DNA from: Lachnospiraceae bacterium
Lineage (GTDB): Bacteria > Bacillota > Clostridia > Lachnospirales > Lachnospiraceae
NCBI GenBank assembly: GCA_017482485.1
Contig: JAFUMV010000125.1
Location: 1-60,610, forward strand
Reading direction: 5' to 3'
Length of the DNA: 60,610 nucleotides
The translations under genes and the position numbers were made by a program. Shown piece by piece: positions 1-60,610 of this stretch. Position 1 is the stretch's first letter; the number at the start of each line of letters is the position of its first letter. The notes under the pieces were generated by a model. The model saw nothing but the letters and a program-made list of their open reading frames with translations. It did not search any database and had not been told where the DNA came from.

Positions 1-30
1 ATAATCCAGTGTAAAATGTAATTGAGCCAT
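1..30 (-). CDS. Transposase, IS256 family (N-terminal 10 residues only)
   Basis: The minus strand shows AAAGGA, a short spacer, then an ATG at 28-30 followed by MAQLHFTLDY up to the window edge. That start resembles the mutator-type (IS256) transposases common in Lachnospiraceae as I recall them. The catalytic DDE domain is outside the window, so activity cannot be judged. The good ribosome binding site and the IS-like end 90 bases upstream support a real gene start rather than a chance ORF. Confidence 0.5.
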   Translation of the reverse strand, partial: MAQLHFTLDY

Positions 31-120
31 AGTTTTTCCTTTCTTAGATGTTTGTTGTGGTGACTACATTTTAACCGAAAGGAACACTGTGTGCTCATTT
101 TTTTTAATTAAATTTACACC
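1..120 (-). mobile_element. IS256-like insertion sequence, one end only
   Basis: The first 30 bases, read on the minus strand, open a protein with the start typical of IS256-family transposases in gut Clostridia. The non-coding part up to about position 120 ends in AAATTTACACC, which on the minus strand is GGTGTAAATTT and resembles the tip of an IS256-type terminal repeat. The body of the element lies outside the window, so its length, second repeat and target duplication cannot be checked. The boundary at 120 is an estimate. Confidence 0.5.
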
Positions 121-311
121 ATTATATAGACTTGACCAAAATCTGCGACCATATACCCTCATCCAGCTATTCCTGGGATGTTGTTGTGCGGAAGCAGATA
201 TGATAAAATGAAAAGAAAAACGCAATTTGTCTTTACTATTTCACTTTGTAAATCTCAGGTGATCTGTTTACGTGATACAAATAAAATGAATTCATGCATA
301 AGGAGAGCTTC

Positions 312-794
312 ATGTTTGACTGTGGTTTTACAAAAGAAAATAACTGGTTTCGTTACAGAGCCGGGGCGATCATCATTGAAAACGGCTGCGTGCTGTTTGC
401 CGGCAACGCAAATGAAGATTATCTTTATTCCATCGGCGGTGGAGTTCATATGGGAGAAACCGCGGAGGATGCTGTGAAACGCGAAGTGTTTGAGGAGACC
501 GGAGTGCACTACGAAATCGAGCGTCTGGCCGTGATCCACGAGAATTTTTTCAATGAAAACAGCGGGACTTTAAAAGGGCTTAATTGTCATGAAATCAGTT
601 TTTATTTCCTGATGAAGCCGAGGGGAACGCAGGAGCTGCACAGCGACAGCTACACGTACGGTGCTAAAGAGGAGATGCATTGGATTCCCATAGAAGAGCT
701 GGACAACTATAAGGCATTTCCGAGTTTTCTGAAAGATTATTTGAGCAGGGAACATTCCGGCATAGAGCACATCATAACGGATGAGAGAAAATGA
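312..794 (+). CDS. NUDIX hydrolase
   Basis: A soluble protein of 160 residues that should hydrolyse a nucleoside-diphosphate-linked substrate; the substrate cannot be told. The complete Nudix box is visible at about residues 43-65 (G-x5-E-x7-REV-x-EE-x-GV), starting in GGGVHMGET and ending in EVFEETGV, with all metal-binding glutamates present. The ATG at 312 is preferred over the upstream ATG at 294 because AAGGAG at 300-305 sits 6 bases before it and would lie inside the longer reading. It is followed after 40 bases by a broken isomerase gene. Nothing suggests a shared function with its neighbours. Confidence 0.85.
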   Translation: MFDCGFTKENNWFRYRAGAIIIENGCVLFAGNANEDYLYSIGGGVHMGETAEDAVKREVFEETGVHYEIERLAVIHENFFNENSGTLKGLNCHEISFYFLMKPRGTQELHSDSYTYGAKEEMHWIPIEELDNYKAFPSFLKDYLSREHSGIEHIITDERK

Positions 795-834
795 AAAAAG
801 AATTTCTACATATTTGACGAGCAGGAGGAACACA

Positions 835-1002
835 ATGTACTATTCCGTCTGCATTTCCGCCGTTTTCGGGGGAAAAACAATTGAGGAAGCGCTGGCAGCG
901 GTCCGCACAGCAGGTTTTGATTATTATGAGTTCTGGGGCTGGCAGGGCCTGGATGCGGCGAAAGGGCTGAAAATTCTGCAGGAACAGCTGCAGCAGATCT
1001 GA
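835..1002 (+). pseudogene. Truncated hydroxypyruvate isomerase / TIM-barrel sugar isomerase remnant
   Basis: The 55-codon frame has a strong ribosome binding site (AGGAGG at 823-828) and starts MYYSVCISAVFGGKT, then shows AGFDYYEFWGW. That is the beginning of Hyi-like TIM-barrel isomerases, which normally run about 260 residues. Here the frame stops after the first beta-alpha unit and the next gene begins 10 bases later, so roughly 80% of the enzyme is gone. The ribosome binding site and start survive, so the fragment may still be translated and could couple translation to the reductase downstream. No catalytic function is expected. Confidence 0.65.
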
Positions 1003-1012
1003 GGAAGATTAG

Positions 1013-1954
1013 ATGAAAAAAATTGAAACAGTGAATATTGTCGGCATGGGAGCTCTGGGAATGCTCTACGGAAACATGATTCGGGAGAGCCTGGGCACAG
1101 AGCATATCACCTATGTCATGGACGAAAAGCGCTATGAGCGGTATAAGGATGATGAAAACAGCGTGAACGGTGTTCCTGTGCGTTTTTCCAAGGTGAAGGC
1201 AGCGGCCGCAAAGCCCTGTGATCTGCTGCTCGTGGCGGTGAAATACACCGGACTTAAGGATACGCTTGACGTGATGGAGACCTCCGTAGGCGAGGACACC
1301 ATCATCATTTCTGTGATGAACGGCATTTCCAGCGAGGAGATCATCGGCGCACGATACGGCGCGGACAAGGTGATTTATGCGATCGCGCAGGGCATGGATG
1401 CGATGCATTTCGGTGCCCGGCTGCAGTACACAAAGAGCGGAGAACTCTGTGTGGGCATCACTGATCCGGGGATGGCGGAGAAGCTGCAGTGTCTGACGGC
1501 ATTTTTTGATCGGGCAAACATTGCCTACACGGTGGAAAAGGACATCCGCCGCCGCATGTGGGGCAAGTTCATGGTGAATGTGGGAATCAATCAGACCTGT
1601 ATGGTTTACAATACCTGCTATGCCGGCGCGATGAAAGAAAACAGCCAGGAGGCGGTGACGCTGGTGGGAGCGATGCGAGAGGTCATTCTGCTGGCGAACG
1701 CGGAAGGCGTGGCGCTGACCGAAGACGATCTGGAAACTTATATCGGCATTTTAAAAACACTTTCTCCCGACGCGACTCCTTCCATGGGGCAGGATCGCAT
1801 CAACAGACGCCCTTCCGAGGTGGAAATGTTTGCGGGGACAGTCATCGAGATGGCGAAAAAACACGGCATCAGGGTGCCTGCCAATGAATTTCTGTATCGC
1901 CGAGTAAAGGAGATCGAGGCGGAGTATGGAAGCGATAAACAAGAAAGTGAATGA
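1013..1954 (+). CDS. Ketopantoate reductase-like (2-dehydropantoate 2-reductase family) oxidoreductase
   Basis: 313 residues, the usual length for this family. The N-terminus carries the Rossmann NADPH-binding motif as GMGALG at about residues 11-16. The C-terminal half is the helical ApbA_C domain with the typical MWGKFMVN and NRRPSEVEMFAGTV stretches. The family member PanE reduces ketopantoate to pantoate in coenzyme A synthesis, but many paralogues act on other 2-keto acids. Its place behind an isomerase remnant and before an aldo/keto reductase, with no pan genes nearby, makes a non-pantothenate role quite possible. GAGGAAG lies just ahead of the start. The gene ends shortly before the next start at 1987, so the two are probably co-transcribed. 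Confidence 0.8.
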   Translation: MKKIETVNIVGMGALGMLYGNMIRESLGTEHITYVMDEKRYERYKDDENSVNGVPVRFSKVKAAAAKPCDLLLVAVKYTGLKDTLDVMETSVGEDTIIISVMNGISSEEIIGARYGADKVIYAIAQGMDAMHFGARLQYTKSGELCVGITDPGMAEKLQCLTAFFDRANIAYTVEKDIRRRMWGKFMVNVGINQTCMVYNTCYAGAMKENSQEAVTLVGAMREVILLANAEGVALTEDDLETYIGILKTLSPDATPSMGQDRINRRPSEVEMFAGTVIEMAKKHGIRVPANEFLYRRVKEIEAEYGSDKQESE

Positions 1955-1986
1955 TGCGCGGATCGCGAAAGAAAGGAACCAACACC

Positions 1987-3165
1987 ATGCAATACCGCAA
2001 AGACAAATACGGAAATGACCTGTCGATTCTGGGCTACGGCTGCATGCGCTTTTCCCAGAAGGCGGGCCGGATTGACCTGGAAAAAGCGGAAAAGGAGATT
2101 ATGGCAGCCTATGAGGCGGGGGTGAACTATTATGACACCGCCTATGTTTACGGCGGCAGTGAGGCGGCGCTGGGAGAGATTCTGGAACGAAACGGGATTC
2201 GCAAAAACGTCAGGATCGCCACCAAGCTGCCCCATTATATTCTGAAAAAATCTGACGACATGGATAAATTTTTTTCAGAAGAGTTAAAGAGGCTTCGCAC
2301 CGACTATGTGGATTATTACCTGATGCACATGCTCACGGATGTGAAGACCTGGGAGCGGCTGAAAGATCTGGGGATCATCGAATGGCTGGAAGAAAAAAAG
2401 AAAATCGGCGCCATTCGTCAGGTGGGTTTTTCCTATCACGGTAATTCAGAAATGTTCTGTCAGCTGGTGGATGCCTATGACTGGGATTTCTGCCAGATTC
2501 AGTACAATTATCTGGACGAAAATTCACAGGCCGGGCGGACGGGCCTGCGCTATGCGGCATCAAAGGGACTTCCGGTGATCATTATGGAGCCCCTTCGGGG
2601 CGGCAGGCTGGTGAACAACCTGCCTCATGACGCCCAGAGGCTGTTCGCAGATCACCCGATAAAACGAAGTCCTGCGGAATGGGCCTTTCGCTGGCTCTGG
2701 AACCAGCCGGAAGTCACCTGTGTGCTTTCCGGCATGAACTCTCTGGAGATGGTGCAGGAAAATGTCTGTGCCGCTTCACAGGTGCAGGTGGGTGAGTTTA
2801 AAGAAGCGGAAGAAGCGCTGCTTTCAAAGGTGGTACAGGCCATCAATGCCAATATGAAGGTGGGCTGCACCGGCTGCGGCTACTGTATGCCCTGTCCGAA
2901 AAAAGTGGATATTCCCGGAACTTTTGCAGCCTACAACAGGACTGCGACGGACGGCTGGATCAACGGATTTCGGGAATATTTCATGTGTACGACACTGCGC
3001 AAAGATGCCACTTCCGCTTCCAACTGCGCAGAATGCGGAAAATGCGAGCTGCACTGCCCGCAGCACATTGAGATTCGCAAAGAGCTGAAAAATGCACGCA
3101 AAGAGCTGGAAGGTCCGGTTTATCGGATTGGGAAAAAGCTGGCAGGGCTGATCGTAAAATATTGA
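1987..3165 (+). CDS. Aldo/keto reductase with C-terminal 2x[4Fe-4S] ferredoxin domain
   Basis: 392 residues. The AKR barrel shows GYGCMRFS near the start, the catalytic Asp/Tyr region YYDTAYVYGGSE, the Lys of IATKLPH and the His of YLMHML. The last 100 residues hold two cysteine clusters, CTGCGYCMPCP and CAECGKCELHCP, as in ferredoxin-type clusters. This two-domain form is common in anaerobes; it presumably links NAD(P)H or ferredoxin electrons to an aldehyde or ketone, substrate unknown. ATG 1987 is chosen over the frame-open ATG at 1951 because AAAGGAA precedes it at good spacing and the mature protein begins MQYRKDKYG, the usual family start. Confidence 0.87.
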   Translation: MQYRKDKYGNDLSILGYGCMRFSQKAGRIDLEKAEKEIMAAYEAGVNYYDTAYVYGGSEAALGEILERNGIRKNVRIATKLPHYILKKSDDMDKFFSEELKRLRTDYVDYYLMHMLTDVKTWERLKDLGIIEWLEEKKKIGAIRQVGFSYHGNSEMFCQLVDAYDWDFCQIQYNYLDENSQAGRTGLRYAASKGLPVIIMEPLRGGRLVNNLPHDAQRLFADHPIKRSPAEWAFRWLWNQPEVTCVLSGMNSLEMVQENVCAASQVQVGEFKEAEEALLSKVVQAINANMKVGCTGCGYCMPCPKKVDIPGTFAAYNRTATDGWINGFREYFMCTTLRKDATSASNCAECGKCELHCPQHIEIRKELKNARKELEGPVYRIGKKLAGLIVKY

Positions 3166-3281
3166 CACGCAGAGGCGATATCAGCAGACTGAGAACAAAA
3201 GAAAAATGTTCGATTTTTCGGGGAAAGCGGGAACCTCGGTTTTGCGCTGTGTTTTTGTGATTATGATTGCAGGATTGAAAT

Positions 3282-3310
3282 TTGTTCAAACTGTAACGGG
3301 TTTCTAAAAC
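3282..3310 (+). promoter_or_regulatory. Possible sigma-A promoter of the Tet(M)-like gene
   Basis: TTGTTC (3282-3287) and TAAAAC (3305-3310) are separated by 17 bases. Both boxes are imperfect. They lie in the only gap (3166-3345) upstream of the GTPase gene, about 35 bases before its start. Confidence 0.35.
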
Positions 3311-3345
3311 GCGGATAAAGTATTCTAAAGGAACTGTGAACTGAC

Positions 3346-5277
3346 ATGAAACAAATGAGAAACATTGGCATCTTCGCACACGTCGATGCCGGAAAAACAA
3401 CTCTTTCGGAACAGCTTCTGCTGCATGCGGGGGCGATCCGCACACAGGGCAGCGTGGACAGCGGGACGGCCCACACCGATACGCTTCCGGTGGAGCGCAG
3501 GCGGGGCATATCGGTGAAGGCCACCTGTGTGTCCTTTTCCTGGAAAAACGTACAGATCAATCTGATCGATACGCCTGGACATGTGGATTTTTCGGCGGAG
3601 GTGGAGCGCTCGCTGTGGGCGCTGGACGCGGCAGTGTTGGTAGTCTGTGCGGTGGAGGGCGTACAGCCCCAGACCGAAGTGCTCTTTTCTGCAATGAAGG
3701 AACAGGGACTGCCCGTTTTATTTTTTATTAATAAAACGGATCGTGAAGGGGCAGATACTGTGCGGGTGGCCGCGCAGATTCGGCGGCTGCTTTCACAAAA
3801 GGCTTCTTTGCTTGACGACAGTGAAGCGTTGGCAGAGATCATCAGCGATGCGGATGATGATTTTATGGAGAGATTTCTGGAAGGGGAGAGCTTTTCGGAA
3901 GAAGAGCTCCGTGAGAAAACAGCCGCATTGTCCCAAAAAGGGCAGGCCTATCCGATTCTTAGCGGTTCTGCGCTGAAAAATCAGGGTGTGGAGCCTTTGC
4001 TGGACGGGATCGTAAACTTTTTGCCGGAACCCAGGGTGCTCCCTGCGTTCTGCGGAGTGGTGTTTGCGGCGCAGCAGGACCGCATTCACGGAAGAGGCGT
4101 TTGGGTGCGGCTCTTCGGCGGAGCGCTGGAAAGTCGGGAAACGGTGCAGCTGCCCGGCGGGATCGATCCGATCACGGCAGATGTGCGCACGGTGCAGCAG
4201 AAAATCACGCAGATTCACGGGATTGACGGCGGCAATGTTTCGAGATTGTCCGCCGGAGAAATCGGCATCGTATATGGTTTGGGAAATGTGCCGATCGGAC
4301 ATGTTCTGGGGGATGAACAGGCGCTTGGACGGCAAATTGAGCCGGGGAAGCTGCGCACGCCTCTGATTGAGGTACAGGCGATACCGCAGAAGGCGGAGGA
4401 AATGCAGGCACTTCGGGCGGCATGTGAAGTGCTTTCCGGAGAGGATCCGCTTTTGCAGGTGCAGTATGTGAAGGCGCTGAACGAACTGCATCTGCGGGTG
4501 ATGGGAACCATTCAGCTGGAAATACTGGAAGAACTTTTAAAAACCCGGTTCGGTCTCAGCGCAGTTTTCACAAAGCCGGCAATTATTTATAAGGAAACGA
4601 TTGCACAAAAGGCGGAGGGCTTCGTGGCTTATACGATGCCCAAGCCCTGCTGGGCGATTCTGAAGTTTGAAATTGAGCCGGGCCCCAGAGGCAGCGGCGT
4701 CACCTTCACATCGAAGGTTCCGGTGAAGGATATCATGGCGCGGTATCAGCATCAGGTGGAACAGGCGATCCCGCTGGCTCTTGCTCAGGGGCGTCTGGGC
4801 TGGCAGGTCACCGATGTGAAAATCACGCTGGTGGACGGCAATCACCATTTGATCCATACACATCCGCTGGATTTCATCATCGCCACCCCCATGGGAATTC
4901 AGGACGGGCTGCAGCGCGGCGGTTCCACCTTGCTGGAACCGATTCTGGACGTCAGATTTTTGCTGCCCCCGGAATGTGCGGGCCGCGTCATGAGCGATGT
5001 GGTGGCTATGCGCGGCGAGGTGCTGGAGAGCTTTTCGGACGGCGACCGGGTGATTTTAAACGCATTGGTTCCCGTTCAGACAAGCCTTGACTATTCCATC
5101 ACGCTGGCCTCTGCCACTGGCGGTCGGGGCGCCATGAGCGTGAAGCTTCACGGCTATCGGGAGTGCCCGCTGGAGCTCGGGGCGACCGCAAAGCGCCGAA
5201 ACGTGGATCCGCTGGATACGAGCAAATATATCCTCGCGGCGCGCAGCGCGCTGGAGGGCGGAATTTTTGATCTGTAA
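3346..5277 (+). CDS. Translation-factor GTPase, Tet(M)/Tet(W)-like ribosomal protection family, probably not a resistance gene
   Basis: 643 residues, the size of Tet(M). The N-terminal GTPase domain has G1 AHVDAGKTT at residues 11-19, G2 in RRRGISV, G3 DTPGHVDF and G4 NKTD, followed by EF-G-like domains II-V. Without gaps the segment corresponding to Tet(M) YYSPVSTPADF reads HHLIHTHPLDF here (residues 500-510), so Ser508-Pro509-Val510 at the tip of drug-displacing loop III become Leu-Ile-His. Overall resemblance is to the chromosomal Tet-like GTPases of Lachnospiraceae. A house-keeping or stress role on the ribosome seems likelier than tetracycline protection; that is inference. Stands alone as a transcription unit. 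Confidence 0.8.
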   Translation: MKQMRNIGIFAHVDAGKTTLSEQLLLHAGAIRTQGSVDSGTAHTDTLPVERRRGISVKATCVSFSWKNVQINLIDTPGHVDFSAEVERSLWALDAAVLVVCAVEGVQPQTEVLFSAMKEQGLPVLFFINKTDREGADTVRVAAQIRRLLSQKASLLDDSEALAEIISDADDDFMERFLEGESFSEEELREKTAALSQKGQAYPILSGSALKNQGVEPLLDGIVNFLPEPRVLPAFCGVVFAAQQDRIHGRGVWVRLFGGALESRETVQLPGGIDPITADVRTVQQKITQIHGIDGGNVSRLSAGEIGIVYGLGNVPIGHVLGDEQALGRQIEPGKLRTPLIEVQAIPQKAEEMQALRAACEVLSGEDPLLQVQYVKALNELHLRVMGTIQLEILEELLKTRFGLSAVFTKPAIIYKETIAQKAEGFVAYTMPKPCWAILKFEIEPGPRGSGVTFTSKVPVKDIMARYQHQVEQAIPLALAQGRLGWQVTDVKITLVDGNHHLIHTHPLDFIIATPMGIQDGLQRGGSTLLEPILDVRFLLPPECAGRVMSDVVAMRGEVLESFSDGDRVILNALVPVQTSLDYSITLASATGGRGAMSVKLHGYRECPLELGATAKRRNVDPLDTSKYILAARSALEGGIFDL

Positions 5278-5369
5278 TGACTGGAATGGCTGTGGTAGGA
5301 GCATATTATGTGCACCTGCTTATGGGCCGAAATGGTTTGTGCGGCCACTGTGGCCATAACTGAGCTTAC

Positions 5370-5401
5370 AATGCCCGGATTCTTTTGATTCTTCGGGCAT
5401 T
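5370..5401 (+). terminator. Hairpin after the Tet(M)-like gene
   Basis: AATGCCCG at 5370-5377 pairs with CGGGCATT at 5394-5401 around a 16-base loop. No clear T-run follows, so termination here would be weak. It separates the GTPase gene from the proS promoter. Confidence 0.3.
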
Positions 5402-5489
5402 GCGTCCAATTTGTTGCCTTTAGTACCAAAAGAGGTAAAGCGCTAAAGATTTAAATGTTACGGCAGCTCAGCATTAATTGAAAAGATAG

Positions 5490-5518
5490 TTGACAAAATC
5501 AAAAAATTCTCCTATCAT
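5490..5518 (+). promoter_or_regulatory. Sigma-A promoter of the proS leader
   Basis: A perfect TTGACA at 5490-5495, a 17-base spacer and TATCAT at 5513-5518. Transcription would begin near 5525, at the start of the T-box leader. Confidence 0.85.
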
Positions 5519-5524
5519 CAATTA

Positions 5525-5755
5525 AAGATACAGAAATTGACGTTGACGAGGAATAGTAGGAATGAGGAAGCGCAACAGAGAGGATGCCGCTGGTGGAAGG
5601 CATCTGCGGACTGCATTTTGAACCTGCCCTCCGAGTTCTGCCCACAAAGCAGCGTATTTCCGGCGTTAACGGATGTCGAGTGAGCACATAGTGCTAATTT
5701 GGGTGGTACCGCCGGTTATCCGGTCCCAGTGGGGATCAGATGATCGGCTTTTTTG
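5525..5755 (+). ncRNA. T-box leader, proline specific
   Basis: The conserved T-box core GGGTGGTACCG lies at 5701-5711, followed by a terminator stem ending in a T-run at 5750-5755. In Stem I the AGAGAGG region and the distal loop GCTGGTGGAAGGC are recognisable. The specifier loop reads TTTGAACCTGCCC, placing a CCT proline codon at 5623-5625. Uncharged proline tRNA would pair with CCT and the T-box to favour the antiterminator and allow readthrough into proS. The specifier agrees with the gene downstream. Confidence 0.92.
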
Positions 5756-5778
5756 CGCGATAAGCAGACCGAGCGCGC

Positions 5779-5835
5779 AAAAAGTCAGAAATGCGGCCGC
5801 CATGCTCGCATGAGCGGATGCATTAGTGACTTTTT
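5779..5835. terminator. Second strong hairpin between the T-box and proS
   Basis: AAAAAGTCA at 5779-5787 is exactly complementary to TGACTTTTT at 5827-5835. The interior also pairs (ATGC with GCAT, CCGC with GCGG, CATGC with GCATG), leaving almost no loop. It ends in a T5 run on both strands, so it looks like a bidirectional terminator, yet it sits downstream of the T-box terminator and inside the proS transcript. See findings. Confidence 0.55.
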
Positions 5836-5952
5836 GAATGAGAGGGAGCAACGCGACCGAACCGGCTGCAAAGCAGCCGCGCGAGGTGTATCTTGGCGTG
5901 TGAATAATGAGAGCGCGCAAAAGCGACAACTATTTTTGAGGAGGAAAAATCA

Positions 5953-7383
5953 ATGGCAGACAAGAAACTGGTAGAACAGATCACATCCATGGAAGAAGAT
6001 TTCGCCCAGTGGTATACCGATGTGGTTATCAAGTCCGAACTGATCGGCTACACAAGCGTAAAGGGCTGTATGGCAATCAAGCCTGCAGGCTACGCAATCT
6101 GGGAGCTGATTCAGAAGCAGCTGGATGCAAAATTCAAAGAGACAGGCGTACAGAATGTGTACATGCCCATGTTCATTCCCGAAAGTCTTTTGCAGAAGGA
6201 AAAGGATCATGTAGAAGGCTTCGCACCTGAAGCAGCATGGGTTACCATTGGCGGACAGCAGCCTCTGCAGGAGAGAATGTGTGTGAGACCTACCTCTGAG
6301 ACGCTGTTCTGTGATTTTTATAAAAATGATATTCAGTCCTACAGAGATCTTCCCAGAGTTTATAACCAGTGGTGTTCTGTAGTGAGATGGGAAAAGGAAA
6401 CCAGACCTTTCCTGCGTTCCAGAGAGTTCTTGTGGCAGGAAGGCCATACCGCTCATGCGACTGCTGAGGATGCAGAAGCAAGAACAGTTCAGATGCTGAA
6501 TGTTTATGCGGATTTCTGTGAAAATGTTCTGGCGATTCCCGTTGTAAAGGGACGCAAGACCGAGAAGGAAAAATTCGCAGGTGCGGAAGCTACCTATACC
6601 ATCGAAGCGCTGATGCATGACGGCAAGGCGCTGCAGTCCGGTACCAGCCACAACTTCGGCGACGGCTTTGCAAAAGTATTCGGCATTCAGTACACTGACA
6701 GAGACAACAAGTTAAAGCATGTATATCAGACCTCCTGGGGAGTTACCACCCGTCTGATCGGCGCGCTCATCATGGTACACGGCGATAACTCCGGTCTGGT
6801 ACTGCCTCCTAAGGTAGCTCCCACACAGGTTGTGATCGTGCCGATTCAGCAGAAGAAAGCCGGTGTTCTGGATAAGGCCTTTGAATTAAAGAACGTTCTG
6901 TCCAATTTCCGCGTGAAAGTGGATGATACAGACAAGAGTCCCGGCTGGAAGTTCTCTGAAGCGGAAATGCGCGGTATTCCCGTTCGTGTGGAAATCGGTC
7001 CCAAGGATATCGAAGCGAATAAGTGCGTGCTGGTTCGCCGTGACACAAGAGAAAAGATCGAGTGCAGCCTGGACGAACTGGAAGCAAAAGTGGCAGAGCT
7101 TCTGGAAAGCATCCAGAAGGATATGCTGGAGCGTGCAAGAGCGCACAGAGACGCTCATACCTATGTGGCAACCAACATAGAAGAACTGGAAGATATCCTG
7201 ACCAATAAGCCTGGTTTTGTGAAGGCGATGTGGTGCGGATGCCAGGACTGTGAAGATAAGATCAAAGAAAAATTTGCAGCGACCAGCCGCTGTATGCCTT
7301 TTGAACAGGAAAAACTGTCTGACGTATGCGTATGCTGCGGACAGCCTGCGAAGAAGATGGTATATTGGGGCAAGGCATATTAA
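5953..7383 (+). CDS. proS: Prolyl-tRNA synthetase (archaeal/eukaryal type)
   Basis: 476 residues. Charges tRNA-Pro with proline in the cytoplasm. The short form lacks the inserted editing domain of the long bacterial enzymes and instead carries the C-terminal extension of the archaeal/eukaryal type with Cys pairs ([10 protein letters not shown] and CVCCG, residues about 423-468) that resemble a zinc site. Class II motifs are seen in [12 protein letters not shown] and in [17 protein letters not shown], with the late motif [21 protein letters not shown] precedes the start with a 7-base spacer. Expression is set by the proline T-box upstream. The esterase gene begins 16 bases after its stop. Confidence 0.95.
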
Positions 7384-7398
7384 GAGGCGGCAGAAAAG

Positions 7399-8064
7399 AT
7401 GAAAAGACTACTTCATTTTAAAGAACTGGATTATGTAATCAGATATCCGCAAAGGTTTACAGAAACAGAAAAATATCCGCTCGTTTTATATCTTCATGGA
7501 GCCGGCGGCCGAGGCAGAGACACGAACCTGATCTATAACCATCCGTTTTTTTGTGAGACGCAGGAACAAAATCTGCCGGCAGTTTTTTGCGCTCCTCAGT
7601 GCTATGAGGATTCCTGGTTCAGCATTTTCGAGCAGCTCCAGGAGTTTGTCAGGTATGTGATCGATTTGGATTATATTGATGCCAAAAGAGTGTATTTGCT
7701 TGGGGCCAGTATGGGCGGCTATACTGCCTGGCAGCTTGCCATGTCCCGGCCGGAACTTTTTGCGGCAATCGTGCCCATCTGCGGAGGCGGTATGTATTGG
7801 AATGGCAGCAGACTGACCAATATGGGAGTCTGGGCTTTTCATGGCAGTGAAGATCCGATTGTGTTTCCGGAAGAAAGTCAAAAAATGGTGGATGCGGTTA
7901 ATCGATGCGGCGGCAATGCCAGACTGACGATTTACGAAGGCGTTTCTCATAATGCATGGTCGCCGACGTTTGCAAATCAGGAAATGTGGAAGTGGCTTTT
8001 TACACAGAAGAATGCCTATGCTGCGCATAAATCGGAATATGATGATGTTGAAGAATTTGGTTAA
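7399..8064 (+). CDS. Alpha/beta-hydrolase (esterase, dienelactone-hydrolase / PHB-depolymerase-like)
   Basis: 221 residues without a signal peptide, so cytoplasmic. The catalytic triad can be read: the nucleophile elbow GASMGG, the acid in FHGSEDPIV and the histidine in EGVSHNAW. The oxyanion-hole region is LYLHGAGGRG. Relatives cleave acyl esters, including acetylated or feruloylated sugars, but the substrate is not evident. It follows proS closely and precedes a strong terminator, so it is probably read from the same transcript, though a separate promoter inside proS cannot be excluded. Confidence 0.75.
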   Translation: MKRLLHFKELDYVIRYPQRFTETEKYPLVLYLHGAGGRGRDTNLIYNHPFFCETQEQNLPAVFCAPQCYEDSWFSIFEQLQEFVRYVIDLDYIDAKRVYLLGASMGGYTAWQLAMSRPELFAAIVPICGGGMYWNGSRLTNMGVWAFHGSEDPIVFPEESQKMVDAVNRCGGNARLTIYEGVSHNAWSPTFANQEMWKWLFTQKNAYAAHKSEYDDVEEFG

Positions 8065-8100
8065 TGCAGGAAGTCAGGATATATTTAAAGACTTGCAGAG

Positions 8101-8143
8101 AAAAAGCTACGGTGCTGCAAAAAGGCAGCACCGTAGCTTTTTT
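8101..8143. terminator. Rho-independent terminator (bidirectional)
   Basis: AGCTACGGTGCTGC at 8105-8118 is perfectly complementary to 8125-8138 around a six-base loop, flanked by A4 and T5 runs. It closes the proS-esterase unit and can also stop leftward transcripts coming from the remnant at 8193. Confidence 0.93.
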
Positions 8144-8192
8144 GGCTTTTATAGAAATTGCCGGGAGTATTTCGCAAAACAAAACTCTTTTT

Positions 8193-8582
8193 TTACATAG
8201 CAGCCAAAATGTCAGCATATGTAACAAGTGTTACATTGCCAAGTTCATGCGCTTTATCAATACATCCTTTTGTGAAGCCGGATTTTGAGAAAAGATAAAG
8301 ATATACCTTTTGATGGGGGAAAAGTTTGCTTCGCCGAATCAGGGTTTCAAGAATGCTGAGATCAACTTTTTCGCTGGTCCACTTACATTCACCAAACAGT
8401 GCTGTAGTTTTGTCCTGCTCACCCATAATATCAATCTCTGTCTGACTTCTGGTAATCGGGTTATTTCCCCACCAACGGCCAAGGGATGCGAAGTTTACGG
8501 GAGCGTTGCCGGAAAGAAGCGGTTTCCAAAGATATTGCGTACAGATATCTTCAAAAACTTGTTCTTTATGGCTTTTTTTACA
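8193..8582 (-). pseudogene. C-terminal remnant of a DUF234-type AAA ATPase
   Basis: From an in-frame stop at 8583-8585 the minus strand is open for 129 codons. The translation includes RWWGNNPITRSQTEIDIMG and ALFGECKW, which are the hallmark of the C-terminal nuclease-like DUF234 part of archaeal-type ATPases (normally 450-480 residues). The P-loop half is missing and no ribosome binding site precedes the remainder. An ATG at about 8426 opens the last 77 codons but is unlikely to be used. It is a decayed gene. Confidence 0.7.
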
Positions 8583-8610
8583 TTACGATGTCTTTTTTGA
8601 GAACAGACCG

Positions 8611-9003
8611 TTAAAATTCGTGCACTTCAGGGGCTGCGGTGAAGGAACTGAAGGTGGCAACAGCATTTTTCAGGTAGTATACCTGGGTGTTGCCATCGTA
8701 TTCGTTGTACATATTTCGCAGGCTGGTGTAGTCATCCAGCATGGACTTTCTGGCTTCTACCCGGTCGTCCAGTACCAGCTCACCCGCAACGCGCAGCCAT
8801 ACACCGTCCTTGAATGCACAGATTTCGCACTTGGGGTTAACGGCCAGCTGTTTGGCAACAGGCTTGGACTTGCCGGTCTGAATGTACAGCCTGCCTTCAA
8901 AAATGTGGGCTGTACCAAAGGGGCGAACGCGGGGCTGGTCACCTTCTTCGGTCGCCAGATAGTAAGTGCCGGCGGATTTCAGAAATTCACATACTTTTTC
9001 CAT
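8611..9003 (-). CDS. Pyridoxamine 5'-phosphate oxidase-fold (flavin-binding) protein
   Basis: 130 residues, typical for the small PNPOx-like split-barrel proteins. The fold is recognised from YYLATEEGDQPRVRPFG near the start, IQTGKSKPVAKQL in the middle and CAFKDGVWLRVAGELV. Such proteins bind FMN or F420-like cofactors; the function here is unknown. The start at 9003 is preferred over 9018 because GGAGGT lies 7 bases before it. A TTGACG / TAAACA pair with an 18-base spacer upstream (9029-9058, minus strand) could be its promoter. Confidence 0.75.
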   Translation of the reverse strand: MEKVCEFLKSAGTYYLATEEGDQPRVRPFGTAHIFEGRLYIQTGKSKPVAKQLAVNPKCEICAFKDGVWLRVAGELVLDDRVEARKSMLDDYTSLRNMYNEYDGNTQVYYLKNAVATFSSFTAAPEVHEF

Positions 9004-9160
9004 AAAAGATACCTCCATGATATTTGCTTGTTTATCCTTTTTTCTATGATACCGTCAAAAGTTTCCTCTGTAAAGTGTGCGCCGCGAATGACGCTGTCGG
9101 GAGTTAGGCCTTCGGATATACAGATCTGCTCCAAAGGGCCGGCCCTGCATTTTTGCTGCT

Positions 9161-10519
9161 TTATCCTTCCCTCGTCAAATTTTTCATCCAGTTGAAGCGA
9201 TTAATCTTCACCACCGCAACAAAACATTTCAAAATCTGATCGCATTTTAAGCACGCGAATGTCACCCAGGCGGGCGCGCCCAGATAAGCGGCCAGCGCGG
9301 CGGAAGGCAGTACAACTAAAAATACGAAAATCGTATCATTGCGGAATACGAAATGAATGTCTCCGCCGGATTTTACCAGGCCGAAGAGACAGGGCATCTG
9401 ATAGCCTGTGCCGATGATGGTCACGGACAGCACCCGGGAAAACAGCAGGGACTGCTGCGCTGCCTCTGCAGAGATGCCGCCGTAGAGCCCGATGAAGGGG
9501 CCGCTGATCAGAGAGACGAGCAGACCGCTGAAAAGCCCTACGCCCAGAAACAGGATCTGAGTGGTGTAGGCGTACTCCTTCATCAGGTCCGTCTTTCCGG
9601 CGCCGACGGTTTTGCCGGTGATGATGCCCACCGCGGAAGCCAGGCCGCTGATGGTGATGAAGGCGAGCAAATTTAAGGTATTGATGACGCTGGCAGCAGT
9701 GATGACCGCAGCGCCGTAACCGCCCAGAATTTTGGAGTTAAACATCATGTTGACAGACCAGACGATTTCACCGGCCACCAGCGGAAGTCCGTACTTGAAA
9801 AAGTCCATCGTCAGATCAGAATCTTTCAAAAACAGGCTGCCGAAGCGAAAGCAAAGCCGGCGGTCGTGTCCCATCACATAAAACAGGATGATTCCGGTTT
9901 CGATGATGCGGGACAGCACTGTAGCGATTGCTGCGCCCGCAATTCCCAGCGCGGGAAATCCCAGCTTTCCGAAAATCAGCACATAGTTTAAAAGAATGTT
10001 CGCAAACAGAGAAACCAGGGAGACCCACATGCCGATACGGGTGATCTCCACGGAACGCATGGCGGAAATCAGCGCCTGGGTCACGCAGAAAAACGCATAG
10101 GAGAGGCACACAATGCGCAGATACTCTGCGCCGGCGGCTACAACCTCGGGATCAGAAGTAAAAAATCGGATGATCGGCTCAGGCGCAGCAAGGCAGATAA
10201 AAGTAAATGCCAGACCTACGATCAATGAAATCCGCAGACCGATGGCGACCAGACAGCGGATTCTCTCCGTGTCCTTTTTGCCCCAGTATTGAGCGGAAAG
10301 GATCAGAATGGCGCCGCCGATGCCGGAGGTGAACATCTGGATCAGCGTATGGATCTGATTTCCCATATATACGCCGGATACAGCGGCATCTCCCAGGGAG
10401 TTGACCATCAGGTTGTCCGCAAAGTTCACTAAAAAGGTGATGAGCCCCTGCAGTGCGACCGGAATTGCCAGCCGCACCAGACTATGATAATAATCTTTTT
10501 CTCTTGTAATCAGTCGCAT
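9161..10519 (-). CDS. MATE family efflux transporter
   Basis: 452 residues with about 12 hydrophobic segments in two similar halves. MATE proteins export cationic drugs or metabolites using a sodium or proton gradient across the cytoplasmic membrane. Typical features are the N-terminal IPVALQGLITFLVNFADN and GAAIATVLSRIIE before the mid-loop. The frame stays open to 10672, but the ATG at 10519 is preceded by AGAGGT and gives the normal MATE start MRLITREKDYY. The 150 bases upstream hold a fragment of another reading frame. The substrate cannot be inferred. Confidence 0.85.
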   Translation of the reverse strand: MRLITREKDYYHSLVRLAIPVALQGLITFLVNFADNLMVNSLGDAAVSGVYMGNQIHTLIQMFTSGIGGAILILSAQYWGKKDTERIRCLVAIGLRISLIVGLAFTFICLAAPEPIIRFFTSDPEVVAAGAEYLRIVCLSYAFFCVTQALISAMRSVEITRIGMWVSLVSLFANILLNYVLIFGKLGFPALGIAGAAIATVLSRIIETGIILFYVMGHDRRLCFRFGSLFLKDSDLTMDFFKYGLPLVAGEIVWSVNMMFNSKILGGYGAAVITAASVINTLNLLAFITISGLASAVGIITGKTVGAGKTDLMKEYAYTTQILFLGVGLFSGLLVSLISGPFIGLYGGISAEAAQQSLLFSRVLSVTIIGTGYQMPCLFGLVKSGGDIHFVFRNDTIFVFLVVLPSAALAAYLGAPAWVTFACLKCDQILKCFVAVVKINRFNWMKNLTREG

Positions 10520-10530
10520 AAAAATACCTC

Positions 10531-10650
10531 TTATTCTGCCAAAAAAAGCTGCTCCGGCAACGCTTCGATCAGGCCCTGATGGTGGATGCTGCCCGCGCAT
10601 GTTTCGGCGGTGCCGCCCAGAACCTCGAAATCCTCCTCGCCCGCTGCAGT
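10531..10650 (-). other. Possible 3' remnant of an unrecognised gene
   Basis: Between in-frame stops on the minus strand lie 39 codons with gene-like composition, reading GEEDFEVLGGTAETC and ending in LPEQLFLAE. There is no start codon with a ribosome binding site. It may be the tail of a gene lost by deletion. I do not recognise the family. Confidence 0.22.
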
Positions 10651-10829
10651 TCATGATGTAATTGTATAGCATCTTCGCGCAAACATCAAGGCGGTTGCCC
10701 GGATCGCGAAGGGAAAGTTAAAATTCCCGCGAATGCTCCGGACATCCGAAATATGAGGTTCGCCGGAAAAGGCAGGAGACTTTGGGCGCCGCTGTTTTGC
10801 AAAAAGAGGTGGTTGTACACTGACTCCTG

Positions 10830-10838
10830 TGTTAAAAT
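10830..10838 (+). promoter_or_regulatory. Possible extended -10 promoter of ackA
   Basis: TG-T-TAAAAT (10830-10838) forms an extended -10 box about 30 bases before the ackA start. No good -35 box is seen at the standard distance. Confidence 0.35.
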
Positions 10839-10869
10839 AGAAAGAAAAACACAAAGGCAGGTTTTTGTA

Positions 10870-12069
10870 ATGAAAGTTCTTGTTATTAACTGTGGAAGTT
10901 CCTCCCTGAAATATCAGCTGATCGACAGCGCCACCGAAGAAGTGCTTGCAAAGGGTCTCTGCGAGAGAATCGGCATCGACGGCAGCTCTGTGACCCATCA
11001 GAAGGCGGGAAGCGGCAAGGTGAAAACGGAAGTGCCCATGGCAGATCACACCGATGCTGTTAAGGTCGTTATCGAAAAACTGACAGATGCAGAGGTCGGC
11101 GTGATCGAATCCCTGCAGGAAATCGATGCGGTTGGTCATCGTATTGTGCATGGCGGCGAAAGCTTCAAAGGTTCCGTAATTATCAATGAGGAGGTCATCG
11201 CAGCCATTACGGAATGCAATGATCTGGCACCGCTGCACAATCCTGCGAACCTGATCGGCATCCATTCCTGTGAAAAGATCATGCCCGGCGTTCCCATGGT
11301 TGCTGTATTTGATACCGCATTCCATCAGACCATGCCCAGGAAGGCTTATCTGTACGGGCTTCCTTATGAATATTATGAAAAACATAAAGTGCGCCGTTAC
11401 GGCTTCCATGGTACCAGCCATGATTTCGTATCCAAACGTGCTGCAGAGATTCTCGGCAAAAACAGAGAGGAGCTGCGCATCATCGTCTGCCATCTGGGCA
11501 ACGGTGCATCCGTATCCGCAGTAAAATACGGCGAGTCCGTGGACACCTCCATGGGCCTGACTCCTCTGGAAGGTTTGATCATGGGCACCAGAAGCGGTGA
11601 CATGGATCCCGCCATCATCAGCTTTATCGCTGAGAAGGAAGGCATGAGCGCAGCGGATGTGATCAATGTCTGCAACAAGAAATCCGGCGTTCTGGGGCTG
11701 TCTGCAGGACTTTCCAGCGATTTCAGAGATCTGGCAGAGGCTGCAGCGGACGGCAATGAAATGGCTAAGACAGCGCTGGACGCATACGCATACCGTGTCG
11801 GCAAATATATCGGCGCTTATGCGGCAGCGATGAACGGTGTGGATGTGATTGCATTTACTGCAGGAGCGGGCGAGAATAACGCAGAAGTGCGCGCTCTGAT
11901 TGGACAGTATATCGGATTTTTGGGAACAAATATTGATCCTGAGAAGAACAGACTGCGGGGCGAAGAAGTGATCCTTTCCGATGCGGATGCGAAGGTTGTG
12001 ACCATGGTTGTGCCCACCAACGAAGAACTGGCAATCGCACGTGAAACGGTGCGTCTGGTAGAAAAATAA
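10870..12069 (+). CDS. ackA: Acetate kinase
   Basis: 399 residues, the family length. Transfers phosphate from acetyl phosphate to ADP, giving acetate and ATP in the last step of acetate fermentation. Diagnostic stretches are [11 protein letters not shown] at the N-terminus, [30 protein letters not shown] and GLMGTRSGD-like [11 protein letters not shown]. The open frame reaches back to 10753, but the ATG at 10870 gives the universal [12 protein letters not shown] start and has AAAGGCAGG ahead of it. Phosphotransacetylase is not adjacent, unlike in many pta-ackA operons, so ackA seems to be a single-gene unit. Confidence 0.96.
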
Positions 12070-12094
12070 CGGAAATATCTCCTGTAAAAAATGA

Positions 12095-12134
12095 TCACGG
12101 CAGCGCATCATATCGCTGCCGTGAATTGCTTTTC
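12095..12134 (+). terminator. Terminator of ackA
   Basis: TCACGGCAGCG (12095-12105) pairs with CGCTGCCGTGA (12114-12124), followed by ATTGCTTTT. The stem is strong, the T-run imperfect. Confidence 0.7.
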
Positions 12135-12193
12135 AGGGGGAATGAATTGATACTTTGAGCCATAGCTACGGGTTTTTCGCCGGTAAAGGCAGC

Positions 12194-13504
12194 CTACTGA
12201 CCGGCCCGCTCTCCGCTCATTGTCTGTTCCACAATGCTTTCCATTACGTCAAGACTCAGCGCTCCGGATACATAGCCGAATACATTTCCGTCCGTATCGA
12301 TCATGAAGGTGGTGGGGTAAGCGGATATACCGTAGCGGTTGGAGATCAGTCCCTGGTCATCCATCACTACGGGGAAAGTGTAACCGTTTTCTTCCAGAAA
12401 TGCGGTGATTTCTTCCTGACTGCCCTCCTGACCGATGTTGGGGGAGGCCACGCCAAGAACGATGAGATCGCCCCCGTTTAAGCCATATTTTTCATAGAGC
12501 TTTTGAATTTCCGGCATTTCACTGCGGCAGGGGCCGCACCAGGTCGCCCAGAAATTTAAGAACACGGTTTTGCCTTTGTAGGCGGAAAGATCGTGTGAGT
12601 TGCCGTACTGGTCCTTCAGGATGAAGTTGGGAGCGGCAACAGCATCGGATTCTTCTTCGGTTTCAGCCGCCTCTTTTGCAGTGCCTGCAGCATCCGGATC
12701 TGCGGCCGTTTCAGAATCAGGGGCAGAAGCATCGGACACCGTTGCTTCCTGTTCGATCTTCTCATCAGAGGAAGTATTATCGGCAAGATAGGCGCTTGCG
12801 TTGTTCATAAAGCCGGTGAGGGTCATGATGCCCATGATAATCAAAAGAACGGCGCCGATTTTTACCGTATACCGTACCACGCTTTTGTGGGTTTTAAAGA
12901 AATTCAGCACGGTACCGGTAAAGAGGCCCACCGCCAGAAACGGAATCACAAACCCCAGCGTATAAATACCGATGAGCAAAAATCCCCTGGCAGTGGTGTC
13001 AGAAGAGCCTGCCATCAGCAGAACGCTGCTCAGCGCAGGCCCCACGCAGGGCGTCCAGGCGAAGCTGAAAGTAAAGCCCAAAAGCAGCGCAGTGAGAGGG
13101 CTCATCGTCATTTTTTCCAGAGGGAGGGGCAGGTGATGTTCCTGATCGAGCCGGGTGGAACGACCGAAAATACCCAGCTGATACAGCCCGAAAAAGAGCA
13201 TGATCAGACCGCTGATTCTGGAAAACCAGATGCGGTTATCCTGAAAAAACTGTCCCAGCGCAGTAAAGCCAAAGCCAAGAAGGAAAAAGGCCGCGCTGAT
13301 GCCCACCACAAAAAACAGCGTGTGCATGAAGATGCGCCTGCGGGGATAGTGAATGGTGCCGTTTTCATCCACTGTTTTTGCACTGCCGGAAAAATAGCTG
13401 ATGTACAGCGGAACCAGCGGCAGGACGCAGGGAGAAAAGAAACTCAGAAGTCCCTGAAAAAATACGGTGATAGCGGATATACTGATATCAAGTGAAAACT
13501 GCAT
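12194..13504 (-). CDS. CcdA-type electron transporter fused to a TlpA-like thioredoxin domain
   Basis: 436 residues. The N-terminal half (about 1-235) is the DsbD/CcdA membrane domain with SPCVLPLVP and WTPCVGPALS, each carrying one of the paired cysteines. An acidic low-complexity linker (about 240-290) follows, then a thioredoxin fold with WATWCGPC and a cis-proline region AYPTTF. The protein should carry reducing equivalents from cytoplasmic thioredoxin across the membrane to its own extracytoplasmic domain, keeping exported thiols reduced. The start at 13504 has AAAGGAG at ideal spacing; the longer frame from 13519 would put that site inside the gene. Confidence 0.88.
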   Translation of the reverse strand: MQFSLDISISAITVFFQGLLSFFSPCVLPLVPLYISYFSGSAKTVDENGTIHYPRRRIFMHTLFFVVGISAAFFLLGFGFTALGQFFQDNRIWFSRISGLIMLFFGLYQLGIFGRSTRLDQEHHLPLPLEKMTMSPLTALLLGFTFSFAWTPCVGPALSSVLLMAGSSDTTARGFLLIGIYTLGFVIPFLAVGLFTGTVLNFFKTHKSVVRYTVKIGAVLLIIMGIMTLTGFMNNASAYLADNTSSDEKIEQEATVSDASAPDSETAADPDAAGTAKEAAETEEESDAVAAPNFILKDQYGNSHDLSAYKGKTVFLNFWATWCGPCRSEMPEIQKLYEKYGLNGGDLIVLGVASPNIGQEGSQEEITAFLEENGYTFPVVMDDQGLISNRYGISAYPTTFMIDTDGNVFGYVSGALSLDVMESIVEQTMSGERAGQ

Positions 13505-13534
13505 GAAAACTCCTTTCAAAAATGTGTTACGCTA

Positions 13535-13564
13535 ACTATATCGGATAAGAGCAGTGTGTGTCAA
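13535..13564 (-). promoter_or_regulatory. Promoter of the CcdA-thioredoxin gene
   Basis: On the minus strand TTGACA (complement of 13559-13564) and TATAGT (complement of 13535-13540) stand 18 bases apart, about 30 bases before the start codon. Confidence 0.7.
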
Positions 13565-13614
13565 GGCAGCAGTATTTGGCAGTAAATTTTGTTGCAAACC
13601 GATGAAGTTAGGGA

Positions 13615-13643
13615 TTGAATTGGAGAGAAAGAAAAGATAAAAT
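13615..13643 (+). promoter_or_regulatory. Promoter of the degV-family gene
   Basis: TTGAAT (13615-13620) and TAAAAT (13638-13643) with a 17-base spacer, 66 bases before the start codon. Confidence 0.6.
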
Positions 13644-13709
13644 AGATTGAAAATGCCCCGTGGATCTACACTGACTATACATGACGCAGAATCAAGGAGG
13701 ATTTGAAAA

Positions 13710-14573
13710 ATGGGAAATGGAAAAAAGAAGGTCAAAATTGTGGCAGACAGCAGCTGCGATTTGTCCAAAGAGCTGCAGAAGCGTTTTGATATCAGTATTC
13801 TGCCGATGAATGTTGTGCTGGATCTGAAAAGCTACTGTGATGGTGAGGAAATTACGCCCGATGAAATTTATGCCTGGGCGGAGAAAAATAAAAAGGCGCC
13901 CAAGACGGCAGCGGTTGGGTTTGACCGGGCATTTGAACTGATGCAGGAATTCAAACACAATGGTGAGGATGTTATTTTTATCGGACTTTCAGAGACCATG
14001 TCCAATACCTGCAATGTGTTGAAGATGGTAAAGGATGAACTGGAATATGACAGAATGTTCGTGGTGGACTCCAAGAGCCTTTCTACCGGAATCGGACTGC
14101 AGGTGATTCGCGCTGCGCAGATGGCGCAGGAGGGAAAATCCGCTGAAGAAATCGTTGCACAAATTGAGGCAGACAGAAGCAAAGTTCGTGCCAGCTTCGT
14201 GGTGGAGCGTCTGGATTATCTGGCCATGGGCGGGAGATGCTCTTCCGTGACCGCACTGATGGGAACCGCATTGAAGCTAAAGCCAAGGATTGAAGTGGCA
14301 GACGGCAGAATGTTCGCGGGCAAAAAGTACCGCGGGCCGCAGGATAAGGTCATTTTAAAATATGTGGAAGAGATGAAGGATGCGTTGCTTTTGGCAGATC
14401 CGGAACGGATTTTCATCACCCATTCCGGCTGCAGCGAAGAAGTGATTGAGAGAGTGAAAACCTTCCTGGAAGATTTTCATCGCTTTCAGGAAATCCATGT
14501 GGTCAGAGCCGGTGCCGCGATTTCAAGCCATTGCGGTCCTCAGACGCTTGGCGTTTTGTTTTATGAGTCCTGA
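13710..14573 (+). CDS. DegV family fatty-acid-binding protein
   Basis: 287 residues. DegV proteins bind a fatty acyl chain and some serve as the FakB partner of fatty acid kinase FakA, delivering exogenous fatty acids to phospholipid synthesis. Seen here: the N-terminal [36 protein letters not shown] and the C-terminal [17 protein letters not shown]. No fakA-like gene lies nearby, so the exact role is open. AAGGAGG precedes the start. The 3' end overlaps that of the convergent HxlR gene by 13 bases. Confidence 0.87.
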
Positions 14574-14941
14574 TTTGTCATGGAGCATTCCGGTGTGAGC
14601 CCCTCTTTTTCCATGAGGGCAGCGCCCCAGTGATACATGGCATTGAGAATGGGAAAAAGACTTTTGCCCAGCTTTGTCAGGGAATATTCCACCCGGGGCG
14701 GAACCACAGGATAGACGGTGCGCAGGATCAAACCGTCTTGCTCAAGCTCGCGAAGCTGCTGGGTAAGCATCTTTGGCGTAGCTTCGGGAACCAGTTTCTG
14801 CAGCTGATTGAAACGAAGGGTTTTATCGGTTAAATGCCATAATAGAAGTGCCTTGTATTTGCCGCCGATCAGACGGAGGGTTGCGGATACAGGGCAATTT
14901 TCATTTTTGGAAGAATTTTTGCTGCAGGATTCACATTGCAT
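14561..14941 (-). CDS. HxlR-type winged-helix transcriptional regulator
   Basis: 126 residues, the usual HxlR size. The N-terminus has four cysteines (CESC, CSKN, NCPV); CPV before a conserved helix is the redox- or ligand-sensing position in this family. The winged helix reads [35 protein letters not shown] without interruption. AAAGGAG stands 7 bases before ATG 14941. It is divergent from copA across a 166-base gap containing a TAGTA/TACTA palindrome, so it may control itself and possibly the copper ATPase; this is inference. The end overlaps the degV-type gene tail-to-tail. Confidence 0.85.
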
Positions 14942-15009
14942 GGGAAGACTCCTTTCAGGGGGCGTTCATAAGGTGCGTATGGCGAACGATTACACACTAT
15001 CATTTTGGG

Positions 15010-15022
15010 TAGTATATTACTA
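15010..15022. promoter_or_regulatory. Candidate HxlR operator
   Basis: TAGTATATTACTA has perfect five-base arms (TAGTA/TACTA), resembling sites bound by HxlR-family regulators, and lies between the divergent hxlR-type gene and copA. A TATAAT at 15057-15062 downstream may be the copA -10 box, though no good -35 box is seen. Confidence 0.4.
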
Positions 15023-15107
15023 AAATGTGCATTCTTTCTTTTTTAATCTTTACTGTTATAATGGTAGCAGACAGAAAGGGAAAGATCAAGTTGGAGTGGA
15101 GGTAAGT

Positions 15108-17849
15108 GTGAAAAAAGAAGTATTTGATATTACCGGAATGACCTGTTCCGCCTGCTCGGCCCGTGTGGAAAAAGGAGTATCCGCCATGGCGGGAATGAAT
15201 CAGGTCAGCGTGAATCTTTTGAAGAACAGTATGACGGTTTCTTATGATGAAAATATTCTGGACACCGAAATGATTATTGCAAAAGTGGAGGATATCGGCT
15301 ACGGCGCTTTTGCCCGCAGCACCGCAGGCGCGCAAAGTCAAAGCGGGCAGCAGCGAAGGCGGGAACTGTCTGCTGCGGATCATTCGGCGGCAGAGCGGGA
15401 AGAAAAATCCGCAGCTGGACGCGCGCGAAACACCAAAGCCAAAAAAGCGGCAGCCGGACGCAGTAAAGATCCCGCTGCAGCCCAGATGGAGCTGATGAAA
15501 AAGCGGCTGATCGTTTCACTGATTTTTACCGTGCCGTTATTTTATATTTCCATGGGACATATGGCGGGCTGGCCGCTGCCGGAAATTTTGTGCGGCATGG
15601 AAAACGCCATGATTTTTGCCTTTACGCAGTTTTTGCTGCTGCTTCCGGTACTGATTGCCGGAGGGCACTATTTCCGAAACGGCTTTAAGAATCTGCTGCA
15701 TCGCTCCCCTAATATGGATTCGCTGATTGCGCTGGGATCCGGAGCGGCATTTTTATATGGCATTTATGCGATTTATAAAATTGCCTGGGGCTTTGGTCAT
15801 GAAGACATGATGATGGTGGAGCATTTTTCCATGGACCTGTATTTTGAATCGGCAGGCATGATTTTGACCCTGATCACGTTGGGAAAATTCATGGAAGCAA
15901 GAGCCAAGTCCAAAACGTCCGAGGCGATCACCAAACTGATGGATCTCGCACCAAAGACCGCATTTTTACTGATAGACCATAAAGAAGTGGAAATTTCCAC
16001 AGACGAAGTGATGATGGGAGATGTGCTGGTGGTGCGGGACGGCGCAACGGTTCCGGTGGACGGAAAGATTCTGGAGGGCTATGCATCGCTGGATGAATCT
16101 GCCATCACAGGAGAAAGCCTGCCGGTAGAAAAGCAGGCAGGGGACCGTGTGACCGGCGGCACCATCAATAAAACCGGATATTTTAAAATGGAAGCTACCG
16201 CTGTGGGAGAAAATACCACGCTTTCCAAAATCATCGCTCTGGTGGATGAAGCCACGTCCTCCAAGGCGCCGATTGCCAAACTGGCAGACAAGGTCAGCGG
16301 TATTTTTGTACCTGTGGTCATCAGCATTGCGATCGTGGCTTTCGCGGTCTGGCTGGCGGCGGGAAACAGCTTTGAGTTTGCACTTGCCATCGGCATTTCC
16401 GTGCTGGTAATATCCTGTCCCTGTGCGCTGGGACTTGCCACACCCACCGCGATTATGGTAGGAACCGGCAGAGGCGCTGCAAACGGCATTCTGATCAAGT
16501 CTGCAGAGGTTCTGGAGATTACCCACTCAATTGATACGGTGGTGCTGGATAAGACCGGAACGGTGACGGAAGGCAAGCCTGTGGTCACCGATGTTATCAC
16601 TGCGAAGGGAACTACAATCCAGGAACTGCTGACTGTTGGTGCCTCTCTCGAAAAAATGTCAAGCCATCCGTTGGCGGAACCCATTCTGCAGTGTGCAAAA
16701 GACAGGAGTATTGCGCTGCAGAATGTGGAAAACTACCGCATGATTCCGGGACAGGGAATCACCGGAACCATTGCCGGTGTGGAATATTTTGCAGGCAACC
16801 GGAAGCTGATGGAAGCGAAAGGCATTTTGGTAGGCGAGTTTACAGAAGAAGAAATTCGGCTTGCGGATGAAGGAAAGACGCCTCTGTATTTCGGGCGCGG
16901 AGCTCAGACGGCGAAGGACGGCAGCACAGCTAAGGTACGGTCGGAATCTGATCCAGACAATGCAGAATATCCGGACGGCACTTTGCTTGGCATGATTGCC
17001 GCGGCGGATGTGGTCAAACCCACCAGTAGGGAAGCAATTGCGCGGATGCAGGAGATGGGCATGGAAGTGATCATGCTCACAGGAGACAATGCCCGCACCG
17101 CGGAAGCAATCAAAAAGCAGGTCGGCTTAAAGCATGTGATTGCGGAGGTGCTGCCGCAGGATAAGGAAGAAAAAATCCGCAGCCTGCAGGAGAGCGGAAA
17201 GAAAGTTGCCATGGTGGGAGACGGTATCAACGATGCGCCTGCGCTGGCCCGTGCCGACGTGGGAATCGCCATCGGTGCCGGAACGGATGTGGCAATCGAG
17301 TCTGCCGACATTGTACTGATGAAAAGTGACCTGATGGATGTGCCCTCAGCAGTGAGTCTGAGCCGGGCGGTGATGCGCAACATCAAACAGAACCTGTTCT
17401 GGGCATTTTTCTATAATGCCATCGGCATACCCGTGGCAGCGGGCGTGCTCTACCCGGCCTTTGGCATTCTGTTAAATCCCATGATCGGAGCGGCAGCCAT
17501 GAGCTTTTCCTCCGTATCTGTGGTGTCAAATGCGCTGCGGCTTCGGTTTTTTACACCGAAGTGGAAACAGGAAATAAACAGGGAAGCAAAAGAAGCTTTG
17601 AACCAAACTGATTCTGTCAATTATATGGAAAAAGGAGAGAAAACGATGAAAAAGACCGTTAAAATCGAAGGAATGATGTGCATGCACTGTGTGAAGCATG
17701 TTGACAAAGCGTTAAATGCTGTGGAGGGCGTAACAGCGGTGAATGTCAGCCTGGAAGAAAAGCAGGCTGTTGTGGAAGGCTCCATGACAGATGAAGCGCT
17801 GAAAGCTGCAGTGGAAGATGCAGGCTATGAAGTGGTAGGAATCGAGTAA
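15108..17849 (+). CDS. copA: Cu(+)-exporting P1B-type ATPase with a fused C-terminal CopZ-like domain
   Basis: 913 residues. Exports monovalent copper at the cytoplasmic membrane using ATP. Domain order: N-terminal HMA with GMTCSACSARVEKG; a basic low-complexity linker; eight membrane segments with the metal-binding CPC at residues 437-439; TGES; DKTGT with phosphorylated Asp481; SSHPLAEP; GDGINDAPAL; and MSFSSVSVVSNA in the last helix, all as in P1B-1 pumps. A further HMA domain (MMCMHC) follows at about residues 847-913. GTG 15108 is chosen as start because GGAGG ends 5 bases before it; the frame extends to 15027 without a better signal. Confidence 0.93.
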   Translation: MKKEVFDITGMTCSACSARVEKGVSAMAGMNQVSVNLLKNSMTVSYDENILDTEMIIAKVEDIGYGAFARSTAGAQSQSGQQRRRELSAADHSAAEREEKSAAGRARNTKAKKAAAGRSKDPAAAQMELMKKRLIVSLIFTVPLFYISMGHMAGWPLPEILCGMENAMIFAFTQFLLLLPVLIAGGHYFRNGFKNLLHRSPNMDSLIALGSGAAFLYGIYAIYKIAWGFGHEDMMMVEHFSMDLYFESAGMILTLITLGKFMEARAKSKTSEAITKLMDLAPKTAFLLIDHKEVEISTDEVMMGDVLVVRDGATVPVDGKILEGYASLDESAITGESLPVEKQAGDRVTGGTINKTGYFKMEATAVGENTTLSKIIALVDEATSSKAPIAKLADKVSGIFVPVVISIAIVAFAVWLAAGNSFEFALAIGISVLVISCPCALGLATPTAIMVGTGRGAANGILIKSAEVLEITHSIDTVVLDKTGTVTEGKPVVTDVITAKGTTIQELLTVGASLEKMSSHPLAEPILQCAKDRSIALQNVENYRMIPGQGITGTIAGVEYFAGNRKLMEAKGILVGEFTEEEIRLADEGKTPLYFGRGAQTAKDGSTAKVRSESDPDNAEYPDGTLLGMIAAADVVKPTSREAIARMQEMGMEVIMLTGDNARTAEAIKKQVGLKHVIAEVLPQDKEEKIRSLQESGKKVAMVGDGINDAPALARADVGIAIGAGTDVAIESADIVLMKSDLMDVPSAVSLSRAVMRNIKQNLFWAFFYNAIGIPVAAGVLYPAFGILLNPMIGAAAMSFSSVSVVSNALRLRFFTPKWKQEINREAKEALNQTDSVNYMEKGEKTMKKTVKIEGMMCMHCVKHVDKALNAVEGVTAVNVSLEEKQAVVEGSMTDEALKAAVEDAGYEVVGIE
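17646..17849 (+). CDS. Nested in-frame CopZ-like copper chaperone (possible internal translation start)
   Basis: Inside copA, AAAGGAG at 17631-17637 stands 8 bases before an in-frame ATG at 17646. Translation from there gives a free 67-residue HMA protein beginning MKKTVKIEGMMCMHC, the exact form of a CopZ chaperone. The residues just before it (TDSVNYMEKGEKT) look like a translated intergenic spacer rather than a protein linker. The pump could therefore be made both fused and alongside a free chaperone. Only the fused reading frame is certain. Confidence 0.45.
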   Translation: MKKTVKIEGMMCMHCVKHVDKALNAVEGVTAVNVSLEEKQAVVEGSMTDEALKAAVEDAGYEVVGIE

Positions 17850-18183
17850 GGATACTCTGTTTCGGTTTATTTTTATGGATAGGCGGAAACTGCTGGAACT
17901 TTATAATGCGTTGAATGAAACAGGTTATGATAATCCGGATGATCTGGAGATTTATACGCTGGAAAATGTAATTTATATGGGCGTTGCTGATGGAGAGATA
18001 AAAGGAAAAGCTAAAGGAAAAGCAGAAGCTGTGCTTGATTTGCTGAATGATCTGGGAACGGTCAATGATTCTTTGCGCGACAGGATTCTGGCAGAAAGTG
18101 ATTTGGAGCTTTTGCGGAAGTGGCTGAAGATGGCGGCCAGAGCGGAGTCAATAGAGGAGTTCTGTGCGGCAATGGAAAAGTAA
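17848..18183 (+). pseudogene. Rpn-family (PD-(D/E)XK nuclease/putative transposase) gene with large internal deletion
   Basis: The frame reads KDTLFRFIFMDRRKLLELYN, then NPDDLEIYTLENVIYMG, which is the N-terminal signature of Rpn-like proteins. It jumps directly to KGKAKGKAEAVLDLLNDLG and LRKWLKMAARAESIEEF, the C-terminal signature. About 200 residues containing the nuclease core are missing. Similarity begins exactly at the copA stop codon, in another frame, with no start or ribosome binding site of its own, so the 5' end is also lost. An ATG at 17875 opens 102 codons. Confidence 0.65.
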
Positions 18184-18203
18184 ATTTGCAAAAGAATAAT
18201 CCG

Positions 18204-18250
18204 TGAGAGGTCGGTGAATCAATTAACGATTCACTGGCCTCTCATTTTTT
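18204..18250. terminator. Terminator between copA/Rpn remnant and the AraC gene
   Basis: TGAGAGG...GTGAATC (18204-18220) pairs with GATTCAC...CCTCTCA (18228-18244) around AATTAAC, followed by T6. It overlaps the stop of the convergent AraC gene. Confidence 0.88.
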
Positions 18251-19070
18251 GCTGTGCTCGATACTGCATCGGAGACATGCCGCACTCCTTTTTAAAAAAA
18301 CCGGAAAAATGACGGTAATCGGAGAAGCCCAGCTGATCCGAAACCTCCTGAACCGACAGTGTGGAGTGCAGCAGCATGGACTGGGCCAGCTCCAGCCGCT
18401 GGGTCATATAATAGCGGTAGGGGGAGATTCCATAGATATCCCTGAACAGATGCAGGGCCCGGGAGCGGGACAGGTGAACATGGTCGGCCATTTCATCGAT
18501 GGATAAAGGCTGCGTCAGTGTCTGCTCAATAAAGTTTTTCATGGCGGCAGCCTGAGGAGGAATGTCGGAAAGCGCCGCACAAAAAGTGGAAAGTGCCTGG
18601 ATATAGCGGTGCAGCAAAATTGCCAGCTCCTGACTGCTGTGGACGGGATCTTTTTCCAGGGTGTGGAGAATGTCATAAAGATATTGCGGCTGGTGAAATC
18701 CCGGTATGAAGAGGGTGTTATCCAGCTCATAGTCAGCCAGCAGATGGCGGACCAGGCTGCCGCGGACATTGAACCATATTTTGGTCCATGGTTCTTTTTT
18801 ATCAGGGTAATAGTCATGTTCTTTTCCGGAATGCAGGATGTAGGCATCACCGGGGTGGACCCTGAACCGGCGGTTGTCCTGAGACACGTATCCCTTGCCG
18901 TCGATCAGATATTCAAAAACGTAAACATCGGAACAGCACCGGTATATTTTATAGGAAGGGTCAGGATAAGTGATGCCCGCAGTGATAGGAGCAAAACCGT
19001 TGGACGAGGGGCCGGTATAAAAAGTGAATTTTTCTTTTCCGATGCGGGTGATGTTCTGGTGCTGTGACAT
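18231..19070 (-). CDS. AraC family transcriptional regulator with cupin sensor domain
   Basis: 279 residues. The N-terminal cupin part (about 15-110) shows YLIDGKGYVSQDNRRFRVHPGDAYILHSGKEHDYYP, expected to bind a sugar. The C-terminal double helix-turn-helix holds LSIDEMADHVHLSRSRALHLFRDIYGISPYRYY and VQEVSDQLGFSDYRHFSGFFKKECGMSPMQYR. ATG 19070 follows AAAGGAG at good spacing. It is divergent from the GH2 gene across 239 bases, the standard arrangement of a local activator, so it very probably controls that glycosidase in response to its product. Confidence 0.88.
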   Translation of the reverse strand: MSQHQNITRIGKEKFTFYTGPSSNGFAPITAGITYPDPSYKIYRCCSDVYVFEYLIDGKGYVSQDNRRFRVHPGDAYILHSGKEHDYYPDKKEPWTKIWFNVRGSLVRHLLADYELDNTLFIPGFHQPQYLYDILHTLEKDPVHSSQELAILLHRYIQALSTFCAALSDIPPQAAAMKNFIEQTLTQPLSIDEMADHVHLSRSRALHLFRDIYGISPYRYYMTQRLELAQSMLLHSTLSVQEVSDQLGFSDYRHFSGFFKKECGMSPMQYRAQQKMRGQ

Positions 19071-19194
19071 GATATGCGCTCCTTTTGGCAGGGTGATGTT
19101 GAAATGGGACGGCATCGGGGCAAAACGTTTGATGCCGTTTAATGCTGACACTATGATATAGCACTATTTTGTACATTTCGACCCAAAATTTGCA

Positions 19195-19222
19195 TGGTTT
19201 TTCAGCAGGAAAAGATTATAAT
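19195..19222 (+). promoter_or_regulatory. Promoter of the GH2 gene
   Basis: A perfect TATAAT at 19217-19222 with a weak TGGTTT at 19195-19200 (16-base spacer). A weak -35 box fits an activator-dependent promoter served by the divergent AraC protein. Confidence 0.5.
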
Positions 19223-19309
19223 GTACCTACGGGAATGTGTATCGTGCTGTTTGGGATACGCATTTGGAAGAATTACAGATGGACTTTGATAAAAATGGAG
19301 GAACATTGC

Positions 19310-21037
19310 ATGAACAGCATACCGAGACAGGAACATCCCAAGCCGCAGATGCAGCGCAGCGACTGGATGAATTTAAATGGAGAATGGGATTTTGATTTCG
19401 ATTTCGGAAAGAGCGGAATCGACAAGAAATTTTATGAGAAAACAGAACTGGACAAAAAGATCACAGTGCCTTTCTGCCCGGAAAGCGATTTAAGCGGCAT
19501 CGGATATAAGGATTTCATGCCCGCGGTATGGTATCTGCGTAAAGTCACTCTGGCGGAGGAGCAGACAAAAGGCCGTGTGCGTCTGCATTTTGGCGCTGTG
19601 GATTATGAATGCCAGGTGTGGGTAAACGGACAGAAAGCGGGAAGTCACAAGGGCGGTTACGTTTCTTTTGTATTCGATATTACCAAACTGGTGAAGACGG
19701 GAGAAAATATCATCGCCGTTTATGCGGAGGATGACGGCAGAACCGGACTGCAGTGCAAGGGAAAACAGTGCAGCGGATTTTATTCCGCAGGCTGCAGCTA
19801 TACCCGCACCACCGGTATCTGGCAGACCGTATGGCTTGAGTTTGTTCCTGAAAACTATATCGAAAAAGTACAGTATTATTCCAACATTGCGGATGCAACG
19901 CTGACCATCAAGGCAAAAACCATCGGAAGCGGCACTCTGCGCGCAGAAGCATTTTTTGAGGGAGAAAGCTGCGGCAGCGCAGAGGCTGTGGTGTCCGCAG
20001 GCAATGCAGTGCTCCTTTTAAAACTGTCCAGGCTGCATCTGTGGGAAGTAGGAAAAGGCAATCTTTACGACTTAAAGCTCACTTTCGGTGAGGACTGTGT
20101 GAACAGCTATTTCGGCATGCGTGAAATTGCCATGGATGGTTATAAGGTAAATATTAATGGCAAGTCCGTGTTCCAGCGTCTGGTTCTGGATCAGGGCTTT
20201 TATCCGGACGGCATTTATACGGCTCCCACAGATGAGATTTTGGAAAGAGATATTCATTTATCCCTGGCAGCAGGTTTTAACGGCGCAAGACTGCACCAGA
20301 AAATTTTTGAAGAACGCTTCTTATATCATTGTGACAGACTCGGCTATATCGTATGGGGCGAACAGGGTAACTGGGGTCTGGATTACAGTGATCCCCGTGC
20401 GCTGAAATCTTTCCTGCCGGAGTGGATGGAAGTGCTGGAAAGAGACTTCAACCATCCCGCCATTGTGGGCTGGTGTCCTTTCAATGAAACCTGGGATTAT
20501 GCGGGCAGAAGACAGGATGATGATCTTCTGCGGATCGTGTACCTGATGACAAAGCAGTATGACACAACCCGTCCCTGCATTGATACCAGCGGCAACTTCC
20601 ATGTAGTCACTGACATCTACGATGTACATGACTATGAGCAGAATGTGGAACTTTTCACGGAGCGGATCAAGAAAATTTCTTCCGAAGGAGTGATTATCGA
20701 TCAGACTGAGAGGGAGCCGCTCTGGAGAAATCGTCAGCGTTATAACGGAGAGGCGATTTTCATGAGCGAATACGGCGGAATCGGCTGGGACGAAGAGCAG
20801 GCAAACTTCGGTTGGGGATACGGCAACAGACCCAAAACAAAGGAAGAACTGCTTCAGCGTTATACGGGCCTGACCAATGCTCTTTTGGATTGTCCTGAAA
20901 TGATGGGCTTCTGTTATACACAGCTTTACGATGTGGAACAGGAAATAAACGGTCTCTATACATATGAAAGAAAGCCCAAGTTCGATATGGAAATCATTCG
21001 GGCAGTCAACACCCGAAAGGCAGCAATTGAAGATTAA
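19310..21037 (+). CDS. Glycoside hydrolase family 2 (beta-galactosidase/glucuronidase-like)
   Basis: 575 residues, the short GH2 form without the C-terminal domains of LacZ and without a signal peptide. Order: jelly-roll sugar-binding domain (about 10-180), immunoglobulin-like domain (180-270), TIM barrel (270-575). The acid/base is Glu393 in PFNETW and the nucleophile Glu487 in MSEYGG, both intact. The enzyme should remove a beta-linked galactose, glucuronic acid or similar unit inside the cell; which one is not clear. ATG 19310 lies 8 bases after GGAGG; the frame is open back to 19169 without a signal. Confidence 0.87.
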   Translation: MNSIPRQEHPKPQMQRSDWMNLNGEWDFDFDFGKSGIDKKFYEKTELDKKITVPFCPESDLSGIGYKDFMPAVWYLRKVTLAEEQTKGRVRLHFGAVDYECQVWVNGQKAGSHKGGYVSFVFDITKLVKTGENIIAVYAEDDGRTGLQCKGKQCSGFYSAGCSYTRTTGIWQTVWLEFVPENYIEKVQYYSNIADATLTIKAKTIGSGTLRAEAFFEGESCGSAEAVVSAGNAVLLLKLSRLHLWEVGKGNLYDLKLTFGEDCVNSYFGMREIAMDGYKVNINGKSVFQRLVLDQGFYPDGIYTAPTDEILERDIHLSLAAGFNGARLHQKIFEERFLYHCDRLGYIVWGEQGNWGLDYSDPRALKSFLPEWMEVLERDFNHPAIVGWCPFNETWDYAGRRQDDDLLRIVYLMTKQYDTTRPCIDTSGNFHVVTDIYDVHDYEQNVELFTERIKKISSEGVIIDQTEREPLWRNRQRYNGEAIFMSEYGGIGWDEEQANFGWGYGNRPKTKEELLQRYTGLTNALLDCPEMMGFCYTQLYDVEQEINGLYTYERKPKFDMEIIRAVNTRKAAIED

Positions 21038-21058
21038 ATACAGGTAGTGGAATGAGGA

Positions 21059-21129
21059 GACGCTGTCCGCGTTCCTGTGTTTTTGACGGTTCAGAAACAC
21101 AGGGATACGGGCAGCGCCTTTATTTTCTC
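21059..21129 (+). terminator. Terminator of the GH2 gene
   Basis: A long stem pairs the GACGCTGTCC...CCTGTGTTT arm (from 21059) with the AAACACAGGG...GGGCAGCGCC arm (to about 21118), followed by TTTATTTT. Confidence 0.82.
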
Positions 21130-21242
21130 CGGAGAGAAATGATTTTGGGGAACGGGATTTGCAAAGAAAATGCAATTCAGAGGGAAAATATCAAATATCT
21201 ATGCGATTTATGTTGAATTTTATGTTAATTTGGAATTTAAAA

Positions 21243-21271
21243 TTGATTTTTATAAAACTTCTTGCTATATT
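21243..21271 (+). promoter_or_regulatory. Promoter of the pilus operon
   Basis: TTGATT (21243-21248), 17 bases, TATATT (21266-21271). It lies in an AT-rich gap and would start a leader of about 125 bases before the first gene. Confidence 0.65.
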
Positions 21272-21312
21272 TTAGGAGTAATAAACGTAGAATTGCATAA
21301 ACATCCGTTGGG

Positions 21313-21352
21313 ACCACATGATTTGTCATGTGGTTGCATTTGTTGTTTTTTT
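21313..21352 (+). terminator. Leader hairpin / possible attenuator of the pilus operon
   Basis: ACCACATGA (21313-21321) and TCATGTGGT (21326-21334) form a perfect stem around TTTG, followed by a T-rich stretch ending in T7 at about 21352. It is located between the promoter and the first gene, so it would stop most transcripts unless bypassed. No competing antiterminator is obvious. Confidence 0.6.
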
Positions 21353-21404
21353 ATACATATATTTCCGTTGATACACACGGGTGTTTCAAAAGCAGAGGAT
21401 TAGA

Positions 21405-21665
21405 ATGACAGAACGCGAATTAAAGAAATTAAGCCGGGCCGAGCTTCTGGAGATGCTTCTGGCGCTGACGAAAGAGAACAGAAAACTGAAGGAAGAGCTG
21501 GATGATGCTTATGCAGAGCTGGAGGACCGGAGAATTCTGATTGATAAAGCAGGTTCCATTGCGGAGGCTGCGCTGCAGTTAAACGGAGTCTTTCAGGCAG
21601 CGGAAGAGGCCGCGGCGCAGTATCTGGAAAATGTGCGCCGTCTTGCAGAGGAAAGTTCAAAATGA
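21405..21665 (+). CDS. Small coiled-coil protein of the pilus operon
   Basis: 86 residues, very rich in Leu, Glu and Lys, with a continuous heptad-like region (LLEMLLALTKENRKLKEELDDA) that predicts a coiled coil. No signal peptide or membrane segment, so cytoplasmic. Similar small proteins stand at the head of sortase-pilus operons in Lachnospiraceae as I recall, with no known function. The start is at 21405, after AGAGGA; its stop overlaps the next start by four bases (ATGA), indicating translational coupling to the signal peptidase. Confidence 0.65.
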   Translation: MTERELKKLSRAELLEMLLALTKENRKLKEELDDAYAELEDRRILIDKAGSIAEAALQLNGVFQAAEEAAAQYLENVRRLAEESSK

Positions 21666-22264
21666 GTAAGAAGAAAAAAAAGAAAAGAATCCGCCTTTCC
21701 AATTTGCCGTCGGAAGAGCTTTTGAAGGCAGAATTGGGGCGTGAGAGATATAAGCAGCGCTATATTACCGTGCTGAAAAGTACCGTATATTCCCTGATCA
21801 CAGTAGCCGCCGTGGCTGTGCTGATTGCCACATTGTGGCTGCCCGTGCTGCAGATTTACGGAAGCTCCATGACGCCGACACTGGTGGACGGAGAGATCAT
21901 TTTTTCCCTGAAAACATCTAATTTTGAAGCCGGGGATATCGTTGCTTTTTACTATAATAATAAGATTCTGGTGAAGCGCGTCATCTGCGATGCCGGAGAC
22001 TGGATAAATATTGATGAAGACGGAAATGTATATGTAAATGAAGAGCTTCTGGACGAGCCGTATCTGACGGAGAAAGCCCTGGGAGACTGCAATATAGAGT
22101 TTCCGTATCAGGTACCGGACGGAAAAATTTTCGTCATGGGAGATCACCGCGCTACATCGGTGGATTCCCGCAACACTGCTGTTGGATGTGTTGCACAGGA
22201 ACAGGTTGTAGGAAAAATAATTTTCAGAATCTGGCCGCTTGGTCGGCTGGGTACTGTTGAATAG
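21662..22264 (+). CDS. lepB: Signal peptidase I
   Basis: 200 residues. A very basic N-terminus (MSKKKKKKRIR) is followed by one membrane helix at about residues 40-60 and an outer catalytic domain. The nucleophile is the Ser of YGSSMTPTL and the general base the Lys of LVKRVI; the GDHRATSVDSR box is also present. It removes signal peptides on the outer face of the membrane. Its place in the operon suggests a dedicated role with the pilins, as for SipA-type enzymes of other Gram-positive pili. It starts inside the stop of the preceding gene and is followed by the adhesin gene after a strong AAGGAGG. Confidence 0.9.
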   Translation: MSKKKKKKRIRLSNLPSEELLKAELGRERYKQRYITVLKSTVYSLITVAAVAVLIATLWLPVLQIYGSSMTPTLVDGEIIFSLKTSNFEAGDIVAFYYNNKILVKRVICDAGDWINIDEDGNVYVNEELLDEPYLTEKALGDCNIEFPYQVPDGKIFVMGDHRATSVDSRNTAVGCVAQEQVVGKIIFRIWPLGRLGTVE

Positions 22265-22278
22265 AAGGAGGAATGAAG

Positions 22279-25200
22279 ATGCTGCGGGAACAGATACCAC
22301 AGGCCCAAAAGTATACAAGACAAAATCATCGTCGCCGCATCTGGAAAAAGATTGTTGGCGGTCTGGGCTGCATTGTTGTGTTCTGCACGACCTATGCGTT
22401 GATTTTGCCGGCCATCACAATGGAAAATGATATCACATGTACCATTGAAGAGCATACGCACACGATCGAATGCTATGAAAAAGAAACAGGGACAGTAACA
22501 GACACAGAGAAAACACTGATTTGTAAACTGCCCGAAGTAACGGCTCATGTACATACCGATTCCTGCTATGGAACTGCAGACAGCACAAAAGAGAATGCCT
22601 CTGCAAATGCAGGGCACAGTCATACTGAGGAATGTTATACCTCTGAAAAAGGTGATCTGATCTGTGAACTGGAAGAAACGGACGGCCACGTACATACGGA
22701 ATCCTGCTATGGAGAAAAACGACTGATCTGCGAATTATCCGAGAGCGAAGGTCATGCACATGGCGACAGCTGCTATGAGGAAAAAGAAGAGCTGACCTGT
22801 GGGCTCGCTGAGAGCGAAGGTCATACTCACGGCGAAGGCTGTTATGACGAAGGCGGTGAATTGACCTGTACCACAGAAGAAAGCGAAGGTCATACGCACA
22901 CAGACAGCTGCTATAGTACGACCCGGGAACTGGTCTGCGAATTGTCCGAAAGTGAAGGCCATATCCACGGAGATGACTGCTATGAGAGCGCGCTCACCTG
23001 CGGCGAGGCAGGAAGTGAAGGTCATCATCACACGGATGACTGCTATGAATGGAAGGAAGTCCTTATCTGTAATCAGGAAGAAGCTTCGGAAACCGGCAGT
23101 GAGGAAATGACGGCCGGCACGGATGGAAGTGACGGCACTGCCGGAAGCGGCAGCAGTGATGAAAACAGCAGCGCCGAGAGAGTGCTGATCTGCGGTCAGG
23201 AAGAAGTGAAACTGCATGCCCATACAGATGCCTGCATGCAGGACGGCGAATATATCTGCGGTCAGGAGGAAGTGGTGGAACACGCCCACACCGAGAGCTG
23301 CTATGGCGTTATTGATGATGATGCCCTGACCTGTGAACTGGAAGAAGATGAAAACCATGAACACAGTGAACTCTGCTACGGCAAGTGGAAGCTGGTTTGT
23401 GAAAAAGAAGAACACACCCACGGCCTTGCCTGCCATGCGGATCCCGAGGCGGATGTGGAAACCGCCGAAGACTGGGAAAAAACCTTTGCGGACGTGGAAC
23501 TGACCGGTAACTGGAGCGTAGACGTCATTGCTATTGCGCAAACCCAGCTGGGATATACGGAAAGCACCAAGAACTACATCGTGCTGGAAGACAACGAAAC
23601 GATGAAGGGATATACCCGCTACGGCGAATGGTACGGAGACCCTTACGGAGACTGGGATGCCATGTTCGTCTCCTTCTGCCTGCATTATGCAGAAGTGACA
23701 GGTATGCCCCTGGACAGCGAAATTGCCGGCTGGATCGAATCCCTTTCTTCCGAAGAATATGAACTTTACTATGAGGCGGCCGATTATAGCCCGCAGACAG
23801 GAGATCTTATCTTTTTGGATGAAAATATGGACGGCACCGCCGACCATGTGGCTCTCGTCGCAGAACTGACGGAAGAAACGGAAGAAGAAACTGCACAGAT
23901 CAAAACCATTACCGGCGACGTTTTAAACCGCGTACAGCAGGTGACCTGCGATGCAGATGATGAAAAGATCATTGGCTACGCTCAGCTTCCCGTTCAGCTA
24001 ACAGAAGAGCAGCAGGCGCGGGTGGACGAAGTCATCGCCCTGATCGATGAAATGCCCGGCGCCGATGAAATCGATGCGACACTGGCGGAGTACGAGGAAA
24101 AGGAAGACTACGAGGGCGAGGAAGCCTGGTATACCGAAGTCTGCCAGCAGGTGGCCAAAGCCTACTACTACTATTCCCAGCTGTCGGATGCGGAAAAACG
24201 CTTTGTCACCAATGCAGACAAGCTGCTGGAGCTGGAGTATATCTGGAGCGTGACGGAATACTATGCGGGCGGAAATATTAGCTGGACTGCTCCTACAACG
24301 GTGGAATCTGCGCATACCAGCGAGTTTATTGAGCTGAATTTGTATGATTATGGTTCCAATATAAATGATAAATACCAAACGGATGATAAGTATCTCGGCT
24401 TCCAGTGGAACGGCGGCGCGTATATGTATGATGGGAATAAATTTCCGGGAGGTACGGACGGCCTTTCTGGAACTATGGTCGATCGAAACAAGATTGACGG
24501 CATTGATTTTGGTAATTCTATGATCACTGATTATAAGTATGGGAATACCAGTAATTATGCCAAAAGTGAGAATGCCTGGCTAATTACTGAAAATGATGGT
24601 GATATTAATCAGGTGGATCGGGCTGACCAGGAAAACTATGGAGTCAATAATCGTCCTATTGGAATGTCTACCGGGGAGGCGGTATTGCAGAATACTTTAA
24701 AGGATGGTTATCCGGCCCTGGCGGATGGAACAAGTCTTTCTTACCTTTTTAATTCATCTGAAAGATATGCGAATAAGAAAAATACCATAAGTATTGATGG
24801 TCTCTTTCAGCAGAACCCTGAGAGCGGTGCCTATTATTATAACAGCCGCGAAAACCATGCACAGTACAGCGATAATAAGTTTACTTTGTATAACGAGATT
24901 ATTACGCCGAACTTTATTACATATCCTTTTGGAAATTTTATGCCGTTTAATGTGATCAATGATCAGACTAAAGCTACAAAGGTTGGTGGATTTAATTACG
25001 AAGGTGGCGCCGGAGATTATATCCAGGAAATGATTAATCGGTTGATGGATTCTAGCGATTATAAAGAGAATACAACCAAACGGCAGTTGGCCACAATGTT
25101 GGTTGAGTACAGAGAAAACTGGAAAGAATATCAATCTATAAATGAAAAGGCTTGGGATGATTTCAGTGCCTCAGATGCCATAAAGGACTACTTTCTGGGA

Positions 25201-27753
25201 GATGAAAATGGAGCTGGTGATAAACCGAGTTCCGACATCAATTTTTTGACGACGGAACATCTGAACAAAATGTACAACATCGACTATGACATTGAGAAGA
25301 ATTTCTTCTTCGGCATGGAGATGAAGATTAATTTCTATCAACCCAAGGGCGGCATGACCGGTAAAGATAAAAACAATGACGGTAATTTTGATTATCCTAT
25401 GGTATTCAGTTTTACCGGTGACGATGACGTTTGGGTATATATTGATGACGTATTGTTCCTTGATTTGTCCGGTATTCACAGACATGTAGGTGGAAAAATA
25501 GACTTTGTGCACGGTAAGGTTTATTACTATGCTCTTGACACTGATAAAGGTGATGTAAACATCGATCTGGAAAATGTGGAAGAGGGAAGTGCATATAAAA
25601 CATATACGTTTAAAGAACTTTTGGAGGCCGCCGGAAAGTCTACGGACGGCCTGAATGAAGAAGGCACCTTTGAAGATTATTCCAACCATCAGCTGCATTT
25701 TTATTACATGGAACGTGGTTCAGGATCTTCTGTATGCCGTCTGAATTTCAACCTGCCCATGCTGCGGCAGCACACGCTTTCTGTAGAAAAGGAAGTGCCT
25801 GATGACAGTGACACAGTAGAAGCACTTAGCAATTATGAGTACAAGTTCCAGGTACTTAAAGCGAATAGTAAGGGAGAGAAAACAGACGAGCAATTTCTGA
25901 TGAATGGCTGGGCGTATTCACTGTATGATGCGAATGGAAATGCGCTGCAGGAGGTTAGGGTCATAGAACAGAATCAGGATGGCACGATTAAGAAATTGGA
26001 AGTTTACAATGCGGAAGGAAAGGTTGTAAGAACGGAAGAGAATGGAGTAGTTACAAATTATCCGCAAAATGGAAACGTATTGACCCTTGATGATAACGGT
26101 ATTTTCACATTGAAGGCAGGACAGAAGGCTGAGTTTGTTGGTATTCCGGAAACACAGGGGAAGTATTACGTAAGAGAACTTTTGGCTGCTGAGGCGATTG
26201 GCCAGTACGGTGAGATTCGTATCAACGGTGAAGTGACTCAACCGGAGACGGATAATGTCACGATAAACGATACCATCTATAAAGCCGTGGAAAGTCCGGT
26301 GAAAGATATGTCAAACGGCAGTACGACTTTCCGTATTGACAATAAAATTACAACAGAAAGGCTGGGGAGTCTGTCCATCGAAAAGATTTTGAATATTACC
26401 AATGACAAGACGGGGAAAACGTTCAAATTTAAGGTGATGCTGGACGGAGAGCCATTACCGAAAAATACAGAATATACCATCGAAGGTGTCAGCGGATCCC
26501 AAAAGGTAGAAGTGGATGAAACTGATGGGAAGGTCACAGCCAGCTATGTTGAAGTTCCACAGGGAAAGAAAGCAGTGATCTCCAATATTGTTGCGGGTTC
26601 AGCCTTTGAGGTTACAGAAATAAATACCGCGGATTATACGGTATCCTATGAAGTAGATGGAAATAGTCAGGGAGCCGTCAACGCATCTGGCACAATTGGA
26701 GTTGACAAGGATGTATCAGTAGTTGTCACAAATTCCGAAAAGGGAGCAAGTGTTGAAATACCCGTGCTGAAGGCAATGTCCGTATATGGATCGGTTGGAC
26801 GAAATTTCGGCTTTTATCTGGAAGAAATAGTAAGTGATACAGATCATACTGCGGTTCAAGGAGGAACAAAGGATACGCAGTATGTAAATGCACTTGCGGC
26901 AGATGAAGGTGCGAACGCAAGAACTACTAAATTCACATTGAGCTACCCGGCATCGAAAATAACAGATTCTGATGGAATACAGGAGTTTTATTATAAAATT
27001 TCCGAAATTAAAGGTGACGATCTCGTTAAGTATGATGAGACCTGTTACATTGTTGAGGTTACTGTTACAAAAAATGCTGAGAATATGTCTGCCGATGTGA
27101 CCAAAGTGTGGAAAGTCAAAGCAGACGGCACAAAAGAACTGATTTCAGAAAAAAGCACATTTACCAGTCAAACAATCTCGTTCACTAACACAATATTGCG
27201 CAGCCTTATCATCACGAAGACAGTATCCGGTTCCGCTGAGGATAAAAAGCAGGATTTTGAGTTCACGGTGAAGTTAGGTAAAGGAGACTCAAATACAACA
27301 GTGCCTGAAACCCTGACTGGTGAGAAATATGGCGCAGATGGAAAACTTGTTGAGACGAAAACATATACCGTAGGAACCGAGGGAGAGATTCGAATAAAGC
27401 TAAAAGATGGAGAAAAACTGAAGCTTATTGGTGTGCCTTATAAGTCAGTGTGGGAAGTGACAGAAAAAAAGGCCGATGGGTATGTGGTTACTTATCAGAT
27501 TATAGTAAATGGAAAGGTTACGGAAAGCAAAACCGCGGCTACTGCAGGCGGTTCTGCAGATGCTGCTAACACGACGGTATCATTTACGAACGCCCGAACT
27601 TATGCGCTTCCCGAAACCGGCGGTTTCGGTACAACTCCATACACGTTGGCGGGCCTGTTGCTGATCCTGTGCAGTGCAGCTTACCTGTTGTATAGAAATC
27701 AAAAGCGCAGAAGGGAGGTTAGTGATCTTCCTGAATACAATAAAACAAAATGA
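22279..27753 (+). CDS. Large LPETG-anchored adhesin (putative pilus tip) with His/Cys repeats, CHAP-like and fibro-slime domains
   Basis: 1824 residues. Order: N-terminal membrane segment ending TYALILPAITME (about 25-49); thirteen His/Cys repeats (55-385); a CHAP/NlpC-like domain (415-571) with Asp460 where the catalytic Cys is expected; a helical region (572-660); a large part with fibro-slime hallmarks VFSFTGDDDVWVYIDD and HQLHFYYMERG (about 668-1167); several immunoglobulin-like stalk domains including an FctA/Spy0128-like one; LPETG at 1777; a final helix and RNQKRRRE tail. Anchored to the wall or pilus by sortase. Start 22279 lies 7 bases after AAGGAGG; the ATG at 22273 is too close. 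The ligand is unknown. Confidence 0.85.
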   Translation: MLREQIPQAQKYTRQNHRRRIWKKIVGGLGCIVVFCTTYALILPAITMENDITCTIEEHTHTIECYEKETGTVTDTEKTLICKLPEVTAHVHTDSCYGTADSTKENASANAGHSHTEECYTSEKGDLICELEETDGHVHTESCYGEKRLICELSESEGHAHGDSCYEEKEELTCGLAESEGHTHGEGCYDEGGELTCTTEESEGHTHTDSCYSTTRELVCELSESEGHIHGDDCYESALTCGEAGSEGHHHTDDCYEWKEVLICNQEEASETGSEEMTAGTDGSDGTAGSGSSDENSSAERVLICGQEEVKLHAHTDACMQDGEYICGQEEVVEHAHTESCYGVIDDDALTCELEEDENHEHSELCYGKWKLVCEKEEHTHGLACHADPEADVETAEDWEKTFADVELTGNWSVDVIAIAQTQLGYTESTKNYIVLEDNETMKGYTRYGEWYGDPYGDWDAMFVSFCLHYAEVTGMPLDSEIAGWIESLSSEEYELYYEAADYSPQTGDLIFLDENMDGTADHVALVAELTEETEEETAQIKTITGDVLNRVQQVTCDADDEKIIGYAQLPVQLTEEQQARVDEVIALIDEMPGADEIDATLAEYEEKEDYEGEEAWYTEVCQQVAKAYYYYSQLSDAEKRFVTNADKLLELEYIWSVTEYYAGGNISWTAPTTVESAHTSEFIELNLYDYGSNINDKYQTDDKYLGFQWNGGAYMYDGNKFPGGTDGLSGTMVDRNKIDGIDFGNSMITDYKYGNTSNYAKSENAWLITENDGDINQVDRADQENYGVNNRPIGMSTGEAVLQNTLKDGYPALADGTSLSYLFNSSERYANKKNTISIDGLFQQNPESGAYYYNSRENHAQYSDNKFTLYNEIITPNFITYPFGNFMPFNVINDQTKATKVGGFNYEGGAGDYIQEMINRLMDSSDYKENTTKRQLATMLVEYRENWKEYQSINEKAWDDFSASDAIKDYFLGDENGAGDKPSSDINFLTTEHLNKMYNIDYDIEKNFFFGMEMKINFYQPKGGMTGKDKNNDGNFDYPMVFSFTGDDDVWVYIDDVLFLDLSGIHRHVGGKIDFVHGKVYYYALDTDKGDVNIDLENVEEGSAYKTYTFKELLEAAGKSTDGLNEEGTFEDYSNHQLHFYYMERGSGSSVCRLNFNLPMLRQHTLSVEKEVPDDSDTVEALSNYEYKFQVLKANSKGEKTDEQFLMNGWAYSLYDANGNALQEVRVIEQNQDGTIKKLEVYNAEGKVVRTEENGVVTNYPQNGNVLTLDDNGIFTLKAGQKAEFVGIPETQGKYYVRELLAAEAIGQYGEIRINGEVTQPETDNVTINDTIYKAVESPVKDMSNGSTTFRIDNKITTERLGSLSIEKILNITNDKTGKTFKFKVMLDGEPLPKNTEYTIEGVSGSQKVEVDETDGKVTASYVEVPQGKKAVISNIVAGSAFEVTEINTADYTVSYEVDGNSQGAVNASGTIGVDKDVSVVVTNSEKGASVEIPVLKAMSVYGSVGRNFGFYLEEIVSDTDHTAVQGGTKDTQYVNALAADEGANARTTKFTLSYPASKITDSDGIQEFYYKISEIKGDDLVKYDETCYIVEVTVTKNAENMSADVTKVWKVKADGTKELISEKSTFTSQTISFTNTILRSLIITKTVSGSAEDKKQDFEFTVKLGKGDSNTTVPETLTGEKYGADGKLVETKTYTVGTEGEIRIKLKDGEKLKLIGVPYKSVWEVTEKKADGYVVTYQIIVNGKVTESKTAATAGGSADAANTTVSFTNARTYALPETGGFGTTPYTLAGLLLILCSAAYLLYRNQKRRREVSDLPEYNKTK
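22447..23430 (+). repeat. Thirteen His/Cys repeats inside the adhesin
   Basis: Each unit follows the pattern H-x-H-x3-C-Y, then 8-20 residues, then L-x-C, then an acidic stretch (for example HTHTDSCY, HAHGDSCY, HVHTESCY). Thirteen HxHxxxC motifs are counted between residues 57 and 385; the last reads HTHGLACH and one has CM in place of CY. The spacing of two His and two Cys per unit would suit a bound metal ion, but that is not shown. Confidence 0.85.
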
Positions 27754-27793
27754 CGTGAGAGAAAAAATATTAAGAGAGAAAGGGATGAAGGAA

Positions 27794-29251
27794 ATGAAAC
27801 AAATTAAGAAACTTGCGACGCTTGTTTTGGCGCTGGTTATGTGCTTCGCTATGGGCATGACTGCTTTCGCCGCAGATGCAACTACTAAATTGACTGTGGA
27901 AGGAGATTCTTCAGAGTCTTTTAAAGGTTATTTATTGATGACTGCGACAAACAGTGGTGACAAGTATGCTTATACTGTTAATGCCAAGTATAGTTCAATT
28001 CTACAGACGGCTGCAAATAAGACATCCGATGCGGACGTTATTGCATATATTAGTGGTTTGGATGCTGATGGTATGCGCACATTTGCTGATAAAACTTATC
28101 GTGCTATTCTGAAAAATAAGTTAGGGGAGGATAAAGCTTTTAAGGGTGGCACAATAGCAGATGTTAAACAGGGATATTGGTTGATTGCAGATGTTACGAA
28201 TGTGGATGCCAAAGAAGGGGCCGCTAATTCGATGGTGATGATTAAAACTGCCGGAGAGACAGCGGTGACGTTCAAAACCAAGAAAGAGACTCCCAAGGTT
28301 GAAAAGAAAGTAAAAGATGTCGATGATACTAAGGGAACTACTTCGGGGTGGCAGGATAATGCGGAGTTTGATGTGGGTGACGAAATGGATTTCCAGCTGA
28401 CTGGTACGGTTGCCTCAAATATTTCCAGTTATAAGTCTTACTATTATGAGTTCCATGATACGATGACCAATATGACTTATGTTGCAAAAAGTTATACGGT
28501 TCAAATTGATGGACAAACTGTAACCAGTAGTTTTACTCCGAGTTGGGATGCGTCTACTAAAAAGCTGTCTTTCAAATGTGAAAATATTCTTTCTATTTCA
28601 GGCGTGAACGTTACGAAGGATTCTAAGGTTGTTGTAACCTATAAAGCAACACTTGATGAAAGTGCAGTAGTAGGAACTAACGGAAATCCGAATACCGTTT
28701 ATCTGCAGTATTCAAATAACCCTTACAGTGATGAAGACGGGAAGCCTACTACAGGAAACACGCCTAAGGATACAGTAATTGTGTTTACGTTTGATGCTGT
28801 GGTGAACAAAATTAATAGTTCTAAGGAACCTCTGAACGGAGCTGGTTTTACTTTGTATAAAAAAGTAAATAGTACTTGGAATAAAGTTGGAGACGAAATA
28901 ACGGGCCAGACTACTTTTACTTTCCATGGACTGGATGAAGGCAGTTACAAATTGGAAGAGACAACGGTGCCCCCTGGTTATAATAAGGCTAAGGATATTG
29001 AGTTCAGTATTGAAGCTGTTTACGATGCAGATGGGAGCTTGAAAGAATTAAAATCCGACAATACAATATTCAAAGCCACCTTGAATATTACTACGGGTAA
29101 GGTTGAAGCAGATGTTGTTAATAATAGTGGTTCTATACTCCCTGAAACCGGCGGCATCGGTACCACAATCTTCTACCTCCTCGGCGGTCTCTTAATGATC
29201 GTGGCAGTCGTTCTGCTGGTGACCAAACGCCGCATGAGCTCTGAAAAATAA
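27794..29251 (+). CDS. Major pilin, isopeptide-forming (SpaA/FimA-like), LPETG
   Basis: 485 residues. A signal peptide MKQIKKLATLVLALV...AFA is cleaved near residue 27. Two or three immunoglobulin-like domains follow, with an E-box YKLEETTVPPGY near residue 385 that normally catalyses an internal Lys-Asn bond, then LPETG at 449, a membrane helix and a KRRMSSEK tail. The class C sortase downstream would link subunits through a pilin lysine; the candidate lysine was not fixed. AAAGGG at 27779-27784 has suitable spacing for ATG 27794, whereas ATG 27785 is too close. Size, position next to the sortase and E-box argue for the shaft subunit. Confidence 0.88.
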   Translation: MKQIKKLATLVLALVMCFAMGMTAFAADATTKLTVEGDSSESFKGYLLMTATNSGDKYAYTVNAKYSSILQTAANKTSDADVIAYISGLDADGMRTFADKTYRAILKNKLGEDKAFKGGTIADVKQGYWLIADVTNVDAKEGAANSMVMIKTAGETAVTFKTKKETPKVEKKVKDVDDTKGTTSGWQDNAEFDVGDEMDFQLTGTVASNISSYKSYYYEFHDTMTNMTYVAKSYTVQIDGQTVTSSFTPSWDASTKKLSFKCENILSISGVNVTKDSKVVVTYKATLDESAVVGTNGNPNTVYLQYSNNPYSDEDGKPTTGNTPKDTVIVFTFDAVVNKINSSKEPLNGAGFTLYKKVNSTWNKVGDEITGQTTFTFHGLDEGSYKLEETTVPPGYNKAKDIEFSIEAVYDADGSLKELKSDNTIFKATLNITTGKVEADVVNNSGSILPETGGIGTTIFYLLGGLLMIVAVVLLVTKRRMSSEK

Positions 29252-29350
29252 GCATTAAAAACGGAACAGTCAGGCCGGTCGGCAAAGGCCGCCAGCAAAG
29301 CGCGGCAGGCGGTCATTGCGAATGACGTGTGCTGAACTGTTACGAAATTT

Positions 29351-29396
29351 CTGCCGCATCCGAAAGAGGGCGCAGCCCCTCTTTTGGGTGCAGCAG
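29351..29396 (+). other. GC-rich hairpin between pilin and sortase genes
   Basis: CTGC-GCATCCGAAAGAGGG pairs with CCCTCTTTTGGGTGC-GCAG around CGCAGC, about 19 pairs with one mismatch. It has no T-run, so it is not a standard terminator, and it ends two bases before the AAGGAG of the sortase gene. It could protect the pilin message end or restrain sortase translation. Confidence 0.55.
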
Positions 29397-29409
29397 TAAG
29401 GAGAATCCT

Positions 29410-30228
29410 GTGAAAAAACATTCATCAACTATACTGCTTATCATAATATTCATCATAGGCTTGTCCCTGCTGCTGTACCCTTCCGTCAGTGACTGGTGGA
29501 ACTCGATGCATCAGTCCCGGGCCATTGCAACATACACCGAACAGGTGGCGGATATTGACAATGATCAATATGAAGAACTTTGGAATGCAGCCAGAGAATA
29601 TAATCAGTCTTTAACGGAACGAGCAAACAGCACCATACTTACCGATGAACAGAAGGAACAATATAATGCGCTTTTAAATGTGGGCGACAACGGAATTATG
29701 GGGTACATAGAAATTCCGTCCATCGATGTGACGCTTCCGGTTTATCACGGTACCGATGCTGCTGTTCTTCAGATCGCTGTGGGACATCTGGAGTGGACCA
29801 GCCTGCCTGTGGGCGGCGAAAGTTCCCATTGTGTTGTTTCGGGACACAGAGGGCTGCCCAGCGCAACATTGTTCACGGATCTTGACAAACTGGTGGTAGG
29901 AGATATCTTTCTGTTTCGGATTCTGGATGAAGTTCTGACCTATGAAGTGGATCAGATTCTGATTGTGGAACCGAATGATATTGAGGCGTTGAAAATTGAA
30001 GAAGGAAAAGACCTCTGTACGCTGGTCACCTGTACCCCTTACGGCGTGAACAGCCACAGAATGCTCGTGCGCGGTCACAGAGTAGAAAATGAAGAGCAGG
30101 CACAGGTTGTCAGAGTGACAGCCGATGCCATACAGATCGAACCGGTTATTGTGGCACCTTTTGTTGCGATTCCGATGCTGTTAATTTTACTTGTGATTCT
30201 GCTTGTTTCCACGCGGAAGAAAAAATAG
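29410..30228 (+). CDS. Class C sortase (pilin polymerase)
   Basis: 272 residues. Membrane helix near the N-terminus (LLIIIFIIGLSLLLYP), a catalytic beta barrel, then a second C-terminal helix followed by STRKKK, the two-helix layout of class C enzymes. The active site His lies in VVSGHRG, the Cys is Cys208 in TLVTCTPYG, and the Arg in HRMLVRGHR. It joins pilin monomers via their LPXTG motifs. The start is the GTG at 29410, 6 bases after AAGGAG; the frame is open to 29329 but carries no start signal. Confidence 0.9.
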   Translation: MKKHSSTILLIIIFIIGLSLLLYPSVSDWWNSMHQSRAIATYTEQVADIDNDQYEELWNAAREYNQSLTERANSTILTDEQKEQYNALLNVGDNGIMGYIEIPSIDVTLPVYHGTDAAVLQIAVGHLEWTSLPVGGESSHCVVSGHRGLPSATLFTDLDKLVVGDIFLFRILDEVLTYEVDQILIVEPNDIEALKIEEGKDLCTLVTCTPYGVNSHRMLVRGHRVENEEQAQVVRVTADAIQIEPVIVAPFVAIPMLLILLVILLVSTRKKK

Positions 30229-30240
30229 GAGGAACGCGAT

Positions 30241-31056
30241 ATGCGAAAATCGTTCATCTCGCTGATCGTAATGATGATATTGTTATGTTCTGTCAACATG
30301 ACAGCCTTTGCCCATGATGTGCCTCAGATGGATAAAAAAGGTTCCATCGAAGTGACCATGCGCTGTGAAGGCAAGCCGGTGCCCGGCGGAAATCTGGTTC
30401 TTTATCGGGTTGGAGACGTTTCTGAAAATAACGGTGATTACAGTTTCAAACTGATCGCTCCGTATATGGAATCCGGCGCAGAGCTTAAAAATCTGCAGTC
30501 TCAGGAAACCGCTCAAAAGCTTGCCGACTATGTAAAAGCGAACCGGCTTTCCGGAACTGCAAAGGATATCGACCAGAACGGACAGGTGAAATTTACCGAT
30601 CTGGAACTGGGATTGTATTTGCTCATGCAGACCAAAGCTGCGGGCGGATATTATGAGACAGCGCCCTTTTTAGTTACAGTTCCTTCTATGGATGAAGAAA
30701 AATATGTTTACGACATTGATGCAAGCCCTAAGGTAGAGGCGTTCCAAAAGCCGGATGAACCGGAAAGCGAGCCGCAGCAGAGCGAATCTGAACCGGAGTC
30801 TGAATATGAATCGGAACCGGAGTCAGAGGCGGAATCAGAATCCGAGTCTGAAACAGAGTCCGAAACGGGAGAAACAGAAGGCACAGAGACTTTGCCAACG
30901 GAAAGTGACAGCGGTGTGGAAGGAGGAAAAGCTTCTCTTCCCCAGACCGGACAGTTAAACTGGCCGATTCCTGTGCTGGCAGTCCTTGGCATGGTGCTGT
31001 TTGCCGGCGGATGGACACTTCGCTTTGGGCAGAAGAAGGAAAAGAATGAGAAATAA
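30241..31056 (+). CDS. Minor/basal pilin, LPQTG, with Ser-Glu-rich stalk
   Basis: 271 residues. A signal peptide ending TAFAHD, one prealbumin-like pilin domain (about 30-165), then some 60 residues almost wholly of Glu, Ser, Pro and Thr (positions 170-225), LPQTG at 233, a membrane helix and KKEKNEK. The long acidic spacer before the anchor would carry the domain through the cell wall, which suits a wall-anchored basal subunit. AGGAA precedes ATG 30241. Its end overlaps the next gene by 11 bases, so the second sortase is translationally coupled to it. Confidence 0.82.
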   Translation: MRKSFISLIVMMILLCSVNMTAFAHDVPQMDKKGSIEVTMRCEGKPVPGGNLVLYRVGDVSENNGDYSFKLIAPYMESGAELKNLQSQETAQKLADYVKANRLSGTAKDIDQNGQVKFTDLELGLYLLMQTKAAGGYYETAPFLVTVPSMDEEKYVYDIDASPKVEAFQKPDEPESEPQQSESEPESEYESEPESEAESESESETESETGETEGTETLPTESDSGVEGGKASLPQTGQLNWPIPVLAVLGMVLFAGGWTLRFGQKKEKNEK

Positions 31057-31630
31057 ACTTGGAAATTTTTTTATGATAGCGGGTGCACTGCTTGTGTTGG
31101 CGGCAGTGCTTCTGTTATATCAAAACCGCAGGGAGGCTGCCCTTGCAGACGCGTCTGCACAGGAAATACTTCCTCGGCTGGCAGAGCAGATCACAAAAGA
31201 CGGCGAAGAGCTGCCGGATCCCTATGACACAGCCATGAAAGAAGTGGAAATTGACGGCAACAATTATATCGGATATCTTGCCATTCCGGCGCTGGGACTG
31301 GAACTGCCCATCATGTCGGAATGGAATTATGAACGCTTAAAAATTGCACCCTGCCGCTACTATGGAACCGTAAAATCCGGGGATCTTGTAATTGCAGCTC
31401 ACAATTATGAAAGACATTTCGGAAATATTTCAAAGCTGGAGGAAGGCGATGAAGTGTATTTTACGGATATGGGCGGCGTTGTGACCAGGTACGCGGTGGT
31501 TGCCAGAGATGTTCTGGAGCCCAATGCTGTTGAGGAAATGACAGCAGGAAACTACAGCCTGACACTTTTTACCTGTACTTACGGCGGAAAAAGCCGCGTT
31601 ACTGTCTATTGTGACATGGTAAAAGAATAA
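31046..31630 (+). CDS. Second sortase (class D-like)
   Basis: 194 residues with one N-terminal membrane helix (FFMIAGALLVLAAVLLLY) and no C-terminal helix, unlike the class C enzyme upstream. Catalytic His is in VIAAHNYERHFG, Cys177 in TLFTCTYGG, and the Arg in KSRVTVY. The short single-helix form resembles class D sortases. Being coupled to the LPQTG pilin, it may anchor the basal pilin or whole pilus to the wall. The start at 31046 follows AAGGAAAAG; the frame is open to 30986 but lies within the pilin gene. Confidence 0.82.
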   Translation: MRNKLGNFFMIAGALLVLAAVLLLYQNRREAALADASAQEILPRLAEQITKDGEELPDPYDTAMKEVEIDGNNYIGYLAIPALGLELPIMSEWNYERLKIAPCRYYGTVKSGDLVIAAHNYERHFGNISKLEEGDEVYFTDMGGVVTRYAVVARDVLEPNAVEEMTAGNYSLTLFTCTYGGKSRVTVYCDMVKE

Positions 31631-31643
31631 GAGATTTTTAAAG

Positions 31644-31682
31644 ATAGAATCATCCGGACTTGAGATGGTTCTATTTTTTTTC
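31644..31682 (+). terminator. Terminator of the pilus operon
   Basis: ATAGAATCATC (31644-31654) pairs with GATGGTTCTAT (31664-31674), followed by T8. Confidence 0.85.
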
Positions 31683-31716
31683 TGCTGTTTTTACGGAATG
31701 TCCATGTTTTTTGCAT

Positions 31717-31749
31717 GAAAAAAGTGTGGGTCCTGTTTTACCCACACTT
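31717..31749 (-). terminator. Terminator-like hairpin acting leftward, no matching gene
   Basis: AAGTGTGGGT and ACCCACACTT (to 31749) form a 10-bp perfect stem. The T6 run lies on the minus strand, so it would stop leftward transcription, yet no minus-strand gene is near. Confidence 0.55.
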
Positions 31750-31879
31750 CAGTATATAGTTTAGCACATCGCAAAAATAAAGTCTAGTAATTTTTTCTTC
31801 TTTCTGTAAAATAGTCATTACAGAGATTACTGGTCACTGGTGCTGCAGACATATCCTTTGGATTCGTCCTGCGAAGCGC

Positions 31880-31906
31880 GTTACTGTGAACGGAGTGAAC
31901 AGTAAC
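31880..31906. repeat. REP-like palindrome, copy 1
   Basis: GTTACTGT (31880-31887) and ACAGTAAC (31899-31906) are exact inverse complements around GAACGGAGTGA. Nearly the same sequence recurs at 36223. It lies just before the helicase gene. The gap 31631-31933 otherwise contains only the two hairpins listed. Confidence 0.75.
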
Positions 31907-31933
31907 TGCAGATGGTAACAAAAAGGAGGCAAA

Positions 31934-34900
31934 ATGAGTTCGGAGAGCAGAAAGCAGCTGCCGGGTACTTCGCGGCAGGCAGAAGAAAAATATCTGGAGA
32001 AAACGCTGGCTGTGGTGCGTGACAACGTGGAAAACTACGGTCGGGATGTGGCGCGGATGAAAGAGGACATCGATGAAATGCTGGAGCATTTTCATGATGA
32101 CAATCCGGAAGTCATTAACCTGCTGCAGAATACCATCACGATGCACGATCACATGAAGCGGGCGCTGGAGCGCAACGAGAAGGCCAGAAATAAGCCCTAC
32201 TTTGGCAGAATTATTTATCATGATGAGACGCTGAATAAGGACGAATCTCTCTACATCGGCCGCGGCGGGATTTCGAAGGACACGACGCACTGGATGGTGG
32301 TGGACTGGCGCGCCCCGGTGGCGAATGCCTATTATGAAAACGGAATCGGCAAATGCAGCTATCCTTCGCCGGGCGGTGGGCAGGTTGATATCGATCTGCA
32401 GCTGAAGCGCACCTATGAAATTGAAAACGGAACGCTGATCGATTATTTTGACAGCGAGGTGATTGCCAACGATGATTTGCTGACGAAGTATCTGGCAAAA
32501 AACAAGCAGGCCGTGCTGGGCGAAATTGTTGCAACCATTCAGAAAGAGCAGAACGAGATCATACGAAAATCTCCTTATCACAATGTGATTGTGCAGGGGG
32601 TGGCGGGCTCCGGAAAGACGACTGTGGCCATGCACCGGATTTCCTTTATTCTGTATAACTATGCGGAGCGTTTCAAACCGGATGATTTTTATATCGTGGG
32701 AAGCAACCGGATTTTGCTCAACTACATTACCGGGGTGCTGCCTGATCTGGATGTATATGGTATTCGGCAGATGACCATGGAGCAGCTGTTTGTCCGGCTT
32801 TTGTATGAGGACTGGGATGAAAATAAATACCGCATCAGGAGTACGGACCGCACCGGGCAGCGGGGCATCGTAAAAGGCGGTCTTTCCTGGTATCGGGATC
32901 TGGAAAAGTACTGCATGCAGCTGGAGTGGGACACGATCCTGCGGGAGTCCATCTATTTAAATCCCAGGCAATTTGTGGAAGGTTTCCGGGACGGGAAAGC
33001 CGGTGTTTTTGATGAAACCGTCGGAAAACCGGTCAATCCCAAAGATCTGGTGCGTCTGGTGGACGGAGATGCAGTGGAACGCTATATACGCCAGAATCCC
33101 ACGGTTTCCATTCAGAGTAAAATCGATATGTTGAACGAAAGGCTGCTCATTAAGCTCAAAGAAGAATTTCTCGGAAAAGGTGTGAAGTACACGGATGCCG
33201 AGAGGAAAGCCATCGTGAAGGCTTACCGTAACAGGTATGGGGCAAAGGTGTGGAAACGGTCGATTTTTGATCTGTATGAGGAATTTTTAAAAAAGCAGAT
33301 CGCCAGGGGTCATGACATCGATATTCCGACCGATGAATTTGACGTCTATGATCTGGCAGCGCTGGCTTATCTTTATAAGCGCGTGAAGGAGACCGAGGTG
33401 ATCAGTGAAGCCCATCATGTGGTCATTGATGAGGCCCAGGATTTCGGAATGATGGCATACAGTGTGCTGAAGTTCTGCATTAAGGACTGCACCTATACGA
33501 TCATGGGTGACGTTTCCCAGAATATCCATTTCGGCTACGGCCTTAATGACTGGGAGGAGTTAAAAGAGCTGTATCTGGCGGATGAAATGGCCTGCTTCGG
33601 CATCCTCAAAAAAAGCTATCGAAACACGGTGGAAATTTCTGATTTTGCCACGAAAATTCTGCATCACGGTCAGTTTTCCATTTATCCGGTAGAGCCCATT
33701 ATCCGACATGGAGATCCGGTGGAAGTGCGTCAGGTACAAAAGCACGGCGAACTGTTCCGGGAAGCAGCTGGGGTCTGCAAAGAGTGGCAGGAAAAAGGTT
33801 TCGATACAATCGCAGTGGTCTGCCGTGACCAGAAAAGTGCGGCAGCGGCATCGCAGGAACTGGGAAAACTGGTGACTGTGATGGAAAGTGATCTGGAAAA
33901 GGCAGAGTTTGGAAGCGGCATCATGGTGCTTCCGGTGGAATACACCAAGGGTCTTGAATTTGACGCTGTGCTGATTCTGGATCCGACCCGGGAGGAATAT
34001 CCTGTGGAGGACGGGCATGCGAAGCTTCTGTATGTGGCCGCTACCCGCGCGCTGCATGAGCTGTGTGTTCTGCATACCGGAAACCTTACCGGGCTGATCG
34101 CGGATCCGGTGCCGAAGCGGCGGGAAAAGACGGCGGAAAGCGGAAATCCGATGTCAGAAAAAAGTGGCCGGAAGGGTATCGGCACAGCAGGACAGAACAT
34201 CGGGCCAGGTACATTGGCGGGGAAGCCTCCCGTGAAGAAAAATATTTCTATCGTGCGCAATGAAAATGTACAGAGGACACGTCCCACAGCAGCGCCTGCG
34301 CAGGCGCAGAAATCTTCGCTGCTCCAGCGTTACACCATCTCTGCTCCGCAGAGCAGGCCCACAGCGCAAAACGGCCCCGCAGGGCAAAACGGTTCCGCAG
34401 CGCAAAACAGGCCCGCAGCGCAAAACGGTCCCGCAGCGCAAAACGGTCCCGCAGGGCAAAACGGTTCCGCAGCGCAAAACAGGCCTTCAGGACAAAACAG
34501 GCCGGGATTGCAGGGCGTTTCGGCGGGCATGCCGCAGTCCGGACCCGGACGGAATGTCAAAGCGGACTTTGCCGGGAACAGCAAGCAGCGAGAAGCTGCC
34601 CGGGCGGAAACCCGTCTGGCACGTGCAGCGGCAGGAAATTCGTTTGGGGATATGCCGTCCACGGAAAAACTGCGCCCGGTGGGACATTCCAAAATAGATT
34701 CGGCCATTCGCTGGGTGACAAAACAGCAGGATGGCCTGTACCTTCAGAGCCGATACGGCATTCTGCGGTTAAGTCCTGTAGGAAGTGCGATTGTCCGGGT
34801 GACCTTTGCCAGAAGCAGCCAGATTGCAGGCGGCACCAATCCGAAAATTGCGGTAAAAAGGGCAGACAGAAACTGGATGTATAAAGATTCATCCAAAGTG

Positions 34901-35365
34901 GTGGAACTTCTGACCGATGAGCTTTGCCTGCAGGTGGACAAGACAACCGGCGCCATTCGGTATATGACCGGAGAAAAACAGCTGTTGCTTTCTGAACGCA
35001 GCCGGGAATGCCGACAGCTTGAACTGACACCGGGAGGATATGTCCGCAGCTGGCTCTATCTGGACTGGCAGAAGGGAGAAAATCTGTATGGTCTGGGAAG
35101 CGGCAAAAAGGCGGGGATGAATCTGCGGGGGACAGCCCGCTATATATCTAGCGGAGAAAATGCTCAGGATTTGCCCTTTGTTCTGTCAGACAAAGGCTAT
35201 GGAATTTTGCTGGCCTCCGATGGAGATTCCATCTGCTGTGACATCCCAACGTATGGGTCTTATCTGTATACAGAAAAAGCTTTACAGCTGGATTATTATT
35301 TTATCGCCGGCAAACAGCCTAATACCATTTTGAATGCATATGGATACCTGTGCGGGAAGCTGTGA
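31934..35365 (+). CDS. helD: HelD-type UvrD/Rep helicase fused to a GH31 N-terminal-like domain
   Basis: 1143 residues, far longer than HelD (about 700-775). Residues 1-725 are a complete HelD: coiled-coil N-terminus, YIGRGGIS, Walker A GVAGSGKTT near 222, VIDEAQDFG, MGDVSQNI, and the late YVAATRAL. HelD frees stalled RNA polymerase from DNA. Residues 726-918 are a low-complexity Ala/Gln/Asn/Pro linker with 18-base repeats. Residues 920-1143 read ENLYGLGSGKKAGMNLRGT, PFVLSDKGYGILLASD and LDYYFIAGKQPNTILNAY, the pattern of the beta-sandwich in front of GH31 catalytic barrels; the barrel itself is absent. AAGGAGG precedes ATG 31934. Confidence 0.8.
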   Translation: MSSESRKQLPGTSRQAEEKYLEKTLAVVRDNVENYGRDVARMKEDIDEMLEHFHDDNPEVINLLQNTITMHDHMKRALERNEKARNKPYFGRIIYHDETLNKDESLYIGRGGISKDTTHWMVVDWRAPVANAYYENGIGKCSYPSPGGGQVDIDLQLKRTYEIENGTLIDYFDSEVIANDDLLTKYLAKNKQAVLGEIVATIQKEQNEIIRKSPYHNVIVQGVAGSGKTTVAMHRISFILYNYAERFKPDDFYIVGSNRILLNYITGVLPDLDVYGIRQMTMEQLFVRLLYEDWDENKYRIRSTDRTGQRGIVKGGLSWYRDLEKYCMQLEWDTILRESIYLNPRQFVEGFRDGKAGVFDETVGKPVNPKDLVRLVDGDAVERYIRQNPTVSIQSKIDMLNERLLIKLKEEFLGKGVKYTDAERKAIVKAYRNRYGAKVWKRSIFDLYEEFLKKQIARGHDIDIPTDEFDVYDLAALAYLYKRVKETEVISEAHHVVIDEAQDFGMMAYSVLKFCIKDCTYTIMGDVSQNIHFGYGLNDWEELKELYLADEMACFGILKKSYRNTVEISDFATKILHHGQFSIYPVEPIIRHGDPVEVRQVQKHGELFREAAGVCKEWQEKGFDTIAVVCRDQKSAAAASQELGKLVTVMESDLEKAEFGSGIMVLPVEYTKGLEFDAVLILDPTREEYPVEDGHAKLLYVAATRALHELCVLHTGNLTGLIADPVPKRREKTAESGNPMSEKSGRKGIGTAGQNIGPGTLAGKPPVKKNISIVRNENVQRTRPTAAPAQAQKSSLLQRYTISAPQSRPTAQNGPAGQNGSAAQNRPAAQNGPAAQNGPAGQNGSAAQNRPSGQNRPGLQGVSAGMPQSGPGRNVKADFAGNSKQREAARAETRLARAAAGNSFGDMPSTEKLRPVGHSKIDSAIRWVTKQQDGLYLQSRYGILRLSPVGSAIVRVTFARSSQIAGGTNPKIAVKRADRNWMYKDSSKVVELLTDELCLQVDKTTGAIRYMTGEKQLLLSERSRECRQLELTPGGYVRSWLYLDWQKGENLYGLGSGKKAGMNLRGTARYISSGENAQDLPFVLSDKGYGILLASDGDSICCDIPTYGSYLYTEKALQLDYYFIAGKQPNTILNAYGYLCGKL
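34367..34510 (+). repeat. 18-bp tandem repeat in the helicase linker, 8 units
   Basis: Units start every 18 bases (34367, 34385 ... 34493) with CAAAAC and encode QNGPAG, QNGSAA, QNRPAA and variants. A three-unit block (GPAG-GSAA-RP) occurs twice, suggesting a duplication by slippage. Confidence 0.9.
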
Positions 35366-35409
35366 AAAAGGATATATGATATACTGGGAAAAAGAAGATA
35401 TGGGAAACG

Positions 35410-35441
35410 CTGAAAGGCCGCCCTCCACGGCAGCCTTTCAG
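35410..35441. terminator. Hairpin between convergent genes
   Basis: CTGAAAGGC-GCC and GGC-GCCTTTCAG (35410-35441) pair around CTCCAC. There is no T-run on either side, so termination is only presumed from its place between the helicase and acetyltransferase ends. Confidence 0.45.
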
Positions 35442-35459
35442 AAAAGAAGAACCGGAAAA

Positions 35460-36071
35460 TTATTCTTCCTCAAGACAGATTTTTCGGTTTTTAAAATAGT
35501 ATTCCCGATCGTGGTCATTCACTTCACGGAGGATGCGGCAGGGATTTCCCACAGCAATGACGTTGCTGGGCAGATCTTTTGTAACAACGCTTCCTGCACC
35601 GATCACCACATTATCACCGATGGTGATGCCGGGAAGGACGATGACGCCTGCGCCGAGCCAGCAGTTTCTGCCGATGTGAATGGGCGCATTGTACTGATAA
35701 GATTTTTCACGCAGTTCGGGCAAAATGGGATGTCCGGCGGTGGCAAGTATGACATTGGGACCGAACATGGTGTAGTCCCCCACATAGATATGAGTGTCAT
35801 CTACGAGGGTCAGGTTGAAGTTGGCATATACGCTTTTGCCGAAGTGTGCGTGGTGACCGCCCCAGTTGGCGTGAAGGGGCGGTTCGATGTAGCAGCCTTC
35901 ACCGATTTCGGCAAACATTTCTTTTAACATTGCCTCTCTCTTTGCGCCTTCCAGAGGGCGGGTGGCGTTGTAATCATACAGCTTTTCCATGCAGGCGGTC
36001 TGTTCCGTCATGATTTCGTCATCTCCGGGGAGATAAAGTTCGCAGGTGTGCATTTTTTCTTTCTGGCTCAT
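35460..36071 (-). CDS. Sugar O-acetyltransferase (maltose/galactoside acetyltransferase type)
   Basis: 203 residues, the usual length of LacA/Maa proteins. Transfers acetyl from acetyl-CoA to a sugar hydroxyl. The N-terminal helical part (MLKEMFAEIG) is followed by the left-handed parallel beta helix with hexapeptide repeats (VGDYTMFGPNV, IHIGRNCWLGAGVIVLPG, IGDNVVIGAGSVVTKD). The catalytic His is in ATAGHP. AAGGAG stands 8 bases before ATG 36071. A TTGCAT/TATTCT promoter lies upstream, so it appears to be a single-gene unit. The natural acceptor is unknown. Confidence 0.88.
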   Translation of the reverse strand: MSQKEKMHTCELYLPGDDEIMTEQTACMEKLYDYNATRPLEGAKREAMLKEMFAEIGEGCYIEPPLHANWGGHHAHFGKSVYANFNLTLVDDTHIYVGDYTMFGPNVILATAGHPILPELREKSYQYNAPIHIGRNCWLGAGVIVLPGITIGDNVVIGAGSVVTKDLPSNVIAVGNPCRILREVNDHDREYYFKNRKICLEEE

Positions 36072-36147
36072 TGTGTTGTCTCCTTGTGTCAGAGGATTTT
36101 AAAGTATTGCCGTCAGCATGCGACAGAATGCAGCTGATGGCATAACC

Positions 36148-36176
36148 AGAATATCCCATATTTTCAATGGATGCAA
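36148..36176 (-). promoter_or_regulatory. Promoter of the sugar acetyltransferase gene
   Basis: On the minus strand TTGCAT (complement of 36171-36176), a 17-base spacer and TATTCT (complement of 36148-36153). Confidence 0.55.
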
Positions 36177-36222
36177 TTGATTGTGAAAAAAAGGTAAATT
36201 TTATCGATGTTTCGGTGTTGCT

Positions 36223-36248
36223 GTACTGTGAACGGAGTAAACAGTAAC
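36223..36248. repeat. REP-like palindrome, copy 2
   Basis: GTACTGTGAACGGAGTAAAC followed by AGTAAC differs from copy 1 at 31880 by one missing base in the left arm and one substitution in the loop. It lies in the 310-base gap between the acetyltransferase and the next gene, which holds no other clear element apart from the minus-strand promoter. Confidence 0.7.
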
Positions 36249-36381
36249 ATTTTCGAGCCTTAGATCGGGCATAAAAGCAAATTTCTCTGTTGGTTTTATC
36301 CGATTTATAGTAAAATAGAAATCGGCCCGGCTGGTCGTTGTGCGAACAGCAGAAAATTTACATTTACAGGAGGAACTTGTG

Positions 36382-36783
36382 ATGAAGTTCAAAGGAAAAT
36401 CGGCATTTTGGTTCTGGGGGGTATTCATTCTGGTGAATGCGGTGTTTCTTCAGGATATTTTTCTGGCGGAAAGTGCACCTGCACTAAAGATTGTCAGCCT
36501 GATTATTTTTAACATTATTTATTTGCCGATGATTTTCAGAAACTATGTGAAGATCGAAAATGATATGCTGATCGTCGCTTTTGGATTCGGCAAAAATGCA
36601 ATGAAGATCAGCGATATCGTAGAAGTGACGATGATGCTCAATCCGACAGGAGCGGGAGCGGCGCAGGACCGCATTATGGTAAAAGGAAAAGAAGATGAAC
36701 TGATTTTTTCTGTAAAGCACAAGGAAGAGCTGCTGGACGAGCTGAAGATGAGAAATCCGGAGATTGCGATTCGAAAAGGGTGA
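36382..36783 (+). CDS. Two-helix membrane protein with PH-like domain
   Basis: 133 residues. Two hydrophobic helices (FWFWGVFILVNAVFL and IVSLIIFNIIYLPMIF, about residues 8-53) are followed by a beta-rich tail (YVKIENDMLIVAFGFGKNAMKISDIVEV), the pattern of bacterial PH-domain membrane proteins. Function unknown; probably a small regulator or scaffold at the membrane. ATG 36382 has AGGAGG 8 bases upstream and is preferred to the open frame from 36340. It precedes a P-loop protein by 70 bases and may be co-transcribed. Confidence 0.65.
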   Translation: MKFKGKSAFWFWGVFILVNAVFLQDIFLAESAPALKIVSLIIFNIIYLPMIFRNYVKIENDMLIVAFGFGKNAMKISDIVEVTMMLNPTGAGAAQDRIMVKGKEDELIFSVKHKEELLDELKMRNPEIAIRKG

Positions 36784-36853
36784 AAAGTGTGCATTGGGGA
36801 ATGATAAAATGGGGTAAACAGGATTTTTGAAAGGGAAGCTTCAGAGGAAAACG

Positions 36854-37432
36854 ATGCGGGATTTTATTTTTATCATCGGCGCCAGCGGTGTCGGAAAATC
36901 AACTTTATCCAAAGGCCTTTTTGAACATTATCAGGGGGCCTGTGCCGAAATGAACATGGTGCCGGAATTTGGGATACCTCAAAATGTGGATCCGGGGCTG
37001 TTTGAGGAAAGGGTCTGTTGGGAATGCTGCATTGTCCAGTTAAAAAAGTTTCACGAGCTGGGAATTAAAAATGTGATAAGCGGTGATTTTGATGATCTGC
37101 GCACGGCGGACATTCCGATTGTATTTCGGGGCTATGATTACATAACCCTAAAACTTGTCTGCAGCGATTATCAGCAGAATTATGAGCAGATGAAAAATCG
37201 CGGCGATGGACTTATTGACTTTGAACTCCTGGAAAAGAGCCGCAAAAAAATCAATGAAAGACCGCTTCTGATCAATGAGTTTGAGCTTGATGTTTCAGGA
37301 AAAACAAAGGAGCAGGTATTGCAGGAAGCGATTGCATTGATTGACAATGCGCAGACCCGGCGGGAATATGAGTACACAAAACCGCCAAAAGAATGGTTTT
37401 ATTCTTGGGTGTTCAGCAATGGTTTAAGGTGA
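36854..37432 (+). CDS. P-loop NTPase/kinase of unknown substrate
   Basis: 192 residues. The N-terminus carries a Walker A motif GASGVGKST right after a hydrophobic strand (FIFII), as in small-molecule kinases. No confident Walker B or lid motif can be named; CEMNMVP- and FRGYDYITLKLVC-like strands suggest a nucleotide-kinase fold. The substrate is not recognisable. ATG 36854 follows AGAGGA; an alternative TTG at 36827 has no ribosome binding site. A strong terminator follows. Confidence 0.6.
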   Translation: MRDFIFIIGASGVGKSTLSKGLFEHYQGACAEMNMVPEFGIPQNVDPGLFEERVCWECCIVQLKKFHELGIKNVISGDFDDLRTADIPIVFRGYDYITLKLVCSDYQQNYEQMKNRGDGLIDFELLEKSRKKINERPLLINEFELDVSGKTKEQVLQEAIALIDNAQTRREYEYTKPPKEWFYSWVFSNGLR

Positions 37433-37449
37433 CAGATTGAGATAACGGT

Positions 37450-37494
37450 ATGATGGCGAAGCCATGAAAACAAAAAGCATCGCCATCATTTTTT
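37450..37494 (+). terminator. Terminator after the P-loop gene
   Basis: ATGATGGCGA (37450-37459) pairs perfectly with TCGCCATCAT (37480-37489), followed by T5; the loop is 20 bases. Confidence 0.8.
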
Positions 37495-37613
37495 GCCATC
37501 GCGGCAGCGGCATTCTATGCGGTCAATGTGCCTGTTCCCAGGCTTTTGTCGGAACATGCCGATACCACGATGATGGCAGGGCAGAAATAAATTACATTTG
37601 GAGAAAGGCATCT

Positions 37614-39011
37614 ATGTGGAAAAAATTTAAAAAGAAATTCATTGGAGACAAAGACTTTTACAGTCGGGTGCTCACGCTGGCGCTTCCCCTGATCATTCAA
37701 AACGCCATCACCAGTTTTGTCAGTTTTCTGGACAATATTATGGTGGGGCAGATCGGCACGGAGCAGATGTCCGGCGTGGCAATTGTGAATCAGCTTTTGT
37801 TCGTGTTTAATATTTGCATTTTTGGCGGTGTTTCCGGCGCGGGCATCTTCGGCACGCAGTTTTACGGAAAAGGCGATTATGAAGGGCAGAAATATGCTTT
37901 TCGTTTTAAAATGTATGCCAGTCTTGCGATTGGTTGTATTGCGTTGTGTCTGTTCGGTTGTTTCGGTACGGAACTGATTTCTCTGTATTTAAATGACACG
38001 GGAAGCACCGGCGATATTGCGCTTGCGTTACAATACGGTGAAGAATATCTGCTGATCATGATGGCATCTCTGCTTCCCTTTGCCATCAGTCAGGCTTATG
38101 TGAACACGATCCGTGAATCCGGCCAGACCTTTGTGCCCATGCTGGCCAGCATTGTCGCAGTGCTGACCAACCTGATTTTGGACTGGCTGCTCATTTTCGG
38201 TATCGGATTCTTTCCGGCCTGGGGGGTTTCCGGTGCGGCGATCGCAACGGTTATCTCCCGTTTTGTAGAATGCATTATTGTGGTGGTGTGGACCCATGTG
38301 TGTAAAGAGAAAAATCTTTTTATCCGGGGGGCGTACAGGAGCCTGCGTATTCCGAAAAAGGTATGCAAAGATATTCTGATCAAAGGAACACCGCTGATGG
38401 TAAACGAGATGCTCTGGGCTTCCGGCATGGCTGCCATTTCCCAGTGCTATGCGGTGCGAGGTCTGGAAGTGGTTGCTGCGCAGAATATTTCCTCCACGAT
38501 CAGCAACCTGTTTAACATCGTCTATCTTCAGCTGGGAGGCTGTATTTCCATCGTTGTGGGACAGCTTCTGGGCGCAGGCAAGATTGAGGAAGCGAAAGAT
38601 GCCGACAATAAGATGATTTTTTTCAGCGTGGCCTGTTGTGGGGCAGTGGCTGCAGTTATGGCGGTTATCGGCCGTTTCTTCCCTTCTATTTATAATACGG
38701 AAGAGAGTATCAGGGAACTCGCCAGAATTTTTATTACGATTTCGGCCCTTGTAATGCCCCTGTGTGCTTTTTCACACTGTGCTTATTTCACATTGCGTTC
38801 CGGCGGAAAGACAGTGGTTACATTTTTGTTTGACAGTGTGTATACCTGGGTGCTTGTGATTCCGTTTGCGTATTTACTGGCAAATCACACGGCCTTGTCA
38901 ATTGTGGCGATATTTTTCCTTGTGCAGTTTACGGAAATCATTAAGGTGACGCTGGGATTTTTCATGGTAAAAAGCGGCGTCTGGCTGCAGAACATCGTGG
39001 GGGAGCATTGA
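37614..39011 (+). CDS. MATE family efflux transporter (second)
   Basis: 465 residues with about 12 membrane helices. Typical MATE stretches: LALPLIIQNAITSFVSFLDNIMVGQIG near the start, GAAIATVISRFVECIIV at the end of the first half, and LGAGKIEEAKDADNKM after helix 8. It should expel drugs or metabolites in exchange for sodium ions or protons. It is only distantly similar to the MATE protein at 9161. The start at 37614 follows GGAGAAAGG; the open frame back to 37464 covers the terminator hairpin and is not coding. Confidence 0.88.
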   Translation: MWKKFKKKFIGDKDFYSRVLTLALPLIIQNAITSFVSFLDNIMVGQIGTEQMSGVAIVNQLLFVFNICIFGGVSGAGIFGTQFYGKGDYEGQKYAFRFKMYASLAIGCIALCLFGCFGTELISLYLNDTGSTGDIALALQYGEEYLLIMMASLLPFAISQAYVNTIRESGQTFVPMLASIVAVLTNLILDWLLIFGIGFFPAWGVSGAAIATVISRFVECIIVVVWTHVCKEKNLFIRGAYRSLRIPKKVCKDILIKGTPLMVNEMLWASGMAAISQCYAVRGLEVVAAQNISSTISNLFNIVYLQLGGCISIVVGQLLGAGKIEEAKDADNKMIFFSVACCGAVAAVMAVIGRFFPSIYNTEESIRELARIFITISALVMPLCAFSHCAYFTLRSGGKTVVTFLFDSVYTWVLVIPFAYLLANHTALSIVAIFFLVQFTEIIKVTLGFFMVKSGVWLQNIVGEH

Positions 39012-39086
39012 CTGATGTTGATCAGTTAAAATGCACAAAAACGGCACAGCGAAATTAACTAAATCAACGAAATGTCAGGACGTGTA

Positions 39087-39115
39087 TTGACAAAATTATG
39101 AGAAACCAATATACT
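39087..39115 (+). promoter_or_regulatory. Promoter of ptsG
   Basis: A perfect TTGACA (39087-39092), a 17-base spacer and TATACT (39110-39115). Transcripts would begin near 39122, just before the antiterminator target. Confidence 0.88.
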
Positions 39116-39136
39116 GCTTTTCAGGTTATGAATAAA

Positions 39137-39179
39137 GTAGTGTGTTACTGACAGATACGCGTGATCAGGCATAAACTAC
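39137..39179 (+). promoter_or_regulatory. RAT: GlcT-type antiterminator RNA target
   Basis: The stretch GTGTTACTG ... TGATCAGGCAT, enclosed by GTAGT/ACTAC, matches the ptsG antiterminator of Bacillus. Its right half (AGGCATAAAC) is also the left arm of the terminator at 39167-39222, so the two structures exclude each other. Binding of GlcT would stabilise this form and let transcription reach ptsG. Confidence 0.87.
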
Positions 39180-39222
39180 CCCGGTACAGCAGAAGAGTTA
39201 CAGGGGATGTTTATGCCTTTTT
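39167..39222 (+). terminator. Leader terminator of ptsG, overlapping the RAT
   Basis: AGGCATAAAC (39167-39176) pairs with GTTTATGCCT (39209-39218), the inner CCCC with GGGG, and T5 follows. The remainder of the leader to 39437 contains no gene. Confidence 0.87.
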
Positions 39223-39437
39223 CTGTGTGAGGAAATCTCCTATCGTACAGAGAAGATATGAACGCGCATGCTTCATTATGCCAGCGGATGAAATGTGCAA
39301 AGTCCTGGCTGGACGAAGGCTGTATGCAGAGGGTAGATGCTTTATTCAGATTTATCAACCGTAACGGTTTTGCGGTGCCGGAACCTACAGCATGGCCAAA
39401 CTGTTATCACAAATTTAAAAGAAAGAGAGAGTATGAG

Positions 39438-41666
39438 ATGAAAGACAAAATTTTCGGTGTATTACAGCGTGTCGGACGTTCCTTCATGCTGCCCATCGCG
39501 ATTCTGCCTGTGGCAGGTCTTCTGCTGGGAATCGGCGGTTCCTTTACCAATGAAACCATGATCAGTGCTTATCACCTGGAAAAAATTCTGGGTCAGGGAA
39601 CTTTGCTGAACAGCTTTTTAAACATCTTAAACAGCTGCGGAAGCGTTGTTTTTGATAATCTGCCGCTGCTGTTTGCCATCGGTGTGGCAATCGGTATGGC
39701 AAAGCAGGAAAAAGAAGTAGCGGCACTGGCAAGTGTTATCGCATTCTTCATTATGCACACCGCAATCAACGCAATGCTGGTACTGAACGGAAAACTGGTG
39801 ACCGTGCCCGGAGTGGTAGACGGTTCCGGAAATGCCATTGCCGGCATGGTTGGCTCTGTACAGCAGACAATCGGAATGCTGGATGGTTCCGTAACGCAGG
39901 TTCTGGGAATCACTTCCCTGCAGATGGGCGTATTCGGCGGTGTTATCGTAGGTCTTGGTGTTGCTGCACTGCACAATAAGTTCTACAATATTCAGCTGCC
40001 TCAGGTACTGTCCTTCTTTGGCGGAACCCGTTTTGTACCGATTATTTCCAGCGTGGTTTACATTTTTGTCGGCATTTTAATGTATTTTGTATGGCCTGTA
40101 ATTCAGAACGGAATTTACAGCCTGGGTGCTCTTGTAAACAGCTCAGGTTATGTAGGAACCTGGATTTACGGTATCATTGAGCGTGCGCTGATTCCTTTCG
40201 GTCTGCACCACGTATTTTATATGCCTTTCTGGCAGACTGCTGTAGGCGGTCAGCTCGAAGTTGCCGGAGACATGGTTTACGGCGCACAGAACATTTTCTT
40301 TGCACAGCTGGCACATATGGGTGAAATCGATCACTTCAGCGTAAATCCCGGAACCCGTTTCATGACCGGTAAATTCCCTTTCATGATCTTCGGTCTTCCC
40401 GGTGCGGCTCTGGCGATGTATCGTGTTGCCAAGCCTGAAAAGAAAAAGGTTGCAGGCGGTCTGCTGCTTTCCGCAGCTCTGACAGCAATGCTCACCGGTA
40501 TTACCGAGCCTATCGAATTTACATTTATTTTCGTGGCACCGTTCTTATATGCAGTACATAGCGTACTGGCAGGTGCTTCCTACATGATCATGCATATCCT
40601 GAATGTAGGTGTAGGTATGACTTTCTCCGGCGGTATTATCGACCTTGTAATGTTCGGTATTCTGCCCGGCGCAGCAAAGACAAGCTGGTACTGGATTCCT
40701 GTAGTTGGTGTAGTTTACTTTGTAGTTTACTATTTCCTGTTCAAGTTCCTGATTCTGAAATTTGACTTAAAAACACCCGGACGTGACGACAACGCGGAAG
40801 TGAAGCTGTATCGCAGAAGTGATGTGAATGCGAGAAAGCAGGCTCAGGCAGATGGCAGCGCAGTTGAGGACGAGCGTTCTGAGATGATTTTAAACGGCCT
40901 TGGCGGCAAGAAAAACGTGGTTGATGTGGATTGCTGCATTACCCGTCTGCGTTGTACTGTAAATAAGCCTGAACTGGTGGATGAGGCTCTGTTAAAAGCG
41001 ACAGGCGCAGCAGGCGTGATCAAGAAAGGTCAGGGTATTCAGGTCATTTACGGTCCTACCGTACCCAATATCAAAGCAGATCTGGTGGCTTACATGGCAA
41101 CCGCACCGGATGTGGAATATCATGGCGAAGCAAAGGCTGAGAATGCAGATGCAGCAGCAGATAAAAAAGATGAGAGCAAGGCAGAAGCTCCTGCAGTGAA
41201 AGAAGCAGCAAATAAAGTGGCACTGTACAGCCCCTTTGATGGTGTGGCGGAGTCCATTGAAAATGCTCCCGATGAAACTTTCGCACAGAAGATGATCGGT
41301 GACGGTTACATGGTGATGCCTGAAAGCGGCAAGGTGTTGGCTCCCTGTGATGCAGAAATCACTTTCGTATTCCCTACCGGCCATGCAGTCGGATTAAAGA
41401 CCGAAGACGGCGTAGAATTCATGCTTCATGTGGGCGTGGATACCGTAAAGCTGGAAGGCAAAGGCTTTGAACCCGCTGTTAAAGAAGGCGATCATGTGAA
41501 AAAGGGCGATAAGCTGATGGATTTTGATCTTGCCTATGTGAAAGAAAATGCTGTTTCCGAAGCCTGCATGATCATTTTCACCACAGTTCCCGATGGCGCA
41601 TTTATTCAGGTAGAAGGAAAGAAGAAGGTTCAGGCTCTGGACCATGCAGCAGATCTCTGCTACTAA
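39438..41666 (+). CDS. ptsG: PTS glucose-specific transporter EIICBA
   Basis: 742 residues. Imports and phosphorylates glucose (or a close analogue) with phosphate from HPr. Domain order: EIIC membrane domain (about 1-435) with TGITEPIEF, the sugar-site motif; EIIB (about 470-560) with phospho-Cys in CCITRLRC; an Ala/Glu/Lys linker; EIIA (about 590-742) with the active His in FMLHVGVDTV. The start at 39438 gives the usual EIIC beginning MKDKIFGVLQRVGRSFM; the frame extends to 39258 through the terminator region and cannot all be coding. GAGAGAG ahead is a modest ribosome binding site. Controlled by the GlcT switch upstream. Confidence 0.93.
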   Translation: MKDKIFGVLQRVGRSFMLPIAILPVAGLLLGIGGSFTNETMISAYHLEKILGQGTLLNSFLNILNSCGSVVFDNLPLLFAIGVAIGMAKQEKEVAALASVIAFFIMHTAINAMLVLNGKLVTVPGVVDGSGNAIAGMVGSVQQTIGMLDGSVTQVLGITSLQMGVFGGVIVGLGVAALHNKFYNIQLPQVLSFFGGTRFVPIISSVVYIFVGILMYFVWPVIQNGIYSLGALVNSSGYVGTWIYGIIERALIPFGLHHVFYMPFWQTAVGGQLEVAGDMVYGAQNIFFAQLAHMGEIDHFSVNPGTRFMTGKFPFMIFGLPGAALAMYRVAKPEKKKVAGGLLLSAALTAMLTGITEPIEFTFIFVAPFLYAVHSVLAGASYMIMHILNVGVGMTFSGGIIDLVMFGILPGAAKTSWYWIPVVGVVYFVVYYFLFKFLILKFDLKTPGRDDNAEVKLYRRSDVNARKQAQADGSAVEDERSEMILNGLGGKKNVVDVDCCITRLRCTVNKPELVDEALLKATGAAGVIKKGQGIQVIYGPTVPNIKADLVAYMATAPDVEYHGEAKAENADAAADKKDESKAEAPAVKEAANKVALYSPFDGVAESIENAPDETFAQKMIGDGYMVMPESGKVLAPCDAEITFVFPTGHAVGLKTEDGVEFMLHVGVDTVKLEGKGFEPAVKEGDHVKKGDKLMDFDLAYVKENAVSEACMIIFTTVPDGAFIQVEGKKKVQALDHAADLCY

Positions 41667-41680
41667 TTTCACATGTCCGC

Positions 41681-41785
41681 TGCGCAGAACCAGTCCTGCA
41701 CAAAGCAGGGAGCCGTTCTGCGCAGGTTCATAAGTTCATGGGTGACGTGCAGGCGAGGTGTTTTGGCGCCTTCGGCGCGTAAAAC
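41681..41785. other. Two hairpins in the ptsG-glcT gap
   Basis: TGCGCAGAAC (41681-41690) pairs with GTTCTGCGCA (41714-41723), with an inner CCTGC/GCAGG stem. A second inverted repeat is GTTTTGGCGCC (41760-41770) with GGCGCGTAAAAC (41774-41785). Neither has a T-run. They may end or process the ptsG transcript before glcT. Confidence 0.5.
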
Positions 41786-41895
41786 CCGAGGCAGGAATAG
41801 AAAAGTTGAAAATAGTACTGAAAATATCCGGGATGATGTGGTAAAATAAAAGAGGTAATTCTGACAGTGACAATTCTGATGGATGGAGACAACGC

Positions 41896-42720
41896 ATGTA
41901 TCGCGTGATAAAAGTACTGAATAACAATGCTGTTCTGGTTTATGACATTGACCGGAAAGAAGAAGCTGTTTTGCTGGGAAATGGCATAGGTTTCGGCAAA
42001 CGGCCCAATGAACGATTTGAACAGGCGAATAATGCCAAGCGTTATGCAATTGTGGACAGAGAAGAAAAAAACAGGACGGGTCGTCAGGTATTAAGCGGCA
42101 TGAATCCGGTTTTTCTGGAACTGTCAGGCAAAATTGTGGAGTGTGCGCAGCAGGCGCTGGGAGAGATTAACCCCAATATGATGATTCCGCTGGCTGATCA
42201 TATTGCGGTGGCTGTGGAACGCATGCAGAATGGAATCCATTTAAAAAATCCTTTTCACAAAGATATCCGGGTTTTGTATCCGGAAGAGTACCGGGTGGCT
42301 CAGAAGGCCTGGGAAATGGTTCAGGAGGATTGCGGCTGTACGCTTTGTGAAGATGAAGTGGGATATATAGCGCTTCATATCAGGGCGGGCAGAACGGATG
42401 AAAAGCTGGAAGACTCTCTGCAGATGGTTTCTCTGATGAAAATGGTGCAGCAGAGAGTGGAAGAGGCCATGCACTGTATTCTGGACCCTCGTTCCTTTAT
42501 GTTCGAACGTTTTATGGCGCATCTGCGTTATCTGCTGGTGTGTATTCGGGATGGAGAACCGGTTACGCTGGATATGGATGAATATGCGAAAACTCAGTTT
42601 CCCGGGACCTATGAATCGGCGCAGGAAATCTGCAGAGTGTTAGGTGAACAGATGCAGAAAAGTGTGCCGAAAGAAGCAATCGGCCATCTCACGATCCATA
42701 TGGAGCGGCTCAGAAAATAG
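41896..42720 (+). CDS. glcT: BglG/LicT-family transcription antiterminator, GlcT
   Basis: 274 residues. Domain order: RNA-binding CAT domain (1-60, MYRVIKVLNNNAVLVYD and LGNGIGFGK), PRD1 (about 65-170) and PRD2 (about 175-274). The phosphorylatable histidines are visible in PLADHIAVAVER and GYIALHIRAG (PRD1) and RFMAHLRYLL and GHLTIHMERL (PRD2). It should bind the RAT in the ptsG leader when its PRD1 is unphosphorylated, that is when glucose draws phosphate through EII. The identity as GlcT rests on the neighbouring glucose PTS and the RAT type. GGAG stands 7 bases before ATG 41896. Confidence 0.9.
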   Translation: MYRVIKVLNNNAVLVYDIDRKEEAVLLGNGIGFGKRPNERFEQANNAKRYAIVDREEKNRTGRQVLSGMNPVFLELSGKIVECAQQALGEINPNMMIPLADHIAVAVERMQNGIHLKNPFHKDIRVLYPEEYRVAQKAWEMVQEDCGCTLCEDEVGYIALHIRAGRTDEKLEDSLQMVSLMKMVQQRVEEAMHCILDPRSFMFERFMAHLRYLLVCIRDGEPVTLDMDEYAKTQFPGTYESAQEICRVLGEQMQKSVPKEAIGHLTIHMERLRK

Positions 42721-42806
42721 CAGATCCCGGTTGTTTATCACTTTGGCAGTTACAATGATATAAGAACCCGATGAGGGAAAAGTCTCATCGAATATTCATA
42801 TGACAG

Positions 42807-42868
42807 GCATAATTATTCACGAAAATACGAACCCCCGGTGTTTTTGTGAAAAATTATGCTTGTTTTTT
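42807..42868 (+). terminator. Long AT-rich inverted repeat, probable glcT terminator
   Basis: The 22-base arms at 42807-42828 and 42838-42859 (outer GCATAATT/AATTATGC) match at all but four positions, around a C-rich loop, and are followed by TTGTTTTTT. It also lies directly upstream of the -10 box of the ABC importer operon, so an operator role is possible. A small hairpin CGATGAG/CTCATCG precedes it at 42769-42790. Confidence 0.6.
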
Positions 42869-42890
42869 CACTTATTTATGATACTATAAT
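42860..42890 (+). promoter_or_regulatory. Promoter of the amino-acid ABC importer
   Basis: A perfect TATAAT at 42885-42890; the best -35 candidate TTGTTT (42860-42865) is 19 bases away, so the promoter may need help or the -35 box may be different. Confidence 0.45.
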
Positions 42891-42964
42891 TTTATTCATG
42901 AAGTGACGGTATTCTGAAGCGATGGCGCGGACGGATATCGTGTTCACAGGGAGGAGAATTGAAA

Positions 42965-43771
42965 ATGAAGAAGAAATTATTGAGTGTAGTGCTTGCAGCA
43001 GCTATGGTTTTTTCCATGGCAGCATGCGGCAGCCAGTCTGCTGATCAGGAACCTGCAGCTGAGACCGCCATCACCGGTTCTGCAGATCTGCCGGGCAAGA
43101 CCATTGGGGTACAGCTGGGAACCACCGGTGACAGCCTGGCAACCGAATATGAGAGCCAGGGCTCCACTGTTGAGCGTTATAACAAGGGCGCGGATGCAAT
43201 TCAGGCATTAAAGCAGGGCAAGGTTGACTGTGTAATCATCGATAACAATCCGGCGAAGGCATTTGTGGAAAAGAACGATGATCTTGTGATTCTGGATGAG
43301 GAAATGTCCGTAGAAGAGTATGCGATGTGCTTAAGCAAAGAGAACGAAGAGCTGCTGGCAGATATTAATGAAGCGCTGGATCAGCTGGAAGAGAATGGTA
43401 CTCTGGCTGAGATTGAATCCAATTACATCGGTGATGAAGCAGGTCAGCATCCTTATGAGTCTCCTGAGGGAACCGATCGTTCCAATGGCACTCTGATTAT
43501 GGCTACGAATGCTGCTTTTGAACCTTATGAATATTATGCAAATCAGGAAATCGTCGGCATTGATCCTGATATTGCACAGGCAGTATGCGATATTCTCGGT
43601 TACGAGTTAAAGATCGAAGACATGGAATTTGATTCCATCATCAACGCTGTTGTAGCCGGTAAGGCTGATATCGGCGTAGCAGGCATGACCGTAACAGAAG
43701 ATCGTAAGTTGAGCGTGAACTTCACAGATCCTTACACAAAAGCGAGCCAGGTTATTATTGTGAGAAAGTAA
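42965..43771 (+). CDS. Amino-acid ABC transporter substrate-binding lipoprotein, circularly permuted
   Basis: 268 residues. Signal peptide with lipobox MAAC, Cys21 being the lipid anchor. The polar-amino-acid binding fold (GlnH/ArtJ type) is present but in swapped order: residues 45-156 (KTIGVQLGTTGD to IESNYIG) match the second lobe and C-terminal helix of normal proteins, residues 157-175 are a linker, and residues 176-268 (LIMATNAAFEPYEYY to ASQVIIVRK) match the first lobe that normally comes first. All main segments of both lobes are there, so the fold can still form. Start ATG 42965 follows GGAGGAG. The permease and ATPase genes follow in the same direction. Confidence 0.9.
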   Translation: MKKKLLSVVLAAAMVFSMAACGSQSADQEPAAETAITGSADLPGKTIGVQLGTTGDSLATEYESQGSTVERYNKGADAIQALKQGKVDCVIIDNNPAKAFVEKNDDLVILDEEMSVEEYAMCLSKENEELLADINEALDQLEENGTLAEIESNYIGDEAGQHPYESPEGTDRSNGTLIMATNAAFEPYEYYANQEIVGIDPDIAQAVCDILGYELKIEDMEFDSIINAVVAGKADIGVAGMTVTEDRKLSVNFTDPYTKASQVIIVRK

Positions 43772-43840
43772 TTTATGATATGTAAATATCATATTATGGA
43801 ATGGTATCTGTAAATAAAATGAGCAACTGAGAATGCGAAG

Positions 43841-43871
43841 AGGCTGCCGCAAAAATTACGGCAGCCTTTTT
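43841..43871 (+). terminator. Intra-operon terminator after the binding protein
   Basis: AGGCTGCCG (43841-43849) pairs with CGGCAGCCT (43859-43867), T5 follows. Partial termination here would give more binding protein than membrane components. Confidence 0.82.
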
Positions 43872-43893
43872 CTCAAATGGTGAGGAGGATACA

Positions 43894-44595
43894 GTGGAAG
43901 ATCTGAAAATCAGATTTATAACCAACTTTATAAAAGACGATCGCTGGAAATACTTTACCAACGGGCTGGAAACAACCTATATTGTTTCCTTTTTTGCGAT
44001 CGTTCTGGGCGTGGTGATCGGTGTTTTGATTGCGGTGGTGCGCTCTACCGCAGACACAATTGAGCGCCCCAACCTGGTAATTAGAATTTTAAACTGGATC
44101 TGCAGGATTTATCTGACGGTTATCCGCGGTACGCCTGCCATGATTCAGCTGCTGATCATGTATTATATTATTTTCGGTTCCGTGGATGTCAGCAAAAGGG
44201 TGGTTGCTATTCTGACATTTGGCATTAACTCCGGCGCATATGTGGCCGAGATCATCCGTTCCGGCATTATGTCCGTAGACCGCGGACAGTTTGAAGCGGG
44301 GCGCAGTCTTGGACTGAACTACGTGCAGACTATGTGGTATATTGTGATTCCCCAGGCTTTCAAAAATGTTCTGCCCGCGCTGGGCAATGAATTTATCACC
44401 CTGTTAAAGGAAACGTCTATCTGCGGTTACATTGCCTTGACGGACGTGACCCATGGCGCCAATACAGTCAGAAGTCAGACTTACGACCCTTATCTGCCGC
44501 TGTTTGGTGCGGCTCTGATTTATCTGATCAGTGTAAGCTTCCTTTCTGCACTGGTTACAAGAATGGAAAGGAGGCTGCGTGTCAATGAGCGCTGA
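43894..44595 (+). CDS. Amino-acid ABC transporter permease (HisM/GlnP family)
   Basis: 233 residues with about five membrane helices. The family signature appears as [16 protein letters not shown], and the ATPase-contacting EAA loop as [23 protein letters not shown]. It should form a homodimeric channel for a polar amino acid supplied by the upstream binding protein. The start is the GTG at 43894, preceded by GAGGAGG. It overlaps the ATPase gene by 11 bases, showing translational coupling. Confidence 0.9.
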
Positions 44596-45328
44596 AAAAC
44601 AGGTATTATTTGATATCAAAGGATTGTGCAAATCCTTTGGCAAGGTTCAGGTACTGGATCATATTGATGCACAGATTTATAAAGGAGAGGTGGTGGTAAT
44701 CATCGGTCCCTCCGGCTCCGGTAAATCCACCTTCCTTCGTTCCCTGAATCTCCTGGAAATGCCCACCGGCGGCCGGATTTTATTTGAGGGAAAGGACATG
44801 ACAGATCCCAGGGCAAATATCAATGAATATCGACAGAAAATCGGTATGGTGTTCCAGCACTTCAATCTGTTTGCCAACCTGACGATTTTAGAAAACATGA
44901 CGCTGGCGCCGATGAAGGTGCTCAAAAAATCCAAAGAAGAAGCAGAAGCGGAAGCAATGCAGCTGTTAAAGCGTGTGGGCCTGGAAGAAAAAGCAAACGC
45001 CTATCCTGCACAGCTGTCCGGCGGACAGAAACAGAGAATCGCCATTGTGCGTTCTCTGTGCATGCATCCCGATGTGATGCTCTTTGATGAACCTACCAGC
45101 GCTCTTGATCCCGAAATGGTAGGTGAAGTTCTTGCGGTTATGCGCGATCTCGCTCTTGAGGGCATGACCATGGTTATCGTCACCCACGAAATGGGGTTTG
45201 CGCGAGAAGTCGGAAGCCGTGTCCTTTTCGTAGATGAAGGAAAAATCAAAGAAGAAAACACCCCCGCCGAATTTTTCGACCACCCCAGGCACCCTCGTCT
45301 GGTAGAATTTTTATCCAAGGTAATCTGA
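44585..45328 (+). CDS. Amino-acid ABC transporter ATP-binding protein (GlnQ type)
   Basis: 247 residues. Walker [10 protein letters not shown] near 38, Q-loop FQHFNLF, signature LSGGQKQR, Walker [13 protein letters not shown] and H-loop VTHEMGFA are all intact, with LRSLNLLE after the P-loop as in polar amino acid importers. It powers the permease encoded just upstream. ATG 44585 is preferred over GTG 44579 because AAAGGAGG lies 10 bases before it. A strong terminator follows. Confidence 0.93.
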
Positions 45329-45394
45329 TGTAACTTTTATGCACGCAGAGGATATCCGAACTGCTGCAGCTTATTTGGTATCCTGTAAAAATGT

Positions 45395-45447
45395 AAAAAA
45401 CTCCCCCAATGAGCAGGGCATCAGCCGCGTTCATTGGGGGAGTTTTT
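45395..45447. terminator. Bidirectional terminator between importer and exporter operons
   Basis: ACTCCCCCAATGA (45400-45412) pairs perfectly with TCATTGGGGGAGT (45431-45443); A6 precedes and T5 follows, so it can serve both converging units. Confidence 0.92.
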
Positions 45448-45500
45448 AAAACCTCAAGGCCTTTGCCGGTGGGGCCGGGGCCCTTCCAAAGCCTTTCGGC

Positions 45501-47387
45501 CTATTCTAACTGCGCGATTTCATGATACAGATCCGCGTAACGTCCACCGGCTGCCAACAGCTCATCGTGATCGCCGCGCTCAATAATTCTGCCTTTTTCC
45601 AGCACCATAATGGCATTGGCCTTTCGGACGGTGGAAAGTCTGTGCGCGATCACAAAGGTGGTGCGGTCTTTCATCAGGGCGTCCATGCCTTCTTCGATGT
45701 GGCGCTCTGTTCTGGTATCGACAGAACTTGTCGCTTCATCGAGAATCAGGATCGGCGCTTTGCTGATGGCAGCCCGGGCGATGTTTAACAGCTGACGCTG
45801 ACCCTGGGACAGGTTGGCACCATCGTGTTCCAGCAAAGTATCATAACCCTTTTCCAGATTCATGATAAAGGAATGGGCAGAAGCGACTTTCGCTGCCTGA
45901 ATGACCTCTTCATCGGTAGCATCCAGCCTGCCGTATCGGATGTTTTCACGGACGGTTCCGGTGAAAAGATGAGTGTCCTGCAGTACCATGGCAATGTTGC
46001 TTCGCAGGAATCCCCGGTTGATTTTTTCAATCGGAATACCATCGATGGTGATCTGTCCGCCTTCCACATCGTAGAAGCGGGAGAGCAAGTTGGTGACAGT
46101 GGTCTTGCCGGCGCCGGTGGAGCCCACGAAGGCGATTTTCTGGCCGGGCTTTGCATAGAGGGAAATATCGTGCAGAACCGGAACGCCGGGCTCATAGCCG
46201 AAGCTTACATGGTCCAGCACCACATGTCCTTTGATGGCATCGGGCGCAGCAGCGTCCGTATCGGGCGCTTCCGGCTGTTCATCCAGCACGTCAAAAACCC
46301 GTTCTGCGCCTGCCAGAGCTGAAAATACCGTGTTCATCTGCATGGAGATTTCGTTGATCGGACGATTGAACTGGCGGGTATAATTTAAGGACACGGTCAG
46401 GCCGCCGATGTCGAAGCCCTTTGTTACCACCAGAATTCCGCCCACACAGGCGGTCAGCGCATAGGTCATGTTGCAGAGCTGATGGGTAACAGGGCCCATG
46501 ATGCCGGAGCGGAACTGGGCTTTGATCTGCGCCTCGCAGAGCTCGCTGTTCAGGTAGGAAAATTCTTCCTGAGCGGTCTGTTCGTGGTTGAATACTTTCA
46601 CGATTTTCTGGCCGGAAATGGTTTCTTCTGCGAAGCCGTTTAACATACCCAGGTTTTTCTGCTGCTGACGATATGCACTGCGGCCCTTCTGGATAATCCA
46701 TTTACTGACCCAGGTTAAAAGCGGCGTCACAATGATGGTGATAGCGCCCAGAATCAGATTCGTATAAAGCATCAAAAATACTGTGCCGATGATGGTAATA
46801 GCACCGGAAATGATCTGAATTAAGGTGGTATTGAGCATTTCACCGACAGCATCTACGTCGTTGGTGAAGCGGCTCATCAAATCGCCGGAGGCGTGAGTGT
46901 CAAAATAGCGGATCGGCAAAGTCTGCAGTTTGTCATAAAGCTCCTGACGCATTCTGCGCAGGGAACGCTGGGAAACGGTCAGCATCAGACGCTGCTGCAG
47001 CCATTGGGTGAGGACGGAAACTGCATAAACAACAGCCATGACGCAAAGTCCCAGAAACAGTCCGTGCATTCTGTCAGTTATTGTCGAAGTGTCAGGGTCA
47101 TAATACAGAAAGCGGTTCATGATCGGGCGAAGCAGATAAGAGGCTGCAAGAGTGCTCACGGTGTTGATAACTGCGCAGATGAGCGCAATGAGCATCAGCG
47201 TGCGCTCATGGGAGAGATAACGAAACAGCCGGGCGAGTGTTTTGCCCAGATTTTTTGGCTTTCCCGTGGCGGACATGCCCTGGCTGCGTCCTCTGCCGGG
47301 CCCCACTGAAATTTCCTTTTTGTCGGAGGATGCAGCTTTAGAATTTCCGTATTTTTCTTTCAGGCGAAGTATTTTCTGATCATCCAT
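45501..47387 (-). CDS. ABC exporter subunit B (membrane + ATPase), canonical Walker B
   Basis: 628 residues. An N-terminal extension (about 1-60) precedes six membrane helices, then the ATPase with Walker A VGSTGAGKTT, signature LSQGQRQ, Walker B ILILDEATSSVD with the catalytic Glu, and H-loop IAHRLS. It pairs with the subunit encoded upstream to form a heterodimeric exporter of the BmrCD/LmrCD type, probably for drugs. The gene follows its partner after one base, with AGGAGG near the start, so the two are made together. The cargo is unknown. Confidence 0.9.
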   Translation of the reverse strand: MDDQKILRLKEKYGNSKAASSDKKEISVGPGRGRSQGMSATGKPKNLGKTLARLFRYLSHERTLMLIALICAVINTVSTLAASYLLRPIMNRFLYYDPDTSTITDRMHGLFLGLCVMAVVYAVSVLTQWLQQRLMLTVSQRSLRRMRQELYDKLQTLPIRYFDTHASGDLMSRFTNDVDAVGEMLNTTLIQIISGAITIIGTVFLMLYTNLILGAITIIVTPLLTWVSKWIIQKGRSAYRQQQKNLGMLNGFAEETISGQKIVKVFNHEQTAQEEFSYLNSELCEAQIKAQFRSGIMGPVTHQLCNMTYALTACVGGILVVTKGFDIGGLTVSLNYTRQFNRPINEISMQMNTVFSALAGAERVFDVLDEQPEAPDTDAAAPDAIKGHVVLDHVSFGYEPGVPVLHDISLYAKPGQKIAFVGSTGAGKTTVTNLLSRFYDVEGGQITIDGIPIEKINRGFLRSNIAMVLQDTHLFTGTVRENIRYGRLDATDEEVIQAAKVASAHSFIMNLEKGYDTLLEHDGANLSQGQRQLLNIARAAISKAPILILDEATSSVDTRTERHIEEGMDALMKDRTTFVIAHRLSTVRKANAIMVLEKGRIIERGDHDELLAAGGRYADLYHEIAQLE

Positions 47388-47388
47388 T

Positions 47389-49122
47389 TCATTCTGCCTC
47401 CTCTTTATCTTTCTGAGAATAATAAATTTCCTGATAAGCTCTGCAGCTCTTAATCAGCTGTGCGTGCTTGCCGAAGCCCACAATTTTGCCGTCATCCATA
47501 ACCACAATGTTATCCGCATCAATGACGGAAGAGATGCGCTGGGCAATGATGATTTTGGTAATACCCGACATGTCTTCCTGCAGAGCTTTGCGGATAGAGC
47601 TTTCCGTTGCGGTATCAACGGCGCTGGTGGAGTCATCAAGAATCAGGATTTTCGGCTTTTTTAAAAGCGCGCGGGCAATGCAGAGGCGCTGCTTCTGGCC
47701 GCCGGAGAGATTTACGCCGCCCTGCCCAAGTTCAGTTTCATAACCATTTGGGAAAGAGACGATAAAACCGTCTGCAGCTGCAATTTTTGCCGCACGCCGA
47801 ATTTCGTCCATGGAAGCGTCTTCGTTTCCCCAGCGCAGGTTTTCTGCGATTGTGCCGGAAAAAAGCGTATTTTTCTGTAAAACCATGGCTACGCTTTCGC
47901 GCAGATGAAAAAGGGAATAATCCCGTACATCAGTGTCATCCACAAAAACCCTGCCCTCGTCTGCATCATAAAGACGGGGAATCAGGGAAACCAGGGTGGA
48001 CTTGCCGCTGCCGGTGGAACCGATGATGCCCACGGTTTGGCCGCCTTCAATGGTCAGATTGATCTGATCCAGCACCTTCTGGGTGTTATCCTTGAAATAA
48101 CGGAAGGAAACATTTTCAAAAGTGATTTTTCCGCTTTTAACTTCTTTTTCTTTATGAGCCGCATGCTCATCCGTCAGGTCAAGATCAGCGTTAAGCACTT
48201 CTGTGATTCGCCGGTCGGATGCTGCCGCACGGGTACCCTGCAGGACGATATTTGCCAGAAAGTTCAGAGCGGTAAGTATCTGGGAAAGATAAGTGATGAA
48301 TGCGGTCAGTGTGCCCAGCTCCATGCTGCCCACCATGATCTGTTCGCCTGCAAACCAGACAACGGCCAGGGTGGTGACATTGACAGCCAGAGCGGATACA
48401 GGCTGCATCAGAAGCATCATTTTTAATGCCGAAGTGCTCTTTTCTACCAGTTCATCATTCACGACAAAAAACTTTTTCTTTTCAAAATCTTCCCGGACAA
48501 AAGATTTGATGACGCGCTCGTTGGTGATGGTTTCGCCGACGCTGTTATTGAGCTGATCGATTTTCTGCTGCATCACCGTATAGCGGGGAGATGCGGTTTT
48601 GATGATCAGCGCAATTGCCAGCCCCAGAATGGGAACCACAATGAAAATGACCATTGCCAGCTGCGCATTTAAGGAAAAGGACATAATCAGCGCACCGATG
48701 AGCATGACCGGGCTTCTGAAAAAGCCGCGCAGAAGCGTCTGAACGAAGTTCTGGATCTGGGTGATATCATTGGTAATTCGCGTGATCAAAGACCCGGTGG
48801 AAAAATCATCGATGTTTGCAAAAGAAAACTTCTGAATCTGCCGGAAGGTGTCCTCTCTGACGCCGGCGGCCAGCCGCGCGGCTCCGCGAATTGCGAAATT
48901 TGCTCCTAAAACGCCGGTTGCCATCATGCTGAGTGCGATCAGAAACATGTAGATGCCGTTTTCAATAATATAAGGAATATCCCGGTTAGCGGCACCGTAG
49001 TTGATAATATTGGCATTAATATAGGGCAGAATAAATTCTCCGCTGGCTTCCAGAACCATAAAAATTGGTCCCAGAAGGAAAGAATACCAGTATTTTTTGA
49101 TGTAGGGAGTATATTTACGCAT
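47389..49122 (-). CDS. ABC exporter subunit A with degenerate Walker B
   Basis: 577 residues, six membrane helices then an ATPase domain. Walker A IGSTGSGKST, signature LSGGQKQR and switch IAQRIS. Walker B reads ILILDDSTSAVD: the catalytic Glu is Asp and the H-loop His is Gln, so this ATP site is of the non-hydrolysing kind seen in asymmetric heterodimeric exporters. Together with the canonical partner this matches BmrCD, LmrCD and TM287/288. It overlaps the TetR gene by 8 bases, so expression is tied to that regulator. Confidence 0.92.
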   Translation of the reverse strand: MRKYTPYIKKYWYSFLLGPIFMVLEASGEFILPYINANIINYGAANRDIPYIIENGIYMFLIALSMMATGVLGANFAIRGAARLAAGVREDTFRQIQKFSFANIDDFSTGSLITRITNDITQIQNFVQTLLRGFFRSPVMLIGALIMSFSLNAQLAMVIFIVVPILGLAIALIIKTASPRYTVMQQKIDQLNNSVGETITNERVIKSFVREDFEKKKFFVVNDELVEKSTSALKMMLLMQPVSALAVNVTTLAVVWFAGEQIMVGSMELGTLTAFITYLSQILTALNFLANIVLQGTRAAASDRRITEVLNADLDLTDEHAAHKEKEVKSGKITFENVSFRYFKDNTQKVLDQINLTIEGGQTVGIIGSTGSGKSTLVSLIPRLYDADEGRVFVDDTDVRDYSLFHLRESVAMVLQKNTLFSGTIAENLRWGNEDASMDEIRRAAKIAAADGFIVSFPNGYETELGQGGVNLSGGQKQRLCIARALLKKPKILILDDSTSAVDTATESSIRKALQEDMSGITKIIIAQRISSVIDADNIVVMDDGKIVGFGKHAQLIKSCRAYQEIYYSQKDKEEAE

Positions 49123-49690
49123 GGTTTTGTCCCTCCTTTAAGTGATCTAAAAATCCCTGAATGACAAGTTGATAGGTTTCTTCTTTGGTGGCCGGACCGC
49201 GCTGCATAAAGCCATTACCGGTCAGCTCCACAAATCCGTGCATGAAGGAGCGCAGACTGCGCAGAAAGTGCAGCGTGCCGGGCTCCCCCAGACCGTAGCT
49301 TCTGATGACATCACGCAGCGGGGCGAAGCTGGCGAATGCCGCTTTTACAATTTTTTCATCATCGGATGCGGGCATGCGGATCAGTGCTCTGTAAAGTTCA
49401 TGATTACTCCGGGCAAAATTGAGATAGGCCAGCGTGCCGTCCAAAAAGGCGGTGTCTCTGTCCTTGCCGTTTACGGCTTTGTCCAGAACTTCATGAAGCA
49501 TATCTGCGGCGTGAAGTGCCACCAGGGAATTGATTTCCTCTATGCCCTGTACAAAATTGTAGAGCGAGGAAGGTTTTACATCCAGGCGGCTGGCCAGTTC
49601 GCGGAGAGAAAAGTTTTCATAGCCTTTTTCTTCCACGAGCGCAACGGCAGCCTGGAGAATGGTGCTCTGATTTAATCCTTTTTTCGGCAT
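49115..49690 (-). CDS. TetR family regulator of the ABC exporter
   Basis: 191 residues. The N-terminal helix-turn-helix reads ILQAAVALVEEKGYENFSLRELASRLDVKPSSLYNFVQ; the C-terminal part resembles the WHG-type ligand domain (TLHFLRSLRSFMHGFVELT). It is first in the operon, overlaps the exporter gene and has two operator-like palindromes over its own promoter, so it most likely represses the operon and is released by an exporter substrate. GGAGG precedes ATG 49690. Confidence 0.87.
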   Translation of the reverse strand: MPKKGLNQSTILQAAVALVEEKGYENFSLRELASRLDVKPSSLYNFVQGIEEINSLVALHAADMLHEVLDKAVNGKDRDTAFLDGTLAYLNFARSNHELYRALIRMPASDDEKIVKAAFASFAPLRDVIRSYGLGEPGTLHFLRSLRSFMHGFVELTGNGFMQRGPATKEETYQLVIQGFLDHLKEGQNHA

Positions 49691-49740
49691 GGGAACCTCC
49701 GTAATAAGATGACTTTGCCAGGCAGCAAAATCTTAAATCT

Positions 49741-49789
49741 GAAAACTAACACTGTTCATATTATATGCTAACACTGTTAGTTTTCGCAA
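49741..49789 (-). promoter_or_regulatory. TetR operon promoter with double operator
   Basis: On the minus strand TTGCGA (complement of 49784-49789), 18 bases, TATAAT (complement of 49760-49765). The perfect palindrome CTAACACTGTTAG (49768-49780) fills the spacer and a near copy CTAACACTGTTCA (49746-49758) covers the start point, 22 bases away. The outer arms GAAAACTAACACTGTT and AACACTGTTAGTTTTC make one larger near-palindrome. Confidence 0.82.
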
Positions 49790-49905
49790 GCGAAAAAATA
49801 CAAAAGGCAGGGCACCCACAGTTATTCACAAACGCCAACAAAAAATATGAATAAATGTGAAACGATGAACGGAATTAAGATTGATGCTCACTATATGATT
49901 GTATT

Positions 49906-50256
49906 GAGCATGTAAATCCATGTTTTATATATTTCTACATGCTCTTGTCCTCCTCACAATTGGGAGTTGAGCATGTAATTTTTACTATTTGAAACTTTTA
50001 CATGCTCAAATCTATTCTTAGAATATTGAAGAGCATGTAATTTCTGAATATTTGAAATTTTACTTGCTCAGTTTTATGATTTTAAAACATTTTCAGCATG
50101 TAATTTGGAAAAGTTTGAGATTCTACATGCTTTTTTGAATTTTTTTCTTGTTTTTGGGCATGTAGATTAAAAATTTTTGCTTAATTACATGCTTTTGTAC
50201 CGTTTTTGTATTATTTCGAGCATGTAAAATTGTTGTTTTCTCAGATTTGCATGATT
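49906..50256. repeat. Array of six 39-nt imperfect palindromes
   Basis: Units start at 49906, 49969, 50031, 50094, 50156 and 50218. Each is exactly 39 nt, begins GAGCATGTAA or a close variant and ends TTACATGCTC or a close variant, with a variable AT-rich centre. Spacers are 23-24 nt and unrelated. The left and right half-sites thus alternate about every 31 bases. The last unit is the most degenerate. The 698-base gap 49691-50388 contains this array, the TetR promoter, and otherwise no gene. Much richer in A and T than the surroundings. Function unknown. Confidence 0.9.
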
Positions 50257-50388
50257 TGCTTAGCTCCTCAGCCATAACCTTATGGTGTGCAGCGGTTTCA
50301 GACCCTGTGGTTCTGCGGCTCCGGATCTTTGTTATGCACCCTGCGGCAGGCAGGACGTGTATCTGGAGGAAAACCGGAAATCCTGTTT

Positions 50389-51234
50389 TTACTTCACCGG
50401 AGCATTCCCCGGTTCCCTGCGAAACTGGGACGGTGTCAGCTGAAACTGCTTGCGGAACTGGTGGCAGAAGGAAGCGCTGTCCGTAAAGCCGCAGGAGTTT
50501 GAAATTTCCGTGATTTGAAGGGTGGTGGAGGACAGAAGCTGCTTCGCCATGGAAAGCCGGTAGCTGATCAGAAACTGCTGGGGAGAAGTTCCCAATTCCC
50601 GCAAAAAAAGCTTATACAAATAAGTTCTGTCAATGCCCACATGGTGTGCCACATCCTGAATTCGAATATCATAGGCATAGTTGTGCTGGATGTAGTCGAT
50701 GGCCTGATTGATATAGCTGGTAGAAGATTTCTGGACATCGTCACCCGGCGGAAGCATCAGTGAGAACAGCCGGTAAAGCAAAGACAGGTGCAGATAGCTG
50801 TTGCCGGGCTCTGCCAGCAGTGCGTCATTGATGGAAAGAATGGTTTCTCCTACTGGAAAGCACTGGTGGGTGCCGGCAAAAGGAACTGTCATAACGCTGT
50901 GAAACACCGGATTCTCCGCATTGAGCATACAGGTATCCAGCGTATTTTTCACATCGCGGCCGTCAAAGCCGATCCAGCAGTATTCCCAGGGAGTATCTTC
51001 GCTGGACATATAGCTGGAAACGATGCCGGGCACGATCAGAAAGGCATCTCCGGCAGAAAGATGCCAGGTGCGGCCTGCACTGGTGAAGCTTCCGGTGCCG
51101 GAAAGGACAAAATGCAGAAGGTAATGGGGCCAGATGCCGGGACCGCAGGCATGTTTTTTCACCGTCTGTTCATGACCGCTGAAAAAAATGCGCATGGGCA
51201 AAGAGGCATTGGGCTGTGCTGAAGCTTGAGGCAT
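50389..51234 (-). CDS. AraC family regulator, divergent from GH36
   Basis: 281 residues. N-terminal cupin with HFVLSGTGSFTSAGRTWHLSAGDAFLIVPG; C-terminal helix-turn-helix pair with IRIQDVAHHVGIDRTYLYKLFLRELGTSPQQF and ITEISNSCGFTDSASFCHQFRKQFQLTPSQFRR. It resembles RafR/MsmR-type activators of alpha-galactoside genes. ATG 51234 follows GGGAGGAG; the frame is open to 51333 without a start signal. Divergent placement before the GH36 gene makes it the probable activator of that gene. Confidence 0.88.
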   Translation of the reverse strand: MPQASAQPNASLPMRIFFSGHEQTVKKHACGPGIWPHYLLHFVLSGTGSFTSAGRTWHLSAGDAFLIVPGIVSSYMSSEDTPWEYCWIGFDGRDVKNTLDTCMLNAENPVFHSVMTVPFAGTHQCFPVGETILSINDALLAEPGNSYLHLSLLYRLFSLMLPPGDDVQKSSTSYINQAIDYIQHNYAYDIRIQDVAHHVGIDRTYLYKLFLRELGTSPQQFLISYRLSMAKQLLSSTTLQITEISNSCGFTDSASFCHQFRKQFQLTPSQFRREPGNAPVK

Positions 51235-51313
51235 GAGAACGCTCCTCCCTACGTTGGCAACATAAATACAATAAAATGAAACACGGGTTAATTTTCTTTT
51301 CCTCAGTATAAAG

Positions 51314-51319
51314 TATAAT
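51314..51319 (+). promoter_or_regulatory. -10 box of the GH36 gene
   Basis: TATAAT preceded by AG, 36 bases before the start. No recognisable -35 box is present at 17 bases, in keeping with an AraC-activated promoter. Confidence 0.5.
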
Positions 51320-51355
51320 ATTAAAAAAAGCAATTTACATACAGGAGGTTTTACT

Positions 51356-53545
51356 ATGGGGATCCGCGTTTGTGAAGACAGAAAAATTTTTCAGATTCAG
51401 ACACCGAATACCACCTATATGATGGGGGTCGCAGGGGGCAAGTATCTGGGCCACATGTATTACGGCAGAAAAATGGACGATATGGACGGCACATATCTGA
51501 TGCGCTGGAGCAATAATGAGCATTCTCATTACAGGAGTAAGCTGGAGGATATGGATGGATTTTTCTTCGAATATCCTACATATGGCGTGGGCGATTTCCG
51601 CGACACCTGTCTGCGCGTCCGTGACGAGGGCGGTCATCGGGTCTGCGAACTGCATTATGACAGCTATGAGATAATTGATGGAAAGCCTGCATTAAACGGC
51701 ATGCCTGCCACTTTTGCCGGAAAAGAAGAAGGACAGGCTGCGCAGACACTGGTAATCACCTTAAAGGACAGCGTGCTGGGCTTAAAGATTTTACTGCGCT
51801 ACAGCATCTTTGAAGATTCCGATGCGATCATCAGAAGTGTTGTCGCTGTGAACGAAAGCGATAAGAAGCTGTATCTGGAAAAAATTCTGAGCGCATGTCT
51901 GGATATGGATGATGAAAACTTTGAACTGATCACGCTGCATGGCACCTGGGGAAGAGAACGCCATATGATTCCGAGAAAGGTGACAATGGGCAAGCATACG
52001 GTATCTTCTCTGCGGGGTGAAACCAGTCATGAGGTACAGCCTTTTATGGCGCTGACGACGAACGGAACCAGCCAGAAGGAAGGAGAGGTTTATGCGATGA
52101 ATTTCGTATATTCCGGCAACTTCATTGCAGAAACAGAGCTGGATCATCAGGACGGCGTGCGCATGAGCATGGGTCTGCATGATGATGGATTTGAATGGGT
52201 TCTGGATCCCGGCGCATCCTTTGAAACTCCGGAAGTTGTCGTGGTATATTCCGCAGAAGGACTGGGAAATATGACAAGAACCTTCCATAATTTATATAAA
52301 AATCACCTGATCCGCAGCAAATATCTGCATTCCAAACGCCCGATTCTGATCAATAACTGGGAGGCTACCTATTTCGGATTTGATGATGACAAGCTGGTTG
52401 CCATTGCGAAGGAAGCGAAGAAGCTCGGCATTGAAATGCTGGTTATGGATGACGGCTGGTTTGGCAAGCGTGAAAATGATGAAAGCGGTCTGGGCGACTG
52501 GATCGTCAATGAAAACAAGTTAAAAGGCGGCCTGAAGTCTCTGGTGGACCGTGTGAACACGGAAGGATTAAAGTTCGGCATCTGGTTCGAGCCGGAAATG
52601 ATTTCTCCCGATTCTGACCTGTATCGCGCGCATCCCGACTGGGCAATTCAGGTTCCCGGCAGAGAGGCAGGACTGGCCAGACATCAGTATGTGCTGGATC
52701 TGACCCGTCAGGAAATTGTGGATTATGTTTATGAGTCTGTGGCAAAAGTGATCCGCAGCGCGAATATCGAATATGTGAAATGGGATATGAATCGTCGGAT
52801 TGCAGATATCGGAAGTCTGGGACTTGACAGCGAGCATATGGGAGAATTTTCTCATCGTTATGTGCTGGGCGTATACCGGATGCAGGAGCGTCTGGTGACA
52901 GAATTCCCGAATCTGCTTTTGGAAAACTGTTCCGGCGGCGGCGCTCGTTTTGATGCCGGTATGCTTTACTATGGCCCGCAGATCTGGACCTCCGATGACA
53001 TGGATCCGGTAGAAAGACTGTTCATTCAGGAAGGAACTGCGCTGGTTTATCCGTTAAGCTCCATGGGCGCACATATTTGTGTATGCCCCAACCATTCCGT
53101 TGGCCGTGTGACTCCGATGGAAACCAGAGCGAACGTTGCGCTGTCCGGAACCTTCGGCTACGAGCTGGATATCACAAAGCTGACCGATGAGGAAAAGGAA
53201 AAAGCTGTTTTCTTCAATCAGCAGTATCATAAGTACAATGATCTCGTCAGAGAAGGCGACTACTACCGCATCGCTTCCTATCGGGAAAACGGAATGTATG
53301 ACTGCTGGGAAGTGGTGAGCGAAGACAAATCCGAAGCGCTGGTAACCTATGTGCAGGTGCGCTTCGAGACCAGAAGAAAATCCAGACGTCTCAGACTGGA
53401 CGGCCTGGATGCAAAGGCAAAGTATCGTCTGGAAGGAACGGATGAGATTTATTCCGGTGAAATGCTGATGCAGGCAGGCTATCTGCAGAACATGATCTTC
53501 GGTGATTACGGCAGCAGACTTCTGCATTTTGTAAAAGAAGCATAA
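51356..53545 (+). CDS. Alpha-galactosidase, GH36
   Basis: 729 residues, the same length as the Geobacillus enzymes AgaA/AgaB. Removes terminal alpha-1,6-galactose from melibiose and raffinose-type sugars. The nucleophile is Asp477 in YVKWDMNR and the acid/base Asp547 in WTSDDMD; other family marks are MVMDDGWFG-like MLVMDDGWFGKR, WFEPEM and ENCSGGG. No signal peptide, so cytoplasmic; uptake of the substrate must be encoded elsewhere. CAGGAGG precedes ATG 51356. A terminator lies directly after, so it is monocistronic. Confidence 0.94.
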   Translation: MGIRVCEDRKIFQIQTPNTTYMMGVAGGKYLGHMYYGRKMDDMDGTYLMRWSNNEHSHYRSKLEDMDGFFFEYPTYGVGDFRDTCLRVRDEGGHRVCELHYDSYEIIDGKPALNGMPATFAGKEEGQAAQTLVITLKDSVLGLKILLRYSIFEDSDAIIRSVVAVNESDKKLYLEKILSACLDMDDENFELITLHGTWGRERHMIPRKVTMGKHTVSSLRGETSHEVQPFMALTTNGTSQKEGEVYAMNFVYSGNFIAETELDHQDGVRMSMGLHDDGFEWVLDPGASFETPEVVVVYSAEGLGNMTRTFHNLYKNHLIRSKYLHSKRPILINNWEATYFGFDDDKLVAIAKEAKKLGIEMLVMDDGWFGKRENDESGLGDWIVNENKLKGGLKSLVDRVNTEGLKFGIWFEPEMISPDSDLYRAHPDWAIQVPGREAGLARHQYVLDLTRQEIVDYVYESVAKVIRSANIEYVKWDMNRRIADIGSLGLDSEHMGEFSHRYVLGVYRMQERLVTEFPNLLLENCSGGGARFDAGMLYYGPQIWTSDDMDPVERLFIQEGTALVYPLSSMGAHICVCPNHSVGRVTPMETRANVALSGTFGYELDITKLTDEEKEKAVFFNQQYHKYNDLVREGDYYRIASYRENGMYDCWEVVSEDKSEALVTYVQVRFETRRKSRRLRLDGLDAKAKYRLEGTDEIYSGEMLMQAGYLQNMIFGDYGSRLLHFVKEA

Positions 53546-53550
53546 TTTAA

Positions 53551-53576
53551 GGCGGCCCCTTGTGGGCCGCCTTTTT
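53551..53576 (+). terminator. Terminator of the GH36 gene
   Basis: GGCGGCCC (53551-53558) pairs with GGGCCGCC (53564-53571), T5 follows. Confidence 0.92.
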
Positions 53577-53617
53577 GTGCTATTGGAAAGTCCTCCGGAC
53601 TTCCTATAGCACAAAAA
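53572..53617. repeat. Long palindromic element between convergent genes
   Basis: TTTTTGTGCTAT...GGAAAGTCC pairs with GGACTTCC...ATAGCACAAAAA across a 3-base loop, with about 20 base pairs and small bulges. It overlaps the T-run of the GH36 terminator. I recall similar hairpins as dispersed repeats in Lachnospiraceae genomes; no second copy was found in this window. Confidence 0.65.
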
Positions 53618-53646
53618 GGCCCCTCCGGGGGATCACACTGCGGCGG

Positions 53647-53871
53647 CTAAACGAACAAAGTGCACCCCTGCGCTTTAAAAAATTCAATTTTTTTCAAAAG
53701 GAGCGCGTGCTCAATGTTGAGCTTTTCGCACAGACACTTTTGACAGAAAAAGGAAGTGGCACCGCGGTTGATGAATTTTTTATGGGCGCCCACATCGTTA
53801 AAGGTCAATACAGCGCCGCAGTTCATGCAGTGATCCGGGTCAAAAGCGGCATCCTGCTTAAGGTTCGTCAT
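53647..53871 (-). CDS. Small zinc-ribbon protein coupled to GH27
   Basis: 74 residues. Two Cys pairs, CMNCG at about 15-19 and CQKC at about 43-46, match a treble-clef or zinc-ribbon fold; the rest is helical. No signal peptide. Its ATG overlaps the GH27 stop (ATGA), so it is translated together with the glycosidase. No function is known to me; a regulatory or folding role in the same pathway is conceivable but unproven. Confidence 0.7.
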   Translation of the reverse strand: MTNLKQDAAFDPDHCMNCGAVLTFNDVGAHKKFINRGATSFFCQKCLCEKLNIEHALLLKKIEFFKAQGCTLFV

Positions 53872-55001
53872 GCCAGATCCACCAGCTTAGCGCGGAATAC
53901 TGCACAGTCATAGGGCTCCAGTCTCCATCTGAAGTTGCCGTTTAAGATTTTTGCGTCTTCGCCGGTCCAGATATCTTTTGCTGTAATGGTTTTGCCGAGG
54001 CTCAAAGGCAGACCCAGCTCGTCCAGGTTAAAGCGTGCGGTGGCAGCTTTTTCACCCATGTTGAACAGACCGATTGCGATGTCTCCGTTGGAAAGGTGAC
54101 GCGCGTACATGAGAAGATCGCTGCCGCCCCAGAAGCCTTCGATCTTGTAAGGCTGTCTCAAAAGCGGATCCTGATTGATCGCGATGATTTCCTTGTTGGT
54201 CAGAATGTCCTTTGTGGCCTGATTCATGCTGCGGATGTCACAGCCGATCATCAGCGGTGAGCCCAGGAAAGCCCAGATGGAAAAATGCGTTTTGTACTGT
54301 GTGTCGGTACAGCCGGAAAGTCCCACATTTCCTTTGCCGTACATGCCAACCACCAGCATATCCATGTCGTTGAAGCATCCTGCGCCGTTATAGGGATGGA
54401 GCTCAAGCTGCTGCTGGGTCAGTGATTTGATGGATTCCCAGGTGTCAAAAATATCGCCGGTGGAGCGCCACATGCTGGCTGCGGTGGTCTTGATCCACTT
54501 ATGGGTTTCGTCAGCGCCCCAGGAACAGCCGGAGAACAGGATGTCGCGGCCGCAGTTTTCCAGAGCAAGGCCCATTCTGCGGTAGAGAATCTCGCCGGGA
54601 ACGATGTTGCTGTGATAGCAGTAATCGTATTTTAAGAAATCCACACCCCATTCTGCGAAGGTGTCAGCGTCGATGAATTCATGCTCATAGCTGCCGGGAT
54701 AGCCTGCGCAGGTGAGGTTGCCGGCACAGGAGTACATGCCGAATTTCAGGCCTTTGCTGTGCACATAGTCCGCCACAGCCTTCATGCCGTTGGGGAATTT
54801 TACGGGATCTGCCACGAGACGATGGTTTTCATCGCGTTCCTTTAAAGACCAGCAGTCATCAATGACCAGATAATTGTAGCCCAGTTCGGCAAGGCCGCTG
54901 TCTGCCATGTAATCTGCAGTTTCCTTAATCAGCGCTTCGTTGATTTCCTCCCCGAAAGTGTTCCAGGAATTCCAGCCCATGGGCGGTGTGAGTTGTACCA
55001 T
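53868..55001 (-). CDS. Alpha-galactosidase, GH27
   Basis: 377 residues with no signal peptide. The N-terminus PPMGWNSWNTFG is the GH27 hallmark; VIDDCWSL, the nucleophile Asp in FLKYDYC and the acid/base Asp in MWRSTGDI are present. The C-terminal beta domain begins near residue 290. It cleaves terminal alpha-galactosides, in parallel with the GH36 enzyme downstream on the other strand. AAGGAGG lies before ATG 55001. It is divergent from the AraC gene at 55187, presumably its regulator, and shares a transcript with the zinc-ribbon gene. Confidence 0.93.
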   Translation of the reverse strand: MVQLTPPMGWNSWNTFGEEINEALIKETADYMADSGLAELGYNYLVIDDCWSLKERDENHRLVADPVKFPNGMKAVADYVHSKGLKFGMYSCAGNLTCAGYPGSYEHEFIDADTFAEWGVDFLKYDYCYHSNIVPGEILYRRMGLALENCGRDILFSGCSWGADETHKWIKTTAASMWRSTGDIFDTWESIKSLTQQQLELHPYNGAGCFNDMDMLVVGMYGKGNVGLSGCTDTQYKTHFSIWAFLGSPLMIGCDIRSMNQATKDILTNKEIIAINQDPLLRQPYKIEGFWGGSDLLMYARHLSNGDIAIGLFNMGEKAATARFNLDELGLPLSLGKTITAKDIWTGEDAKILNGNFRWRLEPYDCAVFRAKLVDLA

Positions 55002-55186
55002 AGTTTTGTTCCTCCTTGATATATGTTTTTTGCATTATGATTCGTACGTAGGGGCGGTCTGCGGCGGCTGCGCTTAAGCGGTGATAAAATCATTTTAACG
55101 CAGAGTATGGGCAGCGGCCTGATTTTGTGATAAGATAAGGATACAGTAAAAAACGTACAACTTAAAGGGGGAAACCGATCAAAAAC

Positions 55187-55957
55187 ATGGAAAAAACGTT
55201 CGATCTTAATACGGTATATCTGACGGACTACGGAAGGCAGGACTGCAGCGATATGCATTCCTGCGGGCCGGGAATCCGTGACTGCTATGTTTTGCATTAT
55301 GTGCTCTCCGGGAAAGGATATTTTAAGGTGGAAAATCAGACCTATGCGCTGGAGGCGGGAGACAGCTTTTTCTTCTGGCCCTATACTGTCACGCACTATT
55401 ATCCGGACCCGGAGGATCCATGGACCTATCAGTGGGTGAATTTTGTGAGCGGTGAGAAAAACACGGAAATATTCGGATTCAGCCCCAAATCTCCGGTTTG
55501 CCGCATTGAGGATAAAAAAGCGCTGGAGGCGTATTTTGAGAGGCTGCTTTCTTTAAACAGCAGGCAGCAGCATGAGCGCGAGGCGACCGGACTGCTCTAT
55601 GCAATTTTGGGACTTTATCAGGATCAGAGCCGGCAGACCAGGCCGCTTAAGGAGGACGAACGGGCGGCAAGAGCGCTGGACATCATCCGGGCCAATTACC
55701 ATAAAAGTGAGTTCGGCGTGGCGATGCTCTGCGAGCTGATGGAAGAAAACCGGGTGGCTCTGTACCGGCTTTTCATGCAGAAGTGGGGCACTTCTCCCAG
55801 CCAGTTCATCATTGACTATCGGATCGGACAGGCCAAAATGCTGCTTTCCATGGGAAATAACGTGAAGATGACGGCACTGTCCTGCGGCTTTTCCGATCCC
55901 CTTTATTTTTCAAAAGTATATAAAAAAAGAATGGGGGTAAACCCGTCCAAAAGCTGA
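55187..55957 (+). CDS. AraC family regulator, divergent from GH27
   Basis: 256 residues. The N-terminal cupin shows HYVLSGKGYFKVENQTYALEAGDSFFFWPYTVTHYYP; the C-terminal part has MLCELMEENRVALYRLFMQKWGTSPSQFIIDYR and MTALSCGFSDPLYFSKVYKKRMGVNPSK, ending right after the second helix-turn-helix. The ribosome binding site AAAGGGGG lies about 15 bases before ATG 55187, rather far, so a non-ATG start slightly upstream is possible. It probably controls the GH27 unit and perhaps the glycosidase downstream. Confidence 0.85.
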   Translation: MEKTFDLNTVYLTDYGRQDCSDMHSCGPGIRDCYVLHYVLSGKGYFKVENQTYALEAGDSFFFWPYTVTHYYPDPEDPWTYQWVNFVSGEKNTEIFGFSPKSPVCRIEDKKALEAYFERLLSLNSRQQHEREATGLLYAILGLYQDQSRQTRPLKEDERAARALDIIRANYHKSEFGVAMLCELMEENRVALYRLFMQKWGTSPSQFIIDYRIGQAKMLLSMGNNVKMTALSCGFSDPLYFSKVYKKRMGVNPSKS

Positions 55958-56010
55958 GGATGGAAATGTTTCAGAATCGGTGGACAGATTTTTGTTGTTA
56001 GGAAATTCCG

Positions 56011-56039
56011 TTGTAACCCAAAAAAACGCATGCTATCAT
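56011..56039 (+). promoter_or_regulatory. Promoter of the clan-D glycosidase gene
   Basis: TTGTAA (56011-56016), 17 bases, TATCAT (56034-56039). It separates this gene from the AraC gene upstream. Confidence 0.6.
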
Positions 56040-56103
56040 GAAATCGATACCAGGGGGCTGGTTATTGATTTGTGAAAACAGATGAGAGAAGGGAGCAATG
56101 GAT

Positions 56104-57840
56104 ATGGAGTGGCAAAAAGTATCAACCGGATATATGTTGAGAGGCGCCCGTTATGGGGCCAGGCTTGTGCTGGATGAAACTCCTTTTTTTGAGTTTATTC
56201 TTGACGGTATTTCCTTTGGAGCATTGCCGGCGGTAAGCTGTTTTGACCGCCAGAATGAAAAGGAGAGACTGTCAAATATTGAAGTGACGCAGCTGGAAAC
56301 CTCCGGCGACTGTCTGATTGTCAAATTCGGCGCGGAAAGCAATCTGTGGAAGACGCACACGTTCGTCTGGAAATTTGAACAGAGGCGCGCGGAGTATTCC
56401 CATACCGTGCAGGGAGAAGGGCAGCTTGGACGGTGTTTCTTCTTTTCCAGCGGAATCCCCGGGGAATATGATGACGGAGAAAGCAGCGGTTCTGCAGCGA
56501 ATGCCAGAATTAATGTGGAACACTATTTCAACCCCAAGGTGAACCTGGGAAATGTGGCGGAATATACCAGTTCTCAGCTTTCCTGGACCGGCCTTGGCGG
56601 AGAACAGCGGGTAGGAGGAGATGCCTTTTTGCCCGAACGCGCATGCAGTCTGTTTGCGCCGTCCCCGCTTTTCTTTTCTTTTTATGAAGGAAAAAGCAAT
56701 CTGGGAATCGGTCTGGGAACGCAGCCGGGACTGTATCGCTTCAATGCCTTTGAATATTCCGGCGCGCGGAAAAAAGGATCCGCTTTCTACATCAACTATC
56801 TCGGCTACACGGAAGCTGAGGGGGAATTCACCTCTCCTTCCATCGCTCTGACCTTCGGAAGCGATCCCCTCGATGCGATGGAAAAATATGTGGACTGGAT
56901 GGACGAAAAGGGATATACGACTCAGTTTGGAAATGAAGAAGTTCCGGAGTGGCATTATGCGCCGGTGTTCTGCGGATGGGCGGAGCAGACTGTGCAGGCG
57001 GAACGTCATGGGATTGCGCCGGGAGCGGAAGCCACACAGGCCAACTATGAAGCCTGGATTGCGGAGGCCGAGCGCCGGGGCATACCGATTTCCACAATCG
57101 TGATCGATGATAAATGGCAGAAATACTACGGAACCTTTGAAATTGATACGGACAAATGGCCCGACATGAAGGCATTTATCCATCGGCAGCATGAAGCCGG
57201 AAGACATGTGGTTTTATGGACGGCGAGCTACTCCTCTGAAGGTGTGCCGGAGGAAATGTGTGTCCGCAATAAGGACGGAAGAAAAATGTTTGCGGATGTG
57301 GCAAACCCTGCCTATGAAGCGCTGATCAGGGAACAGATCTCTTATCTTGTGCGGGAAGTCGGCGTCGATGGATTTAAAGAGGACTGGTTTGGCGGCAGCG
57401 GACGGGAGGCGGATATTCCCGGTTACGGAAAGCTGCACGGCATTGAATATGCGCGCCGATTCCAGCACATCCTGTGGGATGCTGCACATAAAGAAAAACC
57501 GGACGCGCTGATCGAAACACAGACCCCCAACCCGCTGTATCGGGAGTCCTCCGATGTGCTGCGTCTAAACGATCTGTGGTTTTCCTCCAGAAATGTATGC
57601 GAAACCATGCAGACGAGAGCGCGCATTTCCCGTATCTGCGGCTGGCGGGCGATAGACTGTGATAACGCTTCCTGCACAACCCCGGAAGAATGGTTTAAGT
57701 ACGCCCAGTTCCAGGTTCGTCTGGGAACGCCGGCGCTCTATTTCCTCAACGCCACCGAATCCTTCCAGGAGCAGGTGCCGGACGAGATGTGGAGCTATCT
57801 GGCGTCACTCTGGAAAAAATATGTGCGGGAAAATTTCTAA
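56104..57840 (+). CDS. Glycoside hydrolase, clan GH-D (GH31/GH36-like)
   Basis: 578 residues, cytoplasmic. An N-terminal beta-sandwich (about 1-265) precedes a TIM barrel with STIVIDDKWQKYYG, HVVLWTASYSS and GVDGFKEDWFGG. Asp427 in KEDW is the likely nucleophile; the Asp pair in SSDVLRLNDLW may supply the acid/base. The order fits the alpha-galactosidase/alpha-glucosidase clan, but neither the strict GH36 KWD nor the usual GH31 DFGE signature is present, so the substrate is uncertain. ATG 56104 lies 8 bases after GGGAG; the ATG at 56098 is too close. The setting with GH36 and GH27 suggests an alpha-linked galactose- or glucose-containing sugar. Confidence 0.75.
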   Translation: MEWQKVSTGYMLRGARYGARLVLDETPFFEFILDGISFGALPAVSCFDRQNEKERLSNIEVTQLETSGDCLIVKFGAESNLWKTHTFVWKFEQRRAEYSHTVQGEGQLGRCFFFSSGIPGEYDDGESSGSAANARINVEHYFNPKVNLGNVAEYTSSQLSWTGLGGEQRVGGDAFLPERACSLFAPSPLFFSFYEGKSNLGIGLGTQPGLYRFNAFEYSGARKKGSAFYINYLGYTEAEGEFTSPSIALTFGSDPLDAMEKYVDWMDEKGYTTQFGNEEVPEWHYAPVFCGWAEQTVQAERHGIAPGAEATQANYEAWIAEAERRGIPISTIVIDDKWQKYYGTFEIDTDKWPDMKAFIHRQHEAGRHVVLWTASYSSEGVPEEMCVRNKDGRKMFADVANPAYEALIREQISYLVREVGVDGFKEDWFGGSGREADIPGYGKLHGIEYARRFQHILWDAAHKEKPDALIETQTPNPLYRESSDVLRLNDLWFSSRNVCETMQTRARISRICGWRAIDCDNASCTTPEEWFKYAQFQVRLGTPALYFLNATESFQEQVPDEMWSYLASLWKKYVRENF

Positions 57841-57884
57841 GTCGAACGTGTGACAGATTCATTTCTCAGAGAAATCTTATCCAT

Positions 57885-57928
57885 AAAAAACCGGGGCGGT
57901 ATCCCAAAGGATGCCGCCCCGGTTTTTT
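57885..57928. terminator. Bidirectional terminator
   Basis: CCGGGGCGG (57891-57899) pairs with CCGCCCCGG (57914-57922), flanked by A6 and T6. It ends both the clan-D glycosidase and the convergent response regulator gene. Confidence 0.93.
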
Positions 57929-59486
57929 AAGATGTGGGGTCGTCAGACTGCTCATGCTCCATGAAAACTGCCAGCTGTTTCCTATATTCGCTGGGCGTGA
58001 TGTTTTCACAGTTTTTAAAGAGCTTTTCAAAATATCGCGCATCTGTAAAGCCCGCTTTACGCGCTATTTCACATACTTTATCATCTGTAGAAATCAAAAG
58101 CTGCTTCGCCTTCTGGATGCGAAGATTCTGCAGGTAGGCCGTGACGGTCATGCCTGTCCGGTTTTTGAAGATACTGCTGAAATAAGTATAATTCAGAGAG
58201 ACAACATTTGCCAGGACGGCCAGGTTTAACGGTTTCGCATAATTTTTTTCCATGTATTCGATTGCCTGTGAGACCGGATCCTGATTGAACTGGGCGTTTA
58301 AAAGCCGCTGGCGGCAGAACGCCATCAGAAGGTGTGTGACATGATCCTTCAGCTGTTCTAAGGTGTCCGCATCGTTGCAGATATGAAGGATCGAAAACAT
58401 ATCGGAGGTATCTGCCAGTTCCTGATGAATAAAGGTGTCCACATTGCGCAGACAGTCCGGAATTGTCTGGACGGAAAGCGCAACTGTGTTGAATTTGGCA
58501 AACAGAATATCGCATTCTTTCTGAACGGTTTGAATTTCAGGCAGCCGCAGCCCCTGGCAAAGGGCAGTGCAATGCTGCAGAATCTGATCTTTGTTTTTGG
58601 CAGAACAGAGAGCGTGGCTGTCCTGGGAAAAGGCAAATTCCTTTTTGCCCAAAAAACGGTTTGCGAGAGCGCGTTCTGCGCTGACGGCAATGTCCTTCAG
58701 CTCGAAAATACTGTTTGCACACAGGCTGATGCCGCAATACACTTCTGCCGCATCATTGTCTTTTAAACGGGATAAAAATACTTCCAGGTCAGGCCGGAGC
58801 GCACAAAATTTCTTTTTTTCCGCATCGGAAAGGTTGATCACAACACAAAAGAATCGTTCATACACCGGCAGGAGCAGAAAATGTGTGAATTTGTCGGTCA
58901 GAAAGGCTGCTGTTTTTTGACGCACGGCTTTGGGGGAGAGGGCAGAGCCGCTGTTTAAATGAAAAGCCAGCAGTCCATAGGGGGCCGCGCGGAAAAAATG
59001 ATCCTGTGTTCCAAGAAGCAGAGAAACCGTTTCGCCCGGGAGGGCATCTCCCCAGGCTTCCTGCATCTGATTTAACAGAATGCCGGATAAAATCTGCTTT
59101 TGGGAGACATTGCGGGTCAGCTTGTCAATGCACCGGACCAGAGAAGCGCGCAGTTCCTCCGTTTCCACAGGCTTTAACAGATAACTGTCAATTCCGAGAT
59201 GAATGGCGGTTTTTGCATAGGAAAAATCGTTATAGCCGCTGATGATGATGCACTGGAAGCCGCTGCGCTGCTGCTGTAACTGATGTATGAGCGAAAGACC
59301 GTCACAGCCGGGCATCCGGATGTCTGTCACCACCAGATCAATATTGTGTTCAGAAAAGATCTGAAGGGCCTGCTGTCCGTCTTCTGCCAGATATATTTCG
59401 CCGATGGGAAGATCAAAACCTGATATCAGCTTTTTTAGCCCCATCAATATGACCGGTTTATCTTCACAAATCATTAAATCATACAT
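57927..59486 (-). CDS. Response regulator with AraC-type DNA-binding domain (YesN type)
   Basis: 519 residues. Receiver domain at 1-120 with the acidic pocket MICEDK, the phosphorylated Asp in LVVTDIRMPGCDG, and KPVE. A middle region of about 280 residues has no recognised motif. The C-terminal AraC double helix-turn-helix reads LAVLANVVSLNYTYFSSIFKNRTGMTVTAYL and VCEIARKAGFTDARYFEKLFKNCENITPSEYR. Start ATG 59486 follows GGAGGAGG and overlaps the kinase stop by 8 bases. Such regulators usually activate a sugar ABC transporter; none is inside the window, so the target probably lies to the right. Confidence 0.9.
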   Translation of the reverse strand: MYDLMICEDKPVILMGLKKLISGFDLPIGEIYLAEDGQQALQIFSEHNIDLVVTDIRMPGCDGLSLIHQLQQQRSGFQCIIISGYNDFSYAKTAIHLGIDSYLLKPVETEELRASLVRCIDKLTRNVSQKQILSGILLNQMQEAWGDALPGETVSLLLGTQDHFFRAAPYGLLAFHLNSGSALSPKAVRQKTAAFLTDKFTHFLLLPVYERFFCVVINLSDAEKKKFCALRPDLEVFLSRLKDNDAAEVYCGISLCANSIFELKDIAVSAERALANRFLGKKEFAFSQDSHALCSAKNKDQILQHCTALCQGLRLPEIQTVQKECDILFAKFNTVALSVQTIPDCLRNVDTFIHQELADTSDMFSILHICNDADTLEQLKDHVTHLLMAFCRQRLLNAQFNQDPVSQAIEYMEKNYAKPLNLAVLANVVSLNYTYFSSIFKNRTGMTVTAYLQNLRIQKAKQLLISTDDKVCEIARKAGFTDARYFEKLFKNCENITPSEYRKQLAVFMEHEQSDDPTS

Positions 59487-60610
59487 ACAAATCCTCCTCC
59501 CCGGTTGCCTGGCCCACATTTCCATCCGGACCGGAGACCGGAAGAGTCAGTTGTACGGAGGTTCCTTCATTTTCAATACTGGAAAGGGAAAGTCCGTAGG
59601 AATCGCCGTAAAACAGTTTGATGCGTGCGTTTGTATTATACAGGCCGATAGAGGCTTGCTGGTTGCCGTATTGGTAGCAGATACGGCCGTCCTTCAGCCT
59701 CGTCTGGATCTGTTCCAATGTTTCGGGAGAAATCCCCACGCCGTTATCTGCAATTTCCAGATGAATCAGATCGCTGCTTCGCTCTATGGTCAGATGGATA
59801 TGCACCTCGCAGGAGCGTGAAAAGGCGCCGTGCTTGATGGAATTTTCGATAATGGGCTGCAGAATAAAGGGAGGGATTATGATGCAAAGACAGTCTTCGG
59901 AAACATTCTGGCTTAAAACACATTTTCTTCCCTCTATCAGATTCATAATATTTACATAGTCCTGCGCAGCTTCGATTTCTCTCTGTACCGTTGAAAAGGA
60001 AGACGCATTGTTTGCATAATAGCGAAGCAGATGTCCCAGGGATGTGAGGGCCTGTGCGGTATCCTTTTCATCATTTAACACAGCCTGCATTTTCAGACAT
60101 TCCAGCGTATTATACAGAAAATGCGGAGAAATCTGCTGGGAAAGCATTCTGATCTGCAGATTTTTGATCTGCAGCTGCTTTTCGTAATTGTTCCGGATCA
60201 GGTTGCTGATCTGGGAAGCCATCGTATTCAAATTATCCGCGATCTGATCGATGAAATCATTTCCTTTCACGGGCAAAGCAATATCGAAATCTCCCTGCCG
60301 AATCTGGCAGATGGCAGCATTAATCGCATTGGTCCGGCGAAAAAGCCGGTTTACTAAAATGATGGTCATCAGACAGCTCAGCGAGATACAGATAAAAAGA
60401 AGGAGCATATACAAAAGCTGAGTCTGCCTTACGGGAACCAGAATCTGAGTTAAGTCGCTGTGGCTGACTAAAATGCAGTCGATGGAGGAGATGGGAGCAG
60501 CATTGACAAGAATTGTTTTCCTGTCGTATTTCAGCTTCCGATTTTGGGCAGGTTCCCCTTCAAATACCTTAGGAAGCAAAGACTGTGCCTGCTGCGCAAA
60601 GTCTGGGTCA
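59479..60610 (-). CDS. Sensor histidine kinase (YesM type), N-terminus outside the window
   Basis: The last 376 residues are seen; the reading frame stays open to the edge. The order is: end of an extracellular sensor region, one membrane helix (LLYMLLLFICISLSCLMTIILV in part), a HAMP domain, the His-kinase box SPHFLYNTLECLKMQ with the phospho-His, then the ATP-binding part with PIIENSIKHG, ADNGVGIS and IGLYNTNARIKLFYG. It should phosphorylate the response regulator encoded directly downstream, in response to an external sugar or peptide signal. A methionine or TTG at 60579 is not the true start because coding continues upstream. Confidence 0.9.
   Translation of the reverse strand, partial: DPDFAQQAQSLLPKVFEGEPAQNRKLKYDRKTILVNAAPISSIDCILVSHSDLTQILVPVRQTQLLYMLLLFICISLSCLMTIILVNRLFRRTNAINAAICQIRQGDFDIALPVKGNDFIDQIADNLNTMASQISNLIRNNYEKQLQIKNLQIRMLSQQISPHFLYNTLECLKMQAVLNDEKDTAQALTSLGHLLRYYANNASSFSTVQREIEAAQDYVNIMNLIEGRKCVLSQNVSEDCLCIIIPPFILQPIIENSIKHGAFSRSCEVHIHLTIERSSDLIHLEIADNGVGISPETLEQIQTRLKDGRICYQYGNQQASIGLYNTNARIKLFYGDSYGLSLSSIENEGTSVQLTLPVSGPDGNVGQATGEEDLYV

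What the first reader, a model, noticed from the sequence alone, without database searches (positions are those of the whole stretch)
49906..50256. Array of six 39-nt palindromes with 62-63-nt period and conserved ends only
Units of exactly 39 nt with GAGCATGTAA at one end and TTACATGCTC at the other recur with 23-24-nt unrelated spacers. The centres vary, so it is not a CRISPR array. The twelve half-sites alternate in direction and stand about 31 bp apart, close to three helical turns, so they would all face one side of the DNA. The stretch is far richer in A/T than its surroundings and holds no gene. It could be a cooperative protein-binding platform (partition, silencing, looping or recombination), or a chain of small structured RNAs. 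I know of no described element with this pattern.
Basis: partly seen in the sequence, partly recalled or inferred. Interest (0 to 1): 0.86.

Follow-up and report, generated by a model that had tools for sequence, protein, structure and literature searches.

The report
Nuclease-linked, helix-phased palindrome arrays
A row of evenly spaced, mirror-image DNA signals in a bacterium turns out to belong to a family of scattered DNA arrays in related bacteria, and in four genomes one of the arrays sits beside a small nuclease-like gene that probably reads them.

Summary
The array is real: six 39-nt units, twelve alternating half-sites (core GCAWGTA), period 62-63. Its genome holds three more arrays and a lone unit; I catalogued 27 arrays in eight genomes: seven of one family by the tool, the eighth Pseudobutyrivibrio (Lachnospiraceae). 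Core GCATG and half-sites about three helical turns apart are shared; bases beside the core differ by genome. Most same-direction spacings are six turns (109 of 148 are 62-64). In all 13 units with A at the core's A/T position it is one-sided, so these look like protein sites, not RNA stems. A PD-(D/E)XK-like nuclease gene abuts arrays in G000, G179 and G365. I predicted that further homologs abut arrays; in 603 kb fetched next, the only homolog, on a contig chosen for its arrays, has one 57 nt upstream and another downstream. In three genomes the array at the nuclease carries the half-site of the dispersed arrays. Best reading: a repeat/enzyme pair that works like REP/RAYT, with an unrelated nuclease and helix-phased arrays. 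Binding and mobility are inferred. Eight literature searches showed no description.

The parts
49906..50256 (.). whole array: six 39-nt inverted-repeat units, twelve alternating half-sites, period 62-63 nt
49906..49944 (.). unit 1: GAGCATGTAA-N19-CTACATGCTC
49969..50007 (.). unit 2: GAGCATGTAA-N19-TTACATGCTC, the only unit exact at both ends
50031..50069 (.). unit 3: GAGCATGTAA-N19-TTACTTGCTC; its centre resembles, in reverse, unit 4 of the array beside the nuclease gene (18 of 21 nt)
50094..50132 (.). unit 4: CAGCATGTAA-N19-CTACATGCTT
50156..50194 (.). unit 5: GGGCATGTAG-N19-TTACATGCTT
50218..50256 (.). unit 6: GAGCATGTAA-N19-TTGCATGATT; near-copy of a lone unit on contig C56 of the same genome (92% over 48 nt)

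Best explanation
The array is a DNA platform of about twelve half-sites for a sequence-specific protein that sits on one face of the helix, about one copy per three turns, in inverted pairs. The protein is most likely the roughly 280-290-residue PD-(D/E)XK-like nuclease encoded elsewhere in the same genome (contig C5), directly behind a sister array with the same half-site. Array and nuclease form a dispersed-repeat/cognate-enzyme pair that works like REP/RAYT: enzyme and half-site diverge together by lineage, and arrays come to occupy new intergenic sites over time. Shown: the array, its geometry, its dispersal, its absence at the matching sites found in relatives, adjacency of nuclease gene and array in four genomes (one gene copy broken), and the same half-site at the nuclease locus and at dispersed loci in three. 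Inferred: that the nuclease binds the half-sites, that it spreads or maintains the arrays, and what the host gains or loses.
For: Protein site rather than RNA: 13 of 44 units have A instead of T at the fourth base of the core on one side, 0 on both; that stem pair fails in 8 of 19 and 6 of 19 sequences with no compensation. Helical phase: 36 of 44 within-unit spacings are 28 and 8 are 27; 34 of 35 between-unit spacings are 34-35 and one is 25, ten less; a one-turn-short step also in G242, and 52-53 periods in G303. Family: a GCATG-based pattern has 8-37 hits in 6 of 397 family genomes and 1-2 hits in 24 more; the reversed control has 9 hits, one in each of 9 genomes. Partner: nuclease homologs in the DNA fetched by then lay beside arrays in G000, G179 and G365 and nowhere else; prediction noted, then 602,588 nt fetched: the one homolog (E 2.6e-61) lies 57 nt from one array, with a second array about 680 nt beyond the gene. 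Chance of a gene end within 60 nt of an array edge is about 0.002 (all loci) to 0.007 (array loci), taking 36 arrays. Nuclease assignment: among three homologs, PADLOC PDC-S68 at the C-terminus (3 of 3, best 6e-26), HEAT_CxxC_PD-DEXK (1 of 3, 2.5e-4), PHROG endonuclease (2 of 3, best 2.8e-4).
Against: No binding or cleavage was measured. The prediction test was not on random DNA: 30 of the 40 stretches were G365 and G525 contigs taken by number and gave no homolog; the homolog came from one of 10 stretches that I added on contigs with array or pattern hits. No homolog was found in the fetched parts of G366, G242, G525 and G303, so the link is untested there. The G365 gene is broken and at a contig end. 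No target duplications or common ends prove movement of arrays; the one clean empty site (G368) could be a deletion in G368. No PDB sequence matched and the catalytic lysine of PD-(D/E)XK was not located. Five of the 13 one-sided changes are in one array (A1) and probably one inherited event; with independent sites about one double change is expected, so 0 speaks against pairing but does not test independence. 39 of 148 same-direction distances are not 62-64, and the 33 outside 61-65 are less coherent (R 0.52 at 10.5 bp against 0.80 for all). A half-site in front of A1 is out of phase (29 instead of 35).
Confidence: 0.6

Rival explanations
1. The arrays are a platform for an unrelated host protein (chromosome organisation, silencing or partition, in the manner of the F-plasmid centromere); the nuclease gene merely tends to settle beside such arrays.
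For: The F centromere is a tandem array with one inverted repeat per 43-bp period (passages of PMC9178275); the eight arrays of G000 and G366 lie between the longer open frames.
Against: Patchy by genome: 6 of 397 family genomes with many hits; the exact G000 half-site pair is absent from 12 same-genus genomes. The array at the nuclease locus shares the lineage-specific half-site. No genome-wide search for partition genes was made.
Confidence: 0.2
2. The arrays are transcribed and act as chains of RNA hairpins.
For: Both strands of the window array fold better than shuffles (z -7.8 and -9.1); the covariation score of the unit stem exceeds all 500 shuffles and all slid controls, as does that of the stem across the spacer; three spacers of array A1 also look like hairpins.
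Against: Inverted symmetry alone gives good folding; the paired changes are at columns outside and just inside the core, which differ between the two genera, and the central stem position is broken without compensation. Spacer lengths mostly keep helical phase. Rfam gave only matches far below the families' thresholds.
Confidence: 0.06
3. A defence or toxin-like nuclease kept in check by its arrays: the array at its promoter is an operator, and dispersed arrays titrate it or mark self DNA.
For: Array upstream of the gene in G000, G179 and G274; C-terminus matches phage-defence candidates PDC-S68 and PDC-S69.
Against: In G365 the array is at the 3' side of the (broken) gene, and in MT839528 the repeats are downstream. 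Neighbouring genes were not scanned for defence functions (one search failed and was repeated for the nuclease only).
Confidence: 0.2
4. Remnants of a miniature transposable element mobilised by an ordinary transposase, with the nuclease beside it by chance.
For: An empty site in G368; near-copies of single units at different loci.
Against: Most centres and spacers of arrays in one genome are no more alike than shuffles; I saw no target duplication at the one empty site, and array ends were not compared systematically; adjacency to the nuclease recurred in four genomes.
Confidence: 0.1

Closest known systems
REP / REPIN repeats with RAYT (REPtron)
   Same: Dispersed palindromic repeats; enzyme gene flanked by its own repeat type; repeat type differs by lineage with its enzyme (abstract and passages of PMC3686654; passages of PMC3733652).
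   Different: The neighbour is a PD-(D/E)XK-like nuclease, not a HUH tyrosine transposase; no constant GTAG tag; units are not perfect hairpins; arrays are long and phased to the DNA helix.
F-plasmid partition site sopC (parS-F)
   Same: Tandem array with an inverted repeat in each unit: twelve 43-bp repeats, each with a 16-bp inverted repeat (passages of PMC9178275); 43 bp is about four turns (my arithmetic).
   Different: Here the arrays are dispersed, with free spacers and half-sites 28-32 nt apart; no partition gene was seen among the flanking proteins scanned (ten proteins).
PADLOC phage-defence candidates PDC-S68 and PDC-S69
   Same: The C-terminal nuclease-like part of the array-linked protein matches them.
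   Different: PDC-S68 profiles are about 1200 residues and match only near their end; PDC-S69 is of similar length (289) but matches weakly (1.4e-5). Whether their members have arrays was not examined.

Membership tests
REP/RAYT (REPtron) | neighbouring gene encodes a Y1 HUH tyrosine transposase | tested here: not met
   No Pfam match for the G000 and G179 proteins even at E 5; matches are to nucleases.
REP/RAYT (REPtron) | repeat is a hairpin with a GTAG tag at one end | tested here: not met
   The base after GTA is G in 10 of 50 half-sites of G000; the central stem position is uncompensated; half-sites of the other genomes mostly continue differently.
REP/RAYT (REPtron) | enzyme gene flanked by the same repeats that are dispersed in the genome | tested here: met
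   G000 array A1, G365 C77 (gene broken), G274 C19. In G179 only one array is known.
CRISPR array | near-identical direct repeats with unique spacers of constant length | tested here: not met
   In the window array half-sites alternate in direction and both kinds of interval vary in sequence. cas genes were not searched for.
Structured RNA repeat | compensated changes in the stem | tested here: not met
   0 of 13 changes at the A/T position compensated. Changes at outer columns do pair, but follow the split between two genera.
ParABS centromere | par genes beside the array | tested here: inconclusive
   Flanking open frames listed and ten scanned with Pfam: none partition-like; no genome-wide search for par genes.
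PD-(D/E)XK nuclease superfamily (the linked protein) | profile similarity and conserved acidic motifs | tested here: met
   Matches; SK-E, PDF and EH-G motifs kept in the four full-length homologs.
PD-(D/E)XK nuclease superfamily (the linked protein) | nuclease fold and activity | not testable with these tools

The most novel reading that the evidence does not exclude
A new kind of genome-resident pair: a PD-(D/E)XK-like nuclease and its dispersed, helix-phased arrays of inverted half-sites, with several array specificities coexisting in one genome (GCATGGG, GCCACGTA and GCG[T/C]AGGC types in G365), which are spread or kept by the nuclease in Lachnospiraceae and kin, functionally parallel to but independent of REP/RAYT.
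Probability: 0.45. Interest if true: 0.9.

Novelty: categorically new. Interest (0 to 1): 0.82.

Why it matters
The best-described case of bacterial repeats kept and spread with a dedicated enzyme is REP/RAYT. A second, unrelated solution, with a rigid three-turn spacing that predicts the shape of the protein-DNA complex, would open a new class of site-specific DNA-binding nucleases with changeable specificity, and offers a direct test of how such repeats survive in chromosomes.

Tried and rejected
Searches with the array outside whole genomes led nowhere: Rfam gave only matches far below threshold; plasmids none; phages one match of 37 query bases without half-sites around it; viral contigs 0 for three array patterns and one contig for the general pattern, which is a different, AAGCATGCTT-type repeat. 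The genome-contig scan gave five loci: two are the Pseudobutyrivibrio arrays; L022, L024 and L026 are not arrays of this kind.

Shared genes around the arrays of G000 and G366: one weak protein pair, away from the arrays. An Lrp-type octamer (sites about 31 bp apart, recalled, not looked up) was set aside because each half-site is asymmetric and strictly alternates. An AraC-type binder was considered because of the neighbouring gene; no evidence.

MT839528's downstream repeats (9 GTTGC/GCAAC in 379 nt; 0.74 expected by my own arithmetic for uniform bases) are irregularly spaced, so I count this case as suggestive only. The tables use units that I placed at the expected spacing, degenerate ones included, and the 27 regions were bounded by me. 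In one search, 42 of 299 genomes passed E 0.01, G000 among them; I fetched surroundings for 14 of the other 41 and had 3-kb loci for some more; arrays were seen in G242, G274 and G303 only. G274's 54-nt step starts from the GCATGC of a reverse half-site; the true forward-to-forward distance is 84. Viral-contig searches for the nuclease found none. In one search two of the eight G179 hits are on C35, where no array was found.

Full report
Observation. The window holds six 39-nt inverted-repeat units at 49906-50256, in a 698-nt gap between an AraC-type gene (50389-51333, minus strand) and a TetR-type gene (49115-49690, minus strand). Cores GCATGTA and TACATGC start 28 nt apart inside a unit and 34-35 nt apart between units. 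Chance is excluded. The stretch is A/T-rich.

The array is not alone. In its own genome (G000, 3.48 Mb, 153 contigs, window = contig C99) the same half-site forms three more arrays on contig C5 (930-1376, 52430-52777, 68543-68818) and a lone unit on C56, beside what looks to me like the end of an insertion sequence. In 25 units (50 half-sites) C, A and G of the core CAWG are nearly invariant and its third base is A or T, never G or C. The exact two-half-site pattern was absent from 144 other genomes, 12 of them of the same genus. A scan of GTDB contigs found the same geometry in Pseudobutyrivibrio sp. MD2005 (Lachnospiraceae; handle G366), which has four arrays with the half-site TTGCAWGTAW; 115 relatives of it had none (single 3-mismatch hits in five of them, at control level). 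The handles G000, G179, G242, G274, G303, G365 and G525 are one family by the tool; that this is Lachnospiraceae too is inferred.

DNA site, not RNA. Over 44 units in the two genomes, 13 have A for T on one side and none on both; one more has C on one side. In a gap-free alignment of 19 two-unit segments the corresponding stem pair fails in 8 of 19 and 6 of 19, and across the spacer in 9 of 19, never compensated. Against this: the whole stem scores above all shuffles and slides for covariation, and the array folds well on both strands. The paired changes are in the columns outside and just inside the core, which differ between the two genera, as expected if both half-sites follow one protein. 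Centres are poorer in GC than spacers, which suggests that the 39-nt inverted pair is the bound unit.

Helical phase. Period 63 is six turns. Between-unit spacings are 35 (27), 34 (7) and 25 (1) of 35; the exception is ten shorter, one turn. A similar short step (54 between forward cores) occurs in one G242 array, a distance of 84 (eight turns) in one G274 array, and periods of 52-53 in the G303 array. Of 148 same-direction distances of 40-200 nt in 27 arrays, 109 are 62-64; the resultant at 10.5 bp is 0.80 for all and 0.52 for the 33 outside 61-65. One half-site in front of array A1 is out of phase.

A family with changing half-sites. A sequence-only model of the two-unit segments, run on 299 family genomes, led to arrays of the same spacing but other half-sites in G242 (AGCATG[G/T]TA) and G274 (GGCATG[T/C]CTTTTT), and to G303 (GCATG[T/C][G/A]AAAAT). 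The general pattern GCATG-N24-26-CATGC-N26-28-GCATG on 397 family genomes gave many hits in six (G000 11, G179 8, G242 14, G274 15, G365 26, G525 37), 1-2 hits in 24, and 9 control hits in 9 genomes. In all I catalogued 27 arrays in eight genomes, with 274 cores in 8,864 nt where 17 are expected. A detector that knows no motif found no array in 366 kb of the same-genus genome G011, but found arrays of other half-sites in G365 (GCCACGTA; GCG[T/C]AGGC) with period 64-65, so one genome can hold several types.

Gain and loss. In the two same-genus genomes where a flanking gene of the window array was found (TetR locus of G011, AraC locus of G001) no array was found there, and the other flanking gene was not matched beside it. 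For array A3 the left-hand gene was matched in G010 and G011 and the right-hand gene on another contig of G011. At one Pseudobutyrivibrio locus the genes on both sides of the array are neighbours in G368, with 47 nt between the aligned ends instead of 475, so about 430 nt with the array were gained in MD2005 or lost in G368. Another array lies in a gene-content hotspot upstream of what I recognise as a his gene. Near-copies of single units at distant loci (window unit 6 and C56; window unit 3 and array A1 unit 4 reversed; 18 of 21 centre bases each, shuffle maximum 16) suggest exchange of units.

The partner. Array A1 is followed directly by a gene for a protein of up to 290 residues (ribosome-binding site 4 nt behind the last half-site). 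In the DNA fetched by then its homologs lay beside arrays in G179 (array upstream) and G365 (array at the 3' side; gene broken, contig end) and nowhere else. I noted the prediction that further homologs abut arrays and fetched 40 more stretches, 602,588 nt: 30 from G365 and G525 by contig number, which gave no homolog, and 10 on contigs with array or pattern hits. The only homolog, on contig C19 of G274, has an array 57 nt upstream and another about 680 nt downstream of the gene, with a 99-residue open frame between. In G000, G365 and G274 the half-site at the nuclease locus is that of the dispersed arrays. A record from human faeces filed as phage (MT839528) holds another homolog with irregular GTTGC repeats downstream. 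Pfam shows nothing, and NCBIfam only two matches far below cut-off. Nuclease and phage-defence profiles match the C-terminal half, as do eight plasmid records annotated mostly as AAA ATPases or helicases. No PDB sequence matches.

Mechanism. I infer that the nuclease binds the inverted half-sites, two per unit, and assembles along one helical face; and that, as in REP/RAYT, the array at its own gene ties enzyme and repeat together while further arrays occupy other intergenic sites. Whether the nuclease cuts, copies or only holds the arrays is open. Regulation by titration and self-marking for defence remain possible.

Known kinds. REP/RAYT shares the layout (abstract and passages of PMC3686654; passages of PMC3733652, in whose main text words beginning Firmicutes or Clostridi do not occur) but differs in enzyme, tag and hairpin. 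sopC shares the tandem inverted-repeat design (passages of PMC9178275). Eight literature searches (others listed papers, of which I saw titles and abstract starts, apart from the passages named; two found none) showed no description of this element. Most subscription journals and preprints are not covered.

Noticed in passing
window 49741-49785: Inverted repeat GAAAACTAACACTGTT / AACACTGTTAGTTTTC (94% complementary) in front of the TetR-type gene, probably its operator; a similar one precedes the homologous gene in G011.
   Followed up: no
L281 465-830, L288 6306-6699, L314 7309-7600 (all G365): Arrays with other half-sites (GCCACGTA; GCG[T/C]AGGC) and period 64-65 in one genome; no nuclease homolog found on these stretches.
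   Followed up: partly
L274 9723-10137 (G274): Tandem array TTACCTGCA...TGCAGGTAA with period 75 beside a GCATG-type array.
   Followed up: no
L016 1378-1420 and L272 310-345: Two of the nuclease genes have a strong ribosome-binding site with no in-frame ATG, GTG or TTG at the usual distance; the start may be a rare codon.
   Followed up: no
L056 16645-19584: TOTE-type primase-helicase gene (AEP-TOTE, E 2.4e-73) between two arrays of Pseudobutyrivibrio sp. MD2005.
   Followed up: no
L059 480-1240 and L134 1471-2477: The stretch upstream of a his-type gene holds different small genes in MD2005 and G368, a gene-content hotspot.
   Followed up: partly
L016 930-1376: Three spacers of array A1 are themselves hairpin-like (AGAAGCC...GGGCTT) and resemble each other.
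   Followed up: partly
L026 4205-4331: Bacteroidales contig end with a 21-nt tandem repeat holding GCAAGTATACATGCA, unrelated in geometry.
   Followed up: no
L277 664-4296: Record from human faeces filed as phage with a 1211-residue open frame that carries the same nuclease motif near its end.
   Followed up: no
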